Below are positions 1 through 64,000 of a DNA stretch of 64,000 nt, one piece after another. A model generated the notes under the pieces. That model did no database searches. It was not told the origin of the DNA and saw nothing but the letters and a program-made list of their open reading frames with translations. The translations under genes were made by a program, and so were the position numbers. The stretch comes from Burkholderia sp. USMB20 (GTDB taxonomy: Bacteria > Pseudomonadota > Gammaproteobacteria > Burkholderiales > Burkholderiaceae): the NCBI RefSeq assembly GCF_000949135.2, contig NZ_JTAN02000015.1, positions 115,688 through 179,687 on the forward strand, read 5' to 3'. Positions within the stretch are counted from its first letter, which is position 1. Every line of letters begins with the position of its first letter.

Positions 1-156
1 CAGCGAGAAGCCCGTCGCGACGCCGACCCATGCCCCGAGCACCGTCGGCACCATCGACAGCGCGAGCAGCCAGTACGTGTTCCGCAGCACGCGATTGCGA
101 ACCTCCGCGGTGCTGACGGAGCCGCCGCGGCCGAAATTGTACGGATAGTCGTTCAT
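1..156 (-). CDS. YccA/Bax inhibitor-1 family membrane protein, N-terminal part
   Basis: This is the first 52 codons of a minus-strand gene that runs off the left edge of the window. Translation begins MNDYPYNFGRGG, followed by a polar stretch (STAEVRNRVLRNTYW) and the start of a hydrophobic segment (LLALSMVPTVLGAWVGVATG). This arrangement resembles the BI-1/YccA (UPF0005) family, whose members in proteobacteria modulate the FtsH protease. That would fit hflK and hflC further along, but only the N-terminus is visible, so the family call rests on resemblance of about 50 residues. It is divergent from ndk. Confidence 0.6.
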   Translation of the reverse strand, partial: MNDYPYNFGRGGSVSTAEVRNRVLRNTYWLLALSMVPTVLGAWVGVATGFSL

Positions 157-354
157 GGTTTCTCCTAACATTGAACGCGTGGGCGTCCGGGGCCGGTTCG
201 GCGCGCGCGGTGTGCGGCGCAGCAAACCGGAGCAGCTATGGCTAAGATACGTTCCGTGCCGCGAGGTTTCAATGGCCGGGCGGCGCAAAAAACATATGGA
301 TTTGGAATCTTTCACTCGTGTAAGGGTTCAATCGCAATGATACACGGGATCGTG

Positions 355-360
355 CTACAA
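355..360 (+). promoter_or_regulatory. Candidate -10 element upstream of ndk
   Basis: TACAAT lies 47 bases before the ndk start in a locally AT-richer stretch. No convincing -35 hexamer sits at 16-18 bases upstream, so this is a weak call. The 251-base gap between the divergent YccA-like gene and ndk holds no other recognisable feature. Confidence 0.3.
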
Positions 361-407
361 TAGCGGATTCATTTGAACCTGTAACTTCTTAATTTCTTGG
401 AGTTTTT

Positions 408-833
408 ATGGCAATCGAGCGCACCCTGTCGATCATCAAGCCGGATGCGGTGGCAAAGAACGTGATCGGCCAGATCTACAGCCGTTTCGAAGGCGCCGGC
501 CTGAAGATCGTCGCATCGCGCATGGCACACCTGTCGCGTGCGGACGCAGAGAAGTTCTACGCAGTTCACGCAGCACGTCCGTTCTTCAAGGACCTCGTCG
601 ATTTCATGATCTCGGGCCCGGTGATGATCCAGGTTCTGGAAGGTGAAGGCGCGATCCTGAAGAACCGCGACCTGATGGGCGCGACGGATCCGAAGAAGGC
701 GGAAAAGGGCACGATCCGCGCCGACTTCGCCGACAGCATCGACGCGAACGCCGTGCACGGCTCGGACGCTGCCGAAACGGCTGCGGTCGAAATCGCGTTC
801 TTCTTCCCGGAAATGAACGTCTACTCGCGCTAA
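408..833 (+). CDS. ndk: Nucleoside diphosphate kinase
   Basis: Transfers the gamma phosphate of ATP to nucleoside diphosphates through a phosphohistidine intermediate, balancing NTP and dNTP pools in the cytosol. The 141-residue length is normal. The N-terminus ([12 protein letters not shown]) and the active-site signature NAVHGSD with catalytic His117 are both present. The ATG is preceded at suitable spacing by TTGGAG. Its position directly before rlmN is the usual beta-proteobacterial order. No anomalies seen. Confidence 0.97.
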
Positions 834-888
834 GCCCTGGCTGGCAACAAGTAGGCAGGATTCAGCGCACGCGGCAAGGCAGCACATC

Positions 889-2028
889 ATGACGAGCGAA
901 ACTTCCGTCAATCTTCTCGACTTCGATGCCGAGGGTCTTGTCGCGTACTGCGGCAGCCTCGGCGAGAAGCCGTTCCGCGCCAAGCAGTTGCAGCGCTGGA
1001 TCCATCAGTACAACGCCGGCGATTTCGACGGCATGACCGATCTCGCGAAGTCCCTGAGAGAAAAGCTCAAGGGCCGCGCGTCGATCGTGATGCCCGATAT
1101 CGTCAGCGATCACGTTTCGACCGACGGCACGCGCAAGTGGCTGATCGACGTCGGAAACGGCAATGCGGTCGAAACCGTTTTCATCCCGGAAGAGACGCGC
1201 GGCACGCTGTGCGTGTCGTCGCAGGCCGGTTGCGCGGTCAACTGCCGCTTCTGCTCGACGGGCAAGCAGGGCTTCTCCCGCAACCTGTCGACAGCCGAAA
1301 TCATCGGTCAGCTCCGGATGGCCGAGTTTGCGCTGCGTGCGTCGCTGGGTCGCGCACCCGGTCCGAACGGCAAGGCCGAACGGGTCGTCACCAACGTGGT
1401 GATGATGGGTATGGGCGAGCCGCTGCTGAATTACAGCGCGGTCGTGCCCGCGATGCGGCTGATGCTCGACGACAACGCGTACGGCCTGTCGCGCCGCCGC
1501 GTCACGTTGTCGACGTCCGGCGTGGTGCCGATGATGGACCGCCTCGGCGCCGAATTGCCGGTCGCGCTCGCCGTTTCGCTGCACGCGCCGAACGATGCGC
1601 TGCGCGACGAACTGGTGCCGCTCAACAAGAAGCATCCGCTTCGCGAGCTGATGGCCGCGTGCCAGCGCTATCTGAAAGTCGCGCCGCGCGACTTCATTAC
1701 TTTCGAATACTGCATGCTCGACGGCGTCAACGACACCGAAGCGCATGCGCGCGAACTGCTGGCCGTCACGCGTGACGTGCCCTGCAAGTTCAACCTGATC
1801 CCGTTCAATCCGTTTCCGGAATCGGGCCTCATCCGCTCGAAGCCGGAGCAGATCAAGCGCTTTGCACAGGTCCTCATCGACGCGGGTGTCGTCACGACCG
1901 TGCGCAAGACGCGCGGCGACGACATCGACGCCGCGTGCGGCCAGCTGGCCGGCGCCGTGAAGGACCGCACGCGCCTGGCGGAGCGAACGGGCGCAGCAGC
2001 AAAAATCATCGAAGTTCGGGCGATCTGA
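889..2028 (+). CDS. rlmN: 23S rRNA/tRNA (adenine-C2)-methyltransferase RlmN
   Basis: Radical-SAM enzyme that methylates C2 of A2503 in 23S rRNA and A37 of some tRNAs. The 379-residue protein carries the CxxxCxxC iron-sulphur motif at Cys115/Cys119/Cys122 (CAVNCRFC), the MGMGEPL motif and the SLHAPND segment typical of the family. A cysteine near the C-terminus (DAACGQL) fits the methyl-carrying cysteine. It lies 55 bases after ndk and is followed by the rodZ-like gene, the order also seen around E. coli rlmN-rodZ-ispG-hisS. Confidence 0.97.
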
Positions 2029-2191
2029 CGGGGACGCCTGGTCGGGGCCGCATGGGTGCGGATGCCTGGACTTCTTGCGGTACAACACGCGAATAGCGAT
2101 CGGTCGCGGCGCCTCGGCGCCGCGCATGATGTGGACAGTTGCGGGAGCCGGCGGCGCCCGCCAGTGAAGAAGAATCGACGCGAGGACAAGG

Positions 2192-3214
2192 ATGAGTGAG
2201 CCGCAGCCGACCAACGGCGCAGAGACGAATGCCGCGAAGCCGGCACCGGCGGGGCTTGAAACGCTGGCGGCCGTCGGCAGCCGGCTGGCGCAGCTCCGGG
2301 AGGCGAAGGGCTGGACGGTCGACGACGTGTCGGCGCGGCTCAAGGTCGCTCCGCAGAAGCTGCGTGCGCTGGAGGCCGGCGACATCAGTCATTTGCCCGG
2401 CGTGACGTTCGCGCTCGGCGTCGTGCGCAGCTACGCGAAGATGCTCGGCGTCGATCCGGAGCCGTTCGCCCATGCATTGCGCCGCGAGCGTGGCGTGCAG
2501 GAAGTCGATCTGTCGATGCCCGCGTCGTCGGGGACGGATCTGCCGCGCGGCCGCGTGTCGATTCCGCTTGGCGGGTCGTCGCACCATCATCCGTGGCTGT
2601 GGGGGACGGCGATCGTCGTCGTCGCGGTGATCGCGGTACTCATGTGGCACACTGGCGGCGATTCGTCGAGCTGGCTCGCGCGCTTCAAGGGCGGCGCCAC
2701 GGAACACGCATCGGCGGCCAGGCGGCCGGCGGCGTCTTCCCGTCGAAGCGGCAGGCCGCGGCGGCCGGCGCGGTCGGCGGCAGCGTCAACGAAGGCCCGG
2801 CGCAGGTTGCGGCATCCGCCGTGGCGGCCGCACCGTTTGCGTCGGCTGCTCCGGCTCCGCGACCCCGACGGCCGCCGCGCCCGCGTCGCAAACCGGTCGG
2901 TCGCGCGGCCGCGGCGAGCAGCGCGGCCGTGCCGCCCAGGCCCGCGAGCGTCGTGGTCGCGGCAGGGCCAGTCGATGGTCGAACTGAAGGTCAAGCAGGA
3001 TTGCTGGTTCAGCGTGCGCGACAAGAGCGGCAAGGAACTGTTCTCGGCGCTGGTGCGGGCCGGCGAGACGAAGCAGGTCGCCGGCGACGGTCCGTTCAAG
3101 GTCACGATCGGCAACAAGGCAGGCCTTGATACGGTCGCGTTCGACGGAAAGCCTGTCGATCCGGCAAAATATTCGGCAGCGCGGGGTAACGTGGCGCGGT
3201 TCACGCTGCCCTGA
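2192..3214 (+). CDS. rodZ: RodZ-like helix-turn-helix membrane protein with frame-scrambled linker
   Basis: Likely the bitopic RodZ protein that links MreB to the cell-wall elongation machinery. Residues about 25-95 form an XRE-type HTH (AQLREAKGWTVDDVSARLKV). A transmembrane helix follows at about 135-152, and residues about 260-340 match the C-terminal DUF4115-type periplasmic domain. Synteny (rlmN upstream, ispG and hisS downstream) supports the name. Between about 2711 and 2975 the open frame is Arg-rich and unlike a RodZ linker. The expected Ala/Pro linker (for example GPAQVAASAVAAAPFASAA) sits in the next frame, and a further piece (ATPTAAAPASQT) in the third. The frame is restored before VELKVKQD. 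Either several compensating indels occurred or the read has errors. Confidence 0.85.
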   Translation: MSEPQPTNGAETNAAKPAPAGLETLAAVGSRLAQLREAKGWTVDDVSARLKVAPQKLRALEAGDISHLPGVTFALGVVRSYAKMLGVDPEPFAHALRRERGVQEVDLSMPASSGTDLPRGRVSIPLGGSSHHHPWLWGTAIVVVAVIAVLMWHTGGDSSSWLARFKGGATEHASAARRPAASSRRSGRPRRPARSAAASTKARRRLRHPPWRPHRLRRLLRLRDPDGRRARVANRSVARPRRAARPCRPGPRASWSRQGQSMVELKVKQDCWFSVRDKSGKELFSALVRAGETKQVAGDGPFKVTIGNKAGLDTVAFDGKPVDPAKYSAARGNVARFTLP

Positions 3215-3218
3215 CGTC

Positions 3219-3272
3219 AAGCGCCGTGGCGCAGGCCTGTCCTGGACAGGCCGCGAGGGCACGGCGCTTTTT
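3219..3272 (+). terminator. Two-tier intrinsic terminator after rodZ
   Basis: Outer arms AAGCGCCGTG and CACGGCGCTT enclose an inner palindrome, GGCCTGTCC/GGACAGGCC, and five Ts follow at 3268-3272. A second hairpin (GCGCCGC/GCGGCGC, 3281-3297) lies just before ispG. This suggests rodZ transcription ends here, at least partly, although ispG has no obvious promoter of its own. Confidence 0.65.
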
Positions 3273-3320
3273 CAATTCATGCGCCGCCTCGCGGCGCATT
3301 CCGCGTAAATGGATCTATCG

Positions 3321-4625
3321 ATGCAATCCGAAGCTCAATCCCCACGCAGCAGTCAGATTTGTTCAACCGAGCCGGTGTTCGGCGGGCATCAGCCGCGTCG
3401 CGTGTCGCATGCGGTGGATGTTCGTTGGGGCGGGCAGCTCGTGACGATCGGCGGTGATGCGCCGGTGCGCGTGCAGTCGATGACGAATACCGACACGGCC
3501 GACGCGATCGGCACGGCGATCCAGATCAAGGAACTCGCGAACGCGGGCTCCGAACTGGTGCGCATCACGGTCAATACGCCGGAGGCCGCGGCCGCCGTGC
3601 CGGCGATCCGCGAGCAGCTCGACCGGATGGGCGTGACCGTCCCGCTCGTCGGCGATTTCCACTACAACGGCCACCTGCTGCTGCGCGACTACCCGGGCTG
3701 CGCGGAGTCGCTGTCGAAGTACCGGATCAACCCGGGCAACGTCGGCCAGGGCGCGAAGCGCGACACGCAGTTCGCGCAGATGATCGAAGCCGCGGCGAAG
3801 TACGACAAGCCGGTGCGGATCGGCGTGAACTGGGGCAGCCTCGACCAGGATCTGCTCGCGCGCATGATGGACGAGAACGGCGCGCGCTCGCAGCCGTGGG
3901 ATGCGCAGAGCGTGATGTACGAAGCGCTGATCCAGTCGGCGATCGGCTCGGCCGAGCGCGCGGTCGAGCTGGGCCTCGGCCGCGATCGCATCGTGCTGTC
4001 GTGCAAGGTCAGCGGCGTGCAGGACCTGATCGCCGTGTACCGCGAACTCGGCCGCCGCTGCGGCTTCGCGCTGCATCTCGGGCTGACCGAGGCCGGCATG
4101 GGCTCGAAGGGCATCGTCGCGTCGACGGCCGCGCTCGGCGTGCTGCTGCAGGAAGGGATCGGCGACACGATCCGCATTTCGCTGACGCCGGAACCGGGCG
4201 CGTCGCGCACGGGCGAAGTGATCGTCGGCCAGGAAATCCTGCAGACGATGGGCCTGCGCTCGTTCGCGCCGATGGTGATCGCGTGCCCGGGTTGCGGACG
4301 CACGACGAGCACGCTGTTCCAGGAACTCGCGATGCAGATCCAGACCTACCTGCGCGAGCAGATGCCGGTCTGGCGCAAGGAATATCCGGGCGTCGAGAAG
4401 ATGAACGTCGCGGTGATGGGCTGCATCGTCAACGGCCCGGGTGAATCGAAGCACGCGAACATCGGCATCAGCCTGCCGGGTTCGGGCGAGAACCCGGCCG
4501 CGCCCGTCTTCATCGACGGCGAGAAGGTCAAGACGCTGCGCGGCGAGCGGATCGCCGAGGAATTCCAGCAGATCGTCAGCGACTACGTCGCACGCAATTA
4601 CGGCCGTACCGAGGCCCTGAACTAA
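3321..4625 (+). CDS. ispG: 4-hydroxy-3-methylbut-2-en-1-yl diphosphate synthase (IspG/GcpE)
   Basis: Iron-sulphur enzyme of the MEP isoprenoid pathway, converting MEcPP to HMBPP. Conserved features are [12 protein letters not shown] near the N-terminus, the cluster ligands in CPGCGRT (about Cys322 and Cys325) and GCIVNGPGE (about Cys368). The insertion between TIM-barrel and cluster domains seen in proteobacterial IspG is present. I chose the ATG at 3321 ([10 protein letters not shown]), which matches the usual Burkholderia N-terminus. An in-frame ATG at 3309 would add MDLS. Neither has a strong Shine-Dalgarno. hisS follows 21 bases later. Confidence 0.95.
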
Positions 4626-4646
4626 ATTCGTCCACACACACGAACG

Positions 4647-5987
4647 ATGACTGAACAGAAACGCAAGATCGAGAAGCTCACCGGCGTCAAGGGCATGAAC
4701 GACATCCTCCCGCAGGATGCCGGCCTCTGGGAGTTCTTCGAAGCTACCGTGAAATCGCTGCTGCGCGCGTACGGCTACCAGAACATCCGCACGCCGATCG
4801 TCGAACACACGCAGCTCTTCACGCGCGGCATCGGCGAAGTCACGGACATCGTCGAGAAGGAGATGTACAGCTTCACCGATGCGCTGAACGGCGAGAACCT
4901 GACGATGCGCCCGGAGAACACCGCGGCGGTCGTGCGCGCGTCGATCGAGCACAACATGCTGTACGACGGCCCGAAGCGCCTGTGGTACATCGGCCCGATG
5001 TTCCGTCACGAGCGTCCGCAGCGCGGCCGCTACCGCCAGTTCCACCAGGTCGGCGTCGAGGCGCTCGGCTTCGCGGGCCCGGATGCGGATGCCGAGATCA
5101 TCATGATGTGCCAGCGCCTGTGGGACGACCTCGGCCTGACCGGCATCAAGCTCGAGATCAACTCGCTCGGCCTCGCCGAAGAGCGTGCCGCGCACCGCGT
5201 CGAACTGATCAAGTATCTCGAGCAGTTCGCCGACGTGCTGGATGAGGACGCGAAGCGTCGCCTGTATACGAACCCGCTGCGCGTGCTCGACACGAAGAAC
5301 CCGGCGCTGCAGGAAATCGCGCAGAACGCGCCGAAGCTGATCGACTTCCTCGGCGACGAGTCGCGTGCCCACTTCGAAGGGCTGCAGCGCCTGCTGCTCG
5401 CGAACAACATCCCGTTCAAGATCAACCCGCGTCTCGTGCGCGGCCTCGACTACTACAACCTGACCGTGTTCGAGTGGGTGACCGACAAGCTCGGCGCGCA
5501 GGGCACGGTCGCGGCCGGCGGCCGCTACGATCCGCTGATCGAGCAGCTCGGCGGCAAGCCGACCGCCGCGTGCGGCTGGGCGATGGGCATCGAGCGCATT
5601 CTCGAACTGCTGAAGGAAGAGGATCTCGCGCCCGAGCAGGAAGGTGTCGACGTGTACGTGGTGCACCAGGGCGAGACGGCGCGCGAACAGGCGTTCATCG
5701 CGGCCGAGCGTCTGCGCGATACGGGCCTCGACGTGATTTTCCACTGCAGCGCCGACGGCGGCCCGGCAAGCTTCAAGTCGCAGATGAAGCGGGCCGATGC
5801 GAGCGGTGCCGCGTTCGCGGTGATCTTCGGCGAAGAAGAGGTCGCGAACGGCACGGTGGGCGTGAAAGCGCTGCGCGGCGCGGGCGAGGACGGGGAAAAG
5901 AACGTTCAGCAGACCGTACCGGTCGAAAGCTTGACCGAATTCCTAATCAATGCGATGGTTGCATCCGCCGAAGACGGCGACGACTGA
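4647..5987 (+). CDS. hisS: Histidyl-tRNA synthetase
   Basis: Charges tRNA-His. The 446-residue class II synthetase starts with the [10 protein letters not shown] motif, has motif 2 ([16 protein letters not shown]), the histidine-binding segments LVRGLDYYN and AAGGRYDPL, motif 3 (GWAMGIERI), and a C-terminal anticodon-binding domain beginning near VDVYVVHQG. It lies 21 bases after ispG and before yfgM, a conserved run. A paralogous catalytic domain is encoded by hisZ at 13.7 kb. Confidence 0.97.
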
Positions 5988-6042
5988 TCGCGCTGGCATT
6001 CGCTCGACAAGAAAAGCCTGAAATGGAAGGAATCGCTCGCCG

Positions 6043-6672
6043 ATGAGTTATCACGACGAACAAGAATCGATTGAAAGTCTGAAGGCGTGGTGGGCCCGCT
6101 GGGGTAACCTCACGACGTGGATCGTGCTCGCGGCGCTGGTCGTCGCGGCCGGTTTCAACGGCTGGAATTACTGGCAGCGCCGTCAGGCCGCCGAGGCTTC
6201 CGGGTTGTACGAGCAGGTGCAGAAGGCCGCTGCCGCGAACGACAAGGCGACGATGGCCCGTGCGGCCGCCGACATGGAAGACAAGTTCGGCAGCACGCCG
6301 TATGCGCAGATGACCGCGCTCACGGCGGCGAAGACGTTGTACGCGGCCGGCGATGCCGCCGGCGCGAAGGCGCAGCTGCAATGGGCCGCCGATCACGCCA
6401 AGGACGACGAGTACAAGCAGATCGCGAAGCTGCGTCTCGCGTCGCTGCTGCTCGACGAGAAGGCGTACGACGCGGGCCTCGCGCTGCTGTCCGGCACGCC
6501 GGTGGATGCATTCAAGGGCCTCGTGGCCGATCGCCGCGGCGATCTGCTCGCGGCGCAAGGCAAGACCGACGATGCGCGCGCCGCGTACAAGCTCGCGCTC
6601 GCCGGCCTGTCGCAGGACGACCAGTCCGCGCGCCAGCTCGTGCAGTTCAAGCTCGATGCGCTCGGCGGCTGA
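6043..6672 (+). CDS. yfgM: YfgM-like tetratricopeptide membrane protein
   Basis: The 209-residue protein starts with a cytoplasmic segment (SYHDEQESIESLKAWW), has one transmembrane helix (about residues 24-40, WIVLAALVVAAGF) and a periplasmic TPR-like alanine-rich helical region. In E. coli, YfgM is an ancillary factor of the SecYEG translocon that hands substrates to periplasmic chaperones. Its place between hisS and bamB is the standard neighbourhood. The family call is good; the molecular role is inferred from E. coli. Confidence 0.85.
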   Translation: MSYHDEQESIESLKAWWARWGNLTTWIVLAALVVAAGFNGWNYWQRRQAAEASGLYEQVQKAAAANDKATMARAAADMEDKFGSTPYAQMTALTAAKTLYAAGDAAGAKAQLQWAADHAKDDEYKQIAKLRLASLLLDEKAYDAGLALLSGTPVDAFKGLVADRRGDLLAAQGKTDDARAAYKLALAGLSQDDQSARQLVQFKLDALGG

Positions 6673-6712
6673 TCGCGGCCCCCTCAACCTCTTAACTCTG
6701 CTTCGCTAACCG

Positions 6713-7858
6713 ATGAATTTGCTGAAACGTTACGCTGTGCCCGTAGCCTGCGCGGCGGCTGTCCTGGCATTGGCGGCCTGCTCGTCGTCGAAGGACGCGC
6801 GCCGCGTGCCGACGCCGCTCACCGAGTTCAAGCCCGTCTTGGACGTGCAACAGGTCTGGAAGGCGAGCGTCGGCAAGGGCGGGCGCTACCTGTTCTCGCC
6901 GGTGGCCGTGGGCGACGCCGTCTACGCGGCGGGCGAGAACGGTTCGGTCGAGAAGATCGACGCGAAGACGGGCCAGACGCTGTGGCGCTCGAAGGTCGGT
7001 TCGGACCTGTCGGCCGGGGTCGGCAGCGACGGCAACCTGACCGCCGTCGGCGCGCTCAAGGGCGGTGTGTTCGTCCTCGGCCCGGACGGCAAGCAGCTGT
7101 GGAAGACGAGCGTGCAGGGCGAGATCTTCTCGCCGCCGCTGGTCGGCAACGGCCTCGTGATCGTGCGCACGATCGACGGTCAGGTGATCGCGTTCAACGG
7201 GCAGACGGGCGAGCAGAAGTGGAACTACCGCAACCGCGCGGTGCCGCTGAACCTGCGCGTGTCGGCCGGCATGACGTTCGCGGGCGATGCGGCCGTGCTG
7301 GCGGGCTTCCCCGGCGGCGGTCTGGTCGCGATCAACCTGCAGACGGGCGAGCCGTTCTGGCAGACGCCCGTGTCGTTCCCGAAGGGCGTGACCGAAGTCG
7401 AGCGCATCAACGACGTCAGCGGTCCGCCGACGCTCGTCGGTGCCCAGGCGTGCGCGGTCACGTTCCAGGGCCAGCTCGGCTGCTTCGACGCGAACTCGGG
7501 CCGTCCGCTGTGGGAAAAGGCGTTCTCGAGCCGCAGCGGTCTCGCGCAGGACGATTCGGTCGTCGCCGGCGGCGACGACTGGTCGGTCGTGACGGCCTAC
7601 GACGCGGCGAGCGGCAACCCGCTCTGGCGCAACGACAAGCTGAAGAGCCGCGACGTCGGCGTGCCGTACCTGCTCGGCCATGCGGTCGTGATGGGCGACT
7701 ACAAGGGCTTCGTGCACTTCCTGTCGCGCGAGGACGGCAGCTTCATCGCCCGGATGAAGACGGACGGCAGCGCGATTACCGCGGCGCCGGTCCTGGCGGG
7801 CAATACGCTCGTCGTGCAGACCAAGGACGGTGGCCTGTACGGATTCCGTCCGCGCTGA
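6713..7858 (+). CDS. bamB: Outer-membrane assembly lipoprotein BamB
   Basis: Beta-propeller lipoprotein of the BAM complex that folds beta-barrel proteins into the outer membrane. The N-terminus is a lipoprotein signal ending in the lipobox LAAC (about residue 24). Repeated PQQ-like blades follow, with motifs such as DAKTGQTLWR, NGQTGEQKWNYR and DANSGRPLWEK. Length (381) is normal. Gene order yfgM-bamB-der is conserved. The window also encodes another BAM lipoprotein, bamD, at 25.2 kb. Confidence 0.95.
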   Translation: MNLLKRYAVPVACAAAVLALAACSSSKDARRVPTPLTEFKPVLDVQQVWKASVGKGGRYLFSPVAVGDAVYAAGENGSVEKIDAKTGQTLWRSKVGSDLSAGVGSDGNLTAVGALKGGVFVLGPDGKQLWKTSVQGEIFSPPLVGNGLVIVRTIDGQVIAFNGQTGEQKWNYRNRAVPLNLRVSAGMTFAGDAAVLAGFPGGGLVAINLQTGEPFWQTPVSFPKGVTEVERINDVSGPPTLVGAQACAVTFQGQLGCFDANSGRPLWEKAFSSRSGLAQDDSVVAGGDDWSVVTAYDAASGNPLWRNDKLKSRDVGVPYLLGHAVVMGDYKGFVHFLSREDGSFIARMKTDGSAITAAPVLAGNTLVVQTKDGGLYGFRPR

Positions 7859-8105
7859 CGCGCACGCAACAGGCGCAATCGCGGCGCGGCGGGCCTGTCC
7901 CGCGCGCTGCGGTCGCGCGACATGAAGGCGGCCGGTGTCCCCGGCCGCTCGGTATTTGAAAGGCAGTTCGCAACGAAAGACGACGGCGCGCACCGCGCGC
8001 CCGGCGCGCGCATCCGGCGCGGCGCGAATTCGTGATATTTTCATTCAGCGCAGCCGCCCGCAGCAGCGGGCCTCCCGCTGCTGCGCATCACCGTAGAAAA
8101 CACAG

Positions 8106-9443
8106 ATGAAACCGGTCATTGCCCTCGTTGGGCGCCCCAATGTGGGGAAATCCACGCTGTTCAACCGGCTCACGCGCTCGCGCGATGCGCTGGTCGCCGA
8201 CTTGCCGGGCCTGACGCGCGATCGCCATTACGGCGAAGGGCGCGTCGGCGCACGGCCGTACCTGGTCGTCGATACCGGCGGCTTCGAGCCCGTCGCGAAG
8301 GACGGCATCCTGCACGAGATGGCGCGCCAGACGCGGCAGGCCGTCGAGGAAGCGGACGTCGTCGTGTTCATCGTCGACGGTCGTAACGGGCTCGCGCCGC
8401 AGGACAAGTCGATCGCCGACTACCTGCGCAAGACCGGCCGGCCGATCTTCCTGGTCGTCAACAAGGCCGAGGGGATGAAGTACACGGCGGTCGCGACCGA
8501 CTTCTACGAGCTCGGCCTCGGCGATCCGCGCGCGATCTCGGCCGCGCACGGCGACGGCGTGACCGACATGATCAACGAGGCGCTGGAAGTCGCGTACGCG
8601 GGCCAGCCCGAGGAAGCGGACGAGGACGACCCGTCGCGCGGCATCAAGATCGCGATCGTCGGCCGCCCGAACGTCGGCAAGTCGACGCTCGTGAACGCGC
8701 TGATCGGCGAGGACCGCGTGATCGCGTTCGACATGCCGGGCACGACGCGCGATTCGATCTACGTCGACTTCGAGCGTAACGGCAAGAAATACACGCTGAT
8801 CGATACCGCGGGCCTGCGACGCCGCGGCAAGGTGTTCGAGGCGATCGAGAAGTTCTCGGTCGTGAAGACGCTGCAGTCGATCTCCGACGCGAACGTCGTC
8901 ATTCTTCTGCTGGATGCGCAGCAGGACATTTCCGACCAGGACGCACACATCGCCGGCTTCGTCGTCGAGCAGGGCCGCGCGCTCGTGATCGGCGTCAACA
9001 AGTGGGACGGTCTCGACGACCACGCGCGCGATCGTGCGAAAGCGGATTTGACCCGCAAGCTGAAATTCCTCGACTTCGCGAAGTCGCACTACATTTCGGC
9101 CGCGAAGAAGACCGGCATCGGCGCGCTGATGCGTTCGGTCGACGACGCGTACGCGGCGGCGATGGCGAAGCTGCCGACGCCGAAGCTCACGCGCGCGCTG
9201 ATCGAGGCCGTCGAGTTCCAGCAGCCGCGTCGTCGCGGCCCGGTGCGTCCGAAGCTGCGCTACGCGCACCAGGGCGGCCAGAATCCGCCGCTGATCGTCA
9301 TCCACGGCAACGCGCTGGACGCGGTGACGGAAACCTACAAGCGTTACCTCGAAAACCGATTCCGCGAAACTTTCTCACTGACTGGGACTCCATTGCGCAT
9401 AGAGTTCCGTTCGTCGAACAACCCGTACGCGGACAAGGGCTGA
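8106..9443 (+). CDS. der: Ribosome biogenesis GTPase Der (EngA)
   Basis: Double-GTPase protein needed for maturation of the 50S subunit. Two Ras-like domains are visible, each with its own P-loop (GRPNVGKST near residues 8-16 and again near 187-195), DxxG elements and NKxD/NKWD motifs, followed by the C-terminal KH-like domain ending [16 protein letters not shown]. The 247-base gap before it contains GC-rich inverted repeats but no gene. Confidence 0.97.
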
Positions 9444-9584
9444 AGCAGGTCCTGCAAGGGATAGGCCGCATGGCCTACGCCCGGGCGGGGCAGGCAAAAT
9501 CAGCTATAGTGTAGCGATTGGCGCCGGATCTCTTTTTCTTCGTCGCCAATCCAGATCAACCTGCAAAAAAAGATGGAGTACGCC

Positions 9585-9824
9585 ATGAGCAACAAAGGGC
9601 AATTGTTACAAGACCCGTTTTTGAACGCACTGCGCAAAGAGCACGTTCCCGTTTCGATCTATCTCGTCAACGGCATCAAGCTGCAAGGGAACATTGAATC
9701 GTTCGACCAGTACGTCGTGTTGCTCCGTAATACGGTGACCCAGATGGTCTACAAGCACGCCATCTCGACGGTCGTGCCGGCGCGCCCGGTGAATTTCCAC
9801 CCGGACGCGGAAGCCTCGTCCTAA
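9585..9824 (+). CDS. hfq: RNA chaperone Hfq
   Basis: Hexameric Sm-like protein that pairs small RNAs with target mRNAs. The 79-residue protein has Sm1 ([21 protein letters not shown]) and Sm2 ([10 protein letters not shown]) regions and the conserved Gln8 (LLQDPF). An in-frame ATG at 9573 exists, but GGAG at 9575-9578 lies inside that extension and is spaced six bases from the ATG at 9585, so 9585 is the better start. A TATAGT at 9505-9510 may be a -10 element for an hfq promoter; no clear -35 is visible. hflX follows. Confidence 0.97.
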
Positions 9825-9881
9825 CCCATCGCAGCGGCCGGCATCCGGTCGCCGCGAGCGACCGATGCCAGCCGCCTTATC

Positions 9882-11072
9882 TTGACACCCGATAATTTGA
9901 TCAACGCAGCGCTCGTCGGCATCGACTTCGGCAAGACCGATTTCGAAGCCAGTCTCGAAGAACTCAGTCTTCTCGCCTCCAGTGCGGGGGCCCGTCCCGC
10001 CGTCACCCTCACAGGTCGTCGCGCCAGCCCCGATGCCAAGATGTTCATCGGCAGCGGCAAAGCCGAAGAATTGCGGCTTGCCTGCGACGCGCACAACGTC
10101 GAAATCGTCATCTTCAACCACGCACTGGCACCGGCCCAGCAACGCAATCTGGAGCAGGCGCTTAACAGGCGGGTGGTCGATCGCACGAGCCTCATCCTCG
10201 ACATCTTCGCGCAGCGCGCCCGAAGTCACGAAGGCAAGCTGCAGGTCGAGCTCGCACAGCTGCAATACCTGTCGACCCGGCTGATTCGCGCGTGGACCCA
10301 CCTGGAGCGGCAAAAGGGCGGTATCGGCCTGCGCGGCCCCGGCGAAACCCAGCTCGAAACCGACCGCCGGCTGATCGGCGAGCGCATCAAGATGCTGAAG
10401 TCGCGGCTCGACCGGCTGCGCCGGCAGCACAGCACGCAGCGTCGCCAGCGCGCACGCAGCGGCACGATGTCGGTGTCGCTCGTCGGCTATACGAACGCGG
10501 GCAAGTCGACGCTGTTCAATGCGCTGACGAAAGCGCAGGCCTATGCGGCCGACCAGCTGTTCGCCACGCTCGATACGACGTCGCGACGTGTGTACCTCGG
10601 CGACGAGGCCGGTCAGATCGTCGTGTCCGATACGGTCGGGTTCATTCGAGAACTGCCTCACCAGCTGGTTGCCGCGTTCCGCGCGACCCTCGAGGAAACG
10701 ATCCATGCGGATCTGCTGCTGCACGTGGTCGACGCATCGAGCGCGGTGCGGCTCGAACAGATCGAGCAGGTGAACGGCGTGCTGCACGAGATCGGCGCGG
10801 ACACGATCCGGCAGGTGCTGGTGTTCAACAAGATCGATGCGGTGCCCGAGCTGGCGGCCCGCGGCGACGCGGTCGAGCGGGACGAGTATGGTAATATTTC
10901 GCGCGTCTTTTTGAGCGCACGCACCGGTCAGGGTCTTGACGCGTTGCGTGCCGCCATCGCCGAGATCGCCTCCGCGGAACACCTTAACGGCGCGACGTTA
11001 CCCAACGGCGCGCTCGACGGCGCACCCGCTGAACCACACGAAGACCACACGATTTCCGAACACGGGCGCTAA
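9882..11072 (+). CDS. hflX: Ribosome-associated GTPase HflX
   Basis: GTPase that binds the 50S subunit and splits stalled or heat-damaged ribosomes. The N-terminal HflX domain (FIGSGKAEEL, ALAPAQQRNLE), the GGIGLRGPGETQLETDRR segment and the G-domain (GYTNAGKST, DTVGFIRELP, NKID) are all present. No good ATG is available upstream of the conserved part: starts at TTG 9882 or TTG 9897 (before INAALVGIDF) are both possible. The hfq-hflX-hflK-hflC order is the classical hfl cluster. Confidence 0.95.
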   Translation: MTPDNLINAALVGIDFGKTDFEASLEELSLLASSAGARPAVTLTGRRASPDAKMFIGSGKAEELRLACDAHNVEIVIFNHALAPAQQRNLEQALNRRVVDRTSLILDIFAQRARSHEGKLQVELAQLQYLSTRLIRAWTHLERQKGGIGLRGPGETQLETDRRLIGERIKMLKSRLDRLRRQHSTQRRQRARSGTMSVSLVGYTNAGKSTLFNALTKAQAYAADQLFATLDTTSRRVYLGDEAGQIVVSDTVGFIRELPHQLVAAFRATLEETIHADLLLHVVDASSAVRLEQIEQVNGVLHEIGADTIRQVLVFNKIDAVPELAARGDAVERDEYGNISRVFLSARTGQGLDALRAAIAEIASAEHLNGATLPNGALDGAPAEPHEDHTISEHGR

Positions 11073-11119
11073 CCGGTCCCGGCCGGTTCGCCGGCGTCTA
11101 ATCTGGTGAACAAACTCTG

Positions 11120-12484
11120 GTGAACGAATACAACGAGCGGAGTACCTGGCGGCGGATGCGCGCCTTGCTGTCGATCAACGATCCCCGCTGGGGGCGCGGC
11201 GAAGGCAAGGGCAACGACGGATCCCGTCCGCGTGTGAACGAATCGAAGCGTCCGCCCGGTGGCGACGGTGACGGTCCGCCCGATCTCGACGAGATGTGGC
11301 GCAACTTCAACCGGCGTCTGAGCGGCCTGTTCGGCGGCAAGGGCGGCAACGGCTTCCGGCCCGACAACGGCCGGGCCGCGCGTGTCGGCGTCGGCATCGT
11401 GATCGGCGTGCTGGTCGCGGTCTACGCGGGCAGCGGGCTGTTCGTCGTGCAGGAAGGCCAGACGGGCGTCGTGCTGCAGTTCGGCAAGCTGTCGGGCACG
11501 GTCGGCCAGGGCGTGCACTGGCGCGCGCCGTATCCGTTCGCGTCGCACGAGATCGTCGATACGTCGCAGGTCCGTTCGATCGAGATCGGCCGCAACAACG
11601 TCGTGCGTCTCGCGAACGTGAAGGAAGCGGCGATGCTGACGCGTGATGCCGACATCGTCGACGTGCGTTTCGTCGTCCAGTACCGGATCCGTTCGGCAAC
11701 CGATTACCTGTTCCGCAGCGTCGATCCCGAGCGCAGCGTGTCGCAGGCCGCCCAGGCCGCGGTGCGCGCGATCGTCGGCACGCGCAGCGCGGCCGACATG
11801 CTGAACCAGGATCGCGACGCGCTGCGCGCGCAGCTGTCCGCCGCGATCCAGCGCGATCTCGATCGCTACCAGTCGGGGCTCGAGGTGACGGCCGTCACGA
11901 TGCAGAGCGTCGCGGCGCCCGAGCAGACGCAGGCTGCGTACGCCGAAGTCGCGAAGGCGCGCGATGATCGCGAAGCCGCGAAGCGTGCCGCGCAGGCCTA
12001 CGCGAACGATCTGCTGCCGAAGGCGCAGGGCGACGCCGCGAAACTTGCCGACGAAGCGAAGGCGTATGCCGATCGCGTGGTCACGCAGGCCGAAGGCGAC
12101 GCCGACCGGTTCAAGCAGGTCTATGCACAGTATTCGAAGGCGCCCGCGGTGATCCGTGAGCGGATGTACCTCGAGACGATGCAGGAAATCTATTCGAACG
12201 CGACGAAGGTGTTCGTCGGCAACAAGGGCGGCAACAGCGTCGTGTACCTGCCGCTCGACAAGCTCGTCGAGCAGGGGCGACAAAACGCCGCAAATGCGAC
12301 GAATGCGACGAATGCCGCGACGCCCGCCGGCGCATCCGCGCCCGACGCGATGTCGGCGCCGGCCGCCGCCGCGGCGAGCGCACCGCGAGCGCGGCTTCGG
12401 CCGCGGGCGCGCCCGCACCGGGCAGCGACGTGCTCGGTCGCGCGAAGCGTTCGCAGCCGCTCGCGTGAAGACGATACGAAGTAA
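11120..12484 (+). CDS. hflK: FtsH protease modulator HflK, tail out of frame
   Basis: Band-7/SPFH membrane protein that forms the HflKC cage around FtsH. It starts at a GTG (NEYNERSTWRR), has a glycine-rich N-terminus, a transmembrane helix at about residues 92-112 (VGIVIGVLVAVYAGSGLFVV) and the SPFH domain. After MSAPAAAAASAP (about 12380) the frame turns Arg-rich (RARLRPRARPHR). The -1 frame instead reads SAASAAGAPAPGSDVLGRAK and stops at 12466-12468, which looks like the native tail. So a single indel near 12376-12395 is likely, either a sequencing error or a real frameshift that replaces the last 30 or so residues. Confidence 0.93.
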   Translation: MNEYNERSTWRRMRALLSINDPRWGRGEGKGNDGSRPRVNESKRPPGGDGDGPPDLDEMWRNFNRRLSGLFGGKGGNGFRPDNGRAARVGVGIVIGVLVAVYAGSGLFVVQEGQTGVVLQFGKLSGTVGQGVHWRAPYPFASHEIVDTSQVRSIEIGRNNVVRLANVKEAAMLTRDADIVDVRFVVQYRIRSATDYLFRSVDPERSVSQAAQAAVRAIVGTRSAADMLNQDRDALRAQLSAAIQRDLDRYQSGLEVTAVTMQSVAAPEQTQAAYAEVAKARDDREAAKRAAQAYANDLLPKAQGDAAKLADEAKAYADRVVTQAEGDADRFKQVYAQYSKAPAVIRERMYLETMQEIYSNATKVFVGNKGGNSVVYLPLDKLVEQGRQNAANATNATNAATPAGASAPDAMSAPAAAAASAPRARLRPRARPHRAATCSVARSVRSRSREDDTK

Positions 12485-12499
12485 CGGGGAGCGCAGAAC

Positions 12500-13399
12500 A
12501 TGAACCGAATCATTGCGCTCGTCGTCGCAATCGTGATCGCCGCTTTCGCGGCGTCGTCGACCGTCCTGACCGTCGATCCGCGCCATGCGGCCGTGCTGTC
12601 GGGCCGCGACGGCGCGCAACCCGAACTCGCGGGCCCCGGCATCCATTTCAAGCTGCCGCCGCCGCTGCAGACGGCGACGCTGATCGACACGCGCCTGCAA
12701 TCGCTCGAGTCGTCGGATCCGCTGCAACTGGCGACCGAAGACAAGCACGACCTGCTCGTCGCGTATGCGGTCAAGTATCGGATCAGCGATCCGATGAAGT
12801 ATTTCGCGGCGACGGGCGGTGACCCGGCGGCGGCCGCCGACCGCCTGGCCGGCGCGCTGAAGAGCGCACTCGGCGACGCGTTCGGCAAGCGCGCGCTCGA
12901 CGACGCGCTCGGCGGGCAGCGCGAGATCGCCAATGCGGCGCGCGACGCGGTGCGCGCGACGGCATCGGGCTTCGGCGTCGACGTGGTCGACGTGCAGTTG
13001 ACGCGCGTCGACTTGCCGGCTGCGCAGACGGATGCCGTCTATCAGCGGATGATTGCCGCGCTGCGCGACCAGGCCGCACAGGTGCGCGCGGATGGCGCCG
13101 CCGATGTCGAGCAGATCAAGGCCGACGCGGAACGCGAGCAGCAGGCGGTGCTCGCGAATGCGTACAAGTCCGCGCAGACGATCAAGGGCGAGGGCGACGC
13201 GAAGGCCGCGTCGATCGCCGCCGATGCGTTCGGCCGCGATCCGCAGTTCTACCAGTTCTACGCGAGCCTGCAGGCTTACCGGAATACCTTCAAGCGCAAC
13301 GACATCATCGTCGTCGACCCCGACAGCGAGTTTTTCCGTTTCATGCGCAGCCCGACGGGCGGTGCCGCACCGGCGGCACCCGCTCCCCGCAAACACTGA
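12500..13399 (+). CDS. hflC: FtsH protease modulator HflC
   Basis: Partner of HflK in the HflKC complex. The 299-residue protein has an N-terminal signal anchor (IIALVVAIVIAAFAASSTVL), the SPFH/band-7 domain and the long helix with ADGAADVEQIKADAEREQQ before the conserved DPDSEFFRFM end. It begins 15 bases after the extended hflK stop, or 31 bases after the stop in the alternative hflK frame, consistent with an operon. Confidence 0.95.
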   Translation: MNRIIALVVAIVIAAFAASSTVLTVDPRHAAVLSGRDGAQPELAGPGIHFKLPPPLQTATLIDTRLQSLESSDPLQLATEDKHDLLVAYAVKYRISDPMKYFAATGGDPAAAADRLAGALKSALGDAFGKRALDDALGGQREIANAARDAVRATASGFGVDVVDVQLTRVDLPAAQTDAVYQRMIAALRDQAAQVRADGAADVEQIKADAEREQQAVLANAYKSAQTIKGEGDAKAASIAADAFGRDPQFYQFYASLQAYRNTFKRNDIIVVDPDSEFFRFMRSPTGGAAPAAPAPRKH

Positions 13400-13435
13400 C
13401 CTTGGGGCGCCGCGTCGAGCGGCGCCGTCGCTCGC

Positions 13436-13627
13436 ATGGACCTGGCTGGCTCGTTGTTGCTCGCGGTAGCACTGATGCTGATCATCGAGGGGGCGTTCCC
13501 CTTCGTGTTTCCCGTCGCCTGGCGCGACACGTTTCGTAGAATAGCGGAGCGGCCGCCGCATCATATCCGGATCGGCGGGCTCATCGTGATGGCGCTCGGG
13601 CTCGTCCTGCTGCTGCTCGCCACCTGA
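13436..13627 (+). CDS. DUF2065 (YjeT-like) small membrane protein
   Basis: A 63-residue protein with two hydrophobic helices ([18 protein letters not shown] and [18 protein letters not shown]) separated by a basic loop ([10 protein letters not shown]). This matches the YjeT/DUF2065 family, which in E. coli also lies next to hflC. Function is unknown; the conserved position suggests a tie to HflKC/FtsH. Confidence 0.85.
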
Positions 13628-13728
13628 TCCGGACGGCGCACCCGCCGTTCGTTCCGCCCGATTGCCGATTTCCGATTCATTTCGCGGCGCGCATGTCGCG
13701 CCCTGTTTCCCGTCGTAGGACCGTACCG

Positions 13729-14877
13729 ATGTCGACCTGGTTACTTCCCGAGAATATCGCCGACGTGCTGCCGTCGGAAGCGCGCAAGATCGAGGAGCTG
13801 CGCCGCAGGCTGCTCGACCGCTTCCGTTCGTACGGCTACGAAATGGTGATGCCGCCGTTGCTCGAATACCTCGAATCGCTGCTGACGAGCGGCGGCAACG
13901 ACCTGCGCCTGCGCACCTTCAAGCTGGTCGACCAGCTGTCGGGCCGCACGCTCGGCCTGCGCGCGGACATCACGCCGCAAGTCGCGCGCATCGACGCGCA
14001 CCTGCTGAACCGCCAGGGCGTGACGCGCCTCTGCTATGCCGGCCACGTGATGCATACGCGTCCTCGCGGGCTGCACGCGACGCGCGAACAGATCCAGATC
14101 GGCGCCGAAATCTACGGGCACGCCGGGCTGGAAGCCGATCTCGAGATCCAGCAGCTGATGCTCGACGCGCTACACCTCGCGGGGTTGTCGCGCATCCGCC
14201 TGGACCTGTGCCACGCGGGCGTGCTCGCGGCGCTGCTCGCGCGCGATGCACAGGCTGCCGAGCGCGGCGAGGCGCTGTACGACGCGCTGTCGGGCAAGGA
14301 CGTGCCGCTGCTGAACGAACTCACCGACGATCTCGGCGCCGACACGCGCGCGGCGCTGCGTGCGCTGCCGCATCTGTACGGCGACGCGAGCGTGCTCGAC
14401 GAGGCGCGTGTGCGCCTGCCGGTGCTGCCCGAGATCACGCGTGCGCTCGACGATCTCGCGCAGCTTGCGGCGCAGGCAAGGGGCGTCGAGGTGGCGATCG
14501 ATCTCGCCGACCTGCGCGGCTACGCGTACCACAGCGGCGCGATGTTTACGGCGTACATCGACGGCGTGCCGAACGCGATCGCGCGCGGCGGCCGGTACGA
14601 CCACGTGGGCCAGGCCTACGGCCGCGCCCGTCCGGCGACGGGCTTCTCGCTCGACCTGCGCGAGCTCGCGCGGATTTCGCCGGTCGAGGCGCGCGGCACC
14701 GCGATTCTCGCGCCGTGGGCGCAGGACGACGCGCTGAGCGCGGCGGTGGCGGCGCTGCGCGACGCGGGCGAGGTCGTGATCCAGGCCTTGCCGGGACACG
14801 ACCACGTGCTCGACGAGTTCGCCTGCGACCGTTCGCTCGTCGAGCGTGACGGCGCGTGGGTGGTCGAACCCCGTTAA
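13729..14877 (+). CDS. hisZ: ATP phosphoribosyltransferase regulatory subunit HisZ
   Basis: HisRS-like protein lacking the anticodon domain. It activates the short form of HisG in the first step of histidine synthesis. The start at 13729 ([15 protein letters not shown]) gives 382 residues, the normal size; an in-frame ATG at 13693 would add 12 residues (MSRPVSRRR...) without family support. Conserved pieces are [32 protein letters not shown] and [10 protein letters not shown]. No hisG is nearby; the gene sits between the hfl cluster and purA, as is usual in Burkholderia. Confidence 0.93.
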
Positions 14878-14957
14878 ACAGGCGTTCGCGGGCCGTCGTT
14901 CGGCATGCATATCGTTGAAGCGAAACGGAAAAATTCGGAATCGCCCGCGAACATAGG

Positions 14958-14963
14958 TAGAAT
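14958..14963 (+). promoter_or_regulatory. Candidate -10 element of the purA promoter
   Basis: TAGAAT lies 27 bases before the purA ATG in an AT-rich stretch (CATAGGTAGAATACGTTTTT). A weak -35 candidate, TTCGGA, lies 18 bases upstream. The same TAGAAT core occurs before kup (17168-17173) and before the exported protein at 21.7 kb (21719-21724). Confidence 0.45.
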
Positions 14964-14981
14964 ACGTTTTTAACCAGCTAA

Positions 14982-16337
<1,356 letters not shown>

Positions 16338-16345
16338 TTGTCAGC

Positions 16346-16942
16346 ATGACGCAGCAAATCACGATGACGGCGGCAGACTTGATGACCGATCCGCGCAACG
16401 ACGACAAGAACCTGTGGGTAGGCTGGGACGAATACCATCGTCTGATCGAGTTGCTCGCGCTGCAGGTGCATGAATCGGGCTGGAAGTTCGACCAGATCCT
16501 GTGCCTTGCGCGCGGCGGCCTGCGCGTCGGCGACCAGCTGTCGCGCATCTACGACGTCCCGCTCGCGATCCTCGCGACGAGTTCGTACCGCGAAGCGGCC
16601 GGCACCGAGCAGGGCGAGCTCGACATCGCGCAGTACATCACGATGACGCGCGGCAGTCTCGCGGGCAACGTGCTGCTGGTCGACGATCTCGTCGATTCGG
16701 GCGTCACGCTCGCGCGCGTGCAGGAGCACCTGAAGGAGCGCTATCCGTCGGTCACGGCCGTGCGTTCGGCCGTGCTCTGGTACAAGGGCTGCTCGAAGGT
16801 CAAGCCGGACTATCACGCACAGTATCTGCCGACGAATCCGTGGATTCATCAGCCGTTCGAAGAGTGGGACACGGTTCGTCCGCACAACCTCGAGGCATGG
16901 ATCAAGCGCGGTCGCGCGCAGCGCGACGGCTCGGGCGCGTAA
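16346..16942 (+). CDS. Purine-type phosphoribosyltransferase
   Basis: A 198-residue type I phosphoribosyltransferase. The PRPP-binding loop VLLVDDLVDSGVTL is clear at about residues 110-123, and LARGGLRVGDQLSR resembles the nucleotide-binding part of xanthine or hypoxanthine-guanine enzymes (Gpt/Hpt-like). Its location immediately after purA supports a role in purine salvage. Base specificity cannot be read from the sequence. Confidence 0.85.
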   Translation: MTQQITMTAADLMTDPRNDDKNLWVGWDEYHRLIELLALQVHESGWKFDQILCLARGGLRVGDQLSRIYDVPLAILATSSYREAAGTEQGELDIAQYITMTRGSLAGNVLLVDDLVDSGVTLARVQEHLKERYPSVTAVRSAVLWYKGCSKVKPDYHAQYLPTNPWIHQPFEEWDTVRPHNLEAWIKRGRAQRDGSGA

Positions 16943-16972
16943 GCGGCCGGCCGATCGAAGGAAAGCCTTGTA

Positions 16973-16998
16973 CGGCGCCGCTTGCGGCGCCGTTTTTT
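16973..16998 (+). terminator. Intrinsic terminator of the purA operon
   Basis: CGGCGCCGC-TT-GCGGCGCCG followed by six Ts. It ends the purA-phosphoribosyltransferase unit. The 217 bases from there to kup contain no gene. Confidence 0.9.
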
Positions 16999-17215
16999 AT
17001 TGGCGCGCCGCGGCCGGCGGGCACGGCGATCGGCGGGCGTGGTAGGCAGATGGCGCGGCCCCGGCTATGATGGCAGCCCTGCCACAGCTTGCGCAGGATT
17101 GCATGCGCAGCGTGGATCACGTGGTTTAAGGGCAACAAGGCAGGACGGTTTTTCAGGGGGGCGCGAGTAGAATAGCGCTCGTTTTGTCCGACCGGACCCG
17201 ATTATTACGCTTCAT

Positions 17216-19129
17216 ATGAACGACACGATCCAGGCGACCGACGCAGCCCATGCGCATTCGACGCACCAACACTCGATGCGGGCGCTTGCGATAGCGGCCA
17301 TCGGCGTCGTGTTCGGCGACATCGGCACGAGCCCGCTGTATTCGCTGAAGGAGGCGTTCAGCCCCGCACACGGCATTCCGCTCACGGAAGGCTCGATTCT
17401 CGGTGTGATCTCGCTGCTGTTCTGGGCGATCATCCTGGTGGTCGGCATCAAGTATCTGCTGTTCGTGATGCGGGCCGACAACAACGGCGAGGGTGGCGTG
17501 CTCGCGCTGATGGCGCTGTCGCTGCGGCCGCTCGACTCGAAAACACGCGTCGCGGGCGCGCTGATGGCGCTCGGGATCTTCGGCGCCTGCATGTTCTACG
17601 GCGACGCCGTGATCACGCCGGCGATTTCCGTGATGTCGGCGGTGGAAGGCCTCGAGATCGCGACGCCGCACCTGTCCCATCTCGTGATGCCGATCACGAT
17701 CGTGATCCTGATCGCGCTGTTCTGGATCCAGCGTCACGGCACCGCGCTGGTCGGCAAGCTGTTCGGGCCGATCATGGTGCTGTGGTTCGTCGTGATCGCG
17801 GCACTCGGCGTATATCACATCGTGCGCGTGCCGGGCATCATCGCGGCGATCAACCCGTATTACGCTGCGTCGTTCATGTCGGAGCACCTGCTGCAGGCCT
17901 ACGTCGTGCTGGGTTCGGTCGTGCTGGTGCTGACCGGTGCGGAAGCGCTCTACGCGGACATGGGCCATTTCGGCGCGAAGCCGATCCGCCTCGCCGCGTA
18001 CGGGCTCGTGATGCCGTCGCTCGTGCTGAACTATTTCGGCCAGGGCGCGCTGCTGATCCAGAATCCGAAGGCGATCGAGAACCCGTTCTTCCTGCTGGCG
18101 CCGGAGTGGGCGCTGCTGCCGCTCGTCGTGCTGTCGACGGTCGCGACCGTGATCGCTTCGCAGGCCGTGATTTCCGGCGCGTATTCGCTGACGTCGCAGG
18201 CGATCCAGCTCGGCTACGTGCCGCGCATGAAGGTGCTGCATACGTCCGAGCTGGCGATCGGCCAGATCTACGTGCCGGTCGTGAACTGGCTGCTGCTGTT
18301 CGTGATCCTCTGCATCGTGATCGGCTTCAAGAGTTCCGACAACCTCGCCGCCGCGTACGGCATCGCGGTGACTGCGACGATGGTGATCACGACCGTGCTC
18401 GCTGCCGTCGTGATGGTGAAGGTGTGGAACTGGAACCGGCTGCTCGTCGGCGCGATCATCGCCGTGTTCCTCGCGGTCGACCTGGGCTTTTTCGGCGCGA
18501 ACCTGCTGAAGGTCGCGCAGGGCGGCTGGCTGCCGCTCGGCATCGGCGCGCTGCTGTTCTTCCTGCTGATGACCTGGTACAAGGGCCGCCATATCGTCAA
18601 GGAGCGCACGGCAGCCGACGGTATCCCGCTCGAGCCGTTCCTGCAGGGGCTGCTCGCGCATCCGCCGCACCGCGTGTCGGGTACCGCGATCTACCTGACC
18701 GGCAACGACAAGCTCGTGCCCGTCAGCCTGCTGCACAACCTGAAGCACAACAAGGTGCTGCACGAGCGGACCATTTTCCTGACGTTCGTCACGCGCGACA
18801 TTCCGTACGTGCGCGACGACAAGCGCCTGAGCTCGCGCGACGCGGGCGGCGGCCTGTACATCGTCAAGGCCCAGTACGGCTTCAACGAGACGCCGGACGT
18901 GAAGGCCGTGCTCGAGGAATTCGGCCGCACGCACGACATGACGTTCGAGCTGATGGACACGTCGTTCTTCCTCGCGCGCGAAACGGTCGTGCCGACGCAT
19001 CTGCCCGGCATGTCGATCTGGCGCGAACGCGTGTTCGCATGGATGCACCAGAACGCGGCGAAGCCGACCGACTTCTTCTCGATCCCGGCGAACCGCGTCG
19101 TCGAGCTCGGTACCAAGATCGAGATCTGA
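17216..19129 (+). CDS. kup: Low-affinity potassium transporter Kup
   Basis: A KUP/HAK/KT-type K+:H+ symporter in the inner membrane, 637 residues long. The family start is clear ([21 protein letters not shown] at about residues 23-43). About twelve hydrophobic helices follow, then a cytoplasmic C-terminal domain from about residue 470 ([13 protein letters not shown]). The short histidine-containing N-terminus (HAHSTHQHS) is not membrane-embedded. A TAGAAT at 17168-17173 may be its -10. Confidence 0.96.
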
Positions 19130-19182
19130 CCGGTGCGCGCAGTGGCCGCGCATGCGGCCCATGCCGATCTGGCTGCGCGCTC

Positions 19183-19232
19183 GTTGAAGCAATAAAAAAC
19201 CCGCCTTTCGGCGGGTTTTTTATTGCTTCAAC
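19183..19232. terminator. Bidirectional terminator between kup and tex, perfect 23-bp stem
   Basis: The two arms are perfect reverse complements for 23 bases around a TTTC loop. The GC core is CCCGCC/GGCGGG, flanked by A6/T6 and then by TTGAAGCAAT/ATTGCTTCAA. It serves kup on the plus strand and tex on the minus strand. Confidence 0.93.
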
Positions 19233-19245
19233 AGTCTTCGCGTGA

Positions 19246-21573
19246 TCAGCGCTTCAGCTTCGCGAACGCCGCGGCCATCGCGCCGGCCGGTTCCGGTTCG
19301 CGCAAACGCTGCGGACGGGCGCTGCCGCCGCGGCCGGCGTTGCCGCGATCCTGGCCGCCGCGCGGCGCCATGCCGGGCGCGGCCGCTTCGTCGTCGAGGC
19401 GCATCGTCAGCGCAATGCGCTGACGCTTCACGTCGACGTCGAGCACCTTGACCTTGACGACCTGACCGGCCTTCACGACTTCGTGCGGATCCTTGATGAA
19501 CTTCGTCGACATCGCGGACACATGGACGAGGCCGTCCTGATGCACGCCGACATCCACGAACGCGCCGAATGCGGCAACGTTCGTCACGACCCCTTCGAGC
19601 AGCATGCCGGGCATCAGGTCGGAGACCTTCTCGACGCCGTCGCGGAACGTTGCCGTCTTGAATTCGGGACGCGGGTCACGACCCGGTTTTTCGAGTTCGG
19701 ACAGGATGTCGCGCACGGTCGGCAGGCCGAAACGTTCGTCAACAAATTCGGCCGGCGACAGGCCGGCCAGCGCGTCGCGGCTGCCGAGCACGTCGTCGAT
19801 CCGCTTGCTGATCTTCGCGAGGATGCGTTCGACGACCGGGTAGGCCTCCGGGTGGACCGACGAGCGATCGAGCGGATTCTCGCCGCCGTTGATGCGCAGG
19901 AAGCCGGCTGCCTGTTCGAAGGTCTTGTCGCCGAGGCGCGGCACCTTGCGCAGGTGGTCGCGCGACGGGAACGGCCCGTTCGCGTCGCGATAGTCGACGA
20001 TGTTGCGTGCGAGCGTGGCGTTCAGGCCCGAGACGCGCGCGAGCAGCGCGACCGACGCGGTGTTCGCGTCGACGCCGACCGCGTTCACGCAATCCTCGAC
20101 CACCGCGTCGAGCGAGCGGGCGAGTTCGCGCTGGTTCACGTCGTGCTGGTACTGGCCGACGCCGATCGCTTTCGGCTCGATCTTCACGAGCTCGGCGAGC
20201 GGATCCTGCAGGCGGCGGGCGATCGACACGGCGCCGCGCAGCGACACGTCGAGTTCCGGGAATTCCTTCGCGGCCAGCTCGGACGCCGAGTAGACCGACG
20301 CGCCGGCCTCCGACACGACGATCTTCTGCAGCCGCAGTTCGGGATGCTTCGAGATCAGCTCGCTCGCGAGCTTGTCGGTTTCGCGCGATGCGGTGCCGTT
20401 GCCGATGCTGATCAGCTCGGCCTGCGTCTGCGCGGCGATGCGCGCGAGCTTCGCGAGCGAGCCGTCCCAGTCGCGGCGCGGCTCGTGCGGGTAGATCGTA
20501 TCGGTCGCGAGCAGCTTGCCGGTGCGGTCGACCACGGCGACCTTCACGCCCGTGCGCAGGCCGGGGTCGAGACCGATCACGGCCTTCGGGCCGGCCGGCG
20601 CGGCCAGCAGCAGGTCCTTCAGGTTGCGGGCGAACACGCGGATCGCTTCGGCTTCCGCCGTTTCGCGCAGTTGCGTGAGCAGTTCGTTCTCGATGTGCGG
20701 CTGCACCTTCACGCGCCAGCACCAGCGGCACACGTCGGACAGCCACTTGTCGGCCGGGCGGCCCTGGTTCGCGATCCCGAAATGGCGCGCGATCATCGCT
20801 TCGCCGGGATGCGGGACCTGCGCGTCGAGTTCCTCGCCGAGACCGAGCTTGACGGTCAGCACGCCGGCGTTGCGGCCGCGGAACAGCGCGAGCGCGCGGT
20901 GCGACGGCACGGTCCGGATCGTTTCCGCGTAGTCGTAGTAGTCGCGGAACTTCTCGCCTTCCTCGTTTTCCTTGCCTTCGACGACCGCCGACGACACGAC
21001 GCCCTGGCTGTGCAGGTAGTCGCGCAGCTTGCCGAGCAGTTCGGCGGTTTCGCCGAATTGTTCCGACAGGATGTCGCGCGCGCCGTCGAGCGCGGCCTTC
21101 ACGTCGGCGACGCCCTTGTCGGCATCGACGTAGGCGGCGGCTTCCGTCTGCGGGTCGAGCAGCGGATTCGCGAGCAGCGCCTGCGCGAGCGGCTCGAGGC
21201 CGGCTTCGCGGGCGATCTGCGCGCGCGTGCGGCGCTTCGGCTTGTACGGCAGATAAAGGTCTTCGAGCACCTGCTTGCTGTCGGCCGCGTCGATCGCGGC
21301 GCGCAGTTCGTCGGTCAGCTTGCCCTGTTCGTCGATGCTCGACAGGATCGCCGCGCGGCGATCCTCGAGCTCGCGCAGATACAGGAGGCGTTCCTCGAGC
21401 TGGCGCAGCTGCGTGTCGTCCAGGTTGCCGGTCACTTCCTTGCGGTACCGGGCAATGAACGGAACGGTCGAGCCTTCGTCGAGGAGTTGCACTGCCGCCG
21501 CGACCTGGCGCGGCTGGACGGACAGTTCGGTGGCGATGCGCTGTACGATCTTGAGTGCTACGGTTTCCGTCAT
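19246..21573 (-). CDS. tex: RNA-binding transcription accessory protein Tex
   Basis: Large nucleic-acid-binding protein (775 residues) with an N-terminal Tex domain, a YqgF-like RNase H-fold region ([19 protein letters not shown]), helix-hairpin-helix repeats ([20 protein letters not shown]) and a C-terminal S1 domain ([20 protein letters not shown]). The start at 21573 ([12 protein letters not shown]) matches the family; the open frame continues 39 codons upstream without family-like sequence. Implicated in gene-expression control and stress tolerance in other bacteria. Confidence 0.95.
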
Positions 21574-21731
21574 GTCGTGGATGATCTGCCTGCTGAAATC
21601 GCGGCGCGGGCCGGCAGACCGCGCGGCGGGCTGCGAGACGGGCCCGCCGGACCAGATGCCGCGGGTGAGTGAAGCGGGGCATTTTGCCATAAATGGCGGA
21701 GCGTCCAGCCGGGGGTGATAGAATTTGACAC

Positions 21732-22484
21732 ATGTCCCGCAGCTTTCCTACGACGTTGCCAACTTCCCGCATTTCTCTCGTCGCGCTCGGCGCAGCGCTT
21801 GCCGCGGCTTTGTCCGCCGGGTCCACCGTCGCGTACGCACAGGCATCGGGCGCAACCGCGCCGGACGCCGCTGTCGCCGCGCCCGTTGCAGCCTCCGCCA
21901 CGCAGGATTTCGACGCCCGTCAAAAAGTGCTCAATCAACGTTCCGCGGAAAACGATTATCGTTATGCCGTGGCGGAGCACGATTGCTACAGCAAGTTCTT
22001 CGTCAATCACTGTCTCGGCGTGGCGCGCGACCGGATGCGCGAGGAGCGGGCGAGCATCCGTCAGGAGCAGCTCGCGCTCGACGACGAGCAGCGCGCGGTG
22101 CGGGCGCAGCAGCGCGACCAGCAGCAGGCGTTGAAGCAGGCGCAGAATGCGGCGGAAGCGCCGCAGCGCGCGGCGAACGATGCGGCGAACGCGGCTGCGT
22201 TCCGCGACAAGCAGGAGCAGAATGCATTGAAGCGGGCGCAGCGTGGCGCGGAAGGGCCGCAGCGCGCCGCGAACAAGCAGGCATACGACCAGAAGCAGGC
22301 GGATTTCCAGCACAAGCTCGACCAGGCGCGCCAGCAGGGCGCGCAGAAGGCGCAGGAGCGGGCGGACAACGCCGCGCGCTACGAGCAGAAGCAGAAGGAA
22401 GCCGCCCAGCACAAGGCCGATGTCGAACGGCGTCAGCAGGAAGCGGCCGACAAGGCCAAGCAGCAGCAACAGCAGGGGCAGTAA
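21732..22484 (+). CDS. Exported Gln/Ala-rich coiled-coil protein
   Basis: I recognise no functional family. A signal peptide ([18 protein letters not shown], cleavage near AYAQA) is followed by a short domain with two cysteines ([15 protein letters not shown]) that could form a disulphide. After about residue 95 it is a long charged helix rich in Gln, Ala, Arg and Lys. This holds two similar blocks of about 30 residues, each with a form of LKxAQxxAExPQRAAN. The composition resembles periplasmic coiled-coil proteins such as TolA-like helices. A TAGAAT 7 bases before the ATG would imply a very short or absent leader. Confidence 0.8.
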
Positions 22485-22561
22485 CGTGTTGGATTGATCC
22501 GGAGTCAGTCTCGTGCGTGCCGGCACGCCAGTCGGCGCGCTGCTTCGATGAGGAGGCGCAT

Positions 22562-22777
22562 ATGCAAAACCGTCCCACGGAACAGCAGCAGGAATTGCAC
22601 AACCGTTTGGCAGCATTGCAGGAGCAGCACCAGCAGCTCGCTCGGGAGATCGAGCTGAAGGAAGGACACTCCGACATCGACGACATCACGCTGCACCGGC
22701 TGAAGAAGGAAAAGCTGGCGGCCAAGGACAAAATCATTTTGCTGCAATCGCAGCTGGAACCGGATAAGCGCGCCTGA
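22562..22777 (+). CDS. YdcH-like DUF465 small protein
   Basis: A 71-residue protein with the DUF465/YdcH pattern: an N-terminal coiled coil (LHNRLAALQEQHQQLAREI), a short acidic loop (GHSDIDDI) and the conserved LHRLKKEKLAAKDKI helix. GAGGAGG-like sequence (TGAGGAGGC) lies seven to ten bases before the ATG. The gene fits between the coiled-coil exported protein and the helicase. Family function is unknown. Confidence 0.85.
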   Translation: MQNRPTEQQQELHNRLAALQEQHQQLAREIELKEGHSDIDDITLHRLKKEKLAAKDKIILLQSQLEPDKRA

Positions 22778-22832
22778 GCGCGGCCTGGCAAGCGCCGGCG
22801 CCGCCCGGGCGCTGGACACAGGAACGCTTGCC

Positions 22833-25070
22833 TTGAATTCACCGCTTGAAGCCAACCCCGATGCCCGGCGTGACGCGTCGTCCGCCGGGCGCGTTCGTGC
22901 GCCCGAAGGCACCTTCGAGCTGAGCCGCAAGCGCGTCGACGAACTCGACACGATTTTCGGCGAAGGCGGACTGCTTGCGCGCGCGCTGGACGGCTATCAC
23001 CCGCGCCAGTCGCAGATCGAAATGGCGCGCGCGGTCGCGTCCGCGATGGAGGCGTCCGCGCGCCGGATGCCCGAGCCGGAAATCTTCGAGACCCGCAAGC
23101 GGCCGGCGCGGCGCCTCGGCGAAGGCGACCAGGCGGCCGAGTCCGCCGCGGACGGCGCAGCCGCCGACACCGACGCCGGCGACAACACGCTGATCGTCGA
23201 GGCCGGCACCGGTACCGGCAAGACCTATGCATACCTGGTGCCCGCGATGCTGTGGGGCGGCAAGGTGATCGTGTCGACCGGCACGAAGCACCTGCAGGAC
23301 CAGCTGTTCCAGCGCGACATCCCGACGGTGCGCAACGCGCTCGCGGTGCCGGTGACGGTCGCGATGCTCAAGGGCCGCTCGAACTATCTGTGCCATTACT
23401 ACCTGCAGCGCACGGCCGACAACGGCCGCCTGCCGTCGCGGCAGGACACCGCGTACCTGCAGGAAATCGTCCGGTTCGCGAAGATCACGAAGAGCGGCGA
23501 CAAGGCCGAGCTCGCGAGCGTGCCGGAGACGGCGCCCGTGTGGTCGATGGTCACGTCGACGCGCGACAACTGCCTCGGCCAGGAGTGCCCGCATTACAAG
23601 GAATGTTTCGTGATGCAGGCGCGGCGCGAGGCGCAGCAGGCCGACGTCGTCGTCGTCAACCATCACCTGTTCTTCGCGGACATCATGCTGCGCGACACCG
23701 GGATGGCCGAACTGCTGCCGAACGCGAACACGGTGATCTTCGACGAAGCGCACCAGCTGCCGGAAACGGCCACGCTGTTCTTCGGCGAGACGCTGTCGAC
23801 CACGCAGATCCTCGAACTCGCGCGCGACACGGTCGCCGAGGGCCTGAGCCATGCGCGCGATGCGGTCGAGTGGGTGAAGCTCGGCGGCGATCTCGAACGT
23901 GCGGCGCGCGACCTGCGCCTCGCGTTCGCGAACGACCAGATCGTGCGCATGTCGCTCGCGCAACTGGGCGACGATCATCCGATGTTCGGCGCGCTCGATG
24001 CGCTCGAAGTGGCGCTCGATGCGCTTGCCTCGGCGCTCGCGAGCCAGGCCGAACGGGCGGAATCGCTCGGCGCGTGCCTGCGGCGCGCCCGCGAGCTGCA
24101 GGACCTGCTCGCGGGCTGGGTCGCGCCCGGTGCGGCGGAAGCGGCCGCGAAGGCCGACGCCGCCGCAGCCGGCGACAAGGCGGGCGCCGACGACCCGAAC
24201 GAGAAGGTGCGCTGGGTCGAGGTGTTCGCGCATACCGTCCAGCTGCACGAAACGCCGCTGTCGGTCGCGCCGATTTTCGCGAAGCAGCGCGCCGGCGTGC
24301 CGCGCGCGTGGGTCTTTACGTCGGCGACGTTGTCGGTGCGCGGCGACTTCACGCACTACGCGGCCCAGATGGGGCTCAGCTCGCGGCGCTCGATGACGCT
24401 CGCGAGCCCGTTCGACTATCAGACGCAGGGCCTGCTGTACGTGCCGCGCAACCTGCCGCAACCGTCGTCGCCGGCGTTTACCGACGCCGTGTTCGATGCC
24501 GCGCTGCCGGCGATCGAGGCATCGGGCGGTGGTGTCTTCATGCTGTGCACGACGCTGCGCGCGGTCGACCGGATCGCGTCGAAGCTGCGCGACGTGATCG
24601 AGTCGCGTGGCTGGAACATGCCGCTGCTGGTGCAGGGCGACGCCAGCCGCACCGAGCTGCTCGACCGCTTCCGTTCGTACGGCAATGCGATCCTCGTCGG
24701 CAGCCAGAGCTTCTGGGAAGGCGTGGACGTGCGCGGCGACGCGCTGTCGCTCGTCGTGATCGACAAGCTGCCGTTCGCGCCGCCCGACGATCCGGTGCTG
24801 GCCGCGCGGCTCGACGCACTGACCAAGAAAGGCTTGAGCCCGTTCGCGGTTCACCAGCTGCCGCAGGCCGTGATCACGCTGAAGCAGGGCGCGGGGCGCC
24901 TGATTCGCGCGGAGACCGATCGCGGCGTGCTGATGATCTGCGACACGCGGCTCGTCGACAAGCCTTACGGCCGCCGGATCTGGCAGAGCCTGCCGCCGTT
25001 CAAGCGCACCCGCGAGATCGCGGTCGTGCAGGACTTTTTCGACGAGCACCGCGCGGAAAAACGCGCATGA
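22833..25070 (+). CDS. DinG/YoaA-type ATP-dependent DNA helicase
   Basis: XPD-like superfamily 2 helicase of 745 residues. Walker A is EAGTGTGKT (Lys130), the DEAH box is VIFDEAHQLPE, and four candidate iron-sulphur ligands lie in YLCHYY and NCLGQECPHYKEC, followed by VVNHHLFFAD. The C-terminal motifs SQSFWEGVDVRGD and QGAGRLIR are also present. It probably unwinds 5'-tailed DNA or R-loop structures in repair. DinG and YoaA cannot be separated reliably by eye; YoaA-like is favoured by size. Confidence 0.9.
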   Translation: MNSPLEANPDARRDASSAGRVRAPEGTFELSRKRVDELDTIFGEGGLLARALDGYHPRQSQIEMARAVASAMEASARRMPEPEIFETRKRPARRLGEGDQAAESAADGAAADTDAGDNTLIVEAGTGTGKTYAYLVPAMLWGGKVIVSTGTKHLQDQLFQRDIPTVRNALAVPVTVAMLKGRSNYLCHYYLQRTADNGRLPSRQDTAYLQEIVRFAKITKSGDKAELASVPETAPVWSMVTSTRDNCLGQECPHYKECFVMQARREAQQADVVVVNHHLFFADIMLRDTGMAELLPNANTVIFDEAHQLPETATLFFGETLSTTQILELARDTVAEGLSHARDAVEWVKLGGDLERAARDLRLAFANDQIVRMSLAQLGDDHPMFGALDALEVALDALASALASQAERAESLGACLRRARELQDLLAGWVAPGAAEAAAKADAAAAGDKAGADDPNEKVRWVEVFAHTVQLHETPLSVAPIFAKQRAGVPRAWVFTSATLSVRGDFTHYAAQMGLSSRRSMTLASPFDYQTQGLLYVPRNLPQPSSPAFTDAVFDAALPAIEASGGGVFMLCTTLRAVDRIASKLRDVIESRGWNMPLLVQGDASRTELLDRFRSYGNAILVGSQSFWEGVDVRGDALSLVVIDKLPFAPPDDPVLAARLDALTKKGLSPFAVHQLPQAVITLKQGAGRLIRAETDRGVLMICDTRLVDKPYGRRIWQSLPPFKRTREIAVVQDFFDEHRAEKRA

Positions 25071-25098
25071 CCGCACCGCCGCCTGCTACGGGCGGCAC

Positions 25099-25136
25099 CA
25101 ATAAAAAACCCGGCTCGATGGCCGGGTTTTTTATTG
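25099..25136. terminator. Bidirectional terminator between the helicase gene and bamD
   Basis: Perfect 16-bp arms, CAATAAAAAACCCGGC and GCCGGGTTTTTTATTG, around a six-base loop. It has the same AATAAAAAACCC...GGGTTTTTTATT frame as the kup/tex terminator. Confidence 0.93.
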
Positions 25137-25151
25137 ATGCACGGGCGTCGC

Positions 25152-25976
25152 TCAGAATTGCCACCACGACTTCTTCGTGCCGGGGCGCGAGTGGCCGGTG
25201 ATGTACGGGCTGTCCGGGAAAGTCCCCGCGAGCACGCGCTTCGTGTCTTCCGCGAGCTCCGGCTGGTTCAGCTTGCCGTACGACAGGATCATGATGTGCA
25301 GCGCGTCCTCGATCGCCGGCGCGCCCTTGTAGTCCTTGATCGCGAGCTGCGCGCGGTTGATCGCCGCGACATAGGCGCCGCGCCGATAGTAGTAGTCGGC
25401 CGCGTGCACTTCGTGCGACGCGAGCGCGTTGACGATGTAGCGCATCCGGGCGGCGGCGTCCGGCGCGTACTTGCTCTTCGGGTAGCGGTCGACGACGACC
25501 TTGAACGCGTCGTACGATTCGCGCAGTGCCTGCGGATCGCGCTCGCTCATGTCCTGGCCGGAGAAGCGGCCGAACAGGCCGAGATCGTCGTTGAAGTGGA
25601 TCATCCCCTTCAGGTAGTACGCGTACGGGATATCCGGGTGATCCGGGTGCAGCTGGATGAAGCGGTCGACGGCCTGGTCGGCGGCTGCCGCTTCGTTGTC
25701 CTTCCAGTTGCAGTACGCGACGTTGATCTGCGCCTGTTGCGCGAAATGGCCGAACGGATCGCGGCCTTGCAGCGATTCGAAATATTTCGCGCACTTGCCC
25801 CAGTCGCCGCCGGACAGTGCGTCCTGGGCCTCTGAGTATAATTTGTTGTTCGACCAGGTAGCCGTCTCGTCCTGCTTCTGCGGCAAGCCGTGGCAGCCGG
25901 CGATGAGGGCCGCGGCCGCTACCACCGCAGCTCGGGCGGCGACGGTTTTGGCCGTACGTTTGGTCGAATTCATCAT
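25152..25976 (-). CDS. bamD: Outer-membrane assembly lipoprotein BamD
   Basis: Essential TPR lipoprotein of the BAM complex. It starts MMNSTKRTAK with an N-terminal lipoprotein signal ending LIAGC. It then has TPR helices such as YSEAQDALSGGDWGKCAKYFESL and the conserved AYYLKGMIHF. The C-terminus carries YYRRGAYVAAINRAQ. Two adjacent ATGs (25976 and 25973) are possible. It is divergent from rluD, the usual arrangement in proteobacteria. Confidence 0.95.
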   Translation of the reverse strand: MMNSTKRTAKTVAARAAVVAAAALIAGCHGLPQKQDETATWSNNKLYSEAQDALSGGDWGKCAKYFESLQGRDPFGHFAQQAQINVAYCNWKDNEAAAADQAVDRFIQLHPDHPDIPYAYYLKGMIHFNDDLGLFGRFSGQDMSERDPQALRESYDAFKVVVDRYPKSKYAPDAAARMRYIVNALASHEVHAADYYYRRGAYVAAINRAQLAIKDYKGAPAIEDALHIMILSYGKLNQPELAEDTKRVLAGTFPDSPYITGHSRPGTKKSWWQF

Positions 25977-26017
25977 GCTCGCATGTCCTAGCTTCAAGTC
26001 TCGGTGACCCAGTCTAA

Positions 26018-27238
26018 ATGACCCGTTCAAGTTCGCAGAATGCCCCGCGGGGCAAGTCAAATCGCGAAGATTATAGCCCAAGCGATCGGCCCGCCGACGC
26101 TGCCTCGGGGGATTCCCCCGATGACGATCTGGCTGCAGGCGCGATGCAGCCGCCTGTGGTGCCGTCCGCGGCGGCCGACGAGGCGCCGCGCGTCGTCGAA
26201 GTGCCGCTGTCGCTGGCGGGTGAACGCCTCGACAAGGCGCTCGCCCAACTGTTCCCCGAATTCTCCCGCAGCCGCCTGCAGAGCTGGATCGAGGCGCAAC
26301 GCGTGCTGGTCGACGGCGCGCCGGCGAAGATCCGCCAGCCGGTGCCGCTCGGCGCCAGGATCGAGCTCGTGCCCGACCTGCTGCCGGAACAGCTGGCGTT
26401 CGCGCCGGAGCCGGTGCCGCTCGACGTGATCTACGAGGACGACGCGCTCGTCGTCATCAACAAGCCGGCGGGCCTCGTCGTCCACCCGGCCGCCGGCAAC
26501 TGGAGCGGCACGATCCTCAACGGCCTGCTGCACCGCTACGGCGACGCGGCGGCCGGCCTGCCGCGCGCGGGCATCGTGCACCGGCTCGACAAGGAGACGT
26601 CCGGCCTGATGGTGGTTGCGCGCACACTCGCCGCGCAGACCGACCTCGTGCGCCAGCTGCAGGCGCGCACGGTGAAGCGCCGCTATTTCGCGCTCGTGTG
26701 GGGCACGATGCCCGAGGACGGCACGATCGACGCGCCGATCGGCCGCGATCCGCGCGAGCGCACACGCATGGCCGTCGTCACCGGCGCGTCGGGCAAGCCC
26801 GCGCGCACGCATTTCCGCACGGTTGACACATGCATGTGGCAACGTCAGCCGGTGTCCGCGATCCAGTGCGACCTCGAAACCGGCCGCACGCATCAGATCC
26901 GCGTGCACTGCTCGCATGTCGGGCATCCGCTGCTCGGCGATCCGGTGTACGGGCGCGCGCGCGGCAAGCGCTCGGTCGCGCCGCTGCCGGACGGGTTCGC
27001 GCGGCAGGCGCTGCACGCATGGCGGCTCGGCCTCGTGCATCCGGTCACGGGCAAGACGATGCAGTGGCGCTGTCCGTTGCCGGACGACATGAACGCGCTC
27101 GTCGCGGCGCTGGGCTTCGGGCAGGGCGACGAGGAATTCGACGACGAAGACGGTGTCTACGACGATGACGATTTCGCCGGCGGTTATCGGGATCACGACG
27201 AGGATCACGACGACGATTACGACGATGAGGAGGAGTGA
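26018..27238 (+). CDS. rluD: 23S rRNA pseudouridine synthase RluD, with acidic tail
   Basis: Makes pseudouridines 1911, 1915 and 1917 in helix 69 of 23S rRNA. An S4 RNA-binding domain (residues about 70-130, [20 protein letters not shown]) precedes the RsuA/RluA catalytic domain with [11 protein letters not shown], where Asp191 is the catalytic residue. The first 60 residues are a low-complexity extension. The last 35 or so residues are almost entirely Asp, Glu and Tyr ([16 protein letters not shown]), which is not part of the catalytic fold. pgeF follows immediately. Confidence 0.93.
26070..26075 (-). promoter_or_regulatory. Candidate bamD -10 element inside the start of rluD
   Basis: On the minus strand this reads TATAAT, about 94 bases upstream of the bamD start. 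No strong -35 is visible at 17 bases. If used, the bamD leader would overlap the first codons of rluD. Confidence 0.45.
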
Positions 27239-28084
27239 GTGCCGATGACGAACCTGGCGCCGTTGACGTGGCAGGACTGCGTGCAGCCCGACTGGCAGGT
27301 GGCGCCGCGCGTGCGTGCGCTGATCACGACGCGCGACGGCGGCGTGAGCGAAGGCCCGTACGGGCGCTGGCAGGACGGCGCCGCGTTGCCGGGCGGGATG
27401 AACCTCGGCCTGCATACCGGTGACGATCCGGCCCATGTCGCAGCGAATCGCGCGCGCCTGCTCGCGCTGGCGGGGCAGTCGCGCGCGGCATGGCTCGAGC
27501 AGGTTCACGGCGCGCAGGTCGTGCGTGCGGACGAGGTGATCGAGGCCGCGCCGGCTGCCTCGGCGCCCGTGCAGGCCGACGCGAGCGTGACCGACCGCAC
27601 GGGGGCGGTCTGCGTCGTGATGGTCGCGGATTGCCTGCCGGTGCTGCTGTGCGATGCGCAGGGCCGGGCGGTGGGCGCCGCGCACGCGGGCTGGCGCGGG
27701 CTCGCGGCCGGCATCGTCGAGCAGACCGCGGCGCGCGTCGCGGCGCTCGCCGGCGGCGCGACGGATGCGCTGCATGCGTACCTCGGGCCCGCGATCGGCC
27801 CGCAGGCGTTCGAAGTCGGCGCCGACGTGCGCGAGGCGTTTCTCGACACCGCTCCGCAGTCGGAGCATGATGAGACGCGGCGAGCGTTCGTCGCGATCGA
27901 CGGCGCGCCCGGCAAGTACCTCGCCGATCTCCATGCGCTCGCGCGCCTGCGTCTCGCGCGCGCAGGCGTGGCGCACGTGAGCGGCCGGCGCGCGTGCACG
28001 GTCACTGAACCCGCGCGCTTCTATTCGTACCGGCGCGATCGCGTGACGGGCCGCATGGCGGCGGCGATCTGGCTGGCCGATTGA
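27239..28084 (+). CDS. pgeF: Peptidoglycan editing factor PgeF (multicopper-oxidase-like, DUF152)
   Basis: YfiH/DUF152 family protein that in E. coli prevents or removes wrong amino acids in peptidoglycan precursors. Conserved features are GMNLGLHTGDDP, WLEQVHGAQV, VMVADCLPVLLCD and AHAGWRGLAAGI, including the metal-binding His and Cys residues. It can start at GTG 27239, directly after the rluD stop and close to the AGGAG, or at ATG 27245; spacing favours GTG. It is very likely translated in one operon with rluD. Confidence 0.92.
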   Translation: MPMTNLAPLTWQDCVQPDWQVAPRVRALITTRDGGVSEGPYGRWQDGAALPGGMNLGLHTGDDPAHVAANRARLLALAGQSRAAWLEQVHGAQVVRADEVIEAAPAASAPVQADASVTDRTGAVCVVMVADCLPVLLCDAQGRAVGAAHAGWRGLAAGIVEQTAARVAALAGGATDALHAYLGPAIGPQAFEVGADVREAFLDTAPQSEHDETRRAFVAIDGAPGKYLADLHALARLRLARAGVAHVSGRRACTVTEPARFYSYRRDRVTGRMAAAIWLAD

Positions 28085-28461
28085 CGATTGACCGCGGCCC
28101 GCCGCGCGTGCTTGCGTGCGCGGTTTGCTGCGTTGCAAAATCGGGTTATCTTGATATTGGCGCGGCAATGCGGCGTTGCATGGACAACCGAATGAATAAT
28201 CGCGAAGTCAAGTCAATCAAAATGTTTTATGTTTCGCCGGAAGCCTTGTCCCGCCTGTTGCGCGCGGATTATCTTCGAGCAGAAATGTTCGGCGGTTTGA
28301 CGCAGCGCTTCACATGGGGAAAACGATAATGATAAAAATACCGCACTGCGGCAGAATCTGGAGACGCCTCTCCAGAGCATGACGGCCCGGCTCGCAACCG
28401 GCACGCCGCGCGCGAGCAGGATTTCACGATTGACGCTCACGAATCACCGGTAAGGCAGGTA
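28085..28461 (+). other. Intergenic region upstream of phaC
   Basis: A 377-base stretch with no gene I can support, AT-richer than its neighbours between about 28130 and 28340. A short frame starting at 28190 (MNNREVKSIKMFYVSPEALS, 45 codons to 28329) has no recognisable family. A perfect hairpin, TCTGGAGA-CGCC-TCTCCAGA, lies at 28357-28376. As the leader of the PHB operon, this is where PhaR control would be expected, but I see no site I can assign to PhaR with confidence. Confidence 0.5.
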
Positions 28462-30336
28462 ATGACAGCATCGAAAAATTCGTCGACGTCCGCTCAGGCG
28501 GGCACTTCCACGGGTAGCACCGGATTCGGCCAGGCTGCCCAGCCGATGCAGCAGATGTTCGAGGCATGGCTGAACGCGTGGCGCGGTTTCGCCGATCCGG
28601 CGCGCGCCGCAACGGCGTCGACCAGCGCGAATCCATTCGCCGCATTCCAGTTCCCGACATCGGTGCCGTTCCAGATGCCGTCGATGCCCGATCTGGGCGC
28701 CTTCGGCGGCCTGGCGTCGCCGTTCGCGGGGCTGAAGCTGCCGGTAGCCGCGATCCCGCCCGAACGGCTCCAGAAGTTGCAGGCCGACTATGCGCGCGAC
28801 TGCATGACGCTGATGCAGCAGGCCGCCGCCGCGAAGCTCGAGTCGCCTGAACTGAAGGACCGCCGCTTCAGCGGGGATGCCTGGAAGGCGTCGCCCGCGC
28901 ATGCATTCGCGGCCGCGTGGTACCTGCTCAACGCGCGCTACCTGCAGGAGCTGGCCGACGCGCTCGAGACCGACCCGAAGACGCGCGAACGCATCCGTTT
29001 CTCCGTTCAGCAATGGACGGCCGCCGCGGCGCCGAGCAACTTCCTCGCCCTCAATCCCGACGCACAGAAATCGATCCTCGAGACGCAGGGCGAAAGCCTG
29101 CGGCAGGGGATGATGAACCTGCTCGGCGACCTGCAGCGCGGCAAAATTTCGCAGACCGACGAATCGCAGTTCGTGGTCGGCAAGAACCTCGGGTGTACCG
29201 AAGGCGCGGTCGTCTACGAGAACGACCTGATCCAGCTGATCCAGTACGCGCCGAAGACGGACAAGGTGTTCGAACGGCCGCTCCTGATCGTGCCGCCGTG
29301 CATCAACAAGTTCTACATCCTCGACCTGCAGCCCGAGAATTCGCTCGTCGCGCATGCGCTGTCGAGCGGTCATCAGGTGTTCCTCGTGTCGTGGCGCAAC
29401 GCCGATGCGTCGGTCGCGCACAAGACGTGGGACGACTACATGAACGAAGGGCTGCTCGCGGCGATCGACGCCGTGCAGCAGGTCAGCGGCCGCGAGCAGA
29501 TCAACACGCTCGGCTTCTGCGTCGGCGGCACGATGCTCGCGACCGCGCTGTCGGTGCTCGCCGCGCGCGGCGAACATCCGGCCGCGTCGATGACGCTGCT
29601 GACCGCGATGCTCGACTTCACCGACACCGGCATCCTCGACGTGTTCGTCGACGAGGCGCACGTGCAGATGCGCGAGCAGACCATCGGCGGCAAGAACGGC
29701 GCCGCGCCGGGGCTGATGCGTGGCGTCGAGTTCGCGAACACGTTCTCGTTCCTGCGGCCGAACGACCTCGTGTGGAACTACGTCGTCGACAACTACCTGA
29801 AGGGCCGCACGCCCGCCGCGTTCGACTTGCTGTACTGGAACAGCGACTCGACGAGCCTGCCGGGGCCGATGTACGCGTGGTACCTGCGCAATACCTATCT
29901 CGAGAACAAGCTCCGCGTGCCGGGTGCGCTGACGGTGTGCGGCGAATCCGTCGACCTGTCGCGCATCGACGTGCCGACCTTCATCTACGGGTCGCGCGAG
30001 GATCACATCGTGCCGTGGCAGACGGCCTACGCTTCGACGTCGATCCTGACGGGCCCGCTGAAGTTCGTGCTCGGCGCGTCGGGTCACATCGCGGGCGTGA
30101 TCAATCCGCCCGCGAAGAAGAAGCGCAGCTACTGGGTCAACGACAGCGACCTGCCCGCATCGGCGGACGACTGGTTTGCCGGTGCGACCGAGCAGCCCGG
30201 CAGCTGGTGGACGACCTGGGTCGAGTGGCTCGACCAGTACGGCGGCCGCAAGGTCGCGCCGCCCGCCAAGCCCGGGAGCGAGCAGTTCCCGGTGATCGAG
30301 CCGGCGCCGGGTCGCTACGTATTGCAGCGCGATTGA
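28462..30336 (+). CDS. phaC: Class I poly(3-hydroxybutyrate) synthase PhaC
   Basis: Polymerises (R)-3-hydroxybutyryl-CoA into PHB granules. The alpha/beta-hydrolase domain carries the lipase-box variant GFCVGG with nucleophile Cys353. Asp514 (SREDHIVPW) and His542 (GASGHIAG) complete the triad. The spacings (161 and 28 residues) equal those of the well-known C319/D480/H508 triad of Cupriavidus necator. The N-terminal 60 residues are Ala/Ser/Gln-rich and variable. The gene opens the pha cluster. Confidence 0.97.
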   Translation: MTASKNSSTSAQAGTSTGSTGFGQAAQPMQQMFEAWLNAWRGFADPARAATASTSANPFAAFQFPTSVPFQMPSMPDLGAFGGLASPFAGLKLPVAAIPPERLQKLQADYARDCMTLMQQAAAAKLESPELKDRRFSGDAWKASPAHAFAAAWYLLNARYLQELADALETDPKTRERIRFSVQQWTAAAAPSNFLALNPDAQKSILETQGESLRQGMMNLLGDLQRGKISQTDESQFVVGKNLGCTEGAVVYENDLIQLIQYAPKTDKVFERPLLIVPPCINKFYILDLQPENSLVAHALSSGHQVFLVSWRNADASVAHKTWDDYMNEGLLAAIDAVQQVSGREQINTLGFCVGGTMLATALSVLAARGEHPAASMTLLTAMLDFTDTGILDVFVDEAHVQMREQTIGGKNGAAPGLMRGVEFANTFSFLRPNDLVWNYVVDNYLKGRTPAAFDLLYWNSDSTSLPGPMYAWYLRNTYLENKLRVPGALTVCGESVDLSRIDVPTFIYGSREDHIVPWQTAYASTSILTGPLKFVLGASGHIAGVINPPAKKKRSYWVNDSDLPASADDWFAGATEQPGSWWTTWVEWLDQYGGRKVAPPAKPGSEQFPVIEPAPGRYVLQRD

Positions 30337-30435
30337 CGAAAACCGGACAGCGGCGCACGCTGTCCGATGCACCGCAGTTTTTTTAACAGGGCCGGTAGCG
30401 ATGCGCCGTGTCGTGCGGGCCCGGAGGAAACGGAA

Positions 30436-30717
30436 ATGACGGACGTAGTGATCGTATCGGCCGCGCGGACCGCGGTCGGCAAATTCGGCGGCTCGCTCGC
30501 GAAGATCGCGGCACCGGACAAGCAGATGGGCTGGGACACGTCGAAGGTGAACGTGAACGGCGGGGCGATCGCGATCGGTCACCCGATCGGCGCGTCGGGC
30601 TGCCGGATCCTGGTGACGCTGCTGCACGAGATGGCCAAGCGCGATGCGAAGCGCGGGCTGGCGTCGCTGTGCATCGGCGGCGGGATGGGCGTCGCGCTCG
30701 CGGTCGAACGTCCGTAA
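30436..30717 (+). pseudogene. phaA: Acetyl-CoA acetyltransferase (beta-ketothiolase) with internal in-frame deletion
   Basis: A normal PhaA has about 393 residues; only 93 remain. Residues 1-27 ([16 protein letters not shown] to KIAAP) are the usual N-terminus. Residue 28 onwards ([16 protein letters not shown] to the end) is the usual C-terminus. The join is at 30516-30517, in frame. The missing part contains the nucleophilic cysteine near position 89 and most of the fold; the GHPIGASG histidine and the CIGGG cysteine remain. The product cannot be an active thiolase. Start and Shine-Dalgarno (GGAGGAAACGG) are intact, so it may still be translated. A mis-assembly is possible. Confidence 0.88.
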
Positions 30718-30836
30718 CCGGTCGTTCGTCACTGCCAAACCAATCCGGGCGCCGGCCGATTGCGGCTTCGGCCGGTGCCACGTGAAGTCAGAGGGGCCTC
30801 CGGCGGCTCTCGAAACCAAAAAATGGAGTGAGATTT

Positions 30837-31577
30837 ATGTCTCAGCGAATTGCGTACGTAACGGGCGGGATGGGCGGCATCGGCACCAGCATCTGCCAGC
30901 GTCTGTCGAAAGACGGCTTCAAGGTGGTCGCGGGTTGCGGCCCGAACTCGCCGCGTCGGGTGAAGTGGCTCGAGGACCAGAAGGCGCTCGGCTACGATTT
31001 CATCGCGTCGGAAGGCAACGTCGGCGACTGGGACTCGACCAAGGCGGCGTTCGACAAGGTCAAGGCCGAAGTCGGCGAGATCGACGTGCTGGTCAACAAC
31101 GCGGGCATCACGCGCGACGTCGTGTTCCGCAAGATGACGCATGAAGACTGGACGGCCGTGATCGACACTAACCTGACGAGCCTGTTCAACGTGACGAAGC
31201 AGGTGATCGACGGGATGGTCGAGCGCGGCTGGGGCCGGATCATCAACATCTCGTCGGTGAACGGCCAGAAGGGGCAATTCGGCCAGACGAACTACTCGAC
31301 CGCGAAGGCCGGCATCCACGGTTTCACGATGTCGCTCGCGCAGGAAGTCGCGACGAAGGGCGTGACGGTCAACACCGTGTCGCCCGGCTACATCGGCACC
31401 GACATGGTGAAGGCGATCCGTCCGGACGTGCTCGAGAAGATCGTCGCGACGATTCCGGTGCGGCGTCTCGGTGCGCCGGAGGAAATCGGCTCGATCGTCG
31501 CGTGGCTCGCGTCGAACGATTCCGGCTTCTCGACCGGCGCCGACTTCTCGCTGAACGGCGGCCTGCACATGGGCTGA
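30837..31577 (+). CDS. phaB: NADPH-dependent acetoacetyl-CoA reductase PhaB
   Basis: Short-chain dehydrogenase that makes (R)-3-hydroxybutyryl-CoA for PhaC. It has the cofactor loop TGGMGGIG (residues 9-16), the NNAG motif, catalytic Ser/Tyr/Lys in ISSVNGQKGQFGQTNYSTAK, and VSPGYIGTDMV. I prefer the ATG at 30837 (MSQRIAYVTGG) over one three codons upstream, since it matches PhaB proteins and follows TGGAGTGAG. Length 246 is normal. Confidence 0.96.
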   Translation: MSQRIAYVTGGMGGIGTSICQRLSKDGFKVVAGCGPNSPRRVKWLEDQKALGYDFIASEGNVGDWDSTKAAFDKVKAEVGEIDVLVNNAGITRDVVFRKMTHEDWTAVIDTNLTSLFNVTKQVIDGMVERGWGRIINISSVNGQKGQFGQTNYSTAKAGIHGFTMSLAQEVATKGVTVNTVSPGYIGTDMVKAIRPDVLEKIVATIPVRRLGAPEEIGSIVAWLASNDSGFSTGADFSLNGGLHMG

Positions 31578-31630
31578 ACGTCCGGGCTGCGCAGGCCGGA
31601 CCGGCCGTGCAGCCTGGCGTTTCCGAAGGC

Positions 31631-31658
31631 CCCCGCCTCCCGGATCCGGGGGGCGGGG
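31631..31658 (+). terminator. GC-rich hairpin after phaB
   Basis: CCCCGCCTCCCGG and CCGGGGGGCGGGG form a nearly perfect 14-bp palindrome with one T-G pair, followed by ATTTGT. There is no real T tract, so termination is plausible but not certain. It separates phaCAB from phaR. Confidence 0.5.
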
Positions 31659-31696
31659 ATTTGTCACTTGCGCTACGCTGCACCCAAAGGCGTTAC

Positions 31697-32263
31697 ATGA
31701 CTACTACAAAGAAAACGGCCGAGCGGCTCATTAAGAAGTACCCGAACCGCCGGCTCTACGATACCGAGACGAGCACGTACATCACGCTGACCGACGTCAA
31801 GCAACTCGTGCTGGAACAGGAGGACTTCAAGGTCGTCGACGCGAAATCGAACGAAGACCTGACGCGCAGCATCCTGCTGCAGATCATCCTCGAGGAAGAG
31901 AGCGGCGGCGTGCCGATGTTCTCGTCGTCGATGTTGTCGCAGATCATCCGTTTCTACGGTCATGCGATGCAGGGCATGATGGGCACGTACCTGGAAAAGA
32001 ACATCCAGGCGTTCATCGACATCCAGAACAAGCTCGCGGATCAATCGAAGAACCTGTACGAAGGCAACGCGATGAATCCGGAAGTCTGGTCGCAGTTCAT
32101 GAACATGCAGGCGCCGATGATGCAAGGGATGATGACGAGCTACATCGAGCAGTCGAAGAACATGTTCGTGCAGATGCAGGAGCAGATGCAGAATCAGGCG
32201 AAGTCGATGTTCAGCACGTTCCCGTTCAAGCAACCGGGCACGCCGGAGCCGGAGAAGAAGTAA
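31697..32263 (+). CDS. phaR: PHA synthesis repressor PhaR
   Basis: Granule- and DNA-binding repressor that controls phasin and PHB genes. The N-terminal PHB_acc_N domain (RLIKKYPNRRLYDTETSTYITLTDVKQLV) and the following PHB_acc region (MFSSSMLSQIIRFYG) are clear. The C-terminal half is Met/Gln-rich and amphipathic (MQEQMQNQAKSMF), which suits granule binding. Length is 188 residues. Confidence 0.95.
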   Translation: MTTTKKTAERLIKKYPNRRLYDTETSTYITLTDVKQLVLEQEDFKVVDAKSNEDLTRSILLQIILEEESGGVPMFSSSMLSQIIRFYGHAMQGMMGTYLEKNIQAFIDIQNKLADQSKNLYEGNAMNPEVWSQFMNMQAPMMQGMMTSYIEQSKNMFVQMQEQMQNQAKSMFSTFPFKQPGTPEPEKK

Positions 32264-32610
32264 CGATGTCGCGGCAGGCCGGCCGCGGCGGCGCGAGCCG
32301 TCGGGCGTCGGTACCGCGACGTGCGGCGGGTGCGATGCGGCCGGTCGCGTGCCCGGGCACGACGATGATTGGCGGCTCGCTGCCGCGAGATGTCGCCGAC
32401 GGTCGTCCCTGATCGTCGGCACCGAATGCCCGTGCCCCTGGGTGGGGGCGGGCGTGACCGTCGTCCGGTCGATCGAATTCCAGGCAAGCAGCGAAATACA
32501 AGCGGAGCATGTCGCGCCTGATGGCGCGCGTGCGGGCGCGGGCGGCCGCCGTTGTGTCGGACGGCGCGACGACGCGCCGCCTCAATGCCGGCATGGCGCG
32601 CCGGCGTCGC
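32264..32610. other. Non-coding gap between phaR and a convergent small gene
   Basis: A GC-rich stretch of 347 bases. No frame shows a recognisable protein and I find no clear terminator or repeat. Confidence 0.5.
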
Positions 32611-32865
32611 TCAAAGCGCGCGATCGAAATCCTGTTGATCGTCCGCCGGCGGCAGGTCGAGCACGAGCTTCACCGCGCAGTAGTTCGCCTTCAGCGAAAA
32701 CACGCGGCCGATCACGAGGAACGTTTGCTGCGAGTTCTCGATCTCGACGAAATCGCCAGGCTGCGGCACGTGGGCGCCCTGGTCATAGGAAAAGCTGGTG
32801 CTGGTCTGCTCGCCGATGGTTTCGGCGGCGTGCTCGGTGAATTCGATCGTGATGTGGGTGGTCAT
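32611..32865 (-). CDS. Small hypothetical protein
   Basis: An 84-residue protein beginning MTTHITIEFTEHAAETIG, without a signal peptide or membrane segment. The sequence (PGDFVEIENSQQTFLVIGRV) suggests a small beta-rich fold. I do not recognise the family. The frame stays open upstream to 33024, but that extension is Arg/Pro-rich and unlike a natural N-terminus, so the ATG at 32865 was chosen. Codon use matches the core genome, which suggests the accessory block starts to its right. Confidence 0.7.
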   Translation of the reverse strand: MTTHITIEFTEHAAETIGEQTSTSFSYDQGAHVPQPGDFVEIENSQQTFLVIGRVFSLKANYCAVKLVLDLPPADDQQDFDRAL

Positions 32866-33121
32866 GCGAACCCCGTCGTGCGTGGAGTGAAGCGGTTGGA
32901 GGTTCCGATTCTCGCATAATGGCGGGTCGCGTCCGGGGCGATTGTCGTGCGCCGGCGATTGCGGATCGTGCTGACCCGCCGGGCAGCGGCTCACCGGAAT
33001 GCGCACTCGTCGAGGATTTCTCATGAGCGCTGCAGTGAGCCTCCCGTTGGAGATGCGTGGCAGTGCGATGGCAGCGGCTCGGGCGAAGCCGGGCGCGGCG
33101 CGGAACGAAGCGAGGCGGTGG

Positions 33122-34468
33122 TTATTTTTCTGAAAACGTGCCCGCTTCCACCAACGTCATCTTGTCGGGGGCCAAGTATGTGCGGATGGCGGTATTGACC
33201 TGCTCGACGGTCAAGGCGCGGATGCGCTCGGGATAGGTGTCCAGGTCGCTCAGCGGGCGGTCCTGGAGCACCGTCTGGGCAATCATGGCGGCCATCTGCC
33301 CGGTGGTTTCCATGGAGACTTGATGGCGGCCGATCATGCCGTCCTTGCGTGCATCCAGCTCCGCCTGGGTAACGCCCTGTTTCCACCAGGCATCCAGAAT
33401 GCGGCGCGTGCTGATGACGCCCTTGTCCAGCAGGGGCGGAGCGAAGCTGCTGGTGATGACGAATCCTCCGTCCATCAGGGAGAGTCCGGACAGGCCGGCA
33501 CGGATGCCGTAGGTGAGGCCCTCCTTGTCTCGGACCCCTGCCATCAACCGGCCGGTGAAGCCGTTGCCCAGGATGTTGACGGCCGCGCTGAGGGGCAGGT
33601 AGTCGGCATCGTTCGCGCGCAGGTCGATGGCCTGACCCAGCATCACGCTGATGGATGACTTGTCCTTCATCGCGATTCGCTGCGTGTCGGCCTGGCTCGC
33701 CTTGGGAGGCGGACCCTGTCGCACGAGGGCCTTGCCACCGCTCCAGCCCGCGAAGGCCTCGGTCACCATGGATTGAAGGCGGCCCGGGTCCGCTCCGCCC
33801 ACTATCACTAGCGTCATATGCGCCGGTCCGTAATAGGTTCGATGAAACGTCTCGATATCGTCCAGCGTGGCAGCGGCAATGGCCTCGAGCATCCGCTCGC
33901 GCGGCACCGGGGCGTTGAGGTGCGCATCGGGATAAATGGACCGATGCAGCGCCTCCGTGGCCCGGACCGACGGGTTTTCTCCGGCGTTACGGACCGCGGC
34001 CTCCAGCCGGGTCTTGGCCTTGGCCAGCTCCTCCGGCCTGAAGGCCGGCAGGCGCAACTGCTCGGCCATCAGGTCGATCAGTGTCGGCAAATCCTTGGTT
34101 AGGCATTGGCCGTGTATGCCGGCGTAGCCTCCGTCGGACAGGAACGACAACTGCGCGCCCAGGCTGTCCAGCAGCGCGGAGATCTCCACCTTGTCGCGAC
34201 GGGCGCTGCCTTCCTGCAGCAACATGCCGGTCAGCAGCGGCACGGCCGGATTGGCTGTCTTGCTGGCCGCGTCGGCGTCGCCCAGGGGCATTACGCCGGC
34301 TAGGGACACCATTTCATGCGGCGACATCGGATAGGTCAGCAGCGTGATGCTGCCGGCCTGCGCGCGCACGATGCGGTCGGCGATGCCTGCCTGAGCCGCA
34401 ACAGGCAGCCACAGCACGGCAAGCCACACGAACCACGTCCGCAGATGGTTGAATCGAACCTGCTTCAT
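33122..34468 (-). CDS. M16-family peptidase-like protein, non-catalytic partner
   Basis: A 448-residue exported protein (signal WFVWLAVLWLPVAAQA) with the two-lobe M16/insulinase architecture. It lacks the HxxEH zinc motif: the corresponding region reads VPLLTGMLLQEGSARRDK. The Arg-Tyr-type pattern of the C-terminal lobe is present around FTGRLMAGVRDKEGLTYGI. It overlaps the upstream catalytic gene by four bases (ATGA), so the two are translationally coupled. Such pairs form heterodimers in which only one subunit binds zinc. Substrate unknown. Confidence 0.88.
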   Translation of the reverse strand: MKQVRFNHLRTWFVWLAVLWLPVAAQAGIADRIVRAQAGSITLLTYPMSPHEMVSLAGVMPLGDADAASKTANPAVPLLTGMLLQEGSARRDKVEISALLDSLGAQLSFLSDGGYAGIHGQCLTKDLPTLIDLMAEQLRLPAFRPEELAKAKTRLEAAVRNAGENPSVRATEALHRSIYPDAHLNAPVPRERMLEAIAAATLDDIETFHRTYYGPAHMTLVIVGGADPGRLQSMVTEAFAGWSGGKALVRQGPPPKASQADTQRIAMKDKSSISVMLGQAIDLRANDADYLPLSAAVNILGNGFTGRLMAGVRDKEGLTYGIRAGLSGLSLMDGGFVITSSFAPPLLDKGVISTRRILDAWWKQGVTQAELDARKDGMIGRHQVSMETTGQMAAMIAQTVLQDRPLSDLDTYPERIRALTVEQVNTAIRTYLAPDKMTLVEAGTFSEK

Positions 34469-35829
34469 GAAGATTGCTCCGGGACGAACCAGCCGGTAGT
34501 GCTCTGGTTTTCAATGAGGTACTTGCGGGCGACGCGCTGCACGTCGACGGGCGTCACCTTCTCCAGTTCTTCAAGCTCGGTGACGAACCGTGTCCAGTCG
34601 CCCAGCGAGACGGCTTTGCCCAATCGGGCGGACGTCAAGCTGACGCCGTCACGCTGGTAGATCTGATCGGCTCGGTAAGGCCCGAGTACCCGCTGGATAT
34701 CCTCGCGAGTGACGCCCTCGGTCTTGATACGCTCCAGTTCGGTCCAGGCGATTTTCTCGGCTTGCTCGAATTTCGCGTCGGGCGGCAGGCTGACCGTCAC
34801 CACGAACGGACCGGGATCGCGCAGCGCATGGAAGCTGGCGCCGGCATGCGTGGCAACCTCGGTGTCAACCAGCGCGCGATATAGCGGGCTGCTCTTGCCC
34901 TGGCTCAATACCAGGCTCAGTACGGTCAGGGCCGCCGCATCGGGGTCAAGCGCGCGCGGCGCCTTGAAGGCGATGATCAGATTGCCCGTTGCGCCTGCGC
35001 GTTTGAGCACCAGCCTTCGCGGCCCCTGCTGCGGTGGTTCTTCGGTCGTGACAGCGGGGATGGCCTTGGGCGCGCGCGGGATGCCGCTGTAGTACTGCCT
35101 GACCCAGCCCAACGCCTGGTCCGGCCGAAAATCGCCGACCAGGATGACGACTGCGTTGTCTGGCCAGTAGTAGGTGTCGTAGAAACGGCGCAGCTTGTCC
35201 ACGCTCACATGCTCGATGTCGCTACGCCAGCCAATGGTGGGATGGTGATAGGGGTGCGCCTGGTAAGCAGTCGCCATGACCTGCTGGAACAATGCGGTGA
35301 AAGGGCGGTTCTCGCCCCGCTCGTACTCGTTGCGTACCACCGTCATCTCGCTGGCCAGATCTTCCGGGCGCAGCAGGAGATTGCGCATGCGGTCGGCCTC
35401 GATGGCGATGTAGCCTTCCAGCGCATCGCGCCCGAGCGTGCCGAAGTAGTTGGTGCGGTCCATCGAGGTGGTTGCGTTGAAGGTCGCGCCCACTCGCTCC
35501 ATGTAGCTGTTCAGTGAGTTGCCGAGCGCCTTGTTGTAGTGACGGCTGCCCTTGAACATCAGGTGCTCGAGCAGGTGGGTGCCGCCGGTCGTGCCGGCGG
35601 CTTCGTTGCGTGAACCCACTTGATACAACACCTGGAAACTGACCACCGTCGCAGCGGGATCGGGCAGGGCAAGCACGGTGAGACCGTTGGCATCCAGGCG
35701 GTATTCGTCGATACCGCCCAGGGAGCGGACATGGGTAAAGCCCGCTACCTCGACGGGTTGGGCCATCGCCGTGCCTGCAATCAACAGGCACAGCGAGAGC
35801 CCGGTGCATATCAAACGTCGTACTGACAT
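34465..35829 (-). CDS. M16-family zinc peptidase, catalytic subunit
   Basis: A 454-residue exported metalloprotease (signal ICTGLSLCLLIAGTAMA). The inverted zinc motif HLLEH (in GGTHLLEHLMFKG) and the distal glutamate in VRNEYERGENRP are intact. It is first in a two-gene minus-strand operon with the non-catalytic partner. It belongs to the PqqL/processing-peptidase-like group and probably degrades peptides in the periplasm. The operon is inserted between the pha locus and rimO and its base composition is slightly less GC-biased than the flanks. Confidence 0.92.
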   Translation of the reverse strand: MSVRRLICTGLSLCLLIAGTAMAQPVEVAGFTHVRSLGGIDEYRLDANGLTVLALPDPAATVVSFQVLYQVGSRNEAAGTTGGTHLLEHLMFKGSRHYNKALGNSLNSYMERVGATFNATTSMDRTNYFGTLGRDALEGYIAIEADRMRNLLLRPEDLASEMTVVRNEYERGENRPFTALFQQVMATAYQAHPYHHPTIGWRSDIEHVSVDKLRRFYDTYYWPDNAVVILVGDFRPDQALGWVRQYYSGIPRAPKAIPAVTTEEPPQQGPRRLVLKRAGATGNLIIAFKAPRALDPDAAALTVLSLVLSQGKSSPLYRALVDTEVATHAGASFHALRDPGPFVVTVSLPPDAKFEQAEKIAWTELERIKTEGVTREDIQRVLGPYRADQIYQRDGVSLTSARLGKAVSLGDWTRFVTELEELEKVTPVDVQRVARKYLIENQSTTGWFVPEQSS

Positions 35830-35886
35830 GGAACTTCCTTTCGTGTAGGCAGGATGAACGCGGAATATTGGGCGCTGGCTCGGCGG

Positions 35887-36417
35887 TCAGTTGACCTGCC
35901 TACCCTGCCATGTGTCGAGCGCGGCGAACGTGAAGTTCTTCATATTTCCCGATGCACGTTGACCGATGGCGCGTTGCGGGGACATCGCTGCCATGATGCG
36001 CCTGTTGACGGCCATACGCTGTTTGACCGTCGATGCGTAGCGACAGACGGCGCGCTCTCCGTTGAATGTGCAGATCACCTGAAAGCGATTGTCGGGCTTG
36101 GACTTCCTCGATGGCGCATCGCCCTGGGGTTTGCCGGCGATCAACGTAGGCAGGAGACCGTCGGACGCTGAAGCACCGGAGGAAAACCTGGACTTGTCGT
36201 CGGTGGCCCCGTCGAGCGTGATGGCAATGGACGCGCGATCGGGCAGCCTGTCGCACGCAAAGAGATTCGGGGGCCAGCGGCCCGCGTTGACTCGTGCGGC
36301 ATGCTGCCGTGCCGGTTCCGCGGTCGTGGGCGTGGCGGCCTCGGCGTTCATCGAGGCCGGTACGGCGACCAACAGCGCAAGTCGGCGCGCGAGCGCGCGC
36401 AAGGTGGTGACCTTCAT
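35887..36417 (-). CDS. Exported hypothetical protein
   Basis: A 176-residue protein from the ATG at 36417 (MKVTTLRALARRLALLVAVP). A signal peptide is likely, ending near MNAEA. The mature part has two well-separated cysteines (LFACDRL and VICTFNGERAVCRY gives three in all) and no known motif. It lies just upstream of the M16 pair in the same direction and could be in the same unit, with 57 bases between them. Function unknown. Confidence 0.65.
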   Translation of the reverse strand: MKVTTLRALARRLALLVAVPASMNAEAATPTTAEPARQHAARVNAGRWPPNLFACDRLPDRASIAITLDGATDDKSRFSSGASASDGLLPTLIAGKPQGDAPSRKSKPDNRFQVICTFNGERAVCRYASTVKQRMAVNRRIMAAMSPQRAIGQRASGNMKNFTFAALDTWQGRQVN

Positions 36418-36671
36418 TCGGCATCCCGTTCCAGGGTAAAGGGGATCGACGCGCGACCGCGATCGATATGCTCGTGCGGCCCGATGGCTTGACATCGACG
36501 GTAGCGCGGCCTCGTGGCGAGCTGGTGAGCCAAATTCGACCCGATGTGGCAATGCGGTTGGGGCAGGGCGACTCATGTGCGATGCTACTTCGCGCCCCCA
36601 TCATCGTGAAATGAGACGAGTTCGAATTTTTGGGGCAGAGCCCCGGCGTATCAGGGCAATCGCACGAAACG

Positions 36672-37110
36672 TTACAAACGGAGAACTGCAGCGCGGTAAC
36701 CGTCGCTGGCGCCTGCTTTGAGCCGTCGGCTCTTGATGCCGGCCTTCGTCGTCGTATCCGCTTTGAGCAGGTTCAGGCAGATGCGACGCAGGATCGCAAA
36801 GTTCTGGGCGGCGTTGTTGACGCGAACCCTGCACTGGTCTTCGCCGAAGGCCATGTCCAGCACCCAGTGCATGCTGATCTCGATACGCCAATGCGCTCGC
36901 ACGGCCTGCGCGATGCGCGCTGCATCGGGAGGCAGGCTACGACAAGTAGTAACGCCGCTCGGTCGTCTTGGTATCGCCGATTTCGCGAGTGGCCTCGACT
37001 ATCACGATCGAACGCTTCCCGATCAAACCGCTACGACTTGACTGAAGTTTGGCTGAGAAACGCAGCTTGGCGTCGCTTTCAAGCGCCCCGACGGTGTTCC
37101 ATTGAGAAAT
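36672..37110 (-). pseudogene. ISAs1-family transposase remnant
   Basis: The C-terminal part of a DDE transposase. The strongest block is RAHWRIEISMHWVLDMAF then FAILRRICLNLLKADTTT, typical of the ISAs1 group with its catalytic Glu. Upstream, SIVIVEATREIGDTKTTERR-YYLS precedes it in another frame. One extra base near 36948 breaks the join, since YYLS is followed at once by a stop while the next frame reads SLPPDAARIAQAV. The N-terminal half is missing. The insertion sequence is therefore dead. No complete terminal repeats or target duplication could be defined. Confidence 0.8.
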
Positions 37111-37122
37111 GAGCGCCGGGAT

Positions 37123-37287
37123 TTATGCGTGAGCATCATGAGTTGCATCCGCAAAGAGGAAGTCCATGCCCCTCGGGACTTTCACACCGTTTGCTTGAGC
37201 ACGAACGCCGTACGGGTGTATGAACTCATCCAGATCGATGTCGGCGCGCAGGCTCGATAGCTGGTTACGCGCCGAACGGAATAGCAC
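37123..37287 (-). pseudogene. Orphan C-terminal protein fragment
   Basis: A coherent minus-strand frame of 54 codons from GTG 37287 (or further, to a stop near 37330). It reads LRADIDLDEFIHPYGVRAQA and ends at FADATHDAHA. It looks like the natural end of a larger protein cut off at its N-terminal side, next to the transposase remnant. I do not recognise the family. Confidence 0.35.
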
Positions 37288-37398
37288 TTCAGCATCTGGC
37301 GCTGTTATGCCAATCGACGCTAAAACAATATGTCATCCTTAACAACCTACCGTTTTCAGGACGTATTTGATTGCGTTGCCCTCGTCTGCCCGCCTTGC

Positions 37399-38193
37399 TC
37401 ACGCCAACTGCATCGGCACTGGCCAGTCGTCCGGCCGGAGCAGGGCATCCGTACCACCGTCGAGCCAGATCACCGAGCCGCACATGAATCGGGACTCCGT
37501 TCCGAGCAAGAACGCGATGAGCGAGGCGACTTCTTCAGGTGTTCCCGGGCGGCCAGCGGGAATCGGGAAGGCGTCGAGTTGACGTGCGATGTCGGGATCG
37601 GTACGACCTTCAGCCGCGAGTGCCGTCTCGATCAATCCCGGTGCAATCGCGTTTAATCGTATTCCGCTTCCGATCCAGTCCTTCCCTGGCGCCAAACGCC
37701 TGACAAGTCGGGCAATCGCGGCCTTTGTCGCGGGATAGGTCAATACTGGTCCGAACGTGTCGGCCATCGTGCAGGCGAGCGTTTCATCCCCGGACAGACA
37801 CGCGGCGGCCAGTGCTTCGGGCCACCCAGGTTGGGCCGTAGACGAGTTGGAACTGATGACGACGACGGATGCATTTTCTGATGCGGCGAGAGCCGGCCTC
37901 AGTCCGGAAAGCAGAACGGCCGTGCCGAAGTAATTGATCGCGGCGACTTCTGCGCCACGACGATGCGGGAAGCCGCCGACCCCGGCACAGGTCACGAGGC
38001 CATCCAGGCGACCGTCCGAAAGCGCGTTGATGCGTTCGATCGCGAACTGCCGACCCGGCTCGGAGCCCAGGTCGCAGACAACATCGGCCTCGTGACGGTC
38101 GACGCTGATGACTCGATGCCCTTCACCGGCCAGGCGCGCTTGCGTTGCCGCTCCGATGCCGGAAGCGGTTCCCGTCACTGCAATCGTACCCAT
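37399..38193 (-). CDS. Short-chain dehydrogenase/reductase
   Basis: A 264-residue SDR enzyme. The NAD(P) loop TGTASGIGAA (residues 7-16), VTCAGVGG, and the Tyr-x3-Lys pair in LTYPATKAAI are clear, with the catalytic Ser in VISSNSS. An insertion between Ser and Tyr (AACLSGDETLACTMADTFG) resembles hydroxysteroid-dehydrogenase-like SDRs. The start at 38193 (MGTIAVTG) suits the Rossmann fold; the ATG nine codons upstream is less likely. It follows the AhpD-like gene in the same direction, so both may act on one substrate. Confidence 0.9.
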   Translation of the reverse strand: MGTIAVTGTASGIGAATQARLAGEGHRVISVDRHEADVVCDLGSEPGRQFAIERINALSDGRLDGLVTCAGVGGFPHRRGAEVAAINYFGTAVLLSGLRPALAASENASVVVISSNSSTAQPGWPEALAAACLSGDETLACTMADTFGPVLTYPATKAAIARLVRRLAPGKDWIGSGIRLNAIAPGLIETALAAEGRTDPDIARQLDAFPIPAGRPGTPEEVASLIAFLLGTESRFMCGSVIWLDGGTDALLRPDDWPVPMQLA

Positions 38194-38226
38194 CTGCTTA
38201 CTCCTTCGATGTGTGTCCATCTTTAC

Positions 38227-38724
38227 TCAGGAACGTGCGGTGGAGGTCTGCAACTCCAGCGAACATGACTGGCCGACATCCAGCACGCGCATGGCTCTGC
38301 CAGCACCGACCCACAGTGCACAGCAAATGCCGAGATCGACGATCTCGGCATCTTCGAATGCCACGCGCAGACGCATCCAAAAATCATCATCCGCGCTCAG
38401 TGCAAGGTGATCGAGCGCAAAGCGCTCGGCAAACTCGATGGCCAATCGCTCGCGCTCGCTGTATCCGGGCCAGGTTCGCCATTCGACGACGTGTTCATAC
38501 AGCGCGTCGTCGACACCATTGGCTTGTCCTTGGGCGTCGCGCGTGTTGCGGCACAACTGACACTCGTTGGCCTCCGCGATCCTCATGCGTGCCGCTTCGC
38601 GTACTCGCATCGGTAACCGGCTCTTTCCATACACTGCGTGGCTGAGGGCGTTCAGGCCGGCGGCCAGTTCAGGTTGTAGTTCCATCCAGCTCTGGGGATC
38701 GTCAACGACGTCGATACGCGGCAT
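38227..38724 (-). CDS. Carboxymuconolactone decarboxylase/AhpD-like protein
   Basis: A 165-residue helical protein with the AhpD-type redox motif region: REAARMRIAEANECQLCRNT contains Cys-x2-Cys. The surrounding helix pattern (YSERERLAIEFAERFALDH) is typical of the carboxymuconolactone decarboxylase family. It is 33 bases upstream of the SDR gene and co-directional. The role may be peroxidase-like or degradative; the sequence does not decide it. Confidence 0.82.
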   Translation of the reverse strand: MPRIDVVDDPQSWMELQPELAAGLNALSHAVYGKSRLPMRVREAARMRIAEANECQLCRNTRDAQGQANGVDDALYEHVVEWRTWPGYSERERLAIEFAERFALDHLALSADDDFWMRLRVAFEDAEIVDLGICCALWVGAGRAMRVLDVGQSCSLELQTSTARS

Positions 38725-39445
38725 TTCAGACTCCGTCCGGCGAGGTCAGGTCAATGCGGACAGGCTGCCTCAATGACGATCGCAAAGCTTCACTCAAATG
38801 GACTACTTCGGAGATATCGCGCTGGAGTGTTCGCAGACGGCGGAAACGGAAGCCACGCTTCCATGGTCGCGGTACTGGCGGCCTGGCTCAGGTAGATTGT
38901 TTGTCGATCGCGTCCGAGTTGCACGAAGACGCGAAGCCATTCGATTTCGGTCTGGCAGCGATTTCCCAATTCGAAGCGGGCGAAAGTGGATGTGCGGCCG
39001 ATCGGCGCCGACTTTCCATCTGCAAGGAGCCCCCAAGATTGGTGCTGTCGACGCTACGGTGATGCCGTCGGTGACGAGCTGGGGGAGCTGCCTCCGCGCC
39101 GGTAACGACGCAGGCCGTGCCGGGTTGAGCTCGGCTCGGCTCGGCTCGGCTCGCGGCTCGATGGATCCGACCCTCCGCCCGTAGCGCGGACCTGTTCGGC
39201 ATGTGGCAATCCCGGGCTACGCGAAGGAACACCCCGCGAGGCCCTTGGCGCTGGTACCGGGACGGAGCCCAGCGCCCATCCGCCCCAAACTGAAAGGGAC
39301 GCATCAAGCGCGACATCGGGGGCGGCCGCCCGCCGGCCAGCTCATTCGAGCCGGCGCCTGCACCGCCACCAACCGCCGTTTTTGCCTCGCTGACCCATAA
39401 ATAGCTGTAAACTCACGCTTTTGCCGCCACGCCCCCACATTCCAG
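38725..39445. other. Gene-poor right flank of the accessory block
   Basis: A 721-base stretch with no supportable gene. A frame at 38754-39062 (FDFGLAAISQFEAGESG) is open but unrecognised. The end nearest rimO (from about 39190) has no motif I know. It probably contains the right boundary of the accessory block, but no direct repeat could be found by eye. Confidence 0.5.
39129..39153. repeat. Five tandem GCTCG pentamers
   Basis: GCTCG is repeated five times without change and followed by CGGCTCG. It lies in non-coding sequence, so the unit length has no coding meaning. Confidence 0.9.
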
Positions 39446-40807
39446 ATGTCCCAGTCCCCCAAAGTAGGCTTCGTATCGCTCGGGTGCCCGAAAGCCCTCG
39501 TCGACTCCGAACAAATCATCACGCAGCTGCGTGCCGAAGGTTATGAAATCTCCGGCACCTACGACGGCGCCGACCTCGTCGTCGTGAACACCTGCGGCTT
39601 CATCGACGAAGCCGTGCAGGAAAGCCTCGACGCGATCGGCGAAGCGCTGACCGAGAACGGCAAGGTGATCGTCACCGGCTGCCTCGGCGCGAAGTCGAGC
39701 GCGAGCGGCTCGAACCTGATCGAGGAAGTCCACCCGAAGGTGCTCGCCGTCACCGGCCCGCACGCGGTGGGCGAAGTGATGCAGGCCGTGCATTCGCACC
39801 TGCCGAAGCCGCACGACCCGTTCACCGATCTGGTGCCGGCGGCCGGCATCAAGCTCACGCCGCGTCACTACGCATACCTGAAGATTTCCGAAGGCTGCAA
39901 CCACCGTTGCACGTTCTGCATCATCCCGTCGATGCGCGGCGACCTCGTGTCGCGCCCGGTCGCCGAAGTGATGCTGGAAGCCGAGAACCTCTTCAAGTCC
40001 GGCGTGAAGGAACTGCTCGTGATCTCGCAGGACACGAGCGCATACGGCGTCGACGTGAAGTACCGCACCGGCTTCTGGAACGGCAAGCCGATCAAGACGC
40101 GCATGACCGACCTCGTCGCCGCGCTCGGCGAACTCGCCGCGCAGTACGGCGCATGGGTGCGCCTGCACTACGTGTATCCGTATCCGAGCGTCGACGAAGT
40201 CATTCCGCTGATGGCCGAAGGCCCGTTCAAGGGCCATGTGCTGCCGTATCTCGACGTGCCGTTCCAGCACGCGCATCCGGACGTGCTGAAGCGCATGAAG
40301 CGCCCGGCGAACGCCGAGAAGGTGCTCGAGCGCGTGCAGAAGTGGCGCGAGATCTGCCCGGACCTGACGATCCGCAGCACGTTCATCGCCGGCTTCCCCG
40401 GCGAGACGGAAGAACAATTCGAAACGCTGCTCGACTTCATCCGCGAGGCGGAACTCGATCGCGTCGGCTGCTTTGCGTATTCGCCGGTCGAAGGCGCGAC
40501 CGCGAACGAACTCGACGGCGCGCTGCCGGACGAGGTGCGCGAAGAACGCCGCGCGCGCTTCATGGAAGTGGCCGAGGAAGTGTCGGCGCGGCGCATCCAG
40601 CGCAAGGTTGGCAAGACCCTCAAGGTGCTGATCGACGAAGTCGGCGAGGAAGGCGGCATCGGCCGCACGGCGGCCGATGCGCCGGAGATCGACGGCGTCG
40701 TCTACGTCGAGCCGGCGACCAAGGCGTCGAAGCGCTACAAGGTCGGCGATTTCGTGTCGGTGAAGATCACGGGCGCGGACGGCCACGACCTGTGGGGCGA
40801 GGTTTAA
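39446..40807 (+). CDS. rimO: Ribosomal protein S12 methylthiotransferase RimO
   Basis: Radical-SAM enzyme adding a methylthio group to an aspartate of ribosomal protein S12. The N-terminal UPF0004 domain has cysteines in [18 protein letters not shown] and TGCLGAK. The radical-SAM domain has the CNHRCTFC motif, and a C-terminal TRAM domain follows ([11 protein letters not shown]). The 453-residue length is normal. The KdgK-like gene starts three bases after its stop. Confidence 0.96.
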
Positions 40808-40810
40808 GCG

Positions 40811-41737
40811 ATGACCGCCGCACTGCCGCAGATCCTCGCGCTCGGCGAGGCGATGATCGAATTCAACCAGTCGCAGCCGGGCCGGCCGGAGTTCCTGCAA
40901 GGCTTCGGCGGCGACACGTCGAACTTCTGCATCGCCGCGGCGCGCCAGGGCGCGTCGACGGGCTTCGTGTCGGCGATCGGCGACGATCCGTTCGGCCGCC
41001 TGCTGACCGACATGTGGGCGGCGGAGCACGTCGATACGACGTACGTACGGATCGACCGCACGGCGCCGACCGGCGTGTATTTCGTCACGCACGGTGCTGA
41101 CGGCCACCAGTTCGACTATCTGCGCGCGGGTTCCGCGGCGAGCCGCTACGCGGTGGCCGACTTGCCGCTCGATGCGCTGGCCGCGGCACGGGCCGTGCAC
41201 CTGTCGGGCATCAGCCTCGCGATCGGCACGGCCGCGTGCGACGCCGCGTTCGCGGCGATCGACCACGCGCGCAGCAACGGCGCGCAGGTCAGCTTCGACA
41301 CGAACCTGCGCCTGAAGCTGTGGCCGCTGCCGCGCGCCCGCGCGGTGATGCGCGAAGCGCTGCGCCAGACGGACATCTGCCTGCCGAGCTGGGACGACGT
41401 CACGGCGCTCACCGGTGCGAACGACCGCGACGCGATCGTCGATGCGATGCTCGAGCACGGGCCGCGGGTCGTCGCGCTGAAACTCGGCAAGGAAGGCGCG
41501 TATGTCGCGACGCCGAACGAACGGCGCGTGGTGCCGGGCTTCGCGGTCGAGGCCGTCGACGCGACGGGCGCGGGCGACTGCTTCGGCGGTGCGTTCGTTG
41601 CGCGGATCGTCGCAGGCGACGATCCATTCGCGGCCGCGCGTTATGCGAACGCGGCGGCGGCACTGTCGACGACCGGCTACGGCGCGGTCGCGCCGATTCC
41701 GCGCCGCGACGCGGTGGAACGCCTGATGCAGGGCTGA
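40811..41737 (+). CDS. kdgK: PfkB-family sugar kinase, probably 2-dehydro-3-deoxygluconokinase
   Basis: A 308-residue ribokinase-fold enzyme. The N-terminus ILALGEAMIEFNQ, the GGDTSNFCIAAARQG signature and the C-terminal PfkB signature DATGAGDCFGGAF with its catalytic Asp are clear. EAMIEFN and the DTNLRLKLWP segment point to KDG kinase of the Entner-Doudoroff side branch, but substrate choice within PfkB enzymes is uncertain. It is tightly coupled to rimO. Confidence 0.85.
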   Translation: MTAALPQILALGEAMIEFNQSQPGRPEFLQGFGGDTSNFCIAAARQGASTGFVSAIGDDPFGRLLTDMWAAEHVDTTYVRIDRTAPTGVYFVTHGADGHQFDYLRAGSAASRYAVADLPLDALAAARAVHLSGISLAIGTAACDAAFAAIDHARSNGAQVSFDTNLRLKLWPLPRARAVMREALRQTDICLPSWDDVTALTGANDRDAIVDAMLEHGPRVVALKLGKEGAYVATPNERRVVPGFAVEAVDATGAGDCFGGAFVARIVAGDDPFAAARYANAAAALSTTGYGAVAPIPRRDAVERLMQG

Positions 41738-41935
41738 CGCGGCTCTCGCACGCCGGCTACCTGTTCACTCGAACGCCCGGATGACGGGCGACGTGAACGG
41801 CTGGCGAGCGGTGTGCGTACCGCGGGCGCCTGCGCATCGGCGGTCGCCACGTGCGCGTGGCGATCGATGTGCAGCGGCGACGCGCAGCATGTCGCCGCGA
41901 TTTTCGAGCGAATCTGAAGCAAGGAGCAACACAAG

Positions 41936-42478
41936 GTGGGTCGATATTCGCAATGGCAACGGGCGCTGGTGATTGCCGGCGCGCTGGCGGCGGGCCTCGC
42001 GATGCCGGGCGTGGTCGCGGCACAGGCCGCCGCGCCGGGCGCGCAGCAGGATGAAGCGGCGCCCGCACGGCCGCTGCGGCCGAATCCGGAATTCGCCCGC
42101 CTGCCGCGTTACGAAGGCACGCTCGGCGATCGGCCGATCGTCGTGCATCTCGGCCCGAAGACGGACGAGGAAGGCGTGCACGGCGAATACCAGTTCGCGG
42201 ACACGGGCGAGGTGGTGCTGCTCGCCGGCGATCGCGACGGCGACACGCTCGAGATCGAGGAATCGAACGACGGCACGAACATCACGGGCGTGTGGATCGG
42301 CCGCTTCGACGCGACGGGCGAGCTGAAGGCCGACCGGATGAACTCGGACGAATCGGATCCGCAACCCGTCGTGCTGCGCCTGGCGCCGGGCAAGCGCGCG
42401 GCGCTGCAGGTACGCGACGGCCGCGTGCAGGAAATCGAGACGGTCGGCAACGTTGTCAATCTGCGCACCGACGACTGA
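41936..42478 (+). CDS. Exported hypothetical protein
   Basis: A 180-residue protein from GTG 41936, with signal peptide (ALVIAGALAAGLAMPGVVAA). The mature part is acidic and appears beta-rich (GTLGDRPIVVHLGPKTDEEG, then VVLLAGDRDGDTLEIEESND). It has no cysteine and no known motif. Its codon use is that of the core genome. Function unknown. Confidence 0.75.
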   Translation: MGRYSQWQRALVIAGALAAGLAMPGVVAAQAAAPGAQQDEAAPARPLRPNPEFARLPRYEGTLGDRPIVVHLGPKTDEEGVHGEYQFADTGEVVLLAGDRDGDTLEIEESNDGTNITGVWIGRFDATGELKADRMNSDESDPQPVVLRLAPGKRAALQVRDGRVQEIETVGNVVNLRTDD

Positions 42479-42591
42479 GCGCGCGCTGGCTCGGCGCATG
42501 CGGCGCGCATTGTACCGGGCCAACCGCGCCGATTTTGGCTAACCTAGCGACCTATTCCGCAACCGAACGGCCTTTCTCCGGGCCTCCTGCC

Positions 42592-43773
42592 ATGACTGCA
42601 TCCACTCCGAAGCGCGCACTCCAGACCCGCATCGTTCAACCCGACGACAACATCCCGGATGGCTTCCGTTCGTTCGTGCCGCCGGTCGAGCGTGCATCGA
42701 CGGTCGTGTTTCCCGATCTCGCGACGATGCGCGCGCTGGTCTGGCACGACGACAACCAGTGGCGCTACGGGCTGCATGCGACCCCGACGTCGCTCGCGCT
42801 CGCGCAGCGGCTCGCCGAGATCGAAGGCGGCTCGCATGCGCTGCTGCAGCCGTCGGGTCTCGCGGCGATCATGAACGTCTATTTCGGGATCGTGAAGGCG
42901 GGCGACGACGTGTTGATCCCGCACAACGTCTACGGGCCGAATGCCGATCTCGGCAACTGGCTCGCGAAGGATTTCGGCATCACCGCGCGCTTCTACGATC
43001 CGCTCGTCGGCGCCGGCATCGCCGACCTGATCCAGCCGAACACGCGGCTGATCTGGATCGAGGCGCCGGGCTCGGTGACGATGGAAGTGCCCGACGTGCG
43101 TGCGATCACGGCGGTCGCGCAGGCGCGCGGCATCGTCACCGCGATCGACAACACGTATTCGGCCGGGCTCGCGTTCAAGCCGTTCGAGCATGGCGTCGAC
43201 ATCTCGGTGCAGGCGCTGACCAAGTATCAATCGGGCGGCAGCGACGTGCTGATGGGCGCGACGATCACCGCGAGCGCGGCGCTGCAGGCGCAACTGAAGC
43301 TCGCCCGGATGCGCTGCGGGATCGGCGTGTCGGTCGACGACTGCTCGCTCGTGCTGCGCAGCCTGCCGAGCATGCAGGTGCGCTTCGATGCGCACAGCAA
43401 GAGCGCGCTCGCGCTCGCGCAATGGCTGAAGGCGCGTCCGGAGATCGCGGCCGTGCTGCATCCGCAACTACCGGACTGTCCGGGGCACGCATCGTTCATG
43501 CGCGACTTCACCGGCGCGGGCGGGCTGTTCTCGGTCGTGTTCGACGAGCGCTACAGTGCCGAGCAGATCGATCGTTTCGTCGAGGCGCTCGAGCTGTTCG
43601 CGATCGGCTGGAGCTGGGGCGGCGCGTGCAGCCTCGCGATGCCTTACGACGTGGCGTCGATGCGCCCGGACTGGCCGCATCGCGGCACGCTGGTACGCTT
43701 CTACGTCGGTCTCGAAGACGAAGCCGATCTGCGCGCGGATATCGAGCGCGCGATGCAGTCCACGCTCGGCTGA
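42592..43773 (+). CDS. metC: Cystathionine beta-lyase-like PLP enzyme
   Basis: Cys/Met-metabolism PLP enzyme of 393 residues. The cofactor-binding lysine is Lys211 (QALTKYQSGGSDVLMG). The aspartate that contacts the pyridine nitrogen is in AIDNTYSAG. The N-terminal VERASTVVFPD and RYGLHATPT segments match MetC-type cystathionine beta-lyases. It probably cleaves cystathionine to homocysteine. The gamma-lyase alternative cannot be ruled out by eye. An ATG at 42592 follows AGG-poor sequence, so the start is set by homology. Confidence 0.87.
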   Translation: MTASTPKRALQTRIVQPDDNIPDGFRSFVPPVERASTVVFPDLATMRALVWHDDNQWRYGLHATPTSLALAQRLAEIEGGSHALLQPSGLAAIMNVYFGIVKAGDDVLIPHNVYGPNADLGNWLAKDFGITARFYDPLVGAGIADLIQPNTRLIWIEAPGSVTMEVPDVRAITAVAQARGIVTAIDNTYSAGLAFKPFEHGVDISVQALTKYQSGGSDVLMGATITASAALQAQLKLARMRCGIGVSVDDCSLVLRSLPSMQVRFDAHSKSALALAQWLKARPEIAAVLHPQLPDCPGHASFMRDFTGAGGLFSVVFDERYSAEQIDRFVEALELFAIGWSWGGACSLAMPYDVASMRPDWPHRGTLVRFYVGLEDEADLRADIERAMQSTLG

Positions 43774-43799
43774 GCACCGAACCCCGAGCGGAACAACAG

Positions 43800-43835
43800 A
43801 ACGCCCGCGCGATGCAACATCGCGCGGGCGTTTTT
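43800..43835. terminator. Terminator between convergent metC and serB
   Basis: Arms AACGCCCGCGCGATG and CATCGCGCGGGCGTT are perfectly complementary with a CAA loop and a T5 tract on the plus strand. The A tract on the other side is weak, so it is strongest for metC. Confidence 0.9.
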
Positions 43836-43861
43836 CATGGGCGGCGTGCGCGGATCGGAAA

Positions 43862-44707
43862 TCAGAACAGCCGCAGCAGCCCGTCGAGGCCGACGTGGTC
43901 GAATGCGACGGTGGCCGCATCGCGCACGACGGGCTTCGCGTGGAACGCGACCGACAGCCCGGCTTCGGCCATCATCTTCAGGTCGTTCGAGCCGTCGCCC
44001 ATCGCGATCGCGCGGCTCGGCTCGATGCCGAGCGATGCGCAGGTATCGCGCAGCAGGCGCGCCTTGACGTCGGCGTTGACGATCTCGCCGAGCACCTTGC
44101 CGGTCAGCTTGCCGTCGACGATCTCGAGCGTGTTCGCGTGCGCGAAGTCGAGGCCGAGGCGCGCCTTCAGGCGCTCGGTGAAGAACGTGAAGCCGCCCGA
44201 CACGAGCAGCGTCTTCAGGCCCGCGGCCTTCACGCCGGCGAGCATCGTCTCCGCGCCGGGCGACAGCTGCAGCCGTTCCTCGTACACGCGCTCGAGCGCC
44301 TGCGCGTCGAGCCCCGCGAGCAGCGCGACGCGGCGCGTGAGGCTTTCGTTGAAATCGCGGATCTCGCCGCGCATCGCCGCCTCGGTGATCTCGGCGACCT
44401 GCGTCTTCAGCCCGCAGAAATCGGCGATCTCGTCGATGCATTCGATCGTGATCAGCGTCGAGTCCATGTCCATCACGACGAGCCCGAAATCGCTCAGCGC
44501 GCGGCCGGCTTCGACGAAGCCGAAGTCGAGCGCATGCGTGCCGCAGTACGCGTCGATGTCGAGACGCTGCGCGGGGTTGGCGTTTTCGATGCGCAGCGCG
44601 TGATCGTCGGTCTGCACGATGCGGGTGCCGCGCGACAGCGCGAGCAGCGGTTTGTGATGCGCGTCCGACAACGGCGCGAGACTCTGGATGACGAGGTTGT
44701 GGGTCAT
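43862..44707 (-). CDS. serB: Phosphoserine phosphatase SerB
   Basis: HAD-superfamily enzyme for the last step of serine synthesis. It is 281 residues from MTHNLVIQSL. HAD motif 1 is VVMDMDSTLI, motif 2 LLVSGGFTFF, and motif 3/4 LTGKVLGEIVNADVK with AMGDGSNDLKM. The N-terminal 70 residues are the ACT-like part of this family. The open frame runs far upstream, but the ATG at 44707 gives the family N-terminus. Confidence 0.95.
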   Translation of the reverse strand: MTHNLVIQSLAPLSDAHHKPLLALSRGTRIVQTDDHALRIENANPAQRLDIDAYCGTHALDFGFVEAGRALSDFGLVVMDMDSTLITIECIDEIADFCGLKTQVAEITEAAMRGEIRDFNESLTRRVALLAGLDAQALERVYEERLQLSPGAETMLAGVKAAGLKTLLVSGGFTFFTERLKARLGLDFAHANTLEIVDGKLTGKVLGEIVNADVKARLLRDTCASLGIEPSRAIAMGDGSNDLKMMAEAGLSVAFHAKPVVRDAATVAFDHVGLDGLLRLF

Positions 44708-44922
44708 GACGGAATGTTTGGAAGCGAATGAAACGCGTGCGCGGCCGGCATGCGGCCGCCTGCGAGCGCGGGCCCCGTTCGGCGTCGGGCCGTTGCGTCG
44801 CGAACGCGCCATTGTAGCCGGTTGGTATCCGATCGCGACCGGATCGCCGCCGGGAACCGGCGCTGGCGCCGTGCCGGGTGCCGCACGCACGGCGATTCGG
44901 CGGACGGTGCGGGCTATTCGGG

Positions 44923-45870
44923 CTATTCGTGCGATTGCCGGTCGCGATCCCAGTAAGGCGGATCGCCGAAGTGTTCGGCCAGGAACGCGATGAACGCGAG
45001 CGTCTTCAGCGGCACGTGCGCGCGGCTCGGATAGACGGCCCAGATCGCGACGTCGTTCGCGAACGGGTAGTCGTCGAGCACGGTGACGAGCGCGCCGCTC
45101 GCGAGCAGCGGGCCGACGTCCCAGGTCGACTTGATCGCGATGCCGAAGCCGTCGACGAGCGCTTCGCGGATTGCCTCGCCGTTGCTCGCGACGAGCCGGC
45201 CGCCGACCCGCACGGTGAGCGGGCCTTGCGGCGTGACGAACGACCAGTCGCGCTGGTCGCCGAGGATCACGCATTCGTGCTGCGCGAGGTCGGCCGGATG
45301 GCGCGGCGTGCCGTGTTCGGCGAGATACGCGGGCGAGCAGCACAGCACGCGCCGGTTCGTGGCGAGCCTGCGCGCGACCAGCGTCGAATCCTTCAGCGCG
45401 CCGAGGCGGATCGCGACGTCGTAGCCGTCGTCGACGAGGTCGACGATCTCGTCGGACAGCCGCAGGTCGAGCGACACGGACGGGTAGCGGCGCAGGAACG
45501 CGGGAATCACGGGCGCGACGTGCTGGCGGCCGAACGACGACGACATCGACACCTTCAGCCGCCCGTACGGCTCGCTGCGGCCGTGGCCGACCGAGGCGCG
45601 CGCGGCGTCGGCGGCCGACAGCAGCGCCTCGGCGCGGGCCATGAAGACTTCGCCGTCCTGCGTCAGGCTGATGCGGCGCGTGGTGCGATGCAGCAACCGC
45701 GCGCCGAGCTGGCGCTCCAGCTGCGCGATGCGTGCGCTCGCGACCGCGGCCGATACGCCGAACTCGCGCCCGGCCGCGCTCACGTTCGCGAGCAGCGCGG
45801 CGCGCACGAACAGGCCGACGTCGAGCAGGTCGAGCGGCTTGTCGGGGGCTGGAATCGGATCGGACGTCAT
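44923..45870 (-). CDS. LysR-family transcriptional regulator
   Basis: A 315-residue LTTR. The N-terminal winged HTH (AAVASARIAQLERQLGARLLHRTTRRISLT) and the effector-binding domain (GRLKVSMSSSFGRQHVAPVI) are typical. It is divergent from the alcohol dehydrogenase gene at 45994, with a perfect dyad between them, so it most likely controls that gene and itself. The first 18 or so residues (DPIPAPDKPLDLLDVG) form a short extension. Confidence 0.93.
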   Translation of the reverse strand: MTSDPIPAPDKPLDLLDVGLFVRAALLANVSAAGREFGVSAAVASARIAQLERQLGARLLHRTTRRISLTQDGEVFMARAEALLSAADAARASVGHGRSEPYGRLKVSMSSSFGRQHVAPVIPAFLRRYPSVSLDLRLSDEIVDLVDDGYDVAIRLGALKDSTLVARRLATNRRVLCCSPAYLAEHGTPRHPADLAQHECVILGDQRDWSFVTPQGPLTVRVGGRLVASNGEAIREALVDGFGIAIKSTWDVGPLLASGALVTVLDDYPFANDVAIWAVYPSRAHVPLKTLAFIAFLAEHFGDPPYWDRDRQSHE

Positions 45871-45880
45871 TATTCTGAAA

Positions 45881-45901
45881 TTCCTGAAAATGTTTCAGGA
45901 A
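45881..45901. promoter_or_regulatory. Operator-like dyad between the LysR gene and the dehydrogenase
   Basis: TTCCTGAAA-ATG-TTTCAGGAA is a perfect 9-bp inverted repeat. A further half-site, TTCTGAAA, lies at 45873-45880 next to the LysR start. Position and symmetry suit binding of the adjacent LysR regulator. Confidence 0.7.
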
Positions 45902-45993
45902 ATATAGCGGTTTTCTCGAAGGATCGGGGCGTCTACGATGGCATGCATGGGGCTGCGCTGCGGCCCGCCCGATTTCCCTGAAGGAGTTTCGTG

Positions 45994-47010
45994 ATGAAAG
46001 CTGTTGGACTGACCCGTTACCTGCCGATCGACGATCCGCAGGCGCTCGTCGACGTGGAACTGCCGCAACCGGTGCCGGGCCCGCGCGACCTGCTCGTGAA
46101 GGTCGAGGCGATCTCCGTGAACCCGGTCGACACCAAGGTGCGCGCGCCGAAACCGCAGGTCGAGGAGACGCCGCGCGTGCTCGGCTGGGATGCGGCCGGC
46201 ACGGTCGTCGCGGTCGGTGCCGAGGTCACGCTGTTCCGGCCGGGCGACGAGGTGTTCTACGCGGGCAGCATCACGCGGCCCGGCGCGAACAGCGAATTCC
46301 ACGCGGTCGACGAGCGGATCGCCGCGCTCAAGCCGCGCTCGCTCGATTTCGCGGCATCCGCCGCATTGCCGCTCACCGCGCTGACCGCCTGGGAGGCGCT
46401 GTTCGACCGGCTGCGCGTGTCGCCGCAGGGCGCCGACGCGGGCAAGTCGGTGCTGATCATCGGCGGCGCGGGCGGGGTGGGTTCGATCGCGATCCAGCTC
46501 GCGAAGACGCTCGCCGGGCTGCGCGTGATCGCGACCGCGTCGCGGCCGGCGTCGGCCGAATGGGTGCGCTCGCTCGGCGCGGACGACGTGGTCGATCATT
46601 TCGGCGACCTGCCCGCGCAATTGCGTGAAATCGGCCACGCGAGCGTCGACTACGTGCTGATCTTCAACGACACGGACCGTCATTTCCCTGCCGCGGCGGA
46701 AGTAATCCGCCCGCAGGGCGGCATTTGCACGATCGTCGAGAACGAGAAGCCGATTCCGGTCGAGCAACTGAAGGCGAAGAGCGCCGCGTTTCACTGGGAA
46801 TTCATGTTCACGCGTGCGATGTTCGAGACGCCGGACATGATCGAGCAGCACAAGATCCTGAGCGAGGTGGCGCGGCTCGTCGACGGCGGCACGCTGCGCA
46901 CGACGCTCGGCGAACAGCTCGGCACGATCAACGCCGCCAACGTGCGGCGCGCGCATCAGCTGCTCGAAGCCGGGCGCGCGATCGGCAAGCTGGTGCTGAG
47001 CGGCTTCTGA
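45994..47010 (+). CDS. Zinc-type alcohol dehydrogenase/quinone oxidoreductase family protein
   Basis: MDR-superfamily reductase of 338 residues. The N-terminal GroES-like part (VKVEAISVNPVDTKVR, GWDAAGTVVAVG) and the Rossmann loop (IIGGAGGVGSIAIQLAK) are clear. The catalytic and structural zinc cysteines are absent, so it is probably a zinc-free NADPH:quinone or enone reductase. The ATG at 45994 follows AAGGAG with good spacing; GTG at 45991 is an alternative. It is probably under control of the divergent LysR protein. Confidence 0.9.
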   Translation: MKAVGLTRYLPIDDPQALVDVELPQPVPGPRDLLVKVEAISVNPVDTKVRAPKPQVEETPRVLGWDAAGTVVAVGAEVTLFRPGDEVFYAGSITRPGANSEFHAVDERIAALKPRSLDFAASAALPLTALTAWEALFDRLRVSPQGADAGKSVLIIGGAGGVGSIAIQLAKTLAGLRVIATASRPASAEWVRSLGADDVVDHFGDLPAQLREIGHASVDYVLIFNDTDRHFPAAAEVIRPQGGICTIVENEKPIPVEQLKAKSAAFHWEFMFTRAMFETPDMIEQHKILSEVARLVDGGTLRTTLGEQLGTINAANVRRAHQLLEAGRAIGKLVLSGF

Positions 47011-47271
47011 GTGCCGCAGACGCGTCGCTTCGCGCCAGGCGCCGATGGGCATCCCCCAAGGGGACTTCCTTCGGGGCGGAAAACCTGGGTCTGCCCGGCG
47101 TGTTCCCGAGCGCCGGCGTCGCGCGTACGGGATGCCGCGTCGCGAACGCAAGCGGGGTAACACCCGATGCGTTTGCGGCGCATTGCATGCCGCTTGGCGG
47201 TAGACTGGCAACGCATCATGCATCGAAAACCGCGCGGCACGCGCGTGCCGCCGCATTACAAGGAGGTCAGC

Positions 47272-47823
47272 ATGAGCCAACGCAGCTTGTCAGTCGCCGC
47301 ATCGTGGTCAGCCGTGTTCGCGGCGGCGTGCGTCAGCGCGAGCGTATTCGCGGCGCCGCCGGTCAAGGGCAGCCTGAAGGGCGGCGGGACAGGGCAGCTC
47401 GAATACACCGTCAAGGTCGATTCGAAGACCTTCGGCAATACGCAGGAGACCCGCAAGATCCGCTCGGGCGAAACGGACGACTTCAACTGGAAGTCGGTGC
47501 CGCCGGGTGGCGCGGTCGCGATGCCGGACGGTTGCCCGAACGCCGACAACCTGCCGCGCGACGCGAACGGCGCGATGGTGCGCCAGACCCAGGTGCGGCT
47601 CGCGCCATCGGTCGACGCGAAGGGGATCGCGAACGTGCAGATGAGCTTCCAGGCGGCCGCGCCGAAAGGCACGCACAACGTGAGCGCGGGCGGCAAGTCG
47701 CTGCAGTGCCCGGATGTCGTGTCGGTGAGCCAGGTCAAGTGGGTGTCGATTTCGACCAATGGCGGCTCGAAGTCCGTCTCGATGAGCGACGGCACGAAGG
47801 TGACGGTGTCGATCAAGCGCTGA
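47272..47823 (+). CDS. Exported hypothetical protein
   Basis: A 183-residue protein with a strong AAGGAGG ribosome site and a signal peptide (VAASWSAVFAAACVSASVFA, mature from APPVKGS). The mature part is Ser/Thr/Lys-rich and beta-like (QLEYTVKVDSKTFGNTQE). It has two cysteines, in DGCPNAD and SLQCPDV. I do not recognise a functional family; similar exported proteins occur in Burkholderia as hypotheticals. Confidence 0.8.
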   Translation: MSQRSLSVAASWSAVFAAACVSASVFAAPPVKGSLKGGGTGQLEYTVKVDSKTFGNTQETRKIRSGETDDFNWKSVPPGGAVAMPDGCPNADNLPRDANGAMVRQTQVRLAPSVDAKGIANVQMSFQAAAPKGTHNVSAGGKSLQCPDVVSVSQVKWVSISTNGGSKSVSMSDGTKVTVSIKR

Positions 47824-48074
47824 GCGGTGCGCGCGGGCCGGCGAGACGTCCGGTGCGTGCGCAACCAACCGCGATGCGTATCCGGTGATCCGGGCAGGGC
47901 CGCGCGTGACGGTTTCGTGGCGCGCGGCTTCGCGTATTTCCGTTGTTTGAGGTTTGATGTGCGTCGTGTCCGGCGCGCACCGACAGCGCGGCCATTCGCC
48001 CCCCGGCGCGCGTGACGTGATGCGGATGTCGCGCTATCCTCGTGGGCTTCTCCCTCTCCCCGAACGACATCCCG

Positions 48075-48548
48075 ATGAAACATTGCATGCGCGCGCTGCT
48101 GTCGGCCGCTGCGTTCGTCGCCACCCATGCGCAGGCGGCCGACGATTGCAGCTTCGCGAAGAAAGTCGAGTTGCCGTCGCGACAGCAGGTCGCCGTCGTG
48201 TCGAGCGGCGCACTCGAACCGTGCTCGACCGGCAGCTATGCGGTGCGCGTGTATTCGACTGCGCATGCCGCGCCCGGCTTCGATAGGGACGACTACATAA
48301 CCGGCGTGCTGCATGCGCGTGACGGCACCGTCGCCGACGCCTTCACGGCCGACCTCGGTGCGCGTGCGCCGCAGGCGCTCGTCGTCACGACGCGCTCGGC
48401 CGGCAGCGGCGGTTATGTCGGCGCGCAGGCCTATGTGACGACACCGCGCGCGGTGCGGCTCGTCGCGTCGGTCGACGGGCTGGCGCCCGATGCCGACGTC
48501 AAGGCCGCGTTGCGCCAGGCCCTCGGCAAACGCCGCAGCGCCCGCTGA
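48075..48548 (+). CDS. Exported protein, possibly a PliI-type lysozyme inhibitor
   Basis: A 157-residue protein from the ATG at 48075 (MKHCMRALLSAAAFVA) with a signal peptide ending AQA. The mature domain contains STGSYAVRVYS, ITGVLHARDGTV and VVTTRSAGSGGYVGAQAY. The RSAGSGGY stretch after a beta-strand pattern resembles periplasmic inhibitors of I-type lysozyme. That would make it a defence against invertebrate lysozymes. The assignment is from memory of family pattern only. An ATG 11 codons earlier lacks a signal-like context. Confidence 0.6.
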   Translation: MKHCMRALLSAAAFVATHAQAADDCSFAKKVELPSRQQVAVVSSGALEPCSTGSYAVRVYSTAHAAPGFDRDDYITGVLHARDGTVADAFTADLGARAPQALVVTTRSAGSGGYVGAQAYVTTPRAVRLVASVDGLAPDADVKAALRQALGKRRSAR

Positions 48549-48590
48549 CAGCACGCCGCGCCAATGCCGCGCGGGTCGCGGCGCCGCGCG

Positions 48591-49394
48591 TCAATGCGCG
48601 CGTTCCTCGAGCCGCGATGCGAGAAAGCGGTGATCGGCGGAGAACAGCCGGCGATACGTCATCAGCACCGCGCCGACCGTGCCGAGCGCGGACGCCGCGG
48701 CGATCAGGAACATGATCACGATCTGGTAGCGCACGGCCTGCAGCGGCGACTGGCCGGCCAGCACCTGGCCGGTCATCATCCCCGGCAGGCTCACGACACC
48801 GACGACGGCCATCTGGTTGAGCGTCGGCAGCATGCCCGCACGCACGGCCTGGCGCGCGGCGTCCTGCGCGGCTTCCCAGCGCGTCGCGCCGAGCGCGAGC
48901 GCGGTCTCGACGCGGTCGCGCCGTGCCGTCAGTTCCTCCATCATCCGTTCGACGCCGAGCGACACGCCCGTGAGCGTATTGCCGAGGATCATCCCGAGGA
49001 TCGGGATCGCATACTGCGGCGTGTACCACGGATGAATGCGGATCACGGCGAACAGCCCGATCGCCGCGACGACCCAACTGCTGAACCAGATGGACGCGAT
49101 GCTGTCGACGCGCTGTCCGCGATACGTGCGCTTGCCGCGGCCGGCGCCCGCGAAGCCCGCGATCAGCGTCATCAACGCGGTCAGCGGCAGCACGACGGTC
49201 CAGTGCGGATGGCCGAACACCCAGCCGAGCACGTAGCCGATCGCGAGCAGCTGCACCACGGTGCGCACGGCGGCGAGCGCGAGCTTGCGCCCGAGGCCGA
49301 GCGACAGCGCCGCGGAGATCGCGCCGTTGACCGCGACGAGCGCGGCGGCGATGCCGACGTCGACGAGACTCAGATCCTGCAGTGCCGGGCTCAT
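48591..49394 (-). CDS. fetB: Iron export ABC transporter permease FetB
   Basis: A 267-residue membrane protein of the YbbM/UPF0014 family with about seven hydrophobic helices. Conserved motifs are GNTLTGVSLGVERM, ERMMEEL, ALALGATRWEA and VVGVVSLPGMMTGQVLAG. With FetA it exports iron and raises resistance to oxidative stress in E. coli. It overlaps fetA by four bases (ATGA). Confidence 0.92.
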   Translation of the reverse strand: MSPALQDLSLVDVGIAAALVAVNGAISAALSLGLGRKLALAAVRTVVQLLAIGYVLGWVFGHPHWTVVLPLTALMTLIAGFAGAGRGKRTYRGQRVDSIASIWFSSWVVAAIGLFAVIRIHPWYTPQYAIPILGMILGNTLTGVSLGVERMMEELTARRDRVETALALGATRWEAAQDAARQAVRAGMLPTLNQMAVVGVVSLPGMMTGQVLAGQSPLQAVRYQIVIMFLIAAASALGTVGAVLMTYRRLFSADHRFLASRLEERAH

Positions 49395-50092
49395 CGTGCC
49401 GCCTCCGTCGTGCTCGCGGCGTGCAGCACGCCGGCCTGCATCACGAGCCGCATCGTGCCGATCCGTGCGGCCTGCGCCGGATCGTGCGAGATCCACATAT
49501 AGGCGCGCGCATCGGCCGCCGCGTCGAACCAGGCGCCGACGAGCGCTTCGATCGCGCGCGTGGAGTCGGGGTCGAGCGCGGACGTCGGCTCGTCGAGCAG
49601 CAGCACGTCGGGGTCGAGTTGCAGCACGCGCAGCAGCGCGGCGATCTGCGCTTCGCCGCCCGACAGTTCGCTCGCGCGCTTGTCGAGAAAATCGGCGCCG
49701 CGACCGGCGCGGGCCGCGAGCGCTTCGGCGCGCGCACGGTCGAACGTCGCGTCGCGATAGATCGCGAGCGAGTACGGATAGCGCAATTGCGCCTCGACGG
49801 TGCCGTCCATCTGCGCGGGTCGCTGGCGCACGTAGGCGACGCTGCGCCGGTAGCGCGGAATTGCATTGCGCCTGATCCGCTTGCCGCGCCACAGGATCTG
49901 ACCGCCGTCGAGCGGATCGAGCAGCGCGAGCGCGCGCAGCAGCACGCTCTTGCCGGAACCCGATGGTCCGGTGATAGCAATTCGCGATCCCGCGGCGAGG
50001 CTGAAGTCGGTCGGCGCCAGCAAAGTCTTGCCGCTGCTGGCGTCGCGGCGCGTGATGTGCTGCGCATCGATGAGACCGGTCGGGGCTGTCAT
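49391..50092 (-). CDS. fetA: Iron export ABC transporter ATP-binding protein FetA
   Basis: A 233-residue ATPase. Walker A is GPSGSGKS, the signature is LSGGEAQ, and Walker B is [12 protein letters not shown]. The pairing with fetB identifies it. I chose the ATG at 50092 (MTAPTGLIDAQHI), since the upstream open frame (to 50188) contains no conserved sequence and overlaps the asmA promoter region. A product of fetAB removes excess cytosolic iron. Confidence 0.92.
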   Translation of the reverse strand: MTAPTGLIDAQHITRRDASSGKTLLAPTDFSLAAGSRIAITGPSGSGKSVLLRALALLDPLDGGQILWRGKRIRRNAIPRYRRSVAYVRQRPAQMDGTVEAQLRYPYSLAIYRDATFDRARAEALAARAGRGADFLDKRASELSGGEAQIAALLRVLQLDPDVLLLDEPTSALDPDSTRAIEALVGAWFDAAADARAYMWISHDPAQAARIGTMRLVMQAGVLHAASTTEAAR

Positions 50093-50244
50093 GTCGAAAA
50101 TGAAAAAAAGCGTTAATGGCGCCGAGGCGTCGTCGGAGCGTGCGTCATAATACAGATTGAAAAGCCGCCAGTGTCGTGCTTCGTTCATTCACGCACGTGG
50201 CCCGACATGGCGTGCACACTCTGCATAACAACAACGGAATCGCC

Positions 50245-52551
50245 ATGACGCTAGCCCGAGCCATCGGCAAATCGGCTGCATGGATCGTCTGCATCGTCGC
50301 ACTGATCATCGCGGCCGCCGGCATTTTTATCGTCACGTTCGACTGGAACCGCGCGAAACCGTGGGTCAACGAACATGTGAGTACCGCGCTTGGCCGTTCG
50401 TTTGCGATCAACGGCGATCTCAAGGTCGGCTGGCGTCGCCCGGACGGCGAGACCGGCTGGCGCGCATGGGTACCCTGGCCGAGCTTCTCGGCCACGCAAC
50501 TCGAGATCGGCAATCCGGACTGGGCGAAGGGGCCCAGGTTCGTCACGGTCGATGCCGCGCATTTCGATCTCGCCATCCTGCCGCTCCTCGCGCACGAAAT
50601 CGTCATTCCGTCGATCGATGTCGTCAATCCCGCAGTCGACCTCGAGCGGCTCGCCGACGGCCGCAATACGTGGACCTTCCAGTTCAAGCAATCCGCGCAG
50701 CCGTCGCCGTGGAAGGTGCGGCTCGACAGCTTCGGGTTCGCGAAGGGCATCGTCACGTATCGCGATGCGATCACGAAGGCCGATCTCACGGTCGCGATCG
50801 ATACGCTCGGCCAGCCGATTCCGCTCGGCGACGTGCTGAAGGAACAGGAACAGAGGTCGCGTGCGGCATCGGCCCAGCGCGTCGGCAAGCACGGCGCCGC
50901 GCAATTGAGCGCGAAGGCGAATGCAGAAGCCGCATCGGGTGCGTCGGCGCCGCAGGCGGCGAGCGGGGCGTCTGCCGTTGCGGCGTCGGGAGTGTCCGGC
51001 GCCGCTCCGGCTACTTCGGTTTCCTCTGCATCGACGGCCGCGCCGGCATCGGGCGCGAGCGGTGCGTCAGGTGCATCCGGTGCGTCGGCGGCCGCCGCGC
51101 CCGCGAAGCCGTCCGGCCCGACCTATGCGTTCGGGCTCAAGGTCGACGGCCGCTACAAGAACGTGCCGATCAGCGGCACCGGCAAGGTGGGCGGCGTGCT
51201 GGCGATCGAGAAGTCGACGCAGCCGTTCCCGCTGCAGGCCGACGTGAAGGCCGGCGACACGCGGCTCGCGATCGTCGGCACGCTGACCGACCCGATGCAT
51301 CTCGCGGCGCTCGACCTGCGGTTATGGCTGCAGGGCACGTCGATGTCGCACCTCTACCAGATTACCGGCATCACGCTGCCCGACACGCCGCCGTATGCGA
51401 CCGAAGGGCGGCTGATCGGCAACATCAAGCAGGGCGCCAGCACGTTCCGCTACGAGGACTTCAACGGCCGCGTGGGCGGCAGCGATCTGCGCGGCACGCT
51501 CACCTGGGCGCAGCGCGAGCCGCGGCCGAAGCTGTCGGGCGAGCTCGAGTCGAAACTGCTGCAGTTCTCCGACCTCGCGCCGGTGATCGGCGCCGACACG
51601 GCCGCGAGCAAGGCCAAGCGCGGCGACACGACGCGCCAGCCGCCGGACCGCGTGCTGCCGGTTTCGAGGTTCCGCACCGAGCGCTGGAGCGCGATCGACG
51701 CGGACGTGAAGTTCACCGGCCGCAAGCTGATCAAGAGCCCGCAACTGCCGATTACCGACCTGTACACGCACGTTCTGCTGCAGGACGGCGTGCTGACGCT
51801 CGAGCCGCTGAAGTTCGGCGTCGCGGGCGGCACGCTCGCGACCACCGCGCACCTGGACGGCAGCCGCACGCCGCTCAAGGGCCGCTTCACGCTGTCCGCG
51901 CGTCACCTGAGGCTCAAGCAGCTGTTCCCGACGCAGAAGGTGATGCAGACCGCGCTCGGCGAGATCAACGGCGACGCGTCGCTGTCGGCGACCGGCAACT
52001 CGCCGGCCGCGCTCGCGGGTACCTCGACCGGCGAAGTGAAGGCGCTCATCACGGATGGCCGCATCAGCCTGCTGCTGATGGAGGCGGCAGGGCTGAACGT
52101 CGCGAACGTCGTCTACGAGAAGCTGTTCGGCACCCGCGACGTGAACATCAACTGCGCGGCGATCGACTTCGTCGCGACCGACGGGATGCTCGACCCGAGG
52201 GTTTTCGCGCTCGATACGGACGATGCGCTGATCAACGTCGACGGCCCGGTCAACTTGCGCGACGAATCGATCGACCTGAAGATCCATCCGCACACGAAGG
52301 GTTTCCGGGTCTTCTCGCTGCGCTCGCCGCTGTATGCGAAGGGCACGTTCAAGAACCCGAAGGTCGGCGTCGACGCGGGCGCGCTCGCGCTGCGCGCCGG
52401 CGCGATGGTCGGGCTCGGCCTGATCAACCCGTTCGCGGCGCTGGTTCCGCTGATCGCGCCGAGCAACAACCGCGACGTGCCGTGCGCGGAGCTGTTCGGG
52501 CAAATGAAGGAGAAGGCGGCGCAGAAGCGCGCGGCGAAGGAAGGCAAGTAG
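50245..52551 (+). CDS. AsmA-family protein with Ala/Ser/Gly linker
   Basis: A 768-residue envelope protein with one N-terminal transmembrane helix (WIVCIVALIIAAAGIFIV) and the AsmA repeat domain (NVVYEKLFGTRDVNINCAAI, LALRAGAMVGLGLINPFAAL). Members bridge the periplasm and take part in phospholipid transport to the outer membrane. A low-complexity linker at about residues 215-290 is made of ASGA-type repeats. I start it at ATG 50245 (MTLARAIGKSAA), because the preceding frame has no signal-like sequence. It is divergent from fetA. Confidence 0.88.
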   Translation: MTLARAIGKSAAWIVCIVALIIAAAGIFIVTFDWNRAKPWVNEHVSTALGRSFAINGDLKVGWRRPDGETGWRAWVPWPSFSATQLEIGNPDWAKGPRFVTVDAAHFDLAILPLLAHEIVIPSIDVVNPAVDLERLADGRNTWTFQFKQSAQPSPWKVRLDSFGFAKGIVTYRDAITKADLTVAIDTLGQPIPLGDVLKEQEQRSRAASAQRVGKHGAAQLSAKANAEAASGASAPQAASGASAVAASGVSGAAPATSVSSASTAAPASGASGASGASGASAAAAPAKPSGPTYAFGLKVDGRYKNVPISGTGKVGGVLAIEKSTQPFPLQADVKAGDTRLAIVGTLTDPMHLAALDLRLWLQGTSMSHLYQITGITLPDTPPYATEGRLIGNIKQGASTFRYEDFNGRVGGSDLRGTLTWAQREPRPKLSGELESKLLQFSDLAPVIGADTAASKAKRGDTTRQPPDRVLPVSRFRTERWSAIDADVKFTGRKLIKSPQLPITDLYTHVLLQDGVLTLEPLKFGVAGGTLATTAHLDGSRTPLKGRFTLSARHLRLKQLFPTQKVMQTALGEINGDASLSATGNSPAALAGTSTGEVKALITDGRISLLLMEAAGLNVANVVYEKLFGTRDVNINCAAIDFVATDGMLDPRVFALDTDDALINVDGPVNLRDESIDLKIHPHTKGFRVFSLRSPLYAKGTFKNPKVGVDAGALALRAGAMVGLGLINPFAALVPLIAPSNNRDVPCAELFGQMKEKAAQKRAAKEGK

Positions 52552-52684
52552 GGGCCCCGAAGGGAGGCGCCGGCGCCGCGCGCGGCGGCCCGGCTGGCGG
52601 GGCCGGAACAGTGCGGTCGGCAGTTTCTCCGACACCTGCTAAAATACACGGTTTTCCGTCGATTTCTCTCTTACGGGACCTGCC

Positions 52685-54277
52685 GTGCTTTCTACTGCCA
52701 ACATCACGATGCAATTCGGGCCGAAGCCCTTGTTCGAGAATATCTCGGTCAAATTCGGCGAGGGCAACCGCTATGGTCTGATCGGCGCGAACGGCTGCGG
52801 CAAGTCGACCTTCATGAAGATCCTGGGCGGCGACCTCGAGCCGAGCGCCGGCAACGTCGCGCTGGAGCCGAACGTGCGCCTGGGCAAGCTGCGCCAGGAC
52901 CAGTTCGCGTACGAAGACGTGCGCGTGCTCGACGTCGTGATGATGGGCCACACCGAAATGTGGGCCGCGATGACCGAGCGCGACGCGATCTACGCGAACC
53001 CGGAAGCTACCGACGACGACTACATGCACGCGGCCGAGCTCGAAGGCAAGTTCGCCGAATACGGCGGCTACGACGCCGAGGCGCGCGCGGGCGCGCTGCT
53101 GCTCGGCATCGGCATCGAGGAGAAGTTCCACAACGGCACGATGGCCGACGTCGCGCCGGGCTGGAAGCTGCGCGTGCTGCTCGCGCAGGCGCTGTTCTCG
53201 AAGCCGGACGTGCTGCTGCTCGACGAACCGACCAACAACCTGGACATCAACTCGATCCGTTGGCTCGAGCACACGCTCAACGAGTACAACTCGACGATGA
53301 TCATCATCTCGCACGATCGTCACTTCCTGAACTCGGTGTGCACGCACATGGCCGACATGGACTACGGCACGCTGAAGGTCTGGCCGGGCAACTACGACGA
53401 CTACATGCTCGCATCGGCACAGGCGCGCGAGCGCCAGGCCGCGGCGAACGCGCGCGCGAAGGAACGCGTGGCCGAGCTGCAGGACTTCGTGCGCCGCTTC
53501 TCGGCGAACAAGTCGAAGGCCCGCCAGGCAACGAGCCGCGCGAAGCAGATCGACAAGATCAAGATCGAGGAATTCAAGCCGTCGTCGCGTCAGAACCCGT
53601 TCATCCGCTTCGAGTTCGAGAAGAAGCTGCACAACGTCGCGGTGGTCGCCGAAGACATCACGAAGAAGTACGAGCGCACGATCTTCCAGAACTTCAACCT
53701 GTCGGTGCAGCCGGGCGAGCGCATCGCGATCATCGGCGAGAACGGCGCGGGCAAGACGACGCTGCTGCGTTCGCTGCTCGGCGCGCTGCAGCTCGATCAC
53801 GGCACGGTGAAGTGGTCGGAGAACGCGAACGTCGGCTACATGCCGCAGGATACGTACGAGGAGTTCCCGAACGACATCACGCTGATGGACTGGATCGACC
53901 AGTACCGCAAGGACGGCGACGACGAAACGATGGTGCGCGGCACGCTGGGCCGCCTGCTGTTCTCGTCGGACGACATCAAGAAGTCGGTGAAGGTGCTGTC
54001 GGGCGGCGAGAAGGGCCGCATGATCTGGGGCAAGCTGATGCTCGGCCGCCACAACGTGCTGCTGATGGACGAGCCGACCAACCACATGGACATGGAGTCG
54101 ATCGAGTCGCTGCAGATCGCGCTCGAGCAGTTCGAAGGCACGCTGATCTTCGTGTCGCACGACCGCGAATTCGTGAGCGGGCTGGCGAACCGGATCATCG
54201 AAGTGCGCACGGACGGCACGCTGTTCGACTTCGGCGGGAATTACGAGGAGTTCCTGACGAGTCAGGGGCAGGAGTAA
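52685..54277 (+). CDS. ybiT: ABC-F family ATPase YbiT
   Basis: Ribosome-associated ABC-F protein of 530 residues with two nucleotide-binding domains. P-loops are GANGCGKST and GENGAGKTT. The linker [16 protein letters not shown] matches the YbiT branch closely. The first signature is the divergent VAPGWK also seen in E. coli YbiT; the second is LSGGEKGR. The start is GTG 52685. The last 125 bases are duplicated at 58843-58967, because an island is inserted at this 3' end. The gene here is intact. Confidence 0.94.
54153..54277 (+). repeat. Left copy of 125-bp direct repeat (attL-like), end of ybiT
   Basis: Identical over 125 bases to 58843-58967, ending exactly with the ybiT stop codon. This copy forms the 3' end of the intact gene. 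Sequence identity stops immediately outside on both sides. Confidence 0.95.
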
Positions 54278-54288
54278 AAACCGGCGGT

Positions 54289-54349
54289 TTGTCCCAAGAC
54301 CACCCTTCATGTGTCCCGGATTGTCCCACGGAATTGTCCCATTGGGACA
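54289..54349. other. Cluster of TGTCCCA repeats next to attL
   Basis: TTGTCCCA at 54289-54296, TGTCCC at 54312-54317, TTGTCCCA at 54321-54328 and 54334-54341, then the inverted TGGGACA at 54343-54349. Spacings of 9-13 bases between the inner copies approximate a helical turn. This is the sort of arm-site array expected beside the attachment site of a tyrosine recombinase. The function is inference. Confidence 0.55.
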
Positions 54350-54410
54350 GCGTGGTGCTTCTCTCTAGAGGACACTAGGCGGGACGCGTAGGTGCTCGCT
54401 AGAAACACGG

Positions 54411-54450
54411 AAGGCCCACATCGACAGTCTGTCGATGCGGGCCTTTTTCT
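54411..54450 (+). terminator. Terminator-like hairpin after ybiT, inside the island
   Basis: AAGGCCC-A-CATCGACA and TGTCGATG-C-GGGCCTT form a long stem closing on a short loop, followed by TTTCT. It would end ybiT transcription in place of the host terminator at 59003-59035, now displaced. The other 150 bases to the nuclease gene hold nothing recognisable. Confidence 0.8.
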
Positions 54451-54631
54451 ATTGATCTTCGCGATGGCAACTCAAGGCCTGCAAGCACGCACCGCCTCGA
54501 ACGCCCGGGCGCACGACACGAAGCAGCAGTTTTTTGCCTCGGACTCTAACTGCAGTTCGGACTAAAACCGGGGCAGGTCAGGTCGGGCATATTCCACGGT
54601 TGGAACGGTTGGAGTCTCGTCTGCAATGTTG

Positions 54632-56101
54632 CTAGTTGTCGACTCCTTTTACGGAGAAATTCATCTGGTCGTCAAAGAACCCATATAAGCAATTGACGTT
54701 CGGAAAATTTTTCTCCATCTCGCGAGTGTCGCCGAACCGACTATCAAGAATCTTTGAGCGTGGCTTCATTTCCGTAAAGATGATTGTTGCAGAGTCGACA
54801 TCTCTCGACTCAACAGCCCTGCTGCATTTGATCAAATCATACGCGTGAGAGTGGAATTCCCCGGTTGAGATGTGTAATCCCCTATTTGCGGATTGATTCT
54901 TAAAGCGATAGGCGGGCCAAATATTTGTATTGACTTCGATCCATTCGTCAACTCTTTTCTGTCGGACAACCCATTCATCAATGCTGTTTTTCATCTTTGC
55001 TAAATCGCCGTCAGAGGCGACGTACATAGTCACTTGGCGCGCCTTTTCTCTGGCATGAATGGTATTTAATAGTTCTAATGTTTGGGAAATTGCTTGTCTA
55101 TCGAGGGCCGATGCAAGCTGGGCGTCAAATGTTATGTTTTTCCATAGGGAGTTTATAATATCGCTCTTGAAGGTGGAATTCTCGATATCTTTCACTTCCT
55201 TGATTGATGATTTGTCAATCGGGGTGTGGAGTGCTTTGCTCGCCATTTCAAGAAATTGATCGACCGTGTACATCCAAAACATCTTGACGCTAGATAGCCT
55301 GCATATTTCTTGTGTAAGTTCTGGTAATGGCCCCAGGGTTTGGCCAAGTTTGCGCGCCCACCAATCTTCTTTTCTGTCGCCAGTTACAAAGACTAAGTTC
55401 TTGATGTCTTGGTTATTGGCGTGCTGAATTATTTGGCGCCATATAATTAAGTCGCCGTATTCGGCGGTGTATTCTATGCCGTCGTGAATGTATTTTGCTT
55501 CATTTGGATTTTTCGATTTGCCGTGGTCTAAGAAGCCAGGGGGGATTCTTTTTTCATATCGTGCGGCTGCGTCATCTAGAGACTTATCTAGCTCTGCTTG
55601 ACTTTCTGGGGGCGCTCCGATGTTGCTACCTAGTATTTTCTCTAAGCGGTTGCGGACCGCATCGTCATGGTTGATAGATAATTGATTTTTTCTGGCTTTG
55701 TCTACGGATTCCCGAATCTTTGATATTGCGTCTTTTAATGCGGTCGTCAAGGGGGAAGGGTCGATGCCCAGTCCTCGCTTCCCTAACTCCAGTCGTGCAA
55801 CAGCTTGGTCAAGTTCGGCTTCGGCTTTTTCGAGTTGCTTTACAGTGGAGTCGAATTTTTCATTTTCTTCTAGAATTACCCCGACTCGATTTCTTTGATA
55901 CTCGAGAGCGACATGAAATGGTATCCATAAGCGGCCAGCGAGTTTTTCCAGAACAGTGAAAAGATCGTCGCGCGCCTGCTGGGGAAACTTATACAAATTC
56001 AAAAGCACATTGGTGTCGACGATAAATGTCGCATCTCGCCAAATTGATTCTAAATTATCTTTGGTGGGTTGGTAGTAACCTGGGAACTGGTCTCTTAGCA
56101 C
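54632..56101 (-). CDS. PIN-like-domain protein (DUF4935/PIN_8 type), predicted RNase
   Basis: A 489-residue protein from GTG 56101, with GAGGT upstream as ribosome site. The N-terminal half is a PIN-like domain: Asp29 in FIVDTNVLLN, Glu67 in HVALEYQ, Asp217 in YGDLIIW and Asp242 in FVTGDRKEDWW. A charged coiled coil (about residues 78-145) is inserted between the acidic residues, as in PIN_8 proteins. The C-terminal 200 residues have no family I recognise. PIN domains cut single-stranded RNA with metal ions. The gene is AT-rich relative to the chromosome, so it is probably foreign. Expected role: defence or toxin nuclease (inference). Confidence 0.85.
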   Translation of the reverse strand: MLRDQFPGYYQPTKDNLESIWRDATFIVDTNVLLNLYKFPQQARDDLFTVLEKLAGRLWIPFHVALEYQRNRVGVILEENEKFDSTVKQLEKAEAELDQAVARLELGKRGLGIDPSPLTTALKDAISKIRESVDKARKNQLSINHDDAVRNRLEKILGSNIGAPPESQAELDKSLDDAAARYEKRIPPGFLDHGKSKNPNEAKYIHDGIEYTAEYGDLIIWRQIIQHANNQDIKNLVFVTGDRKEDWWARKLGQTLGPLPELTQEICRLSSVKMFWMYTVDQFLEMASKALHTPIDKSSIKEVKDIENSTFKSDIINSLWKNITFDAQLASALDRQAISQTLELLNTIHAREKARQVTMYVASDGDLAKMKNSIDEWVVRQKRVDEWIEVNTNIWPAYRFKNQSANRGLHISTGEFHSHAYDLIKCSRAVESRDVDSATIIFTEMKPRSKILDSRFGDTREMEKNFPNVNCLYGFFDDQMNFSVKGVDN

Positions 56102-56208
56102 GCTTTACCTCGTTCATATTTGAATGCCTATCACCCGTACGCTTCTAGCAGCCTAAGCTCCGCCACCTGCTCGCCGCAACGCCAACTGTAACCGGGTAGT
56201 ATCAGCGC

Positions 56209-56228
56209 GGCGAAGGAAAACCTTCGCC
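56209..56228 (-). terminator. Tight hairpin after the HEPN-like gene
   Basis: GGCGAAGG-AAAA-CCTTCGCC, a perfect 8-bp stem 12 bases past the HEPN-like stop on the minus strand. No T tract follows, so it may be an attenuator or processing site between the HEPN-like and PIN-like genes. Confidence 0.45.
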
Positions 56229-56239
56229 GTCACCTGCGC

Positions 56240-56752
56240 CTACGCTGCCAGCCGGGACAGACGCTCTGCATCTTCGAAGAGAGGGCCGAACGTTCTGCGT
56301 AGGCGAGGATGCAAAGGCAGGCATGCGAGCAGAACCGCGAGGGCGGCTTTCACCAGTTTTTCATTGCGATCCCTGCGTTCATCGTCCGGTATCCAATATT
56401 TGCCCCCGTGGAAAAGGTTATTTCTCACTCTCCGTACCATTAGGAGGGCTTGGGCCGAGGCGCGAAGCGCACCATCAGGCGGGGATTCTTTCCAGACAAC
56501 CCTTTGATCGATAAACACTTGCTTGCGGGGCGGATATGTCACGAGATAGTTGACAGCCTCGCGAAATCCGGCATCGTCTACCTTGTCAAATTCGTCCGCG
56601 ATACTTCGGGAAAATTCGTCCCAGTCCGGGTCTACCTTATTTTCGTTTCCTTTAGCGAAACCGGAATTCTTCAACGCATATTCATAACGCGAGAAAATAC
56701 CTGTAAAACCGATCACCAGCTCCGAATTTATTGGTGGTAACTGTTCAAACAT
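56240..56752 (-). CDS. HEPN-like protein, predicted RNase or its regulator
   Basis: A 170-residue helical protein starting at ATG 56752 (MFEQLPPINSELVIGF), with GAGG seven bases before. The key feature is MVRRVRNNLFHGGKYW, an R-x4-H motif of the HEPN superfamily, on a helix after FSRYEYALKNSGF. HEPN proteins are common RNA-cutting effectors in toxin-antitoxin, CRISPR and abortive-infection systems; some members are non-cutting. The frame is open upstream and joins the SRAP remnant, so a fusion protein cannot be excluded. It lies in tandem with the PIN-like gene, 138 bases before it. Confidence 0.75.
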   Translation of the reverse strand: MFEQLPPINSELVIGFTGIFSRYEYALKNSGFAKGNENKVDPDWDEFSRSIADEFDKVDDAGFREAVNYLVTYPPRKQVFIDQRVVWKESPPDGALRASAQALLMVRRVRNNLFHGGKYWIPDDERRDRNEKLVKAALAVLLACLPLHPRLRRTFGPLFEDAERLSRLAA

Positions 56753-56779
56753 ATATTGGCCTCGTCCCCGCGGTTTTAG

Positions 56780-57480
56780 TCGTGACGCAAATACTACCAT
56801 CGCAAGCTCTCGAGAGCTTGCTGATTCAGTGGCCATATCCTCGGCGGGATAAAGCCGGAGCATCGTCCGGGCCGCCTCAACGTTCTTCGTGTGCAGCCAC
56901 TCGTCGTAGTCCTCCGGCCGCAAGATCACGACGGAACGCTTCTCGTCGTTCGGCTTGTGCATGCGGGGCATAACTGGATGCCCGTCTGCGTTGACGGTCA
57001 GCATGGACATACCAATCCGCGACCGGCCGTCCTGATCCTCATAGCGCCTCCAGATGCCCGCCACGCAGTACGGCCGCCAGTCCTCAAGGCCGATCCTCTG
57101 CCACACGGTTCTTGCTAGGTTCGCAACTCGGTTCGTATATCCACTGAGCCGGGATCAAGCATCGTTGCCCTTCTCGCCAAGCCTTGCTGTACAGCCGGGA
57201 CTCTCCGACCGTCTCCGTACGAGCGTTTACAGTGTCCGGCTTGCGATTTTCCTCCCGTTCTCGTCCACACGCTCTGGCTGCATAAACTTCGGCCAGAAGC
57301 CAAACACCGCCTTGACTACTTCCAGACGGTCTCCGGCTGCGTAGCCGATCGAGCGCTGTAGTCCCGGTACACGTCCAAGTCCCAAGGAGCACGGTGGAAC
57401 AGGTCGCCGATGCCTACCTTTAGCTCACTGATACCTGAATCCGCGCCCGGTGCCTTGAAATTAGTGCACATGCCGCTTCC
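56780..57480 (-). pseudogene. SRAP-type (YedK/HMCES-like) protein gene with three frame breaks
   Basis: SRAP proteins crosslink to abasic sites in single-stranded DNA through Cys2. The gene starts MCTNFKAPGADSG at 57480 with Cys2 present. It then changes frame after VYRDY (near 57368) to IGYAAGDRLEVVKAVFGFWP. It changes again near 57240 to NARTETVGESRLYSKAW with the conserved Asn, Arg and Glu, and a third time near 57118 to RIGLEDWRPYCVAGIWRRYE. The His-containing PVMPRMHKP and WLHTKNVEAARTML end the domain. All catalytic residues survive across the frames, so decay is recent or due to read errors. Confidence 0.8.
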
Positions 57481-57766
57481 CGTTTCTCGCAACTGTCTCA
57501 CTGATAGTAATTGGACGAGACCTGTTGTTCTGCCAGCAGTAGCCTACTCGATCGTGCGTCGCTGGTAACGGCGCGGTGCGGCACCATCGAGGCGCGGGGC
57601 TCGACTGGTTCGGAACTTGAAGCGGATTACTACGAACTCACCCAGACCGTTGCGGGAGAGCCACGCCGAAGAAAATTAATTTATTGACTTTCCGCTGAGA
57701 GATTCTTCCGGAATTGGTATTCCGAGATGTATATCTGTGTATAAGAATGAAGATGTGTGAAAGGTA

Positions 57767-57838
57767 GTGATAACACCGTGCTGACAAGTTGCTAAGGAGT
57801 TTTTAACAAGCCAACTTGTTGCACAGTACTGGTATCAC
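57767..57838. repeat. Long imperfect inverted repeat
   Basis: GTGATAAC...ACAAGTTG (57767-57791) faces CAACTTGT...GGTATCAC (57812-57838). The inner 8 bp are perfect, and the outer part matches with gaps, around a 20-base loop containing GGAGTTTTT. It may be an att- or transcription-related structure. The bases from 57481 to 57766 hold no gene I recognise. Confidence 0.6.
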
Positions 57839-57857
57839 TCACTGCAAAAAGACTGTG

Positions 57858-57886
57858 TTGGACGCGGGGAAAAGGTGCGTTAGGAT
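57858..57886 (+). promoter_or_regulatory. Candidate sigma-70-type promoter for the short ORF
   Basis: TTGGAC, a 17-base spacer, then TAGGAT. A start of transcription near 57893 would give a leader of about 92 bases to the ATG at 57985. The leader contains two hairpins: CAAGGTC/GGCCTTG (57895-57912) and AGGGCGAGCTAC/GTAGCCCGCCCT (57922-57964, one mismatch). Confidence 0.5.
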
Positions 57887-57984
57887 TGTGTCTGCAAGGT
57901 CAGCCGGCCTTGTAAAACAAGAGGGCGAGCTACCTGTGGCCTGGAAACCGAAGTAGCCCGCCCTACACGCAAACAGGCAATCAA

Positions 57985-58065
57985 ATGAAACCTGATCCTG
58001 CAACCCTTTACTGGGTTCTCGCGGCAACCTACGCATTGATGGCGTTGATGCACGGTCATCCGTAG
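57985..58065 (+). CDS. 26-residue hydrophobic peptide ORF
   Basis: MKPDPATLYWVLAATYALMA then LMHGHP. One short hydrophobic helix (LYWVLAATYALMALM) with a charged start and a histidine end is the pattern of small membrane peptides, including type I toxins. It has a promoter-like sequence and a structured leader upstream. Hairpins lie downstream at 58075-58100 (TATCCTACA/TGTAGGATA) and 58129-58147 (GTCAACA/TGTTGAC). The ribosome site is weak (AGGCAA). I know no named family for it; the function is inference. Confidence 0.4.
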   Translation: MKPDPATLYWVLAATYALMALMHGHP

Positions 58066-58201
58066 AGGTCTTTGTATCCTACATATGTGTTTGTAGGATA
58101 AACTCAGTCTAGCACTTTAGGATTACCGGTCAACAGATATTGTTGACGCGACGGAGCGCTAGGCTCTTGATTAGTCACGCCCTGTGCGTGATGAGCCGGT
58201 G

Positions 58202-58227
58202 GCTGCCCCTTATTTCTAAGGGGCAGC
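58202..58227. terminator. Strong hairpin upstream of the hicB remnant
   Basis: GCTGCCCCTTA-TTTC-TAAGGGGCAGC is a perfect 11-bp stem with a 4-base loop, followed by TTATTCGC. It could terminate the short-ORF transcript. Confidence 0.55.
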
Positions 58228-58237
58228 TTATTCGCGC

Positions 58238-58383
58238 ATATTTCCTATAGCAACCCATAAGGACGATGGCACTGTCTACGGCGTGACTGTTCCCGATGTC
58301 CGGAGCGTTCACTCCTGGGGTGAGACCATGGACGAGACCATCGAAAACACTAGGACTGCAGACCCACGGCCCACTCATCTATA
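58238..58383 (+). pseudogene. Truncated HicB antitoxin gene
   Basis: The plus frame reads IFPIATHKDDGTVYGVTVPD then VRSVHSWGETMDETIENT, the N-terminal fold of HicB antitoxins (consensus: hydrophobic start, HKDDGxxYGVTVPD, GxTxxEAxxN). After ENT (about 58349) it loses similarity and runs to a stop at 58383 through antisense recombinase sequence. There is no ATG at the expected start (ATA instead) and no hicA upstream. The fragment ends where the recombinase remnant ends, so one deletion probably removed both 3' ends. Confidence 0.72.
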
Positions 58384-58801
58384 GCGAGACGGTACACGGC
58401 GGATATGGCATCTAGCTCCCGGATCACTGTTCTGGGCACAACCTCTCCGATACGATGATCCCGCCATTCGACCAAATGCGGCTTGTCCGGCTTCGCGGCT
58501 GGGACGGCGCATAGCTTCTTCGTTGCGGATGAAGCGGCGGCATATCCCTCGCTCCCATTCGACATTCCGGCGGCCGGCAAAGGTGCCTTGATGTACCGCG
58601 CAAAGAGGTCTCCCACAGTGAGCGTAGGGGAGGCTTCTCGCGGACCTTACGGGGCTGCTTGGGAGCTGGCTTGATTGCCTCTTGTTCGGCCGCCCACTGC
58701 TCCGCAGCCTCCCTCGTATCGAAAGTTTGGGAGCGGATCGGCTGGCCTTGGACCCGTATTTTGGCCTGCCATTTGTACCCACGTTGAACGATAGATGCCA
58801 T
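58350..58801 (-). pseudogene. Truncated tyrosine recombinase (integrase)
   Basis: It starts at ATG 58801 (MASIVQRGYKWQAKIRVQG), the arm-binding N-terminus of phage-type integrases. PIRSQTFDTREAAEQWAAEQ follows, then a frame change near 58610 continues it as MGDLFARYIK. Later VEWRDHRIGEVVPRTVIREL and ISAVYRLAIDEWAVGLQS match the core-binding domain. The sequence ends at 58350; the catalytic domain with its Arg-His-Arg-Tyr residues is absent. It lies 41 bases from the right repeat, the normal position for the integrase of such an element. Confidence 0.85.
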
Positions 58802-58842
58802 TCTGATCTCCAGAAAATTGCGGAAATCAGATTGGGTCTGGC

Positions 58843-58967
58843 TGTCGCACGACCGCGAATTCGTGAGCGGGCTGGCGAACCGGATCATCGAAGTGCGCAC
58901 GGACGGCACGCTGTTCGACTTCGGCGGGAATTACGAGGAGTTCCTGACGAGTCAGGGGCAGGAGTAA
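58843..58967 (+). repeat. Right copy of 125-bp direct repeat (attR-like)
   Basis: A 3' fragment of ybiT ([20 protein letters not shown] to the stop), identical to 54153-54277. It is followed by the native-looking ybiT terminator, so it is probably the original end of the host gene, displaced by the insertion. Confidence 0.95.
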
Positions 58968-59002
58968 TTGCCCGGGCGGCCATGCCCCACCTGATGTACT
59001 GG

Positions 59003-59035
59003 AAGCCCGCCAGGCGCAAGCCTGGCGGGCTTTTT
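59003..59035 (+). terminator. Native ybiT terminator displaced by the island
   Basis: AAGCCCGCCAGG and CCTGGCGGGCTT around a short loop, followed by T5. It lies 36 bases after the right copy of the ybiT stop codon. Confidence 0.9.
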
Positions 59036-59218
59036 CGTATCCGGGCAGATGTTCGCCGTTACCGGATCGGCACGACGGGCCATTGAAGGGAAAATGTCAG
59101 GTCGAGTGCGGCACCTTCGATGACGATTCGACGCGCCGGCGCCGTTTCCGGCCGGCAGCCGCCGCGACCGCAACAGGCGCATCACCTCGCGCACCGTCCG
59201 CCGCCCGGTGCCGCCGCG

Positions 59219-59584
59219 TCAATCCGCGAGCCGCTTGTCGGCAAGCGCCTTGCAGCAGTCTTCGTACACCCATTGCACGAGTTTCGCCCGGTAATCGAGA
59301 TCGTCGGTATCGACGATTTCCTCGACCGCGTCGCGCGCCCACGACGCGTCGACGAAGTCGGCGTGCCGCTTGGCGATGTCCTGCGCCAGCGCGGCCAGCT
59401 TCGCGATCGCGAGCCAGTCGGCCTGCCGGTGATGGCGGTCGAGCCAGCGGTGCGCGGCCTGCACCTGGAACGATGCGTCCGGCCAGGTTTCGTTCAGGTA
59501 AAACGCGCCGAGATTGCCGCAGGTGAGCCAGCACAGCAGCTCCAGGCGATCTTGCGAGCCGAGGATATGGGATGCGTCGGTCAT
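59219..59584 (-). CDS. Hypothetical protein
   Basis: A 121-residue, helix-rich, cytosolic-looking protein from the ATG at 59584 (MTDASHILGSQDRLELL). An upstream in-frame start would add four residues (MSAA). Two cysteines lie in LLCWLTCGNLG and two in YEDCCKALAD. It has many Trp residues (AHRWLDRHHRQADWL). I do not recognise the family. Composition fits the core genome. Confidence 0.7.
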   Translation of the reverse strand: MTDASHILGSQDRLELLCWLTCGNLGAFYLNETWPDASFQVQAAHRWLDRHHRQADWLAIAKLAALAQDIAKRHADFVDASWARDAVEEIVDTDDLDYRAKLVQWVYEDCCKALADKRLAD

Positions 59585-59852
59585 GGCAGCGCTCACGAAG
59601 GCATCGATTCCGGGTGGCGCGGCCTGCAGCGGCCGGCGCCGATACTAAAAACATAGCACGATGCGGGCCACGTCGTGCGGCCTCGTGGCATGCCGGCGTG
59701 GCGCGGATGCCGCAGCCGCGGGCGTCCGGTATCCGGCACCCGCTCGCCGGCGCCCGTGCGGACCGTTCGGCGGCGCTCGCGGTCTGGTCCGGCGTCATCG
59801 CCGGGCGGCGCCACACTCGTTAGAATGGCCGTTTTCCGGGAGACAGGAAGCG

Positions 59853-61289
59853 ATGAAAATCTACAACCAGTTCTACATCGACGGTGCATGGCGCAAGCCG
59901 GCCGGAACGGGCACGATCGACGTGATCGACTCGGGCACCGAGGCCGTGATCGGCCGGATTCCGGAGGGCACGGCCTCGGACGCGCAGGACGCGATCCGCG
60001 CGGCGCGCGCGGCGTTCGACGCGTGGGCCGCGACGCCGGCCGCGACGCGCGCGGGCTACCTGCGCAAGATCGTCGAGCGTCTGCAGGCGCGCAGCGAGGA
60101 ACTCGCGCAGTCGATCACCGGCGAAGTCGGGATGCCGATCAAGCTGTCGCGTGCGATCCAGGTCGGCGGCCCGATCTACAACTGGAAGGCGTACGCGAAA
60201 CTCGCCGAATCGTTCGAATTCGAGGCGACGGTCGGCAACTCGCTGGTGGTGCGCGAGCCGGTCGGCGTCGTCGCGGCGATCACGCCGTGGAACTACCCGC
60301 TCAACCAGGTCACGCTGAAGGTCGCGCCGGCGCTCGCGGCCGGCTGCACGGTCGTCCTGAAGCCATCCGAAGTCGCGCCGCTCAACGCGTTCATGCTCGC
60401 GGAGGCGATTCACGAAGCGGGCCTGCCGCCGGGCGTGTTCAACCTCGTATGCGGTTACGGCCCGGTCGTCGGCGAGGTGCTGGCGACCGATCCGGACGTC
60501 GACATGGTGTCGTTCACGGGTTCGACGCGCGCCGGCAAGCGCGTGGCCGAACTCGCGGCCGCGGGCGTGAAGCGCGTCGCGCTCGAACTGGGCGGCAAGT
60601 CGGCGTCGGTGATTCTCGACGATGCCGATTTCGCGACGGCGGTGAAGGGCACGGTCAACGCGTGCTACCTGAACGCGGGCCAGACCTGTTCGGCGCACAC
60701 GCGGATGCTGGTGCCGGAAGCGCGCTACGACGAGGCGCGCGCGCTCGCGAAGGCGGCGGCCGAAGCGTATGTCGCGGGCGACCCGCGCCAGGAAACGACG
60801 CGCCTCGGCGCACTCGCATCGGCCGCGCAGCAGCAGCGCGTGCAGGCCTACATCCAGCGCGGGATCGACGACGGCGCGGAACTCGTGACGGGCGGCACGG
60901 GCCTGCCGGAAGGGCTCGCGAAGGGCTTCTTCGTGAAGCCGACGGTGTTCGGCCGCGTCGATCCGAAATCGACGATCGCGCAGGAAGAAATCTTCGGGCC
61001 GGTGCTGTCGATCATCGCGTATCGCGACGAAGACGAAGCCGTGCGCATCGCGAACGATTCGCCTTATGGGCTCGGCGGCGCGGTGTGGGCGGGCAGCGAC
61101 GAACGCGCGATGCGCGTCGCGCGCCGCATCCGCACGGGGCAGGTCGACATCAACGGCGGCACGTGGAACAGCGCCGCGCCGTTCGGCGGCTACAAGCAGT
61201 CGGGGCACGGCCGCGAGAACGGTGTGTACGGGCTCGAAGAGTATCTCGAATACAAGTCGATGCAGCTCAAGCCGGCGAATCCGGCCTGA
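59853..61289 (+). CDS. NAD(P)+-dependent aldehyde dehydrogenase
   Basis: A 478-residue ALDH. The catalytic Cys279 is in [10 protein letters not shown] and the general base Glu245 in [10 protein letters not shown]. The cofactor elements [10 protein letters not shown] and [13 protein letters not shown] are normal, and it ends with [15 protein letters not shown]. The N-terminus ([16 protein letters not shown]) fixes the start at 59853. The substrate cannot be deduced. Confidence 0.95.
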
Positions 61290-61311
61290 GCGTCTCACCG
61301 CGCCTGACCCG

Positions 61312-61339
61312 AAACGGCACGCTCGCGTGCCGTTTTTTT
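61312..61339 (+). terminator. Intrinsic terminator after the aldehyde dehydrogenase
   Basis: AAACGGCACGC-TC-GCGTGCCGTTT with a run of seven Ts. Very good match to a rho-independent terminator. Confidence 0.93.
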
Positions 61340-61417
61340 ATTGACGGCCGTCAAGATGCGCGTCGGTGGATCGTCGATCATCGCGTTTCCGATTTCCGAT
61401 GTTTCGACGAGGTTCAG

Positions 61418-62608
61418 ATGACCGCACGCACTTCCTTCCCGCCGCTCACGATTCGCGGCCGCGCGTTGCTGCCCGTGGTGCAGGGCGGCATGGGCGTCGG
61501 CATCTCCGCGCACCGCCTCGCGGGCAGCGTCGCGCGCGAAGGCGCGCTCGGCACGATCGCGAGCATCGACCTGCGTCACCACCACGCGGACCTGCTCGCG
61601 CGCTGTCGCGCGAATCCCGACCGCGCGACGCTCGAGGCCGCGAACCTCGACGCGCTCGCGCGCGAGATTCGCCTCGCGAAGACCTACGGCGAAGGCCGCG
61701 GGATGATCGCGGTCAACGTGATGAAGGCGGTGCGCGCGCATGCGGACTACGTGCGCGTCGCGTGCGACGAAGGCGCGGACGCGATCGTGATGGGCGCGGG
61801 CCTGCCGCTCGATCTGCCCGATCTCACGCAGGGACGCGACATCGCGCTGATCCCGATCCTGTCGGATAGCCGCGGGATCGCGCTGGTGCTGAAGAAGTGG
61901 ATGAAGAAGGGGCGCTTGCCGGATGCAATCGTGATCGAGCATCCCGCGCATGCGGGCGGCCACCTCGGGGTCACGCAGATCGACGACATGCACGATGCGC
62001 GCTTCGATTTCGCGCGCGTGCTCGACGAGGCCGCGCAGGTGATGGCGTCGCTCGGCCTGGCGCGCGACACGATCCCGCTGATCGTCGCGGGCGGGATCAA
62101 CAGTCACGACTCGGTGCGTGCGGCGCTCGCGGCCGGCGCGAACGGCGTGCAGGTCGGAACGCCGTTCGCGGTGACGGAGGAAGGTGACGCGCATCCGAAC
62201 TTCAAGCGCGTACTGGCCGACGCGCTGCCCGACGACATCGTCGAATTCGTCAGCGTGACGGGGCTGCCGGCGCGCGCGGTGAAGACACCGTGGCTCGATC
62301 GTTACCTGCGCAACGAAACGCGCATTCGCGACAAGCTCGGCGCGTTCAGGCAGCGCTGCCCGACCGCGCTCGAGTGCCTGAGCGTCTGCGGGCTGCGCGA
62401 CGGCATCGAAAAGTTCGGCCATTTCTGCATCGACACGCGGCTCGCGGCCGCGTTGCGAGGCGACGTCGCGAACGGCCTGTTCTTCCGCGGCCGCGAAGCG
62501 CTGCCGTTCGGCAACGCGATCCGCAGCGTGCGCGATCTGCTCGACCTGCTGCTGACGGGCCGTGCCGCGGCGACTGCGACAAACCGTCCGAGGTTTACGC
62601 TGGCTTGA
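61418..62608 (+). CDS. Nitronate-monooxygenase-like flavoprotein
   Basis: A TIM-barrel FMN enzyme of 396 residues (2-nitropropane dioxygenase family). Conserved segments are VVQGGMGVGISAHRLA, EGADAIVMGAGLPLDLP, VIEHPAHAGGHLG with the family His, and PLIVAGGINS then GANGVQVGTPFAVTEE. The C-terminal extension with CPTALECLSVCGLRDG (three cysteines) is long for the family. It may oxidise nitronates such as propionate 3-nitronate, but the family also includes enoyl reductases. Confidence 0.85.
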   Translation: MTARTSFPPLTIRGRALLPVVQGGMGVGISAHRLAGSVAREGALGTIASIDLRHHHADLLARCRANPDRATLEAANLDALAREIRLAKTYGEGRGMIAVNVMKAVRAHADYVRVACDEGADAIVMGAGLPLDLPDLTQGRDIALIPILSDSRGIALVLKKWMKKGRLPDAIVIEHPAHAGGHLGVTQIDDMHDARFDFARVLDEAAQVMASLGLARDTIPLIVAGGINSHDSVRAALAAGANGVQVGTPFAVTEEGDAHPNFKRVLADALPDDIVEFVSVTGLPARAVKTPWLDRYLRNETRIRDKLGAFRQRCPTALECLSVCGLRDGIEKFGHFCIDTRLAAALRGDVANGLFFRGREALPFGNAIRSVRDLLDLLLTGRAAATATNRPRFTLA

Positions 62609-62649
62609 CGGATATCAAAACGACGAAAAGACCCTACGAGGAAAATGGA

Positions 62650-63315
62650 ATGCATTCTTCAGGGGTCTTTACCATGCATAAAACGATTCGAACATGTGTC
62701 ACCGCTGCCGCCGTCGCGGCGAGTCTGGTCACGATGCCCACGCTGTCGCACGCGGCGTCGCCGGGCGACGGGATCAACCAGGGTGACGTACTGGTCCGCC
62801 TGCGCGCGATCAGCATCCAGCCGAACGAGCGCGCGAGCGACACGCTCGGCGCGATCAATACCGGCGTGAACAACGCGATCGTGCCGGAGCTCGACTTCAC
62901 CTACATGATCCGCGACTACCTCGGCGTGGAGCTGATCCTCGGCACGTCGCGGCACCAGATGACGTCGAGCCTCGGCAATCTCGGCGGCGTGGGCGTGCTG
63001 CCGCCGACGCTGCTGCTGCAGTACCACTTCAACCATGCCGGCAAGGTGCGTCCGTACGTCGGCGCGGGCCTGAACTACACGTACTTCTACAACAACGGGC
63101 TCAACGTCGGCGGGGAAGGCGTGTCGATCAACAAGAGCAGCTTCGGTCCGGCGCTGCAGTTCGGCGTCGACGTGCAGTTGACGAAGAAGGTGTTCATGAA
63201 CGTCGACGTGAAGAAGATCTGGATGAGCACCGATGCGACGCTCGGCGACAAGGGCATCGGCACGCTGCACATCGATCCGCTGATCGTCGGCGTGGGCGTC
63301 GGGATGAAGTTCTAA
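62650..63315 (+). CDS. OmpW-family outer-membrane protein
   Basis: A 221-residue eight-stranded beta-barrel protein with signal peptide (CVTAAAVAASLVTMPTLSHA). OmpW features are NQGDVLVRLRAISIQPNE, LDFTYMIRDYLGVEL, LPPTLLLQYHFN, and YVGAGLNYTYFYNNG, ending VGVGVGMKF with a terminal Phe. I take ATG 62650, six bases after GAGGAAA, over ATG 62674 (MHKTIRTC), which is the other likely start. It forms a small hydrophobic-molecule channel. Confidence 0.93.
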   Translation: MHSSGVFTMHKTIRTCVTAAAVAASLVTMPTLSHAASPGDGINQGDVLVRLRAISIQPNERASDTLGAINTGVNNAIVPELDFTYMIRDYLGVELILGTSRHQMTSSLGNLGGVGVLPPTLLLQYHFNHAGKVRPYVGAGLNYTYFYNNGLNVGGEGVSINKSSFGPALQFGVDVQLTKKVFMNVDVKKIWMSTDATLGDKGIGTLHIDPLIVGVGVGMKF

Positions 63316-63346
63316 CGGTTCGCGGACAAGAACAGAGTTGGGGTTG

Positions 63347-63379
63347 GCGGCATGGCAGTCGGCATGCCGCTCTTTTTTT
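63347..63379 (+). terminator. Intrinsic terminator after the OmpW gene
   Basis: GCGGCATG-GCAGTCGG-CATGCCGC and then TCTTTTTTT. It is only 12 bases from the convergent DUF1289 stop. Confidence 0.88.
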
Positions 63380-63390
63380 GTGCGGCCGGT

Positions 63391-63594
63391 TTACAGCTTG
63401 TCGTACTGGAAGCGCATCGCGGTGCCTTCGCGCGTAATGCGCTCCCACACCGCCCGCTTCTCGTCGTCGCTCAGGAACACCCAGTTCGACACTTCGCCGG
63501 CCGTGCGGCCGCAGCCCTTGCAGACTTCGTCGAAGAGGGTCGAGCACACGCCGATGCAGGGGCTGTCGGGCAGGTCGTGGAGATTGGAGGCCAT
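63391..63594 (-). CDS. DUF1289 small cysteine-rich protein
   Basis: A 67-residue protein with the DUF1289 pattern: DSPCIGVCSTLFDEVCKGCG, i.e. four cysteines (C-x3-C...C-x2-C), then RTAGEVSNWVFLSDDEKRAV. The Cys set suggests a metal or iron-sulphur site. Function unknown. It is convergent with the OmpW gene. Confidence 0.88.
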   Translation of the reverse strand: MASNLHDLPDSPCIGVCSTLFDEVCKGCGRTAGEVSNWVFLSDDEKRAVWERITREGTAMRFQYDKL

Positions 63595-64000
63595 CGGGAG
63601 GGTTCGCGCAGTGAAATCGTCAGGGCGTCATTTTAATGCATCGGGACGGGGCGGCCGGCGGACGCCGCTAGCGTGCCGTACGGTCGCGTTGCCGTGACGG
63701 TGCGGCCGGTCGGCCGAACGGTTGGACGATCGCCGGATCGCCGTCGGCGACGGCTGGCCCGCCGTGCCGGACAGGGCCGGGCACGGCGCGCGGCGCGTGG
63801 CGCACCGTGTCGCGATTTCCCCGGTGAAACGGCCGCATGCAGCGCGCGTCGCGCGGGCCGCTTGTGCGGCATGCGGGACGCGGTTTCGCCACCGCTTTCT
63901 TTTGGTTCATCGCAGGAAACCGTGGAGGGTTTGAGAGCGATTGCGTAACCTGACGCCTGACTTTAAGGACGTCAGGAGAGGCAATTGCTCGATCGCAAGG
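63595..64000. other. End of window without a supported gene
   Basis: GC-rich sequence with only unsupported Arg-rich frames. Near the end, CCTGACG (63949-63955) and CGTCAGG (63970-63976) form a short hairpin. Nothing else recognised. Confidence 0.5.

What the first reader, a model, noticed from the sequence alone, without database searches (positions are those of the whole stretch)
54632..56752. Candidate two-nuclease defence unit: PIN-like and HEPN-like genes in tandem
The HEPN-like gene (R-x4-H motif) and the PIN-like gene (Asp29, Glu67, Asp217, Asp242) are adjacent, co-directional, intact and on a mobile island whose other genes have decayed. Both folds usually cut RNA. Retention of just these two suggests selection, as in abortive-infection or toxin-antitoxin pairs. 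One may neutralise the other, as HEPN modules are often paired with a second protein. I know no named system with exactly this pair.
Basis: partly seen in the sequence, partly recalled or inferred. Interest (0 to 1): 0.8.

Follow-up and report, generated by a model that had tools for sequence, protein, structure and literature searches.

The report
Two RNA-cutter genes in prophage remnant
Two intact genes that look like RNA-cutting antiviral enzymes survive side by side in a decayed mobile element, but in the relatives examined each almost always occurs without the other, so they look like two separate cargo genes rather than a new two-part system.

Summary
A decayed integrated element, bounded by a perfect 125-bp direct repeat at the 3' end of an ABC-F gene, carries an intact PIN_8 nuclease gene (54632-56101, minus) and an intact HEPN-like gene (56240-56752, minus) beside a broken SRAP gene and a truncated integrase. 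Catalytic residues are in place; both genes show purifying selection (dN/dS 0.12 and 0.17). The "two-nuclease unit" does not hold as a general system. Of 80 viral-contig PIN_8 loci, one has the HEPN family; of 112 HEPN-family loci, one has adjacent PIN_8; both are the same contig, a prophage-like sister with the colinear cassette SRAP-HEPN-PIN. The two genes differ in G+C and in synonymous divergence from that sister (dS 0.60 PIN, 1.37 HEPN). Elsewhere the HEPN family has varied neighbours (Gabija, AbiJ-like, Abi_C, type I restriction, a P4-like satellite). Most likely these are two separately acquired abortive-infection RNases kept as cargo; RNase and antiphage function are inferred. The more novel part is the HEPN family itself: no Pfam match for the window protein even at E 0.1, yet at least 262 genome loci encode a relative.

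The parts
54153..54277 (.). attL-like copy of a 125-bp perfect direct repeat; also the 3' end of the resident ABC-F gene (52685-54277, +; ABC-F is my reading of the translation)
   Evidence: the repeat finder D1, 100%; same sequence beside an integrase in G056 (99.2%) and G017 (84.9%)
54632..56101 (-). PIN_8 nuclease gene, 489 aa, GTG start; D29, E67, D217, D242 present; long helices at 62-104 and 116-139 between the two halves of the PIN domain; poorly conserved C-terminal part from about residue 301
   Evidence: Pfam PIN_8 3.3e-60; phrog_9788; alignments; model with high confidence to about residue 310; dN/dS 0.117 against L097
56240..56752 (-). HEPN-like gene, 170 aa, ATG start; R110-x4-H115
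   Evidence: motif kept in 18 of 18 relatives found without a motif search; phrog_19013 E 3.8e-30; AF2 model mean pLDDT 90.6; dN/dS 0.165
56790..57470 (-). broken SRAP (YedK-like) gene, matches split over two reading frames; its C-terminal piece is open into the HEPN frame. An intact 225-aa copy lies at the same place in L097
   Evidence: Pfam SRAP on two separate pieces; L097 ORF 5264-5941, phrog_1599; 82% identity over 690 aligned bases
57521..57599 (+). group II intron remnant between the SRAP and HicB-like remnants
   Evidence: Rfam RF02012, 54 bits, E 1.9e-9; in a stretch not aligned with L097 at its 5' part (window 57471-57584)
58240..58350 (+). HicB-like antitoxin remnant (label from my own reading of the sequence, no family search)
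   Evidence: part of window 57585-58350, 85% identical to L097 4146-3333, which overlaps an open 122-aa ORF
58359..58842 (-). truncated tyrosine-integrase remnant (family name from my reading)
   Evidence: 91% and 87% identity to stretches with open integrases in L217 and L218; stops in all three frames
58843..58967 (.). attR-like copy of the 125-bp direct repeat

Best explanation
The two genes are leftover cargo of a degraded prophage or integrative element that used the 3' end of an ABC-F gene as its attachment site. They are two separately acquired, separately acting antiviral RNases, not one fixed two-component system. The PIN_8 protein most likely works alone: an N-terminal PIN active site (D29, E67, D217, D242) interrupted by a long helical insertion is kept silent, the poorly conserved C-terminal part reads a sign of infection by a competing phage, and the released nuclease cuts host or phage RNA, arresting growth. 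The HEPN-like protein most likely acts as a small dimeric metal-independent RNase (R110/H115), alone or together with whatever defence gene it lies beside. Shown here: gene integrity, conserved residues, purifying selection, mobility, and lack of conserved pairing in the loci examined. Inferred: RNA as substrate, auto-inhibition, the sensor role of the C-terminal part, dimerisation, and antiphage function.
For: No HEPN-family hit in 79 of 80 viral-contig PIN_8 loci, and no adjacent PIN_8 in 111 of 112 HEPN loci (some cut short). HEPN neighbours vary: GajB model in L002; Abi_C in L007 and L033, AbiJ_NTD4 in L034, HepT-like in L084, type I R subunit in L041; an annotated DEAD/DEAH helicase and HamA-domain gene (Hachiman is my label) in an E. 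coli element with phage polarity suppression and ogr genes; a slot after a tail-fibre assembly gene in an E. coli prophage. Different G+C: PIN 0.448, HEPN 0.519, SRAP remnant 0.593. Different divergence from the sister: HEPN dS 1.37, PIN dS 0.60 (Fisher p about 3e-5 on rounded counts with an assumed quarter of sites synonymous). PIN residues 1-305 evolve at dN/dS 0.03-0.06. Median identity to the window protein across 73 relatives is 0.40 at 1-95 and 161-250, 0.36 at 251-300 and 0.21 in the insertion 96-160, but 0.10 and 0.09 at 301-415 and 416-489. [quoted passage not shown]
Against: The sister L097 keeps HEPN and PIN adjacent (115-bp gap) although the HEPN has diverged to 67% identity, which could mean a maintained pair. 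HEPN and PIN residues 306-415 (58% identity) both diverge far more than the rest of the PIN gene, as co-adapting partners might. PIN_8 may have other partners: 22 of 80 PIN genes have a same-strand ORF within 100 bp upstream and 12 within 100 bp downstream, not examined further. The PIN protein has no match in 50,697 deposited phage records, so a phage role rests on IMG/VR contigs. No phage-protection or RNase data exist for these proteins, and homology to DS-3 could not be tested. The HEPN neighbour lists have no background control and include genes that are not defence genes (T2SSF in L054; RNase_E_G, Pyrophosphatase).
Confidence: 0.6

Rival explanations
1. A real but narrowly distributed two-gene HEPN-PIN system of one prophage lineage: one protein senses or restrains, the other cuts RNA.
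For: Colinear in the window and in L097; both genes intact and constrained while SRAP and integrase are broken; HEPN and PIN 306-415 both fast-diverging.
Against: Only one sister found; no HEPN in the short stretch held around the closest other full-length PIN relative (L130, 44%) or in 79 of 80 viral PIN_8 loci; 138-bp gap, different G+C and dS.
Confidence: 0.2
2. Three-gene cargo SRAP-HEPN-PIN: in intact elements SRAP belongs to the same stress or defence unit, and the window copy is a damaged version.
For: SRAP is intact and directly upstream of HEPN in L097; one of 42 downstream neighbours of other HEPN genes is an SRAP.
Against: DNA like the SRAP stretch is common in the genus (53 of 65 genomes by my count of the places), while the HEPN family is in 0 of 65. 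The upstream tally prints only the first 25 of 102 families, so SRAP there could not be counted.
Confidence: 0.07
3. Decaying cargo with no present function; the ORFs simply have not broken yet.
For: SRAP, the integrase and the HicB-like gene in the same remnant are damaged.
Against: PIN residues 1-305 have dN about 0.02 against dS about 0.57, leaving little room for a long neutral period.
Confidence: 0.13

Closest known systems
PIN_8 / PIN_12 families (PF18476, PF16289); phrog_9788
   Same: N-terminal domain matches above Pfam cut-offs; four acidic residues kept; relatives on viral contigs and plasmids
   Different: C-terminal part from about residue 301 poorly conserved; function unassigned in PHROGs
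DefensePredictor DS-3 (one-protein split-PIN antiphage system, PMC13092281, passages read)
   Same: PIN domain interrupted by an insertion; no dedicated antitoxin seen
   Different: Sequence relationship not tested (DS-3 sequence not in the text read); the window gene has a HEPN-like neighbour
HEPN superfamily (Anantharaman et al. 2013, PMC3710099, passages read)
   Same: R-x4-H motif, polar residue after R, conserved upstream Glu, mostly helical model, found beside restriction and Abi genes
   Different: No curated Pfam model hits the window protein; the family corresponds to phrog_19013. Identity with the paper's Bxe_C0808 family could not be tested
Eukaryotic Swt1 (PIN and HEPN domains in one protein; PMC3710099, passages read)
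   Same: Combines a PIN and a HEPN domain
   Different: One polypeptide, HEPN thought inactive; the weak HEPN_Swt1 match is 1 of 82 at E 0.076

Membership tests
PIN_8 nuclease family | Pfam PF18476 match above curated cut-off | tested here: met
   204.3 bits, cut-off 26.1
PIN_8 nuclease family | Four acidic active-site residues | tested here: met
   present in the window; D29, E67, D217 in 9 of 9 relatives found without pattern search, 242 D in 6 and E in 3; alignment of 74 agrees, partly by construction
PIN_8 nuclease family | RNase activity | not testable with these tools
   needs biochemistry
HEPN superfamily | Rx4-6H motif with polar residue after R | tested here: met
   R110-N-N-L-F-H115 in the window; R-x4-H in 18 of 18 relatives found without motif search, N after R in 17 and H in 1
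HEPN superfamily | Conserved acidic residue upstream of the motif | tested here: met
   E24 in 82 of 82, in the first long predicted helix
HEPN superfamily | Match to a curated HEPN profile | tested here: inconclusive
   none for the window protein; HEPN_Apea in 2 of 82 relatives, best E 3.3e-4
HEPN superfamily | HEPN helical-bundle fold | tested here: inconclusive
   mainly helical model, pLDDT 90.6; Foldseek found nothing at E 0.001, but it also showed no PIN structure among the 50 rows printed for the Pfam-certain PIN protein, so the negative says little; the second aligner was unavailable
Conserved two-gene HEPN-PIN system | Adjacency in independent loci | tested here: not met
   1 of 80 and 1 of 112 loci, the same contig; some loci cut short
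Type II toxin-antitoxin module | Overlapping or closely coupled genes | tested here: not met
   138-bp gap in the window (54632-56101 and 56240-56752), 115 bp in L097
Type II toxin-antitoxin module | One protein neutralises the other | not testable with these tools
   needs co-expression assay
DS-3-like solitary split-PIN defence protein | PIN domain interrupted by an insertion | tested here: met
   predicted helices between the strand before D29 and the second half of the domain
DS-3-like solitary split-PIN defence protein | Acts as a single gene | tested here: inconclusive
   no HEPN family in 79 of 80 loci, but 22 and 12 of 80 have a close same-strand ORF up- or downstream
DS-3-like solitary split-PIN defence protein | Sequence homology to DS-3 | not testable with these tools
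   DS-3 sequence not in the text read

The most novel reading that the evidence does not exclude
The HEPN-like protein belongs to a widespread, uncurated family (phrog_19013) that acts as a plug-in effector: the same small RNase is placed beside many unrelated defence genes (Gabija, Argonaute-like, AbiJ, Abi_C, HepT, type I restriction, Hachiman, and here PIN_8). In this prophage lineage it has become the fast-evolving partner of a PIN_8 nuclease, its interface being PIN residues 306-415.
Probability: 0.15. Interest if true: 0.65.

Novelty: new member of a known kind. Interest (0 to 1): 0.33.

Why it matters
As a pair, little: it is a cargo block of two defence-type genes. It matters in showing that PIN_8 proteins found on viral contigs have a conserved nuclease half and a variable second half, the layout expected of a sensor-effector protein, and that a small HEPN-like family, without a Pfam match for this member and with only weak ones in 3 of 82, recurs in mobile DNA and next to known defence genes. 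If that family is an accessory effector, the published boundaries of several defence systems may need a further gene.

Tried and rejected
Two-component system as a general rule: rejected on co-occurrence (samples; E limits differ between the HEPN and PIN searches). In plasmids, 17 records hold the HEPN family and 65 hold PIN_8 (40 listed, 25 not seen); none of the 17 is among the 40. In deposited phages, 5 records hold the HEPN family and none PIN.

SRAP-HEPN fusion protein (ORF from 57106): rejected; the broken SRAP gene runs into the HEPN frame, and the sister has separate genes.

Structure matching: Foldseek on the HEPN model against PDB and BFVD, and on the PIN model against PDB, gave no match at E 0.001. 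The PIN model, a sure PIN protein by sequence, failed too, so nothing is concluded. Profile searches of solved structures found no plausible relative. hhalign of the HEPN profile with a two-sequence Abi_C alignment, and with the PIN profile, gave nothing.

Literature (held library only): PF18476, 0 papers; DUF4935, 1 (listing only); PIN_8, plant transporters in the 20 of 62 listed; PIN-like with phage defence, 1 (listing only); Bxe_C0808, 1; broader HEPN/PIN searches (listings). Passages were read in PMC13092281, PMC3710099, PMC9122126 and PMC13405049, plus part 1 of the reference section of PMC13092281. The type IX retron HEPN (PMC13405049) is said to lack the canonical motif, so I took it not to be this family. 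No claim is made that this pair or family is absent from print.

Integrase proximity of PIN_8 genes: 8 of 80 within 400 bp, against a mean of 0.037 of the large ORFs of the same loci, but the integrase profile was built from few sequences and found one in only 14 of 80 loci; used as a hint only. The promoter scan found 0 (2.5 expected in shuffles); uninformative.

Rows dropped before counts: the neighbour lists kept same-strand neighbours of at least 90 aa (gap up to 260 bp upstream, 200 bp downstream) without duplicates: 67 upstream, 42 downstream. HEPN alignment A6: 92 loci passed a coverage filter, 85 remained after removing identical ends, 4 (L074, L077, L101, L102) were left out by hand, giving 81 plus the window. 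PIN alignment A7: 74 of 80 loci passed a script filter, 73 plus the window were aligned. The 112 HEPN loci include near-duplicates (L034-L036; L125/L129, one place). The genome scan kept the best 80 of 262 confirmed HEPN relatives and the viral PIN scan 80 of 82. Of the HEPN loci with a 4-bp upstream overlap, five were scanned singly; L035 and L036 repeat L034, L093 was only in the pooled scan, and L097 is an artefact of an over-long ORF.

Full report
WHAT IS THERE. The window is Burkholderia-like DNA (the 5 plasmid records that match the island, all through one 80-nt repeat, are Burkholderia; the window's own assembly is not held). An ABC-F-like gene ends at 54277. Its last 125 bp recur, 100% identical, at 58843-58967, so 54278-58842 is an integrated element. 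Its integrase is a remnant (58359-58842, stops in all three frames). Open integrases of 329 and 333 aa lie beside the same attachment sequence in genomes G056 and G017; the ORFs near them are not those of the window's element. Inside lie, on the minus strand, PIN (54632-56101), the HEPN-like gene (56240-56752) and a broken SRAP gene whose matches fall in two frames, then a group II intron remnant (57521-57599, Rfam 54 bits) and a HicB-like remnant (my reading).

THE TWO GENES. The PIN protein matches PIN_8 at 3.3e-60. A model built on 74 sequences is confident up to about residue 310 and shows a strand ending before Asp29, a long helical insertion, then the rest of the domain; the C-terminal part is modelled with low confidence and is hardly conserved: median identity 0.10 and 0.09 beyond residue 301, against 0.40 at 1-95 and 161-250. 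The 170-aa protein has R110-x4-H115. In 82 aligned relatives E24, K28, W44, Q78, R110, N111, N112, L113, H115, G116 and K118 are invariant, but the scans that brought in most of them used the motif itself, so only the residues outside the patterns count freely there. A check on 18 loci found without those scans gives R-x4-H in 18 of 18. The model is confident and mainly helical. The HEPN assignment rests on the motif, the conserved Glu, the helices, and weak HEPN_Apea matches in 2 of 82 relatives; no Pfam family hits the window protein itself, nor did PADLOC or NCBIfam at E 1 (run on the longer ORF). Both proteins fall in PHROG families of unknown function (phrog_9788, phrog_19013).

THE SISTER. 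One viral contig (L097, also fetched as L116) holds the cassette with an open integrase-like ORF, a HicB-like ORF, an intact SRAP, HEPN, PIN, then HNH- and portal-like ORFs (my reading of the translations, apart from the family hits for SRAP and PIN). DNA identity is 0.82 in SRAP, 0.71 in HEPN, 0.90 in PIN 1-305, 0.72 in PIN 306-415 and 0.90 in PIN 416-489. dN/dS is 0.165 for HEPN and 0.117 for PIN (0.03-0.06 in residues 1-305, 0.32 in 306-415, 0.08 in 416-489). Both are therefore under purifying selection, but dS is 1.37 for HEPN and 0.60 for PIN: either recombination has brought different alleles side by side, or the rates differ. G+C also differs (0.448 PIN, 0.519 HEPN, 0.593 SRAP remnant).

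IS IT A UNIT? Examined were 80 viral PIN_8 loci (best 80 of 82 confirmed) and 112 HEPN loci: 80 from genomes (best 80 of 262), 19 viral, 6 from plasmids and 7 from the family sample. The HEPN profile hits 1 of 80 PIN loci. PIN_8 lies next to HEPN in 1 of 112; both are L097/L116. L064 has PIN_8 about 4.4 kb away, with ORFs of 1179 and 188 aa between. Not every locus is long enough to see a neighbour: 59 of 80 PIN loci and 97 of 112 HEPN loci have at least 1 kb on both sides. Further short loci from genome, phage and E. coli searches never hold both. In whole-genome samples HEPN and PIN_8 were found in 6 and 4 of 398 genomes, 4 and 3 of 369, and 0 and 4 of 65, at differing E limits, with no genome in common. 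Both are rare, so joint absence is weak evidence by itself. The closest other full-length PIN relative (L130, 44%) has no HEPN in the short stretch held.

WHERE THE FAMILIES LIVE. PIN_8 genes of 371-549 aa occur on IMG/VR contigs and in 65 plasmid records, but in none of 50,697 deposited phage records. The HEPN family lies directly downstream of, and overlaps by 4 bp with, genes carrying Abi_C (L007, L033), AbiJ_NTD4 (L034) or HepT-like (L084) domains; a fifth such gene scanned (L056) had no family (starts are those of the longest ORFs). It also lies beside a GajB match in L002, type I restriction genes, pAgo-model matches in 3 of 67 upstream neighbours, VapBC on a plasmid, and a helicase and HamA-domain gene in an E. 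coli element with P4-like genes, a kind of element described as carrying a defence hotspot (PMC9122126, passages). Not all neighbours are defence genes, and no background control was run. DNA like one E. coli member is in 38 of 5426 E. coli genomes.

MECHANISM. I favour two independent abortive-infection RNases. PIN: auto-inhibited until its variable C-terminal half meets a trigger; the precedent is DS-3, a one-protein split-PIN system needing its catalytic residues and lacking an antitoxin (PMC13092281, passages). HEPN: metal-independent cleavage, as proposed for Rx4-6H proteins (PMC3710099, passages), by a dimer, as stated for HEPN RNases (PMC13405049, passages). Substrate, trigger and antiphage effect are inferred for both. 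The main rival is a young, lineage-specific pair: supported by adjacency in the sister and by the shared fast divergence of HEPN and PIN 306-415, weakened by the rest.

NOVELTY. The pair is a new occurrence of known kinds. The uncurated HEPN family is the part that deserves follow-up.

Noticed in passing
window 57521-57599: Group II intron remnant (Rfam RF02012, 54 bits) between the SRAP and HicB-like remnants; window 57487-57592 also matches G048 (90%) and G036 (86%).
   Followed up: partly
window 54502-54582: An 80-nt repeat found at 88-96% identity in several related genomes and 5 plasmid records, in two of these under an annotated IS3 transposase.
   Followed up: no
window 54153-54277; L217, L218: The 3' end of the ABC-F gene is a recurrent attachment site: two related genomes hold related integrases there.
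   Followed up: partly
L007, L033, L034, L084: The HEPN family overlaps by 4 bp the 3' end of genes with Abi_C, AbiJ_NTD4 or HepT-like domains, suggesting translational coupling with other Abi-type effectors.
   Followed up: partly
L219 5057-5515: A HEPN-family gene lies between an integrase-domain gene and a helicase/HamA-domain gene pair in an E. coli element with P4-like genes.
   Followed up: no
window 54857-55186 (PIN residues 306-415): A segment inside the PIN gene is far more divergent from the sister (58% identity) than its flanks (93-96%).
   Followed up: partly
L006, L008, L009: C-terminal parts of some PIN_8 relatives look like PD-(D/E)XK-type domains by eye (motif recalled, not tested).
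   Followed up: no
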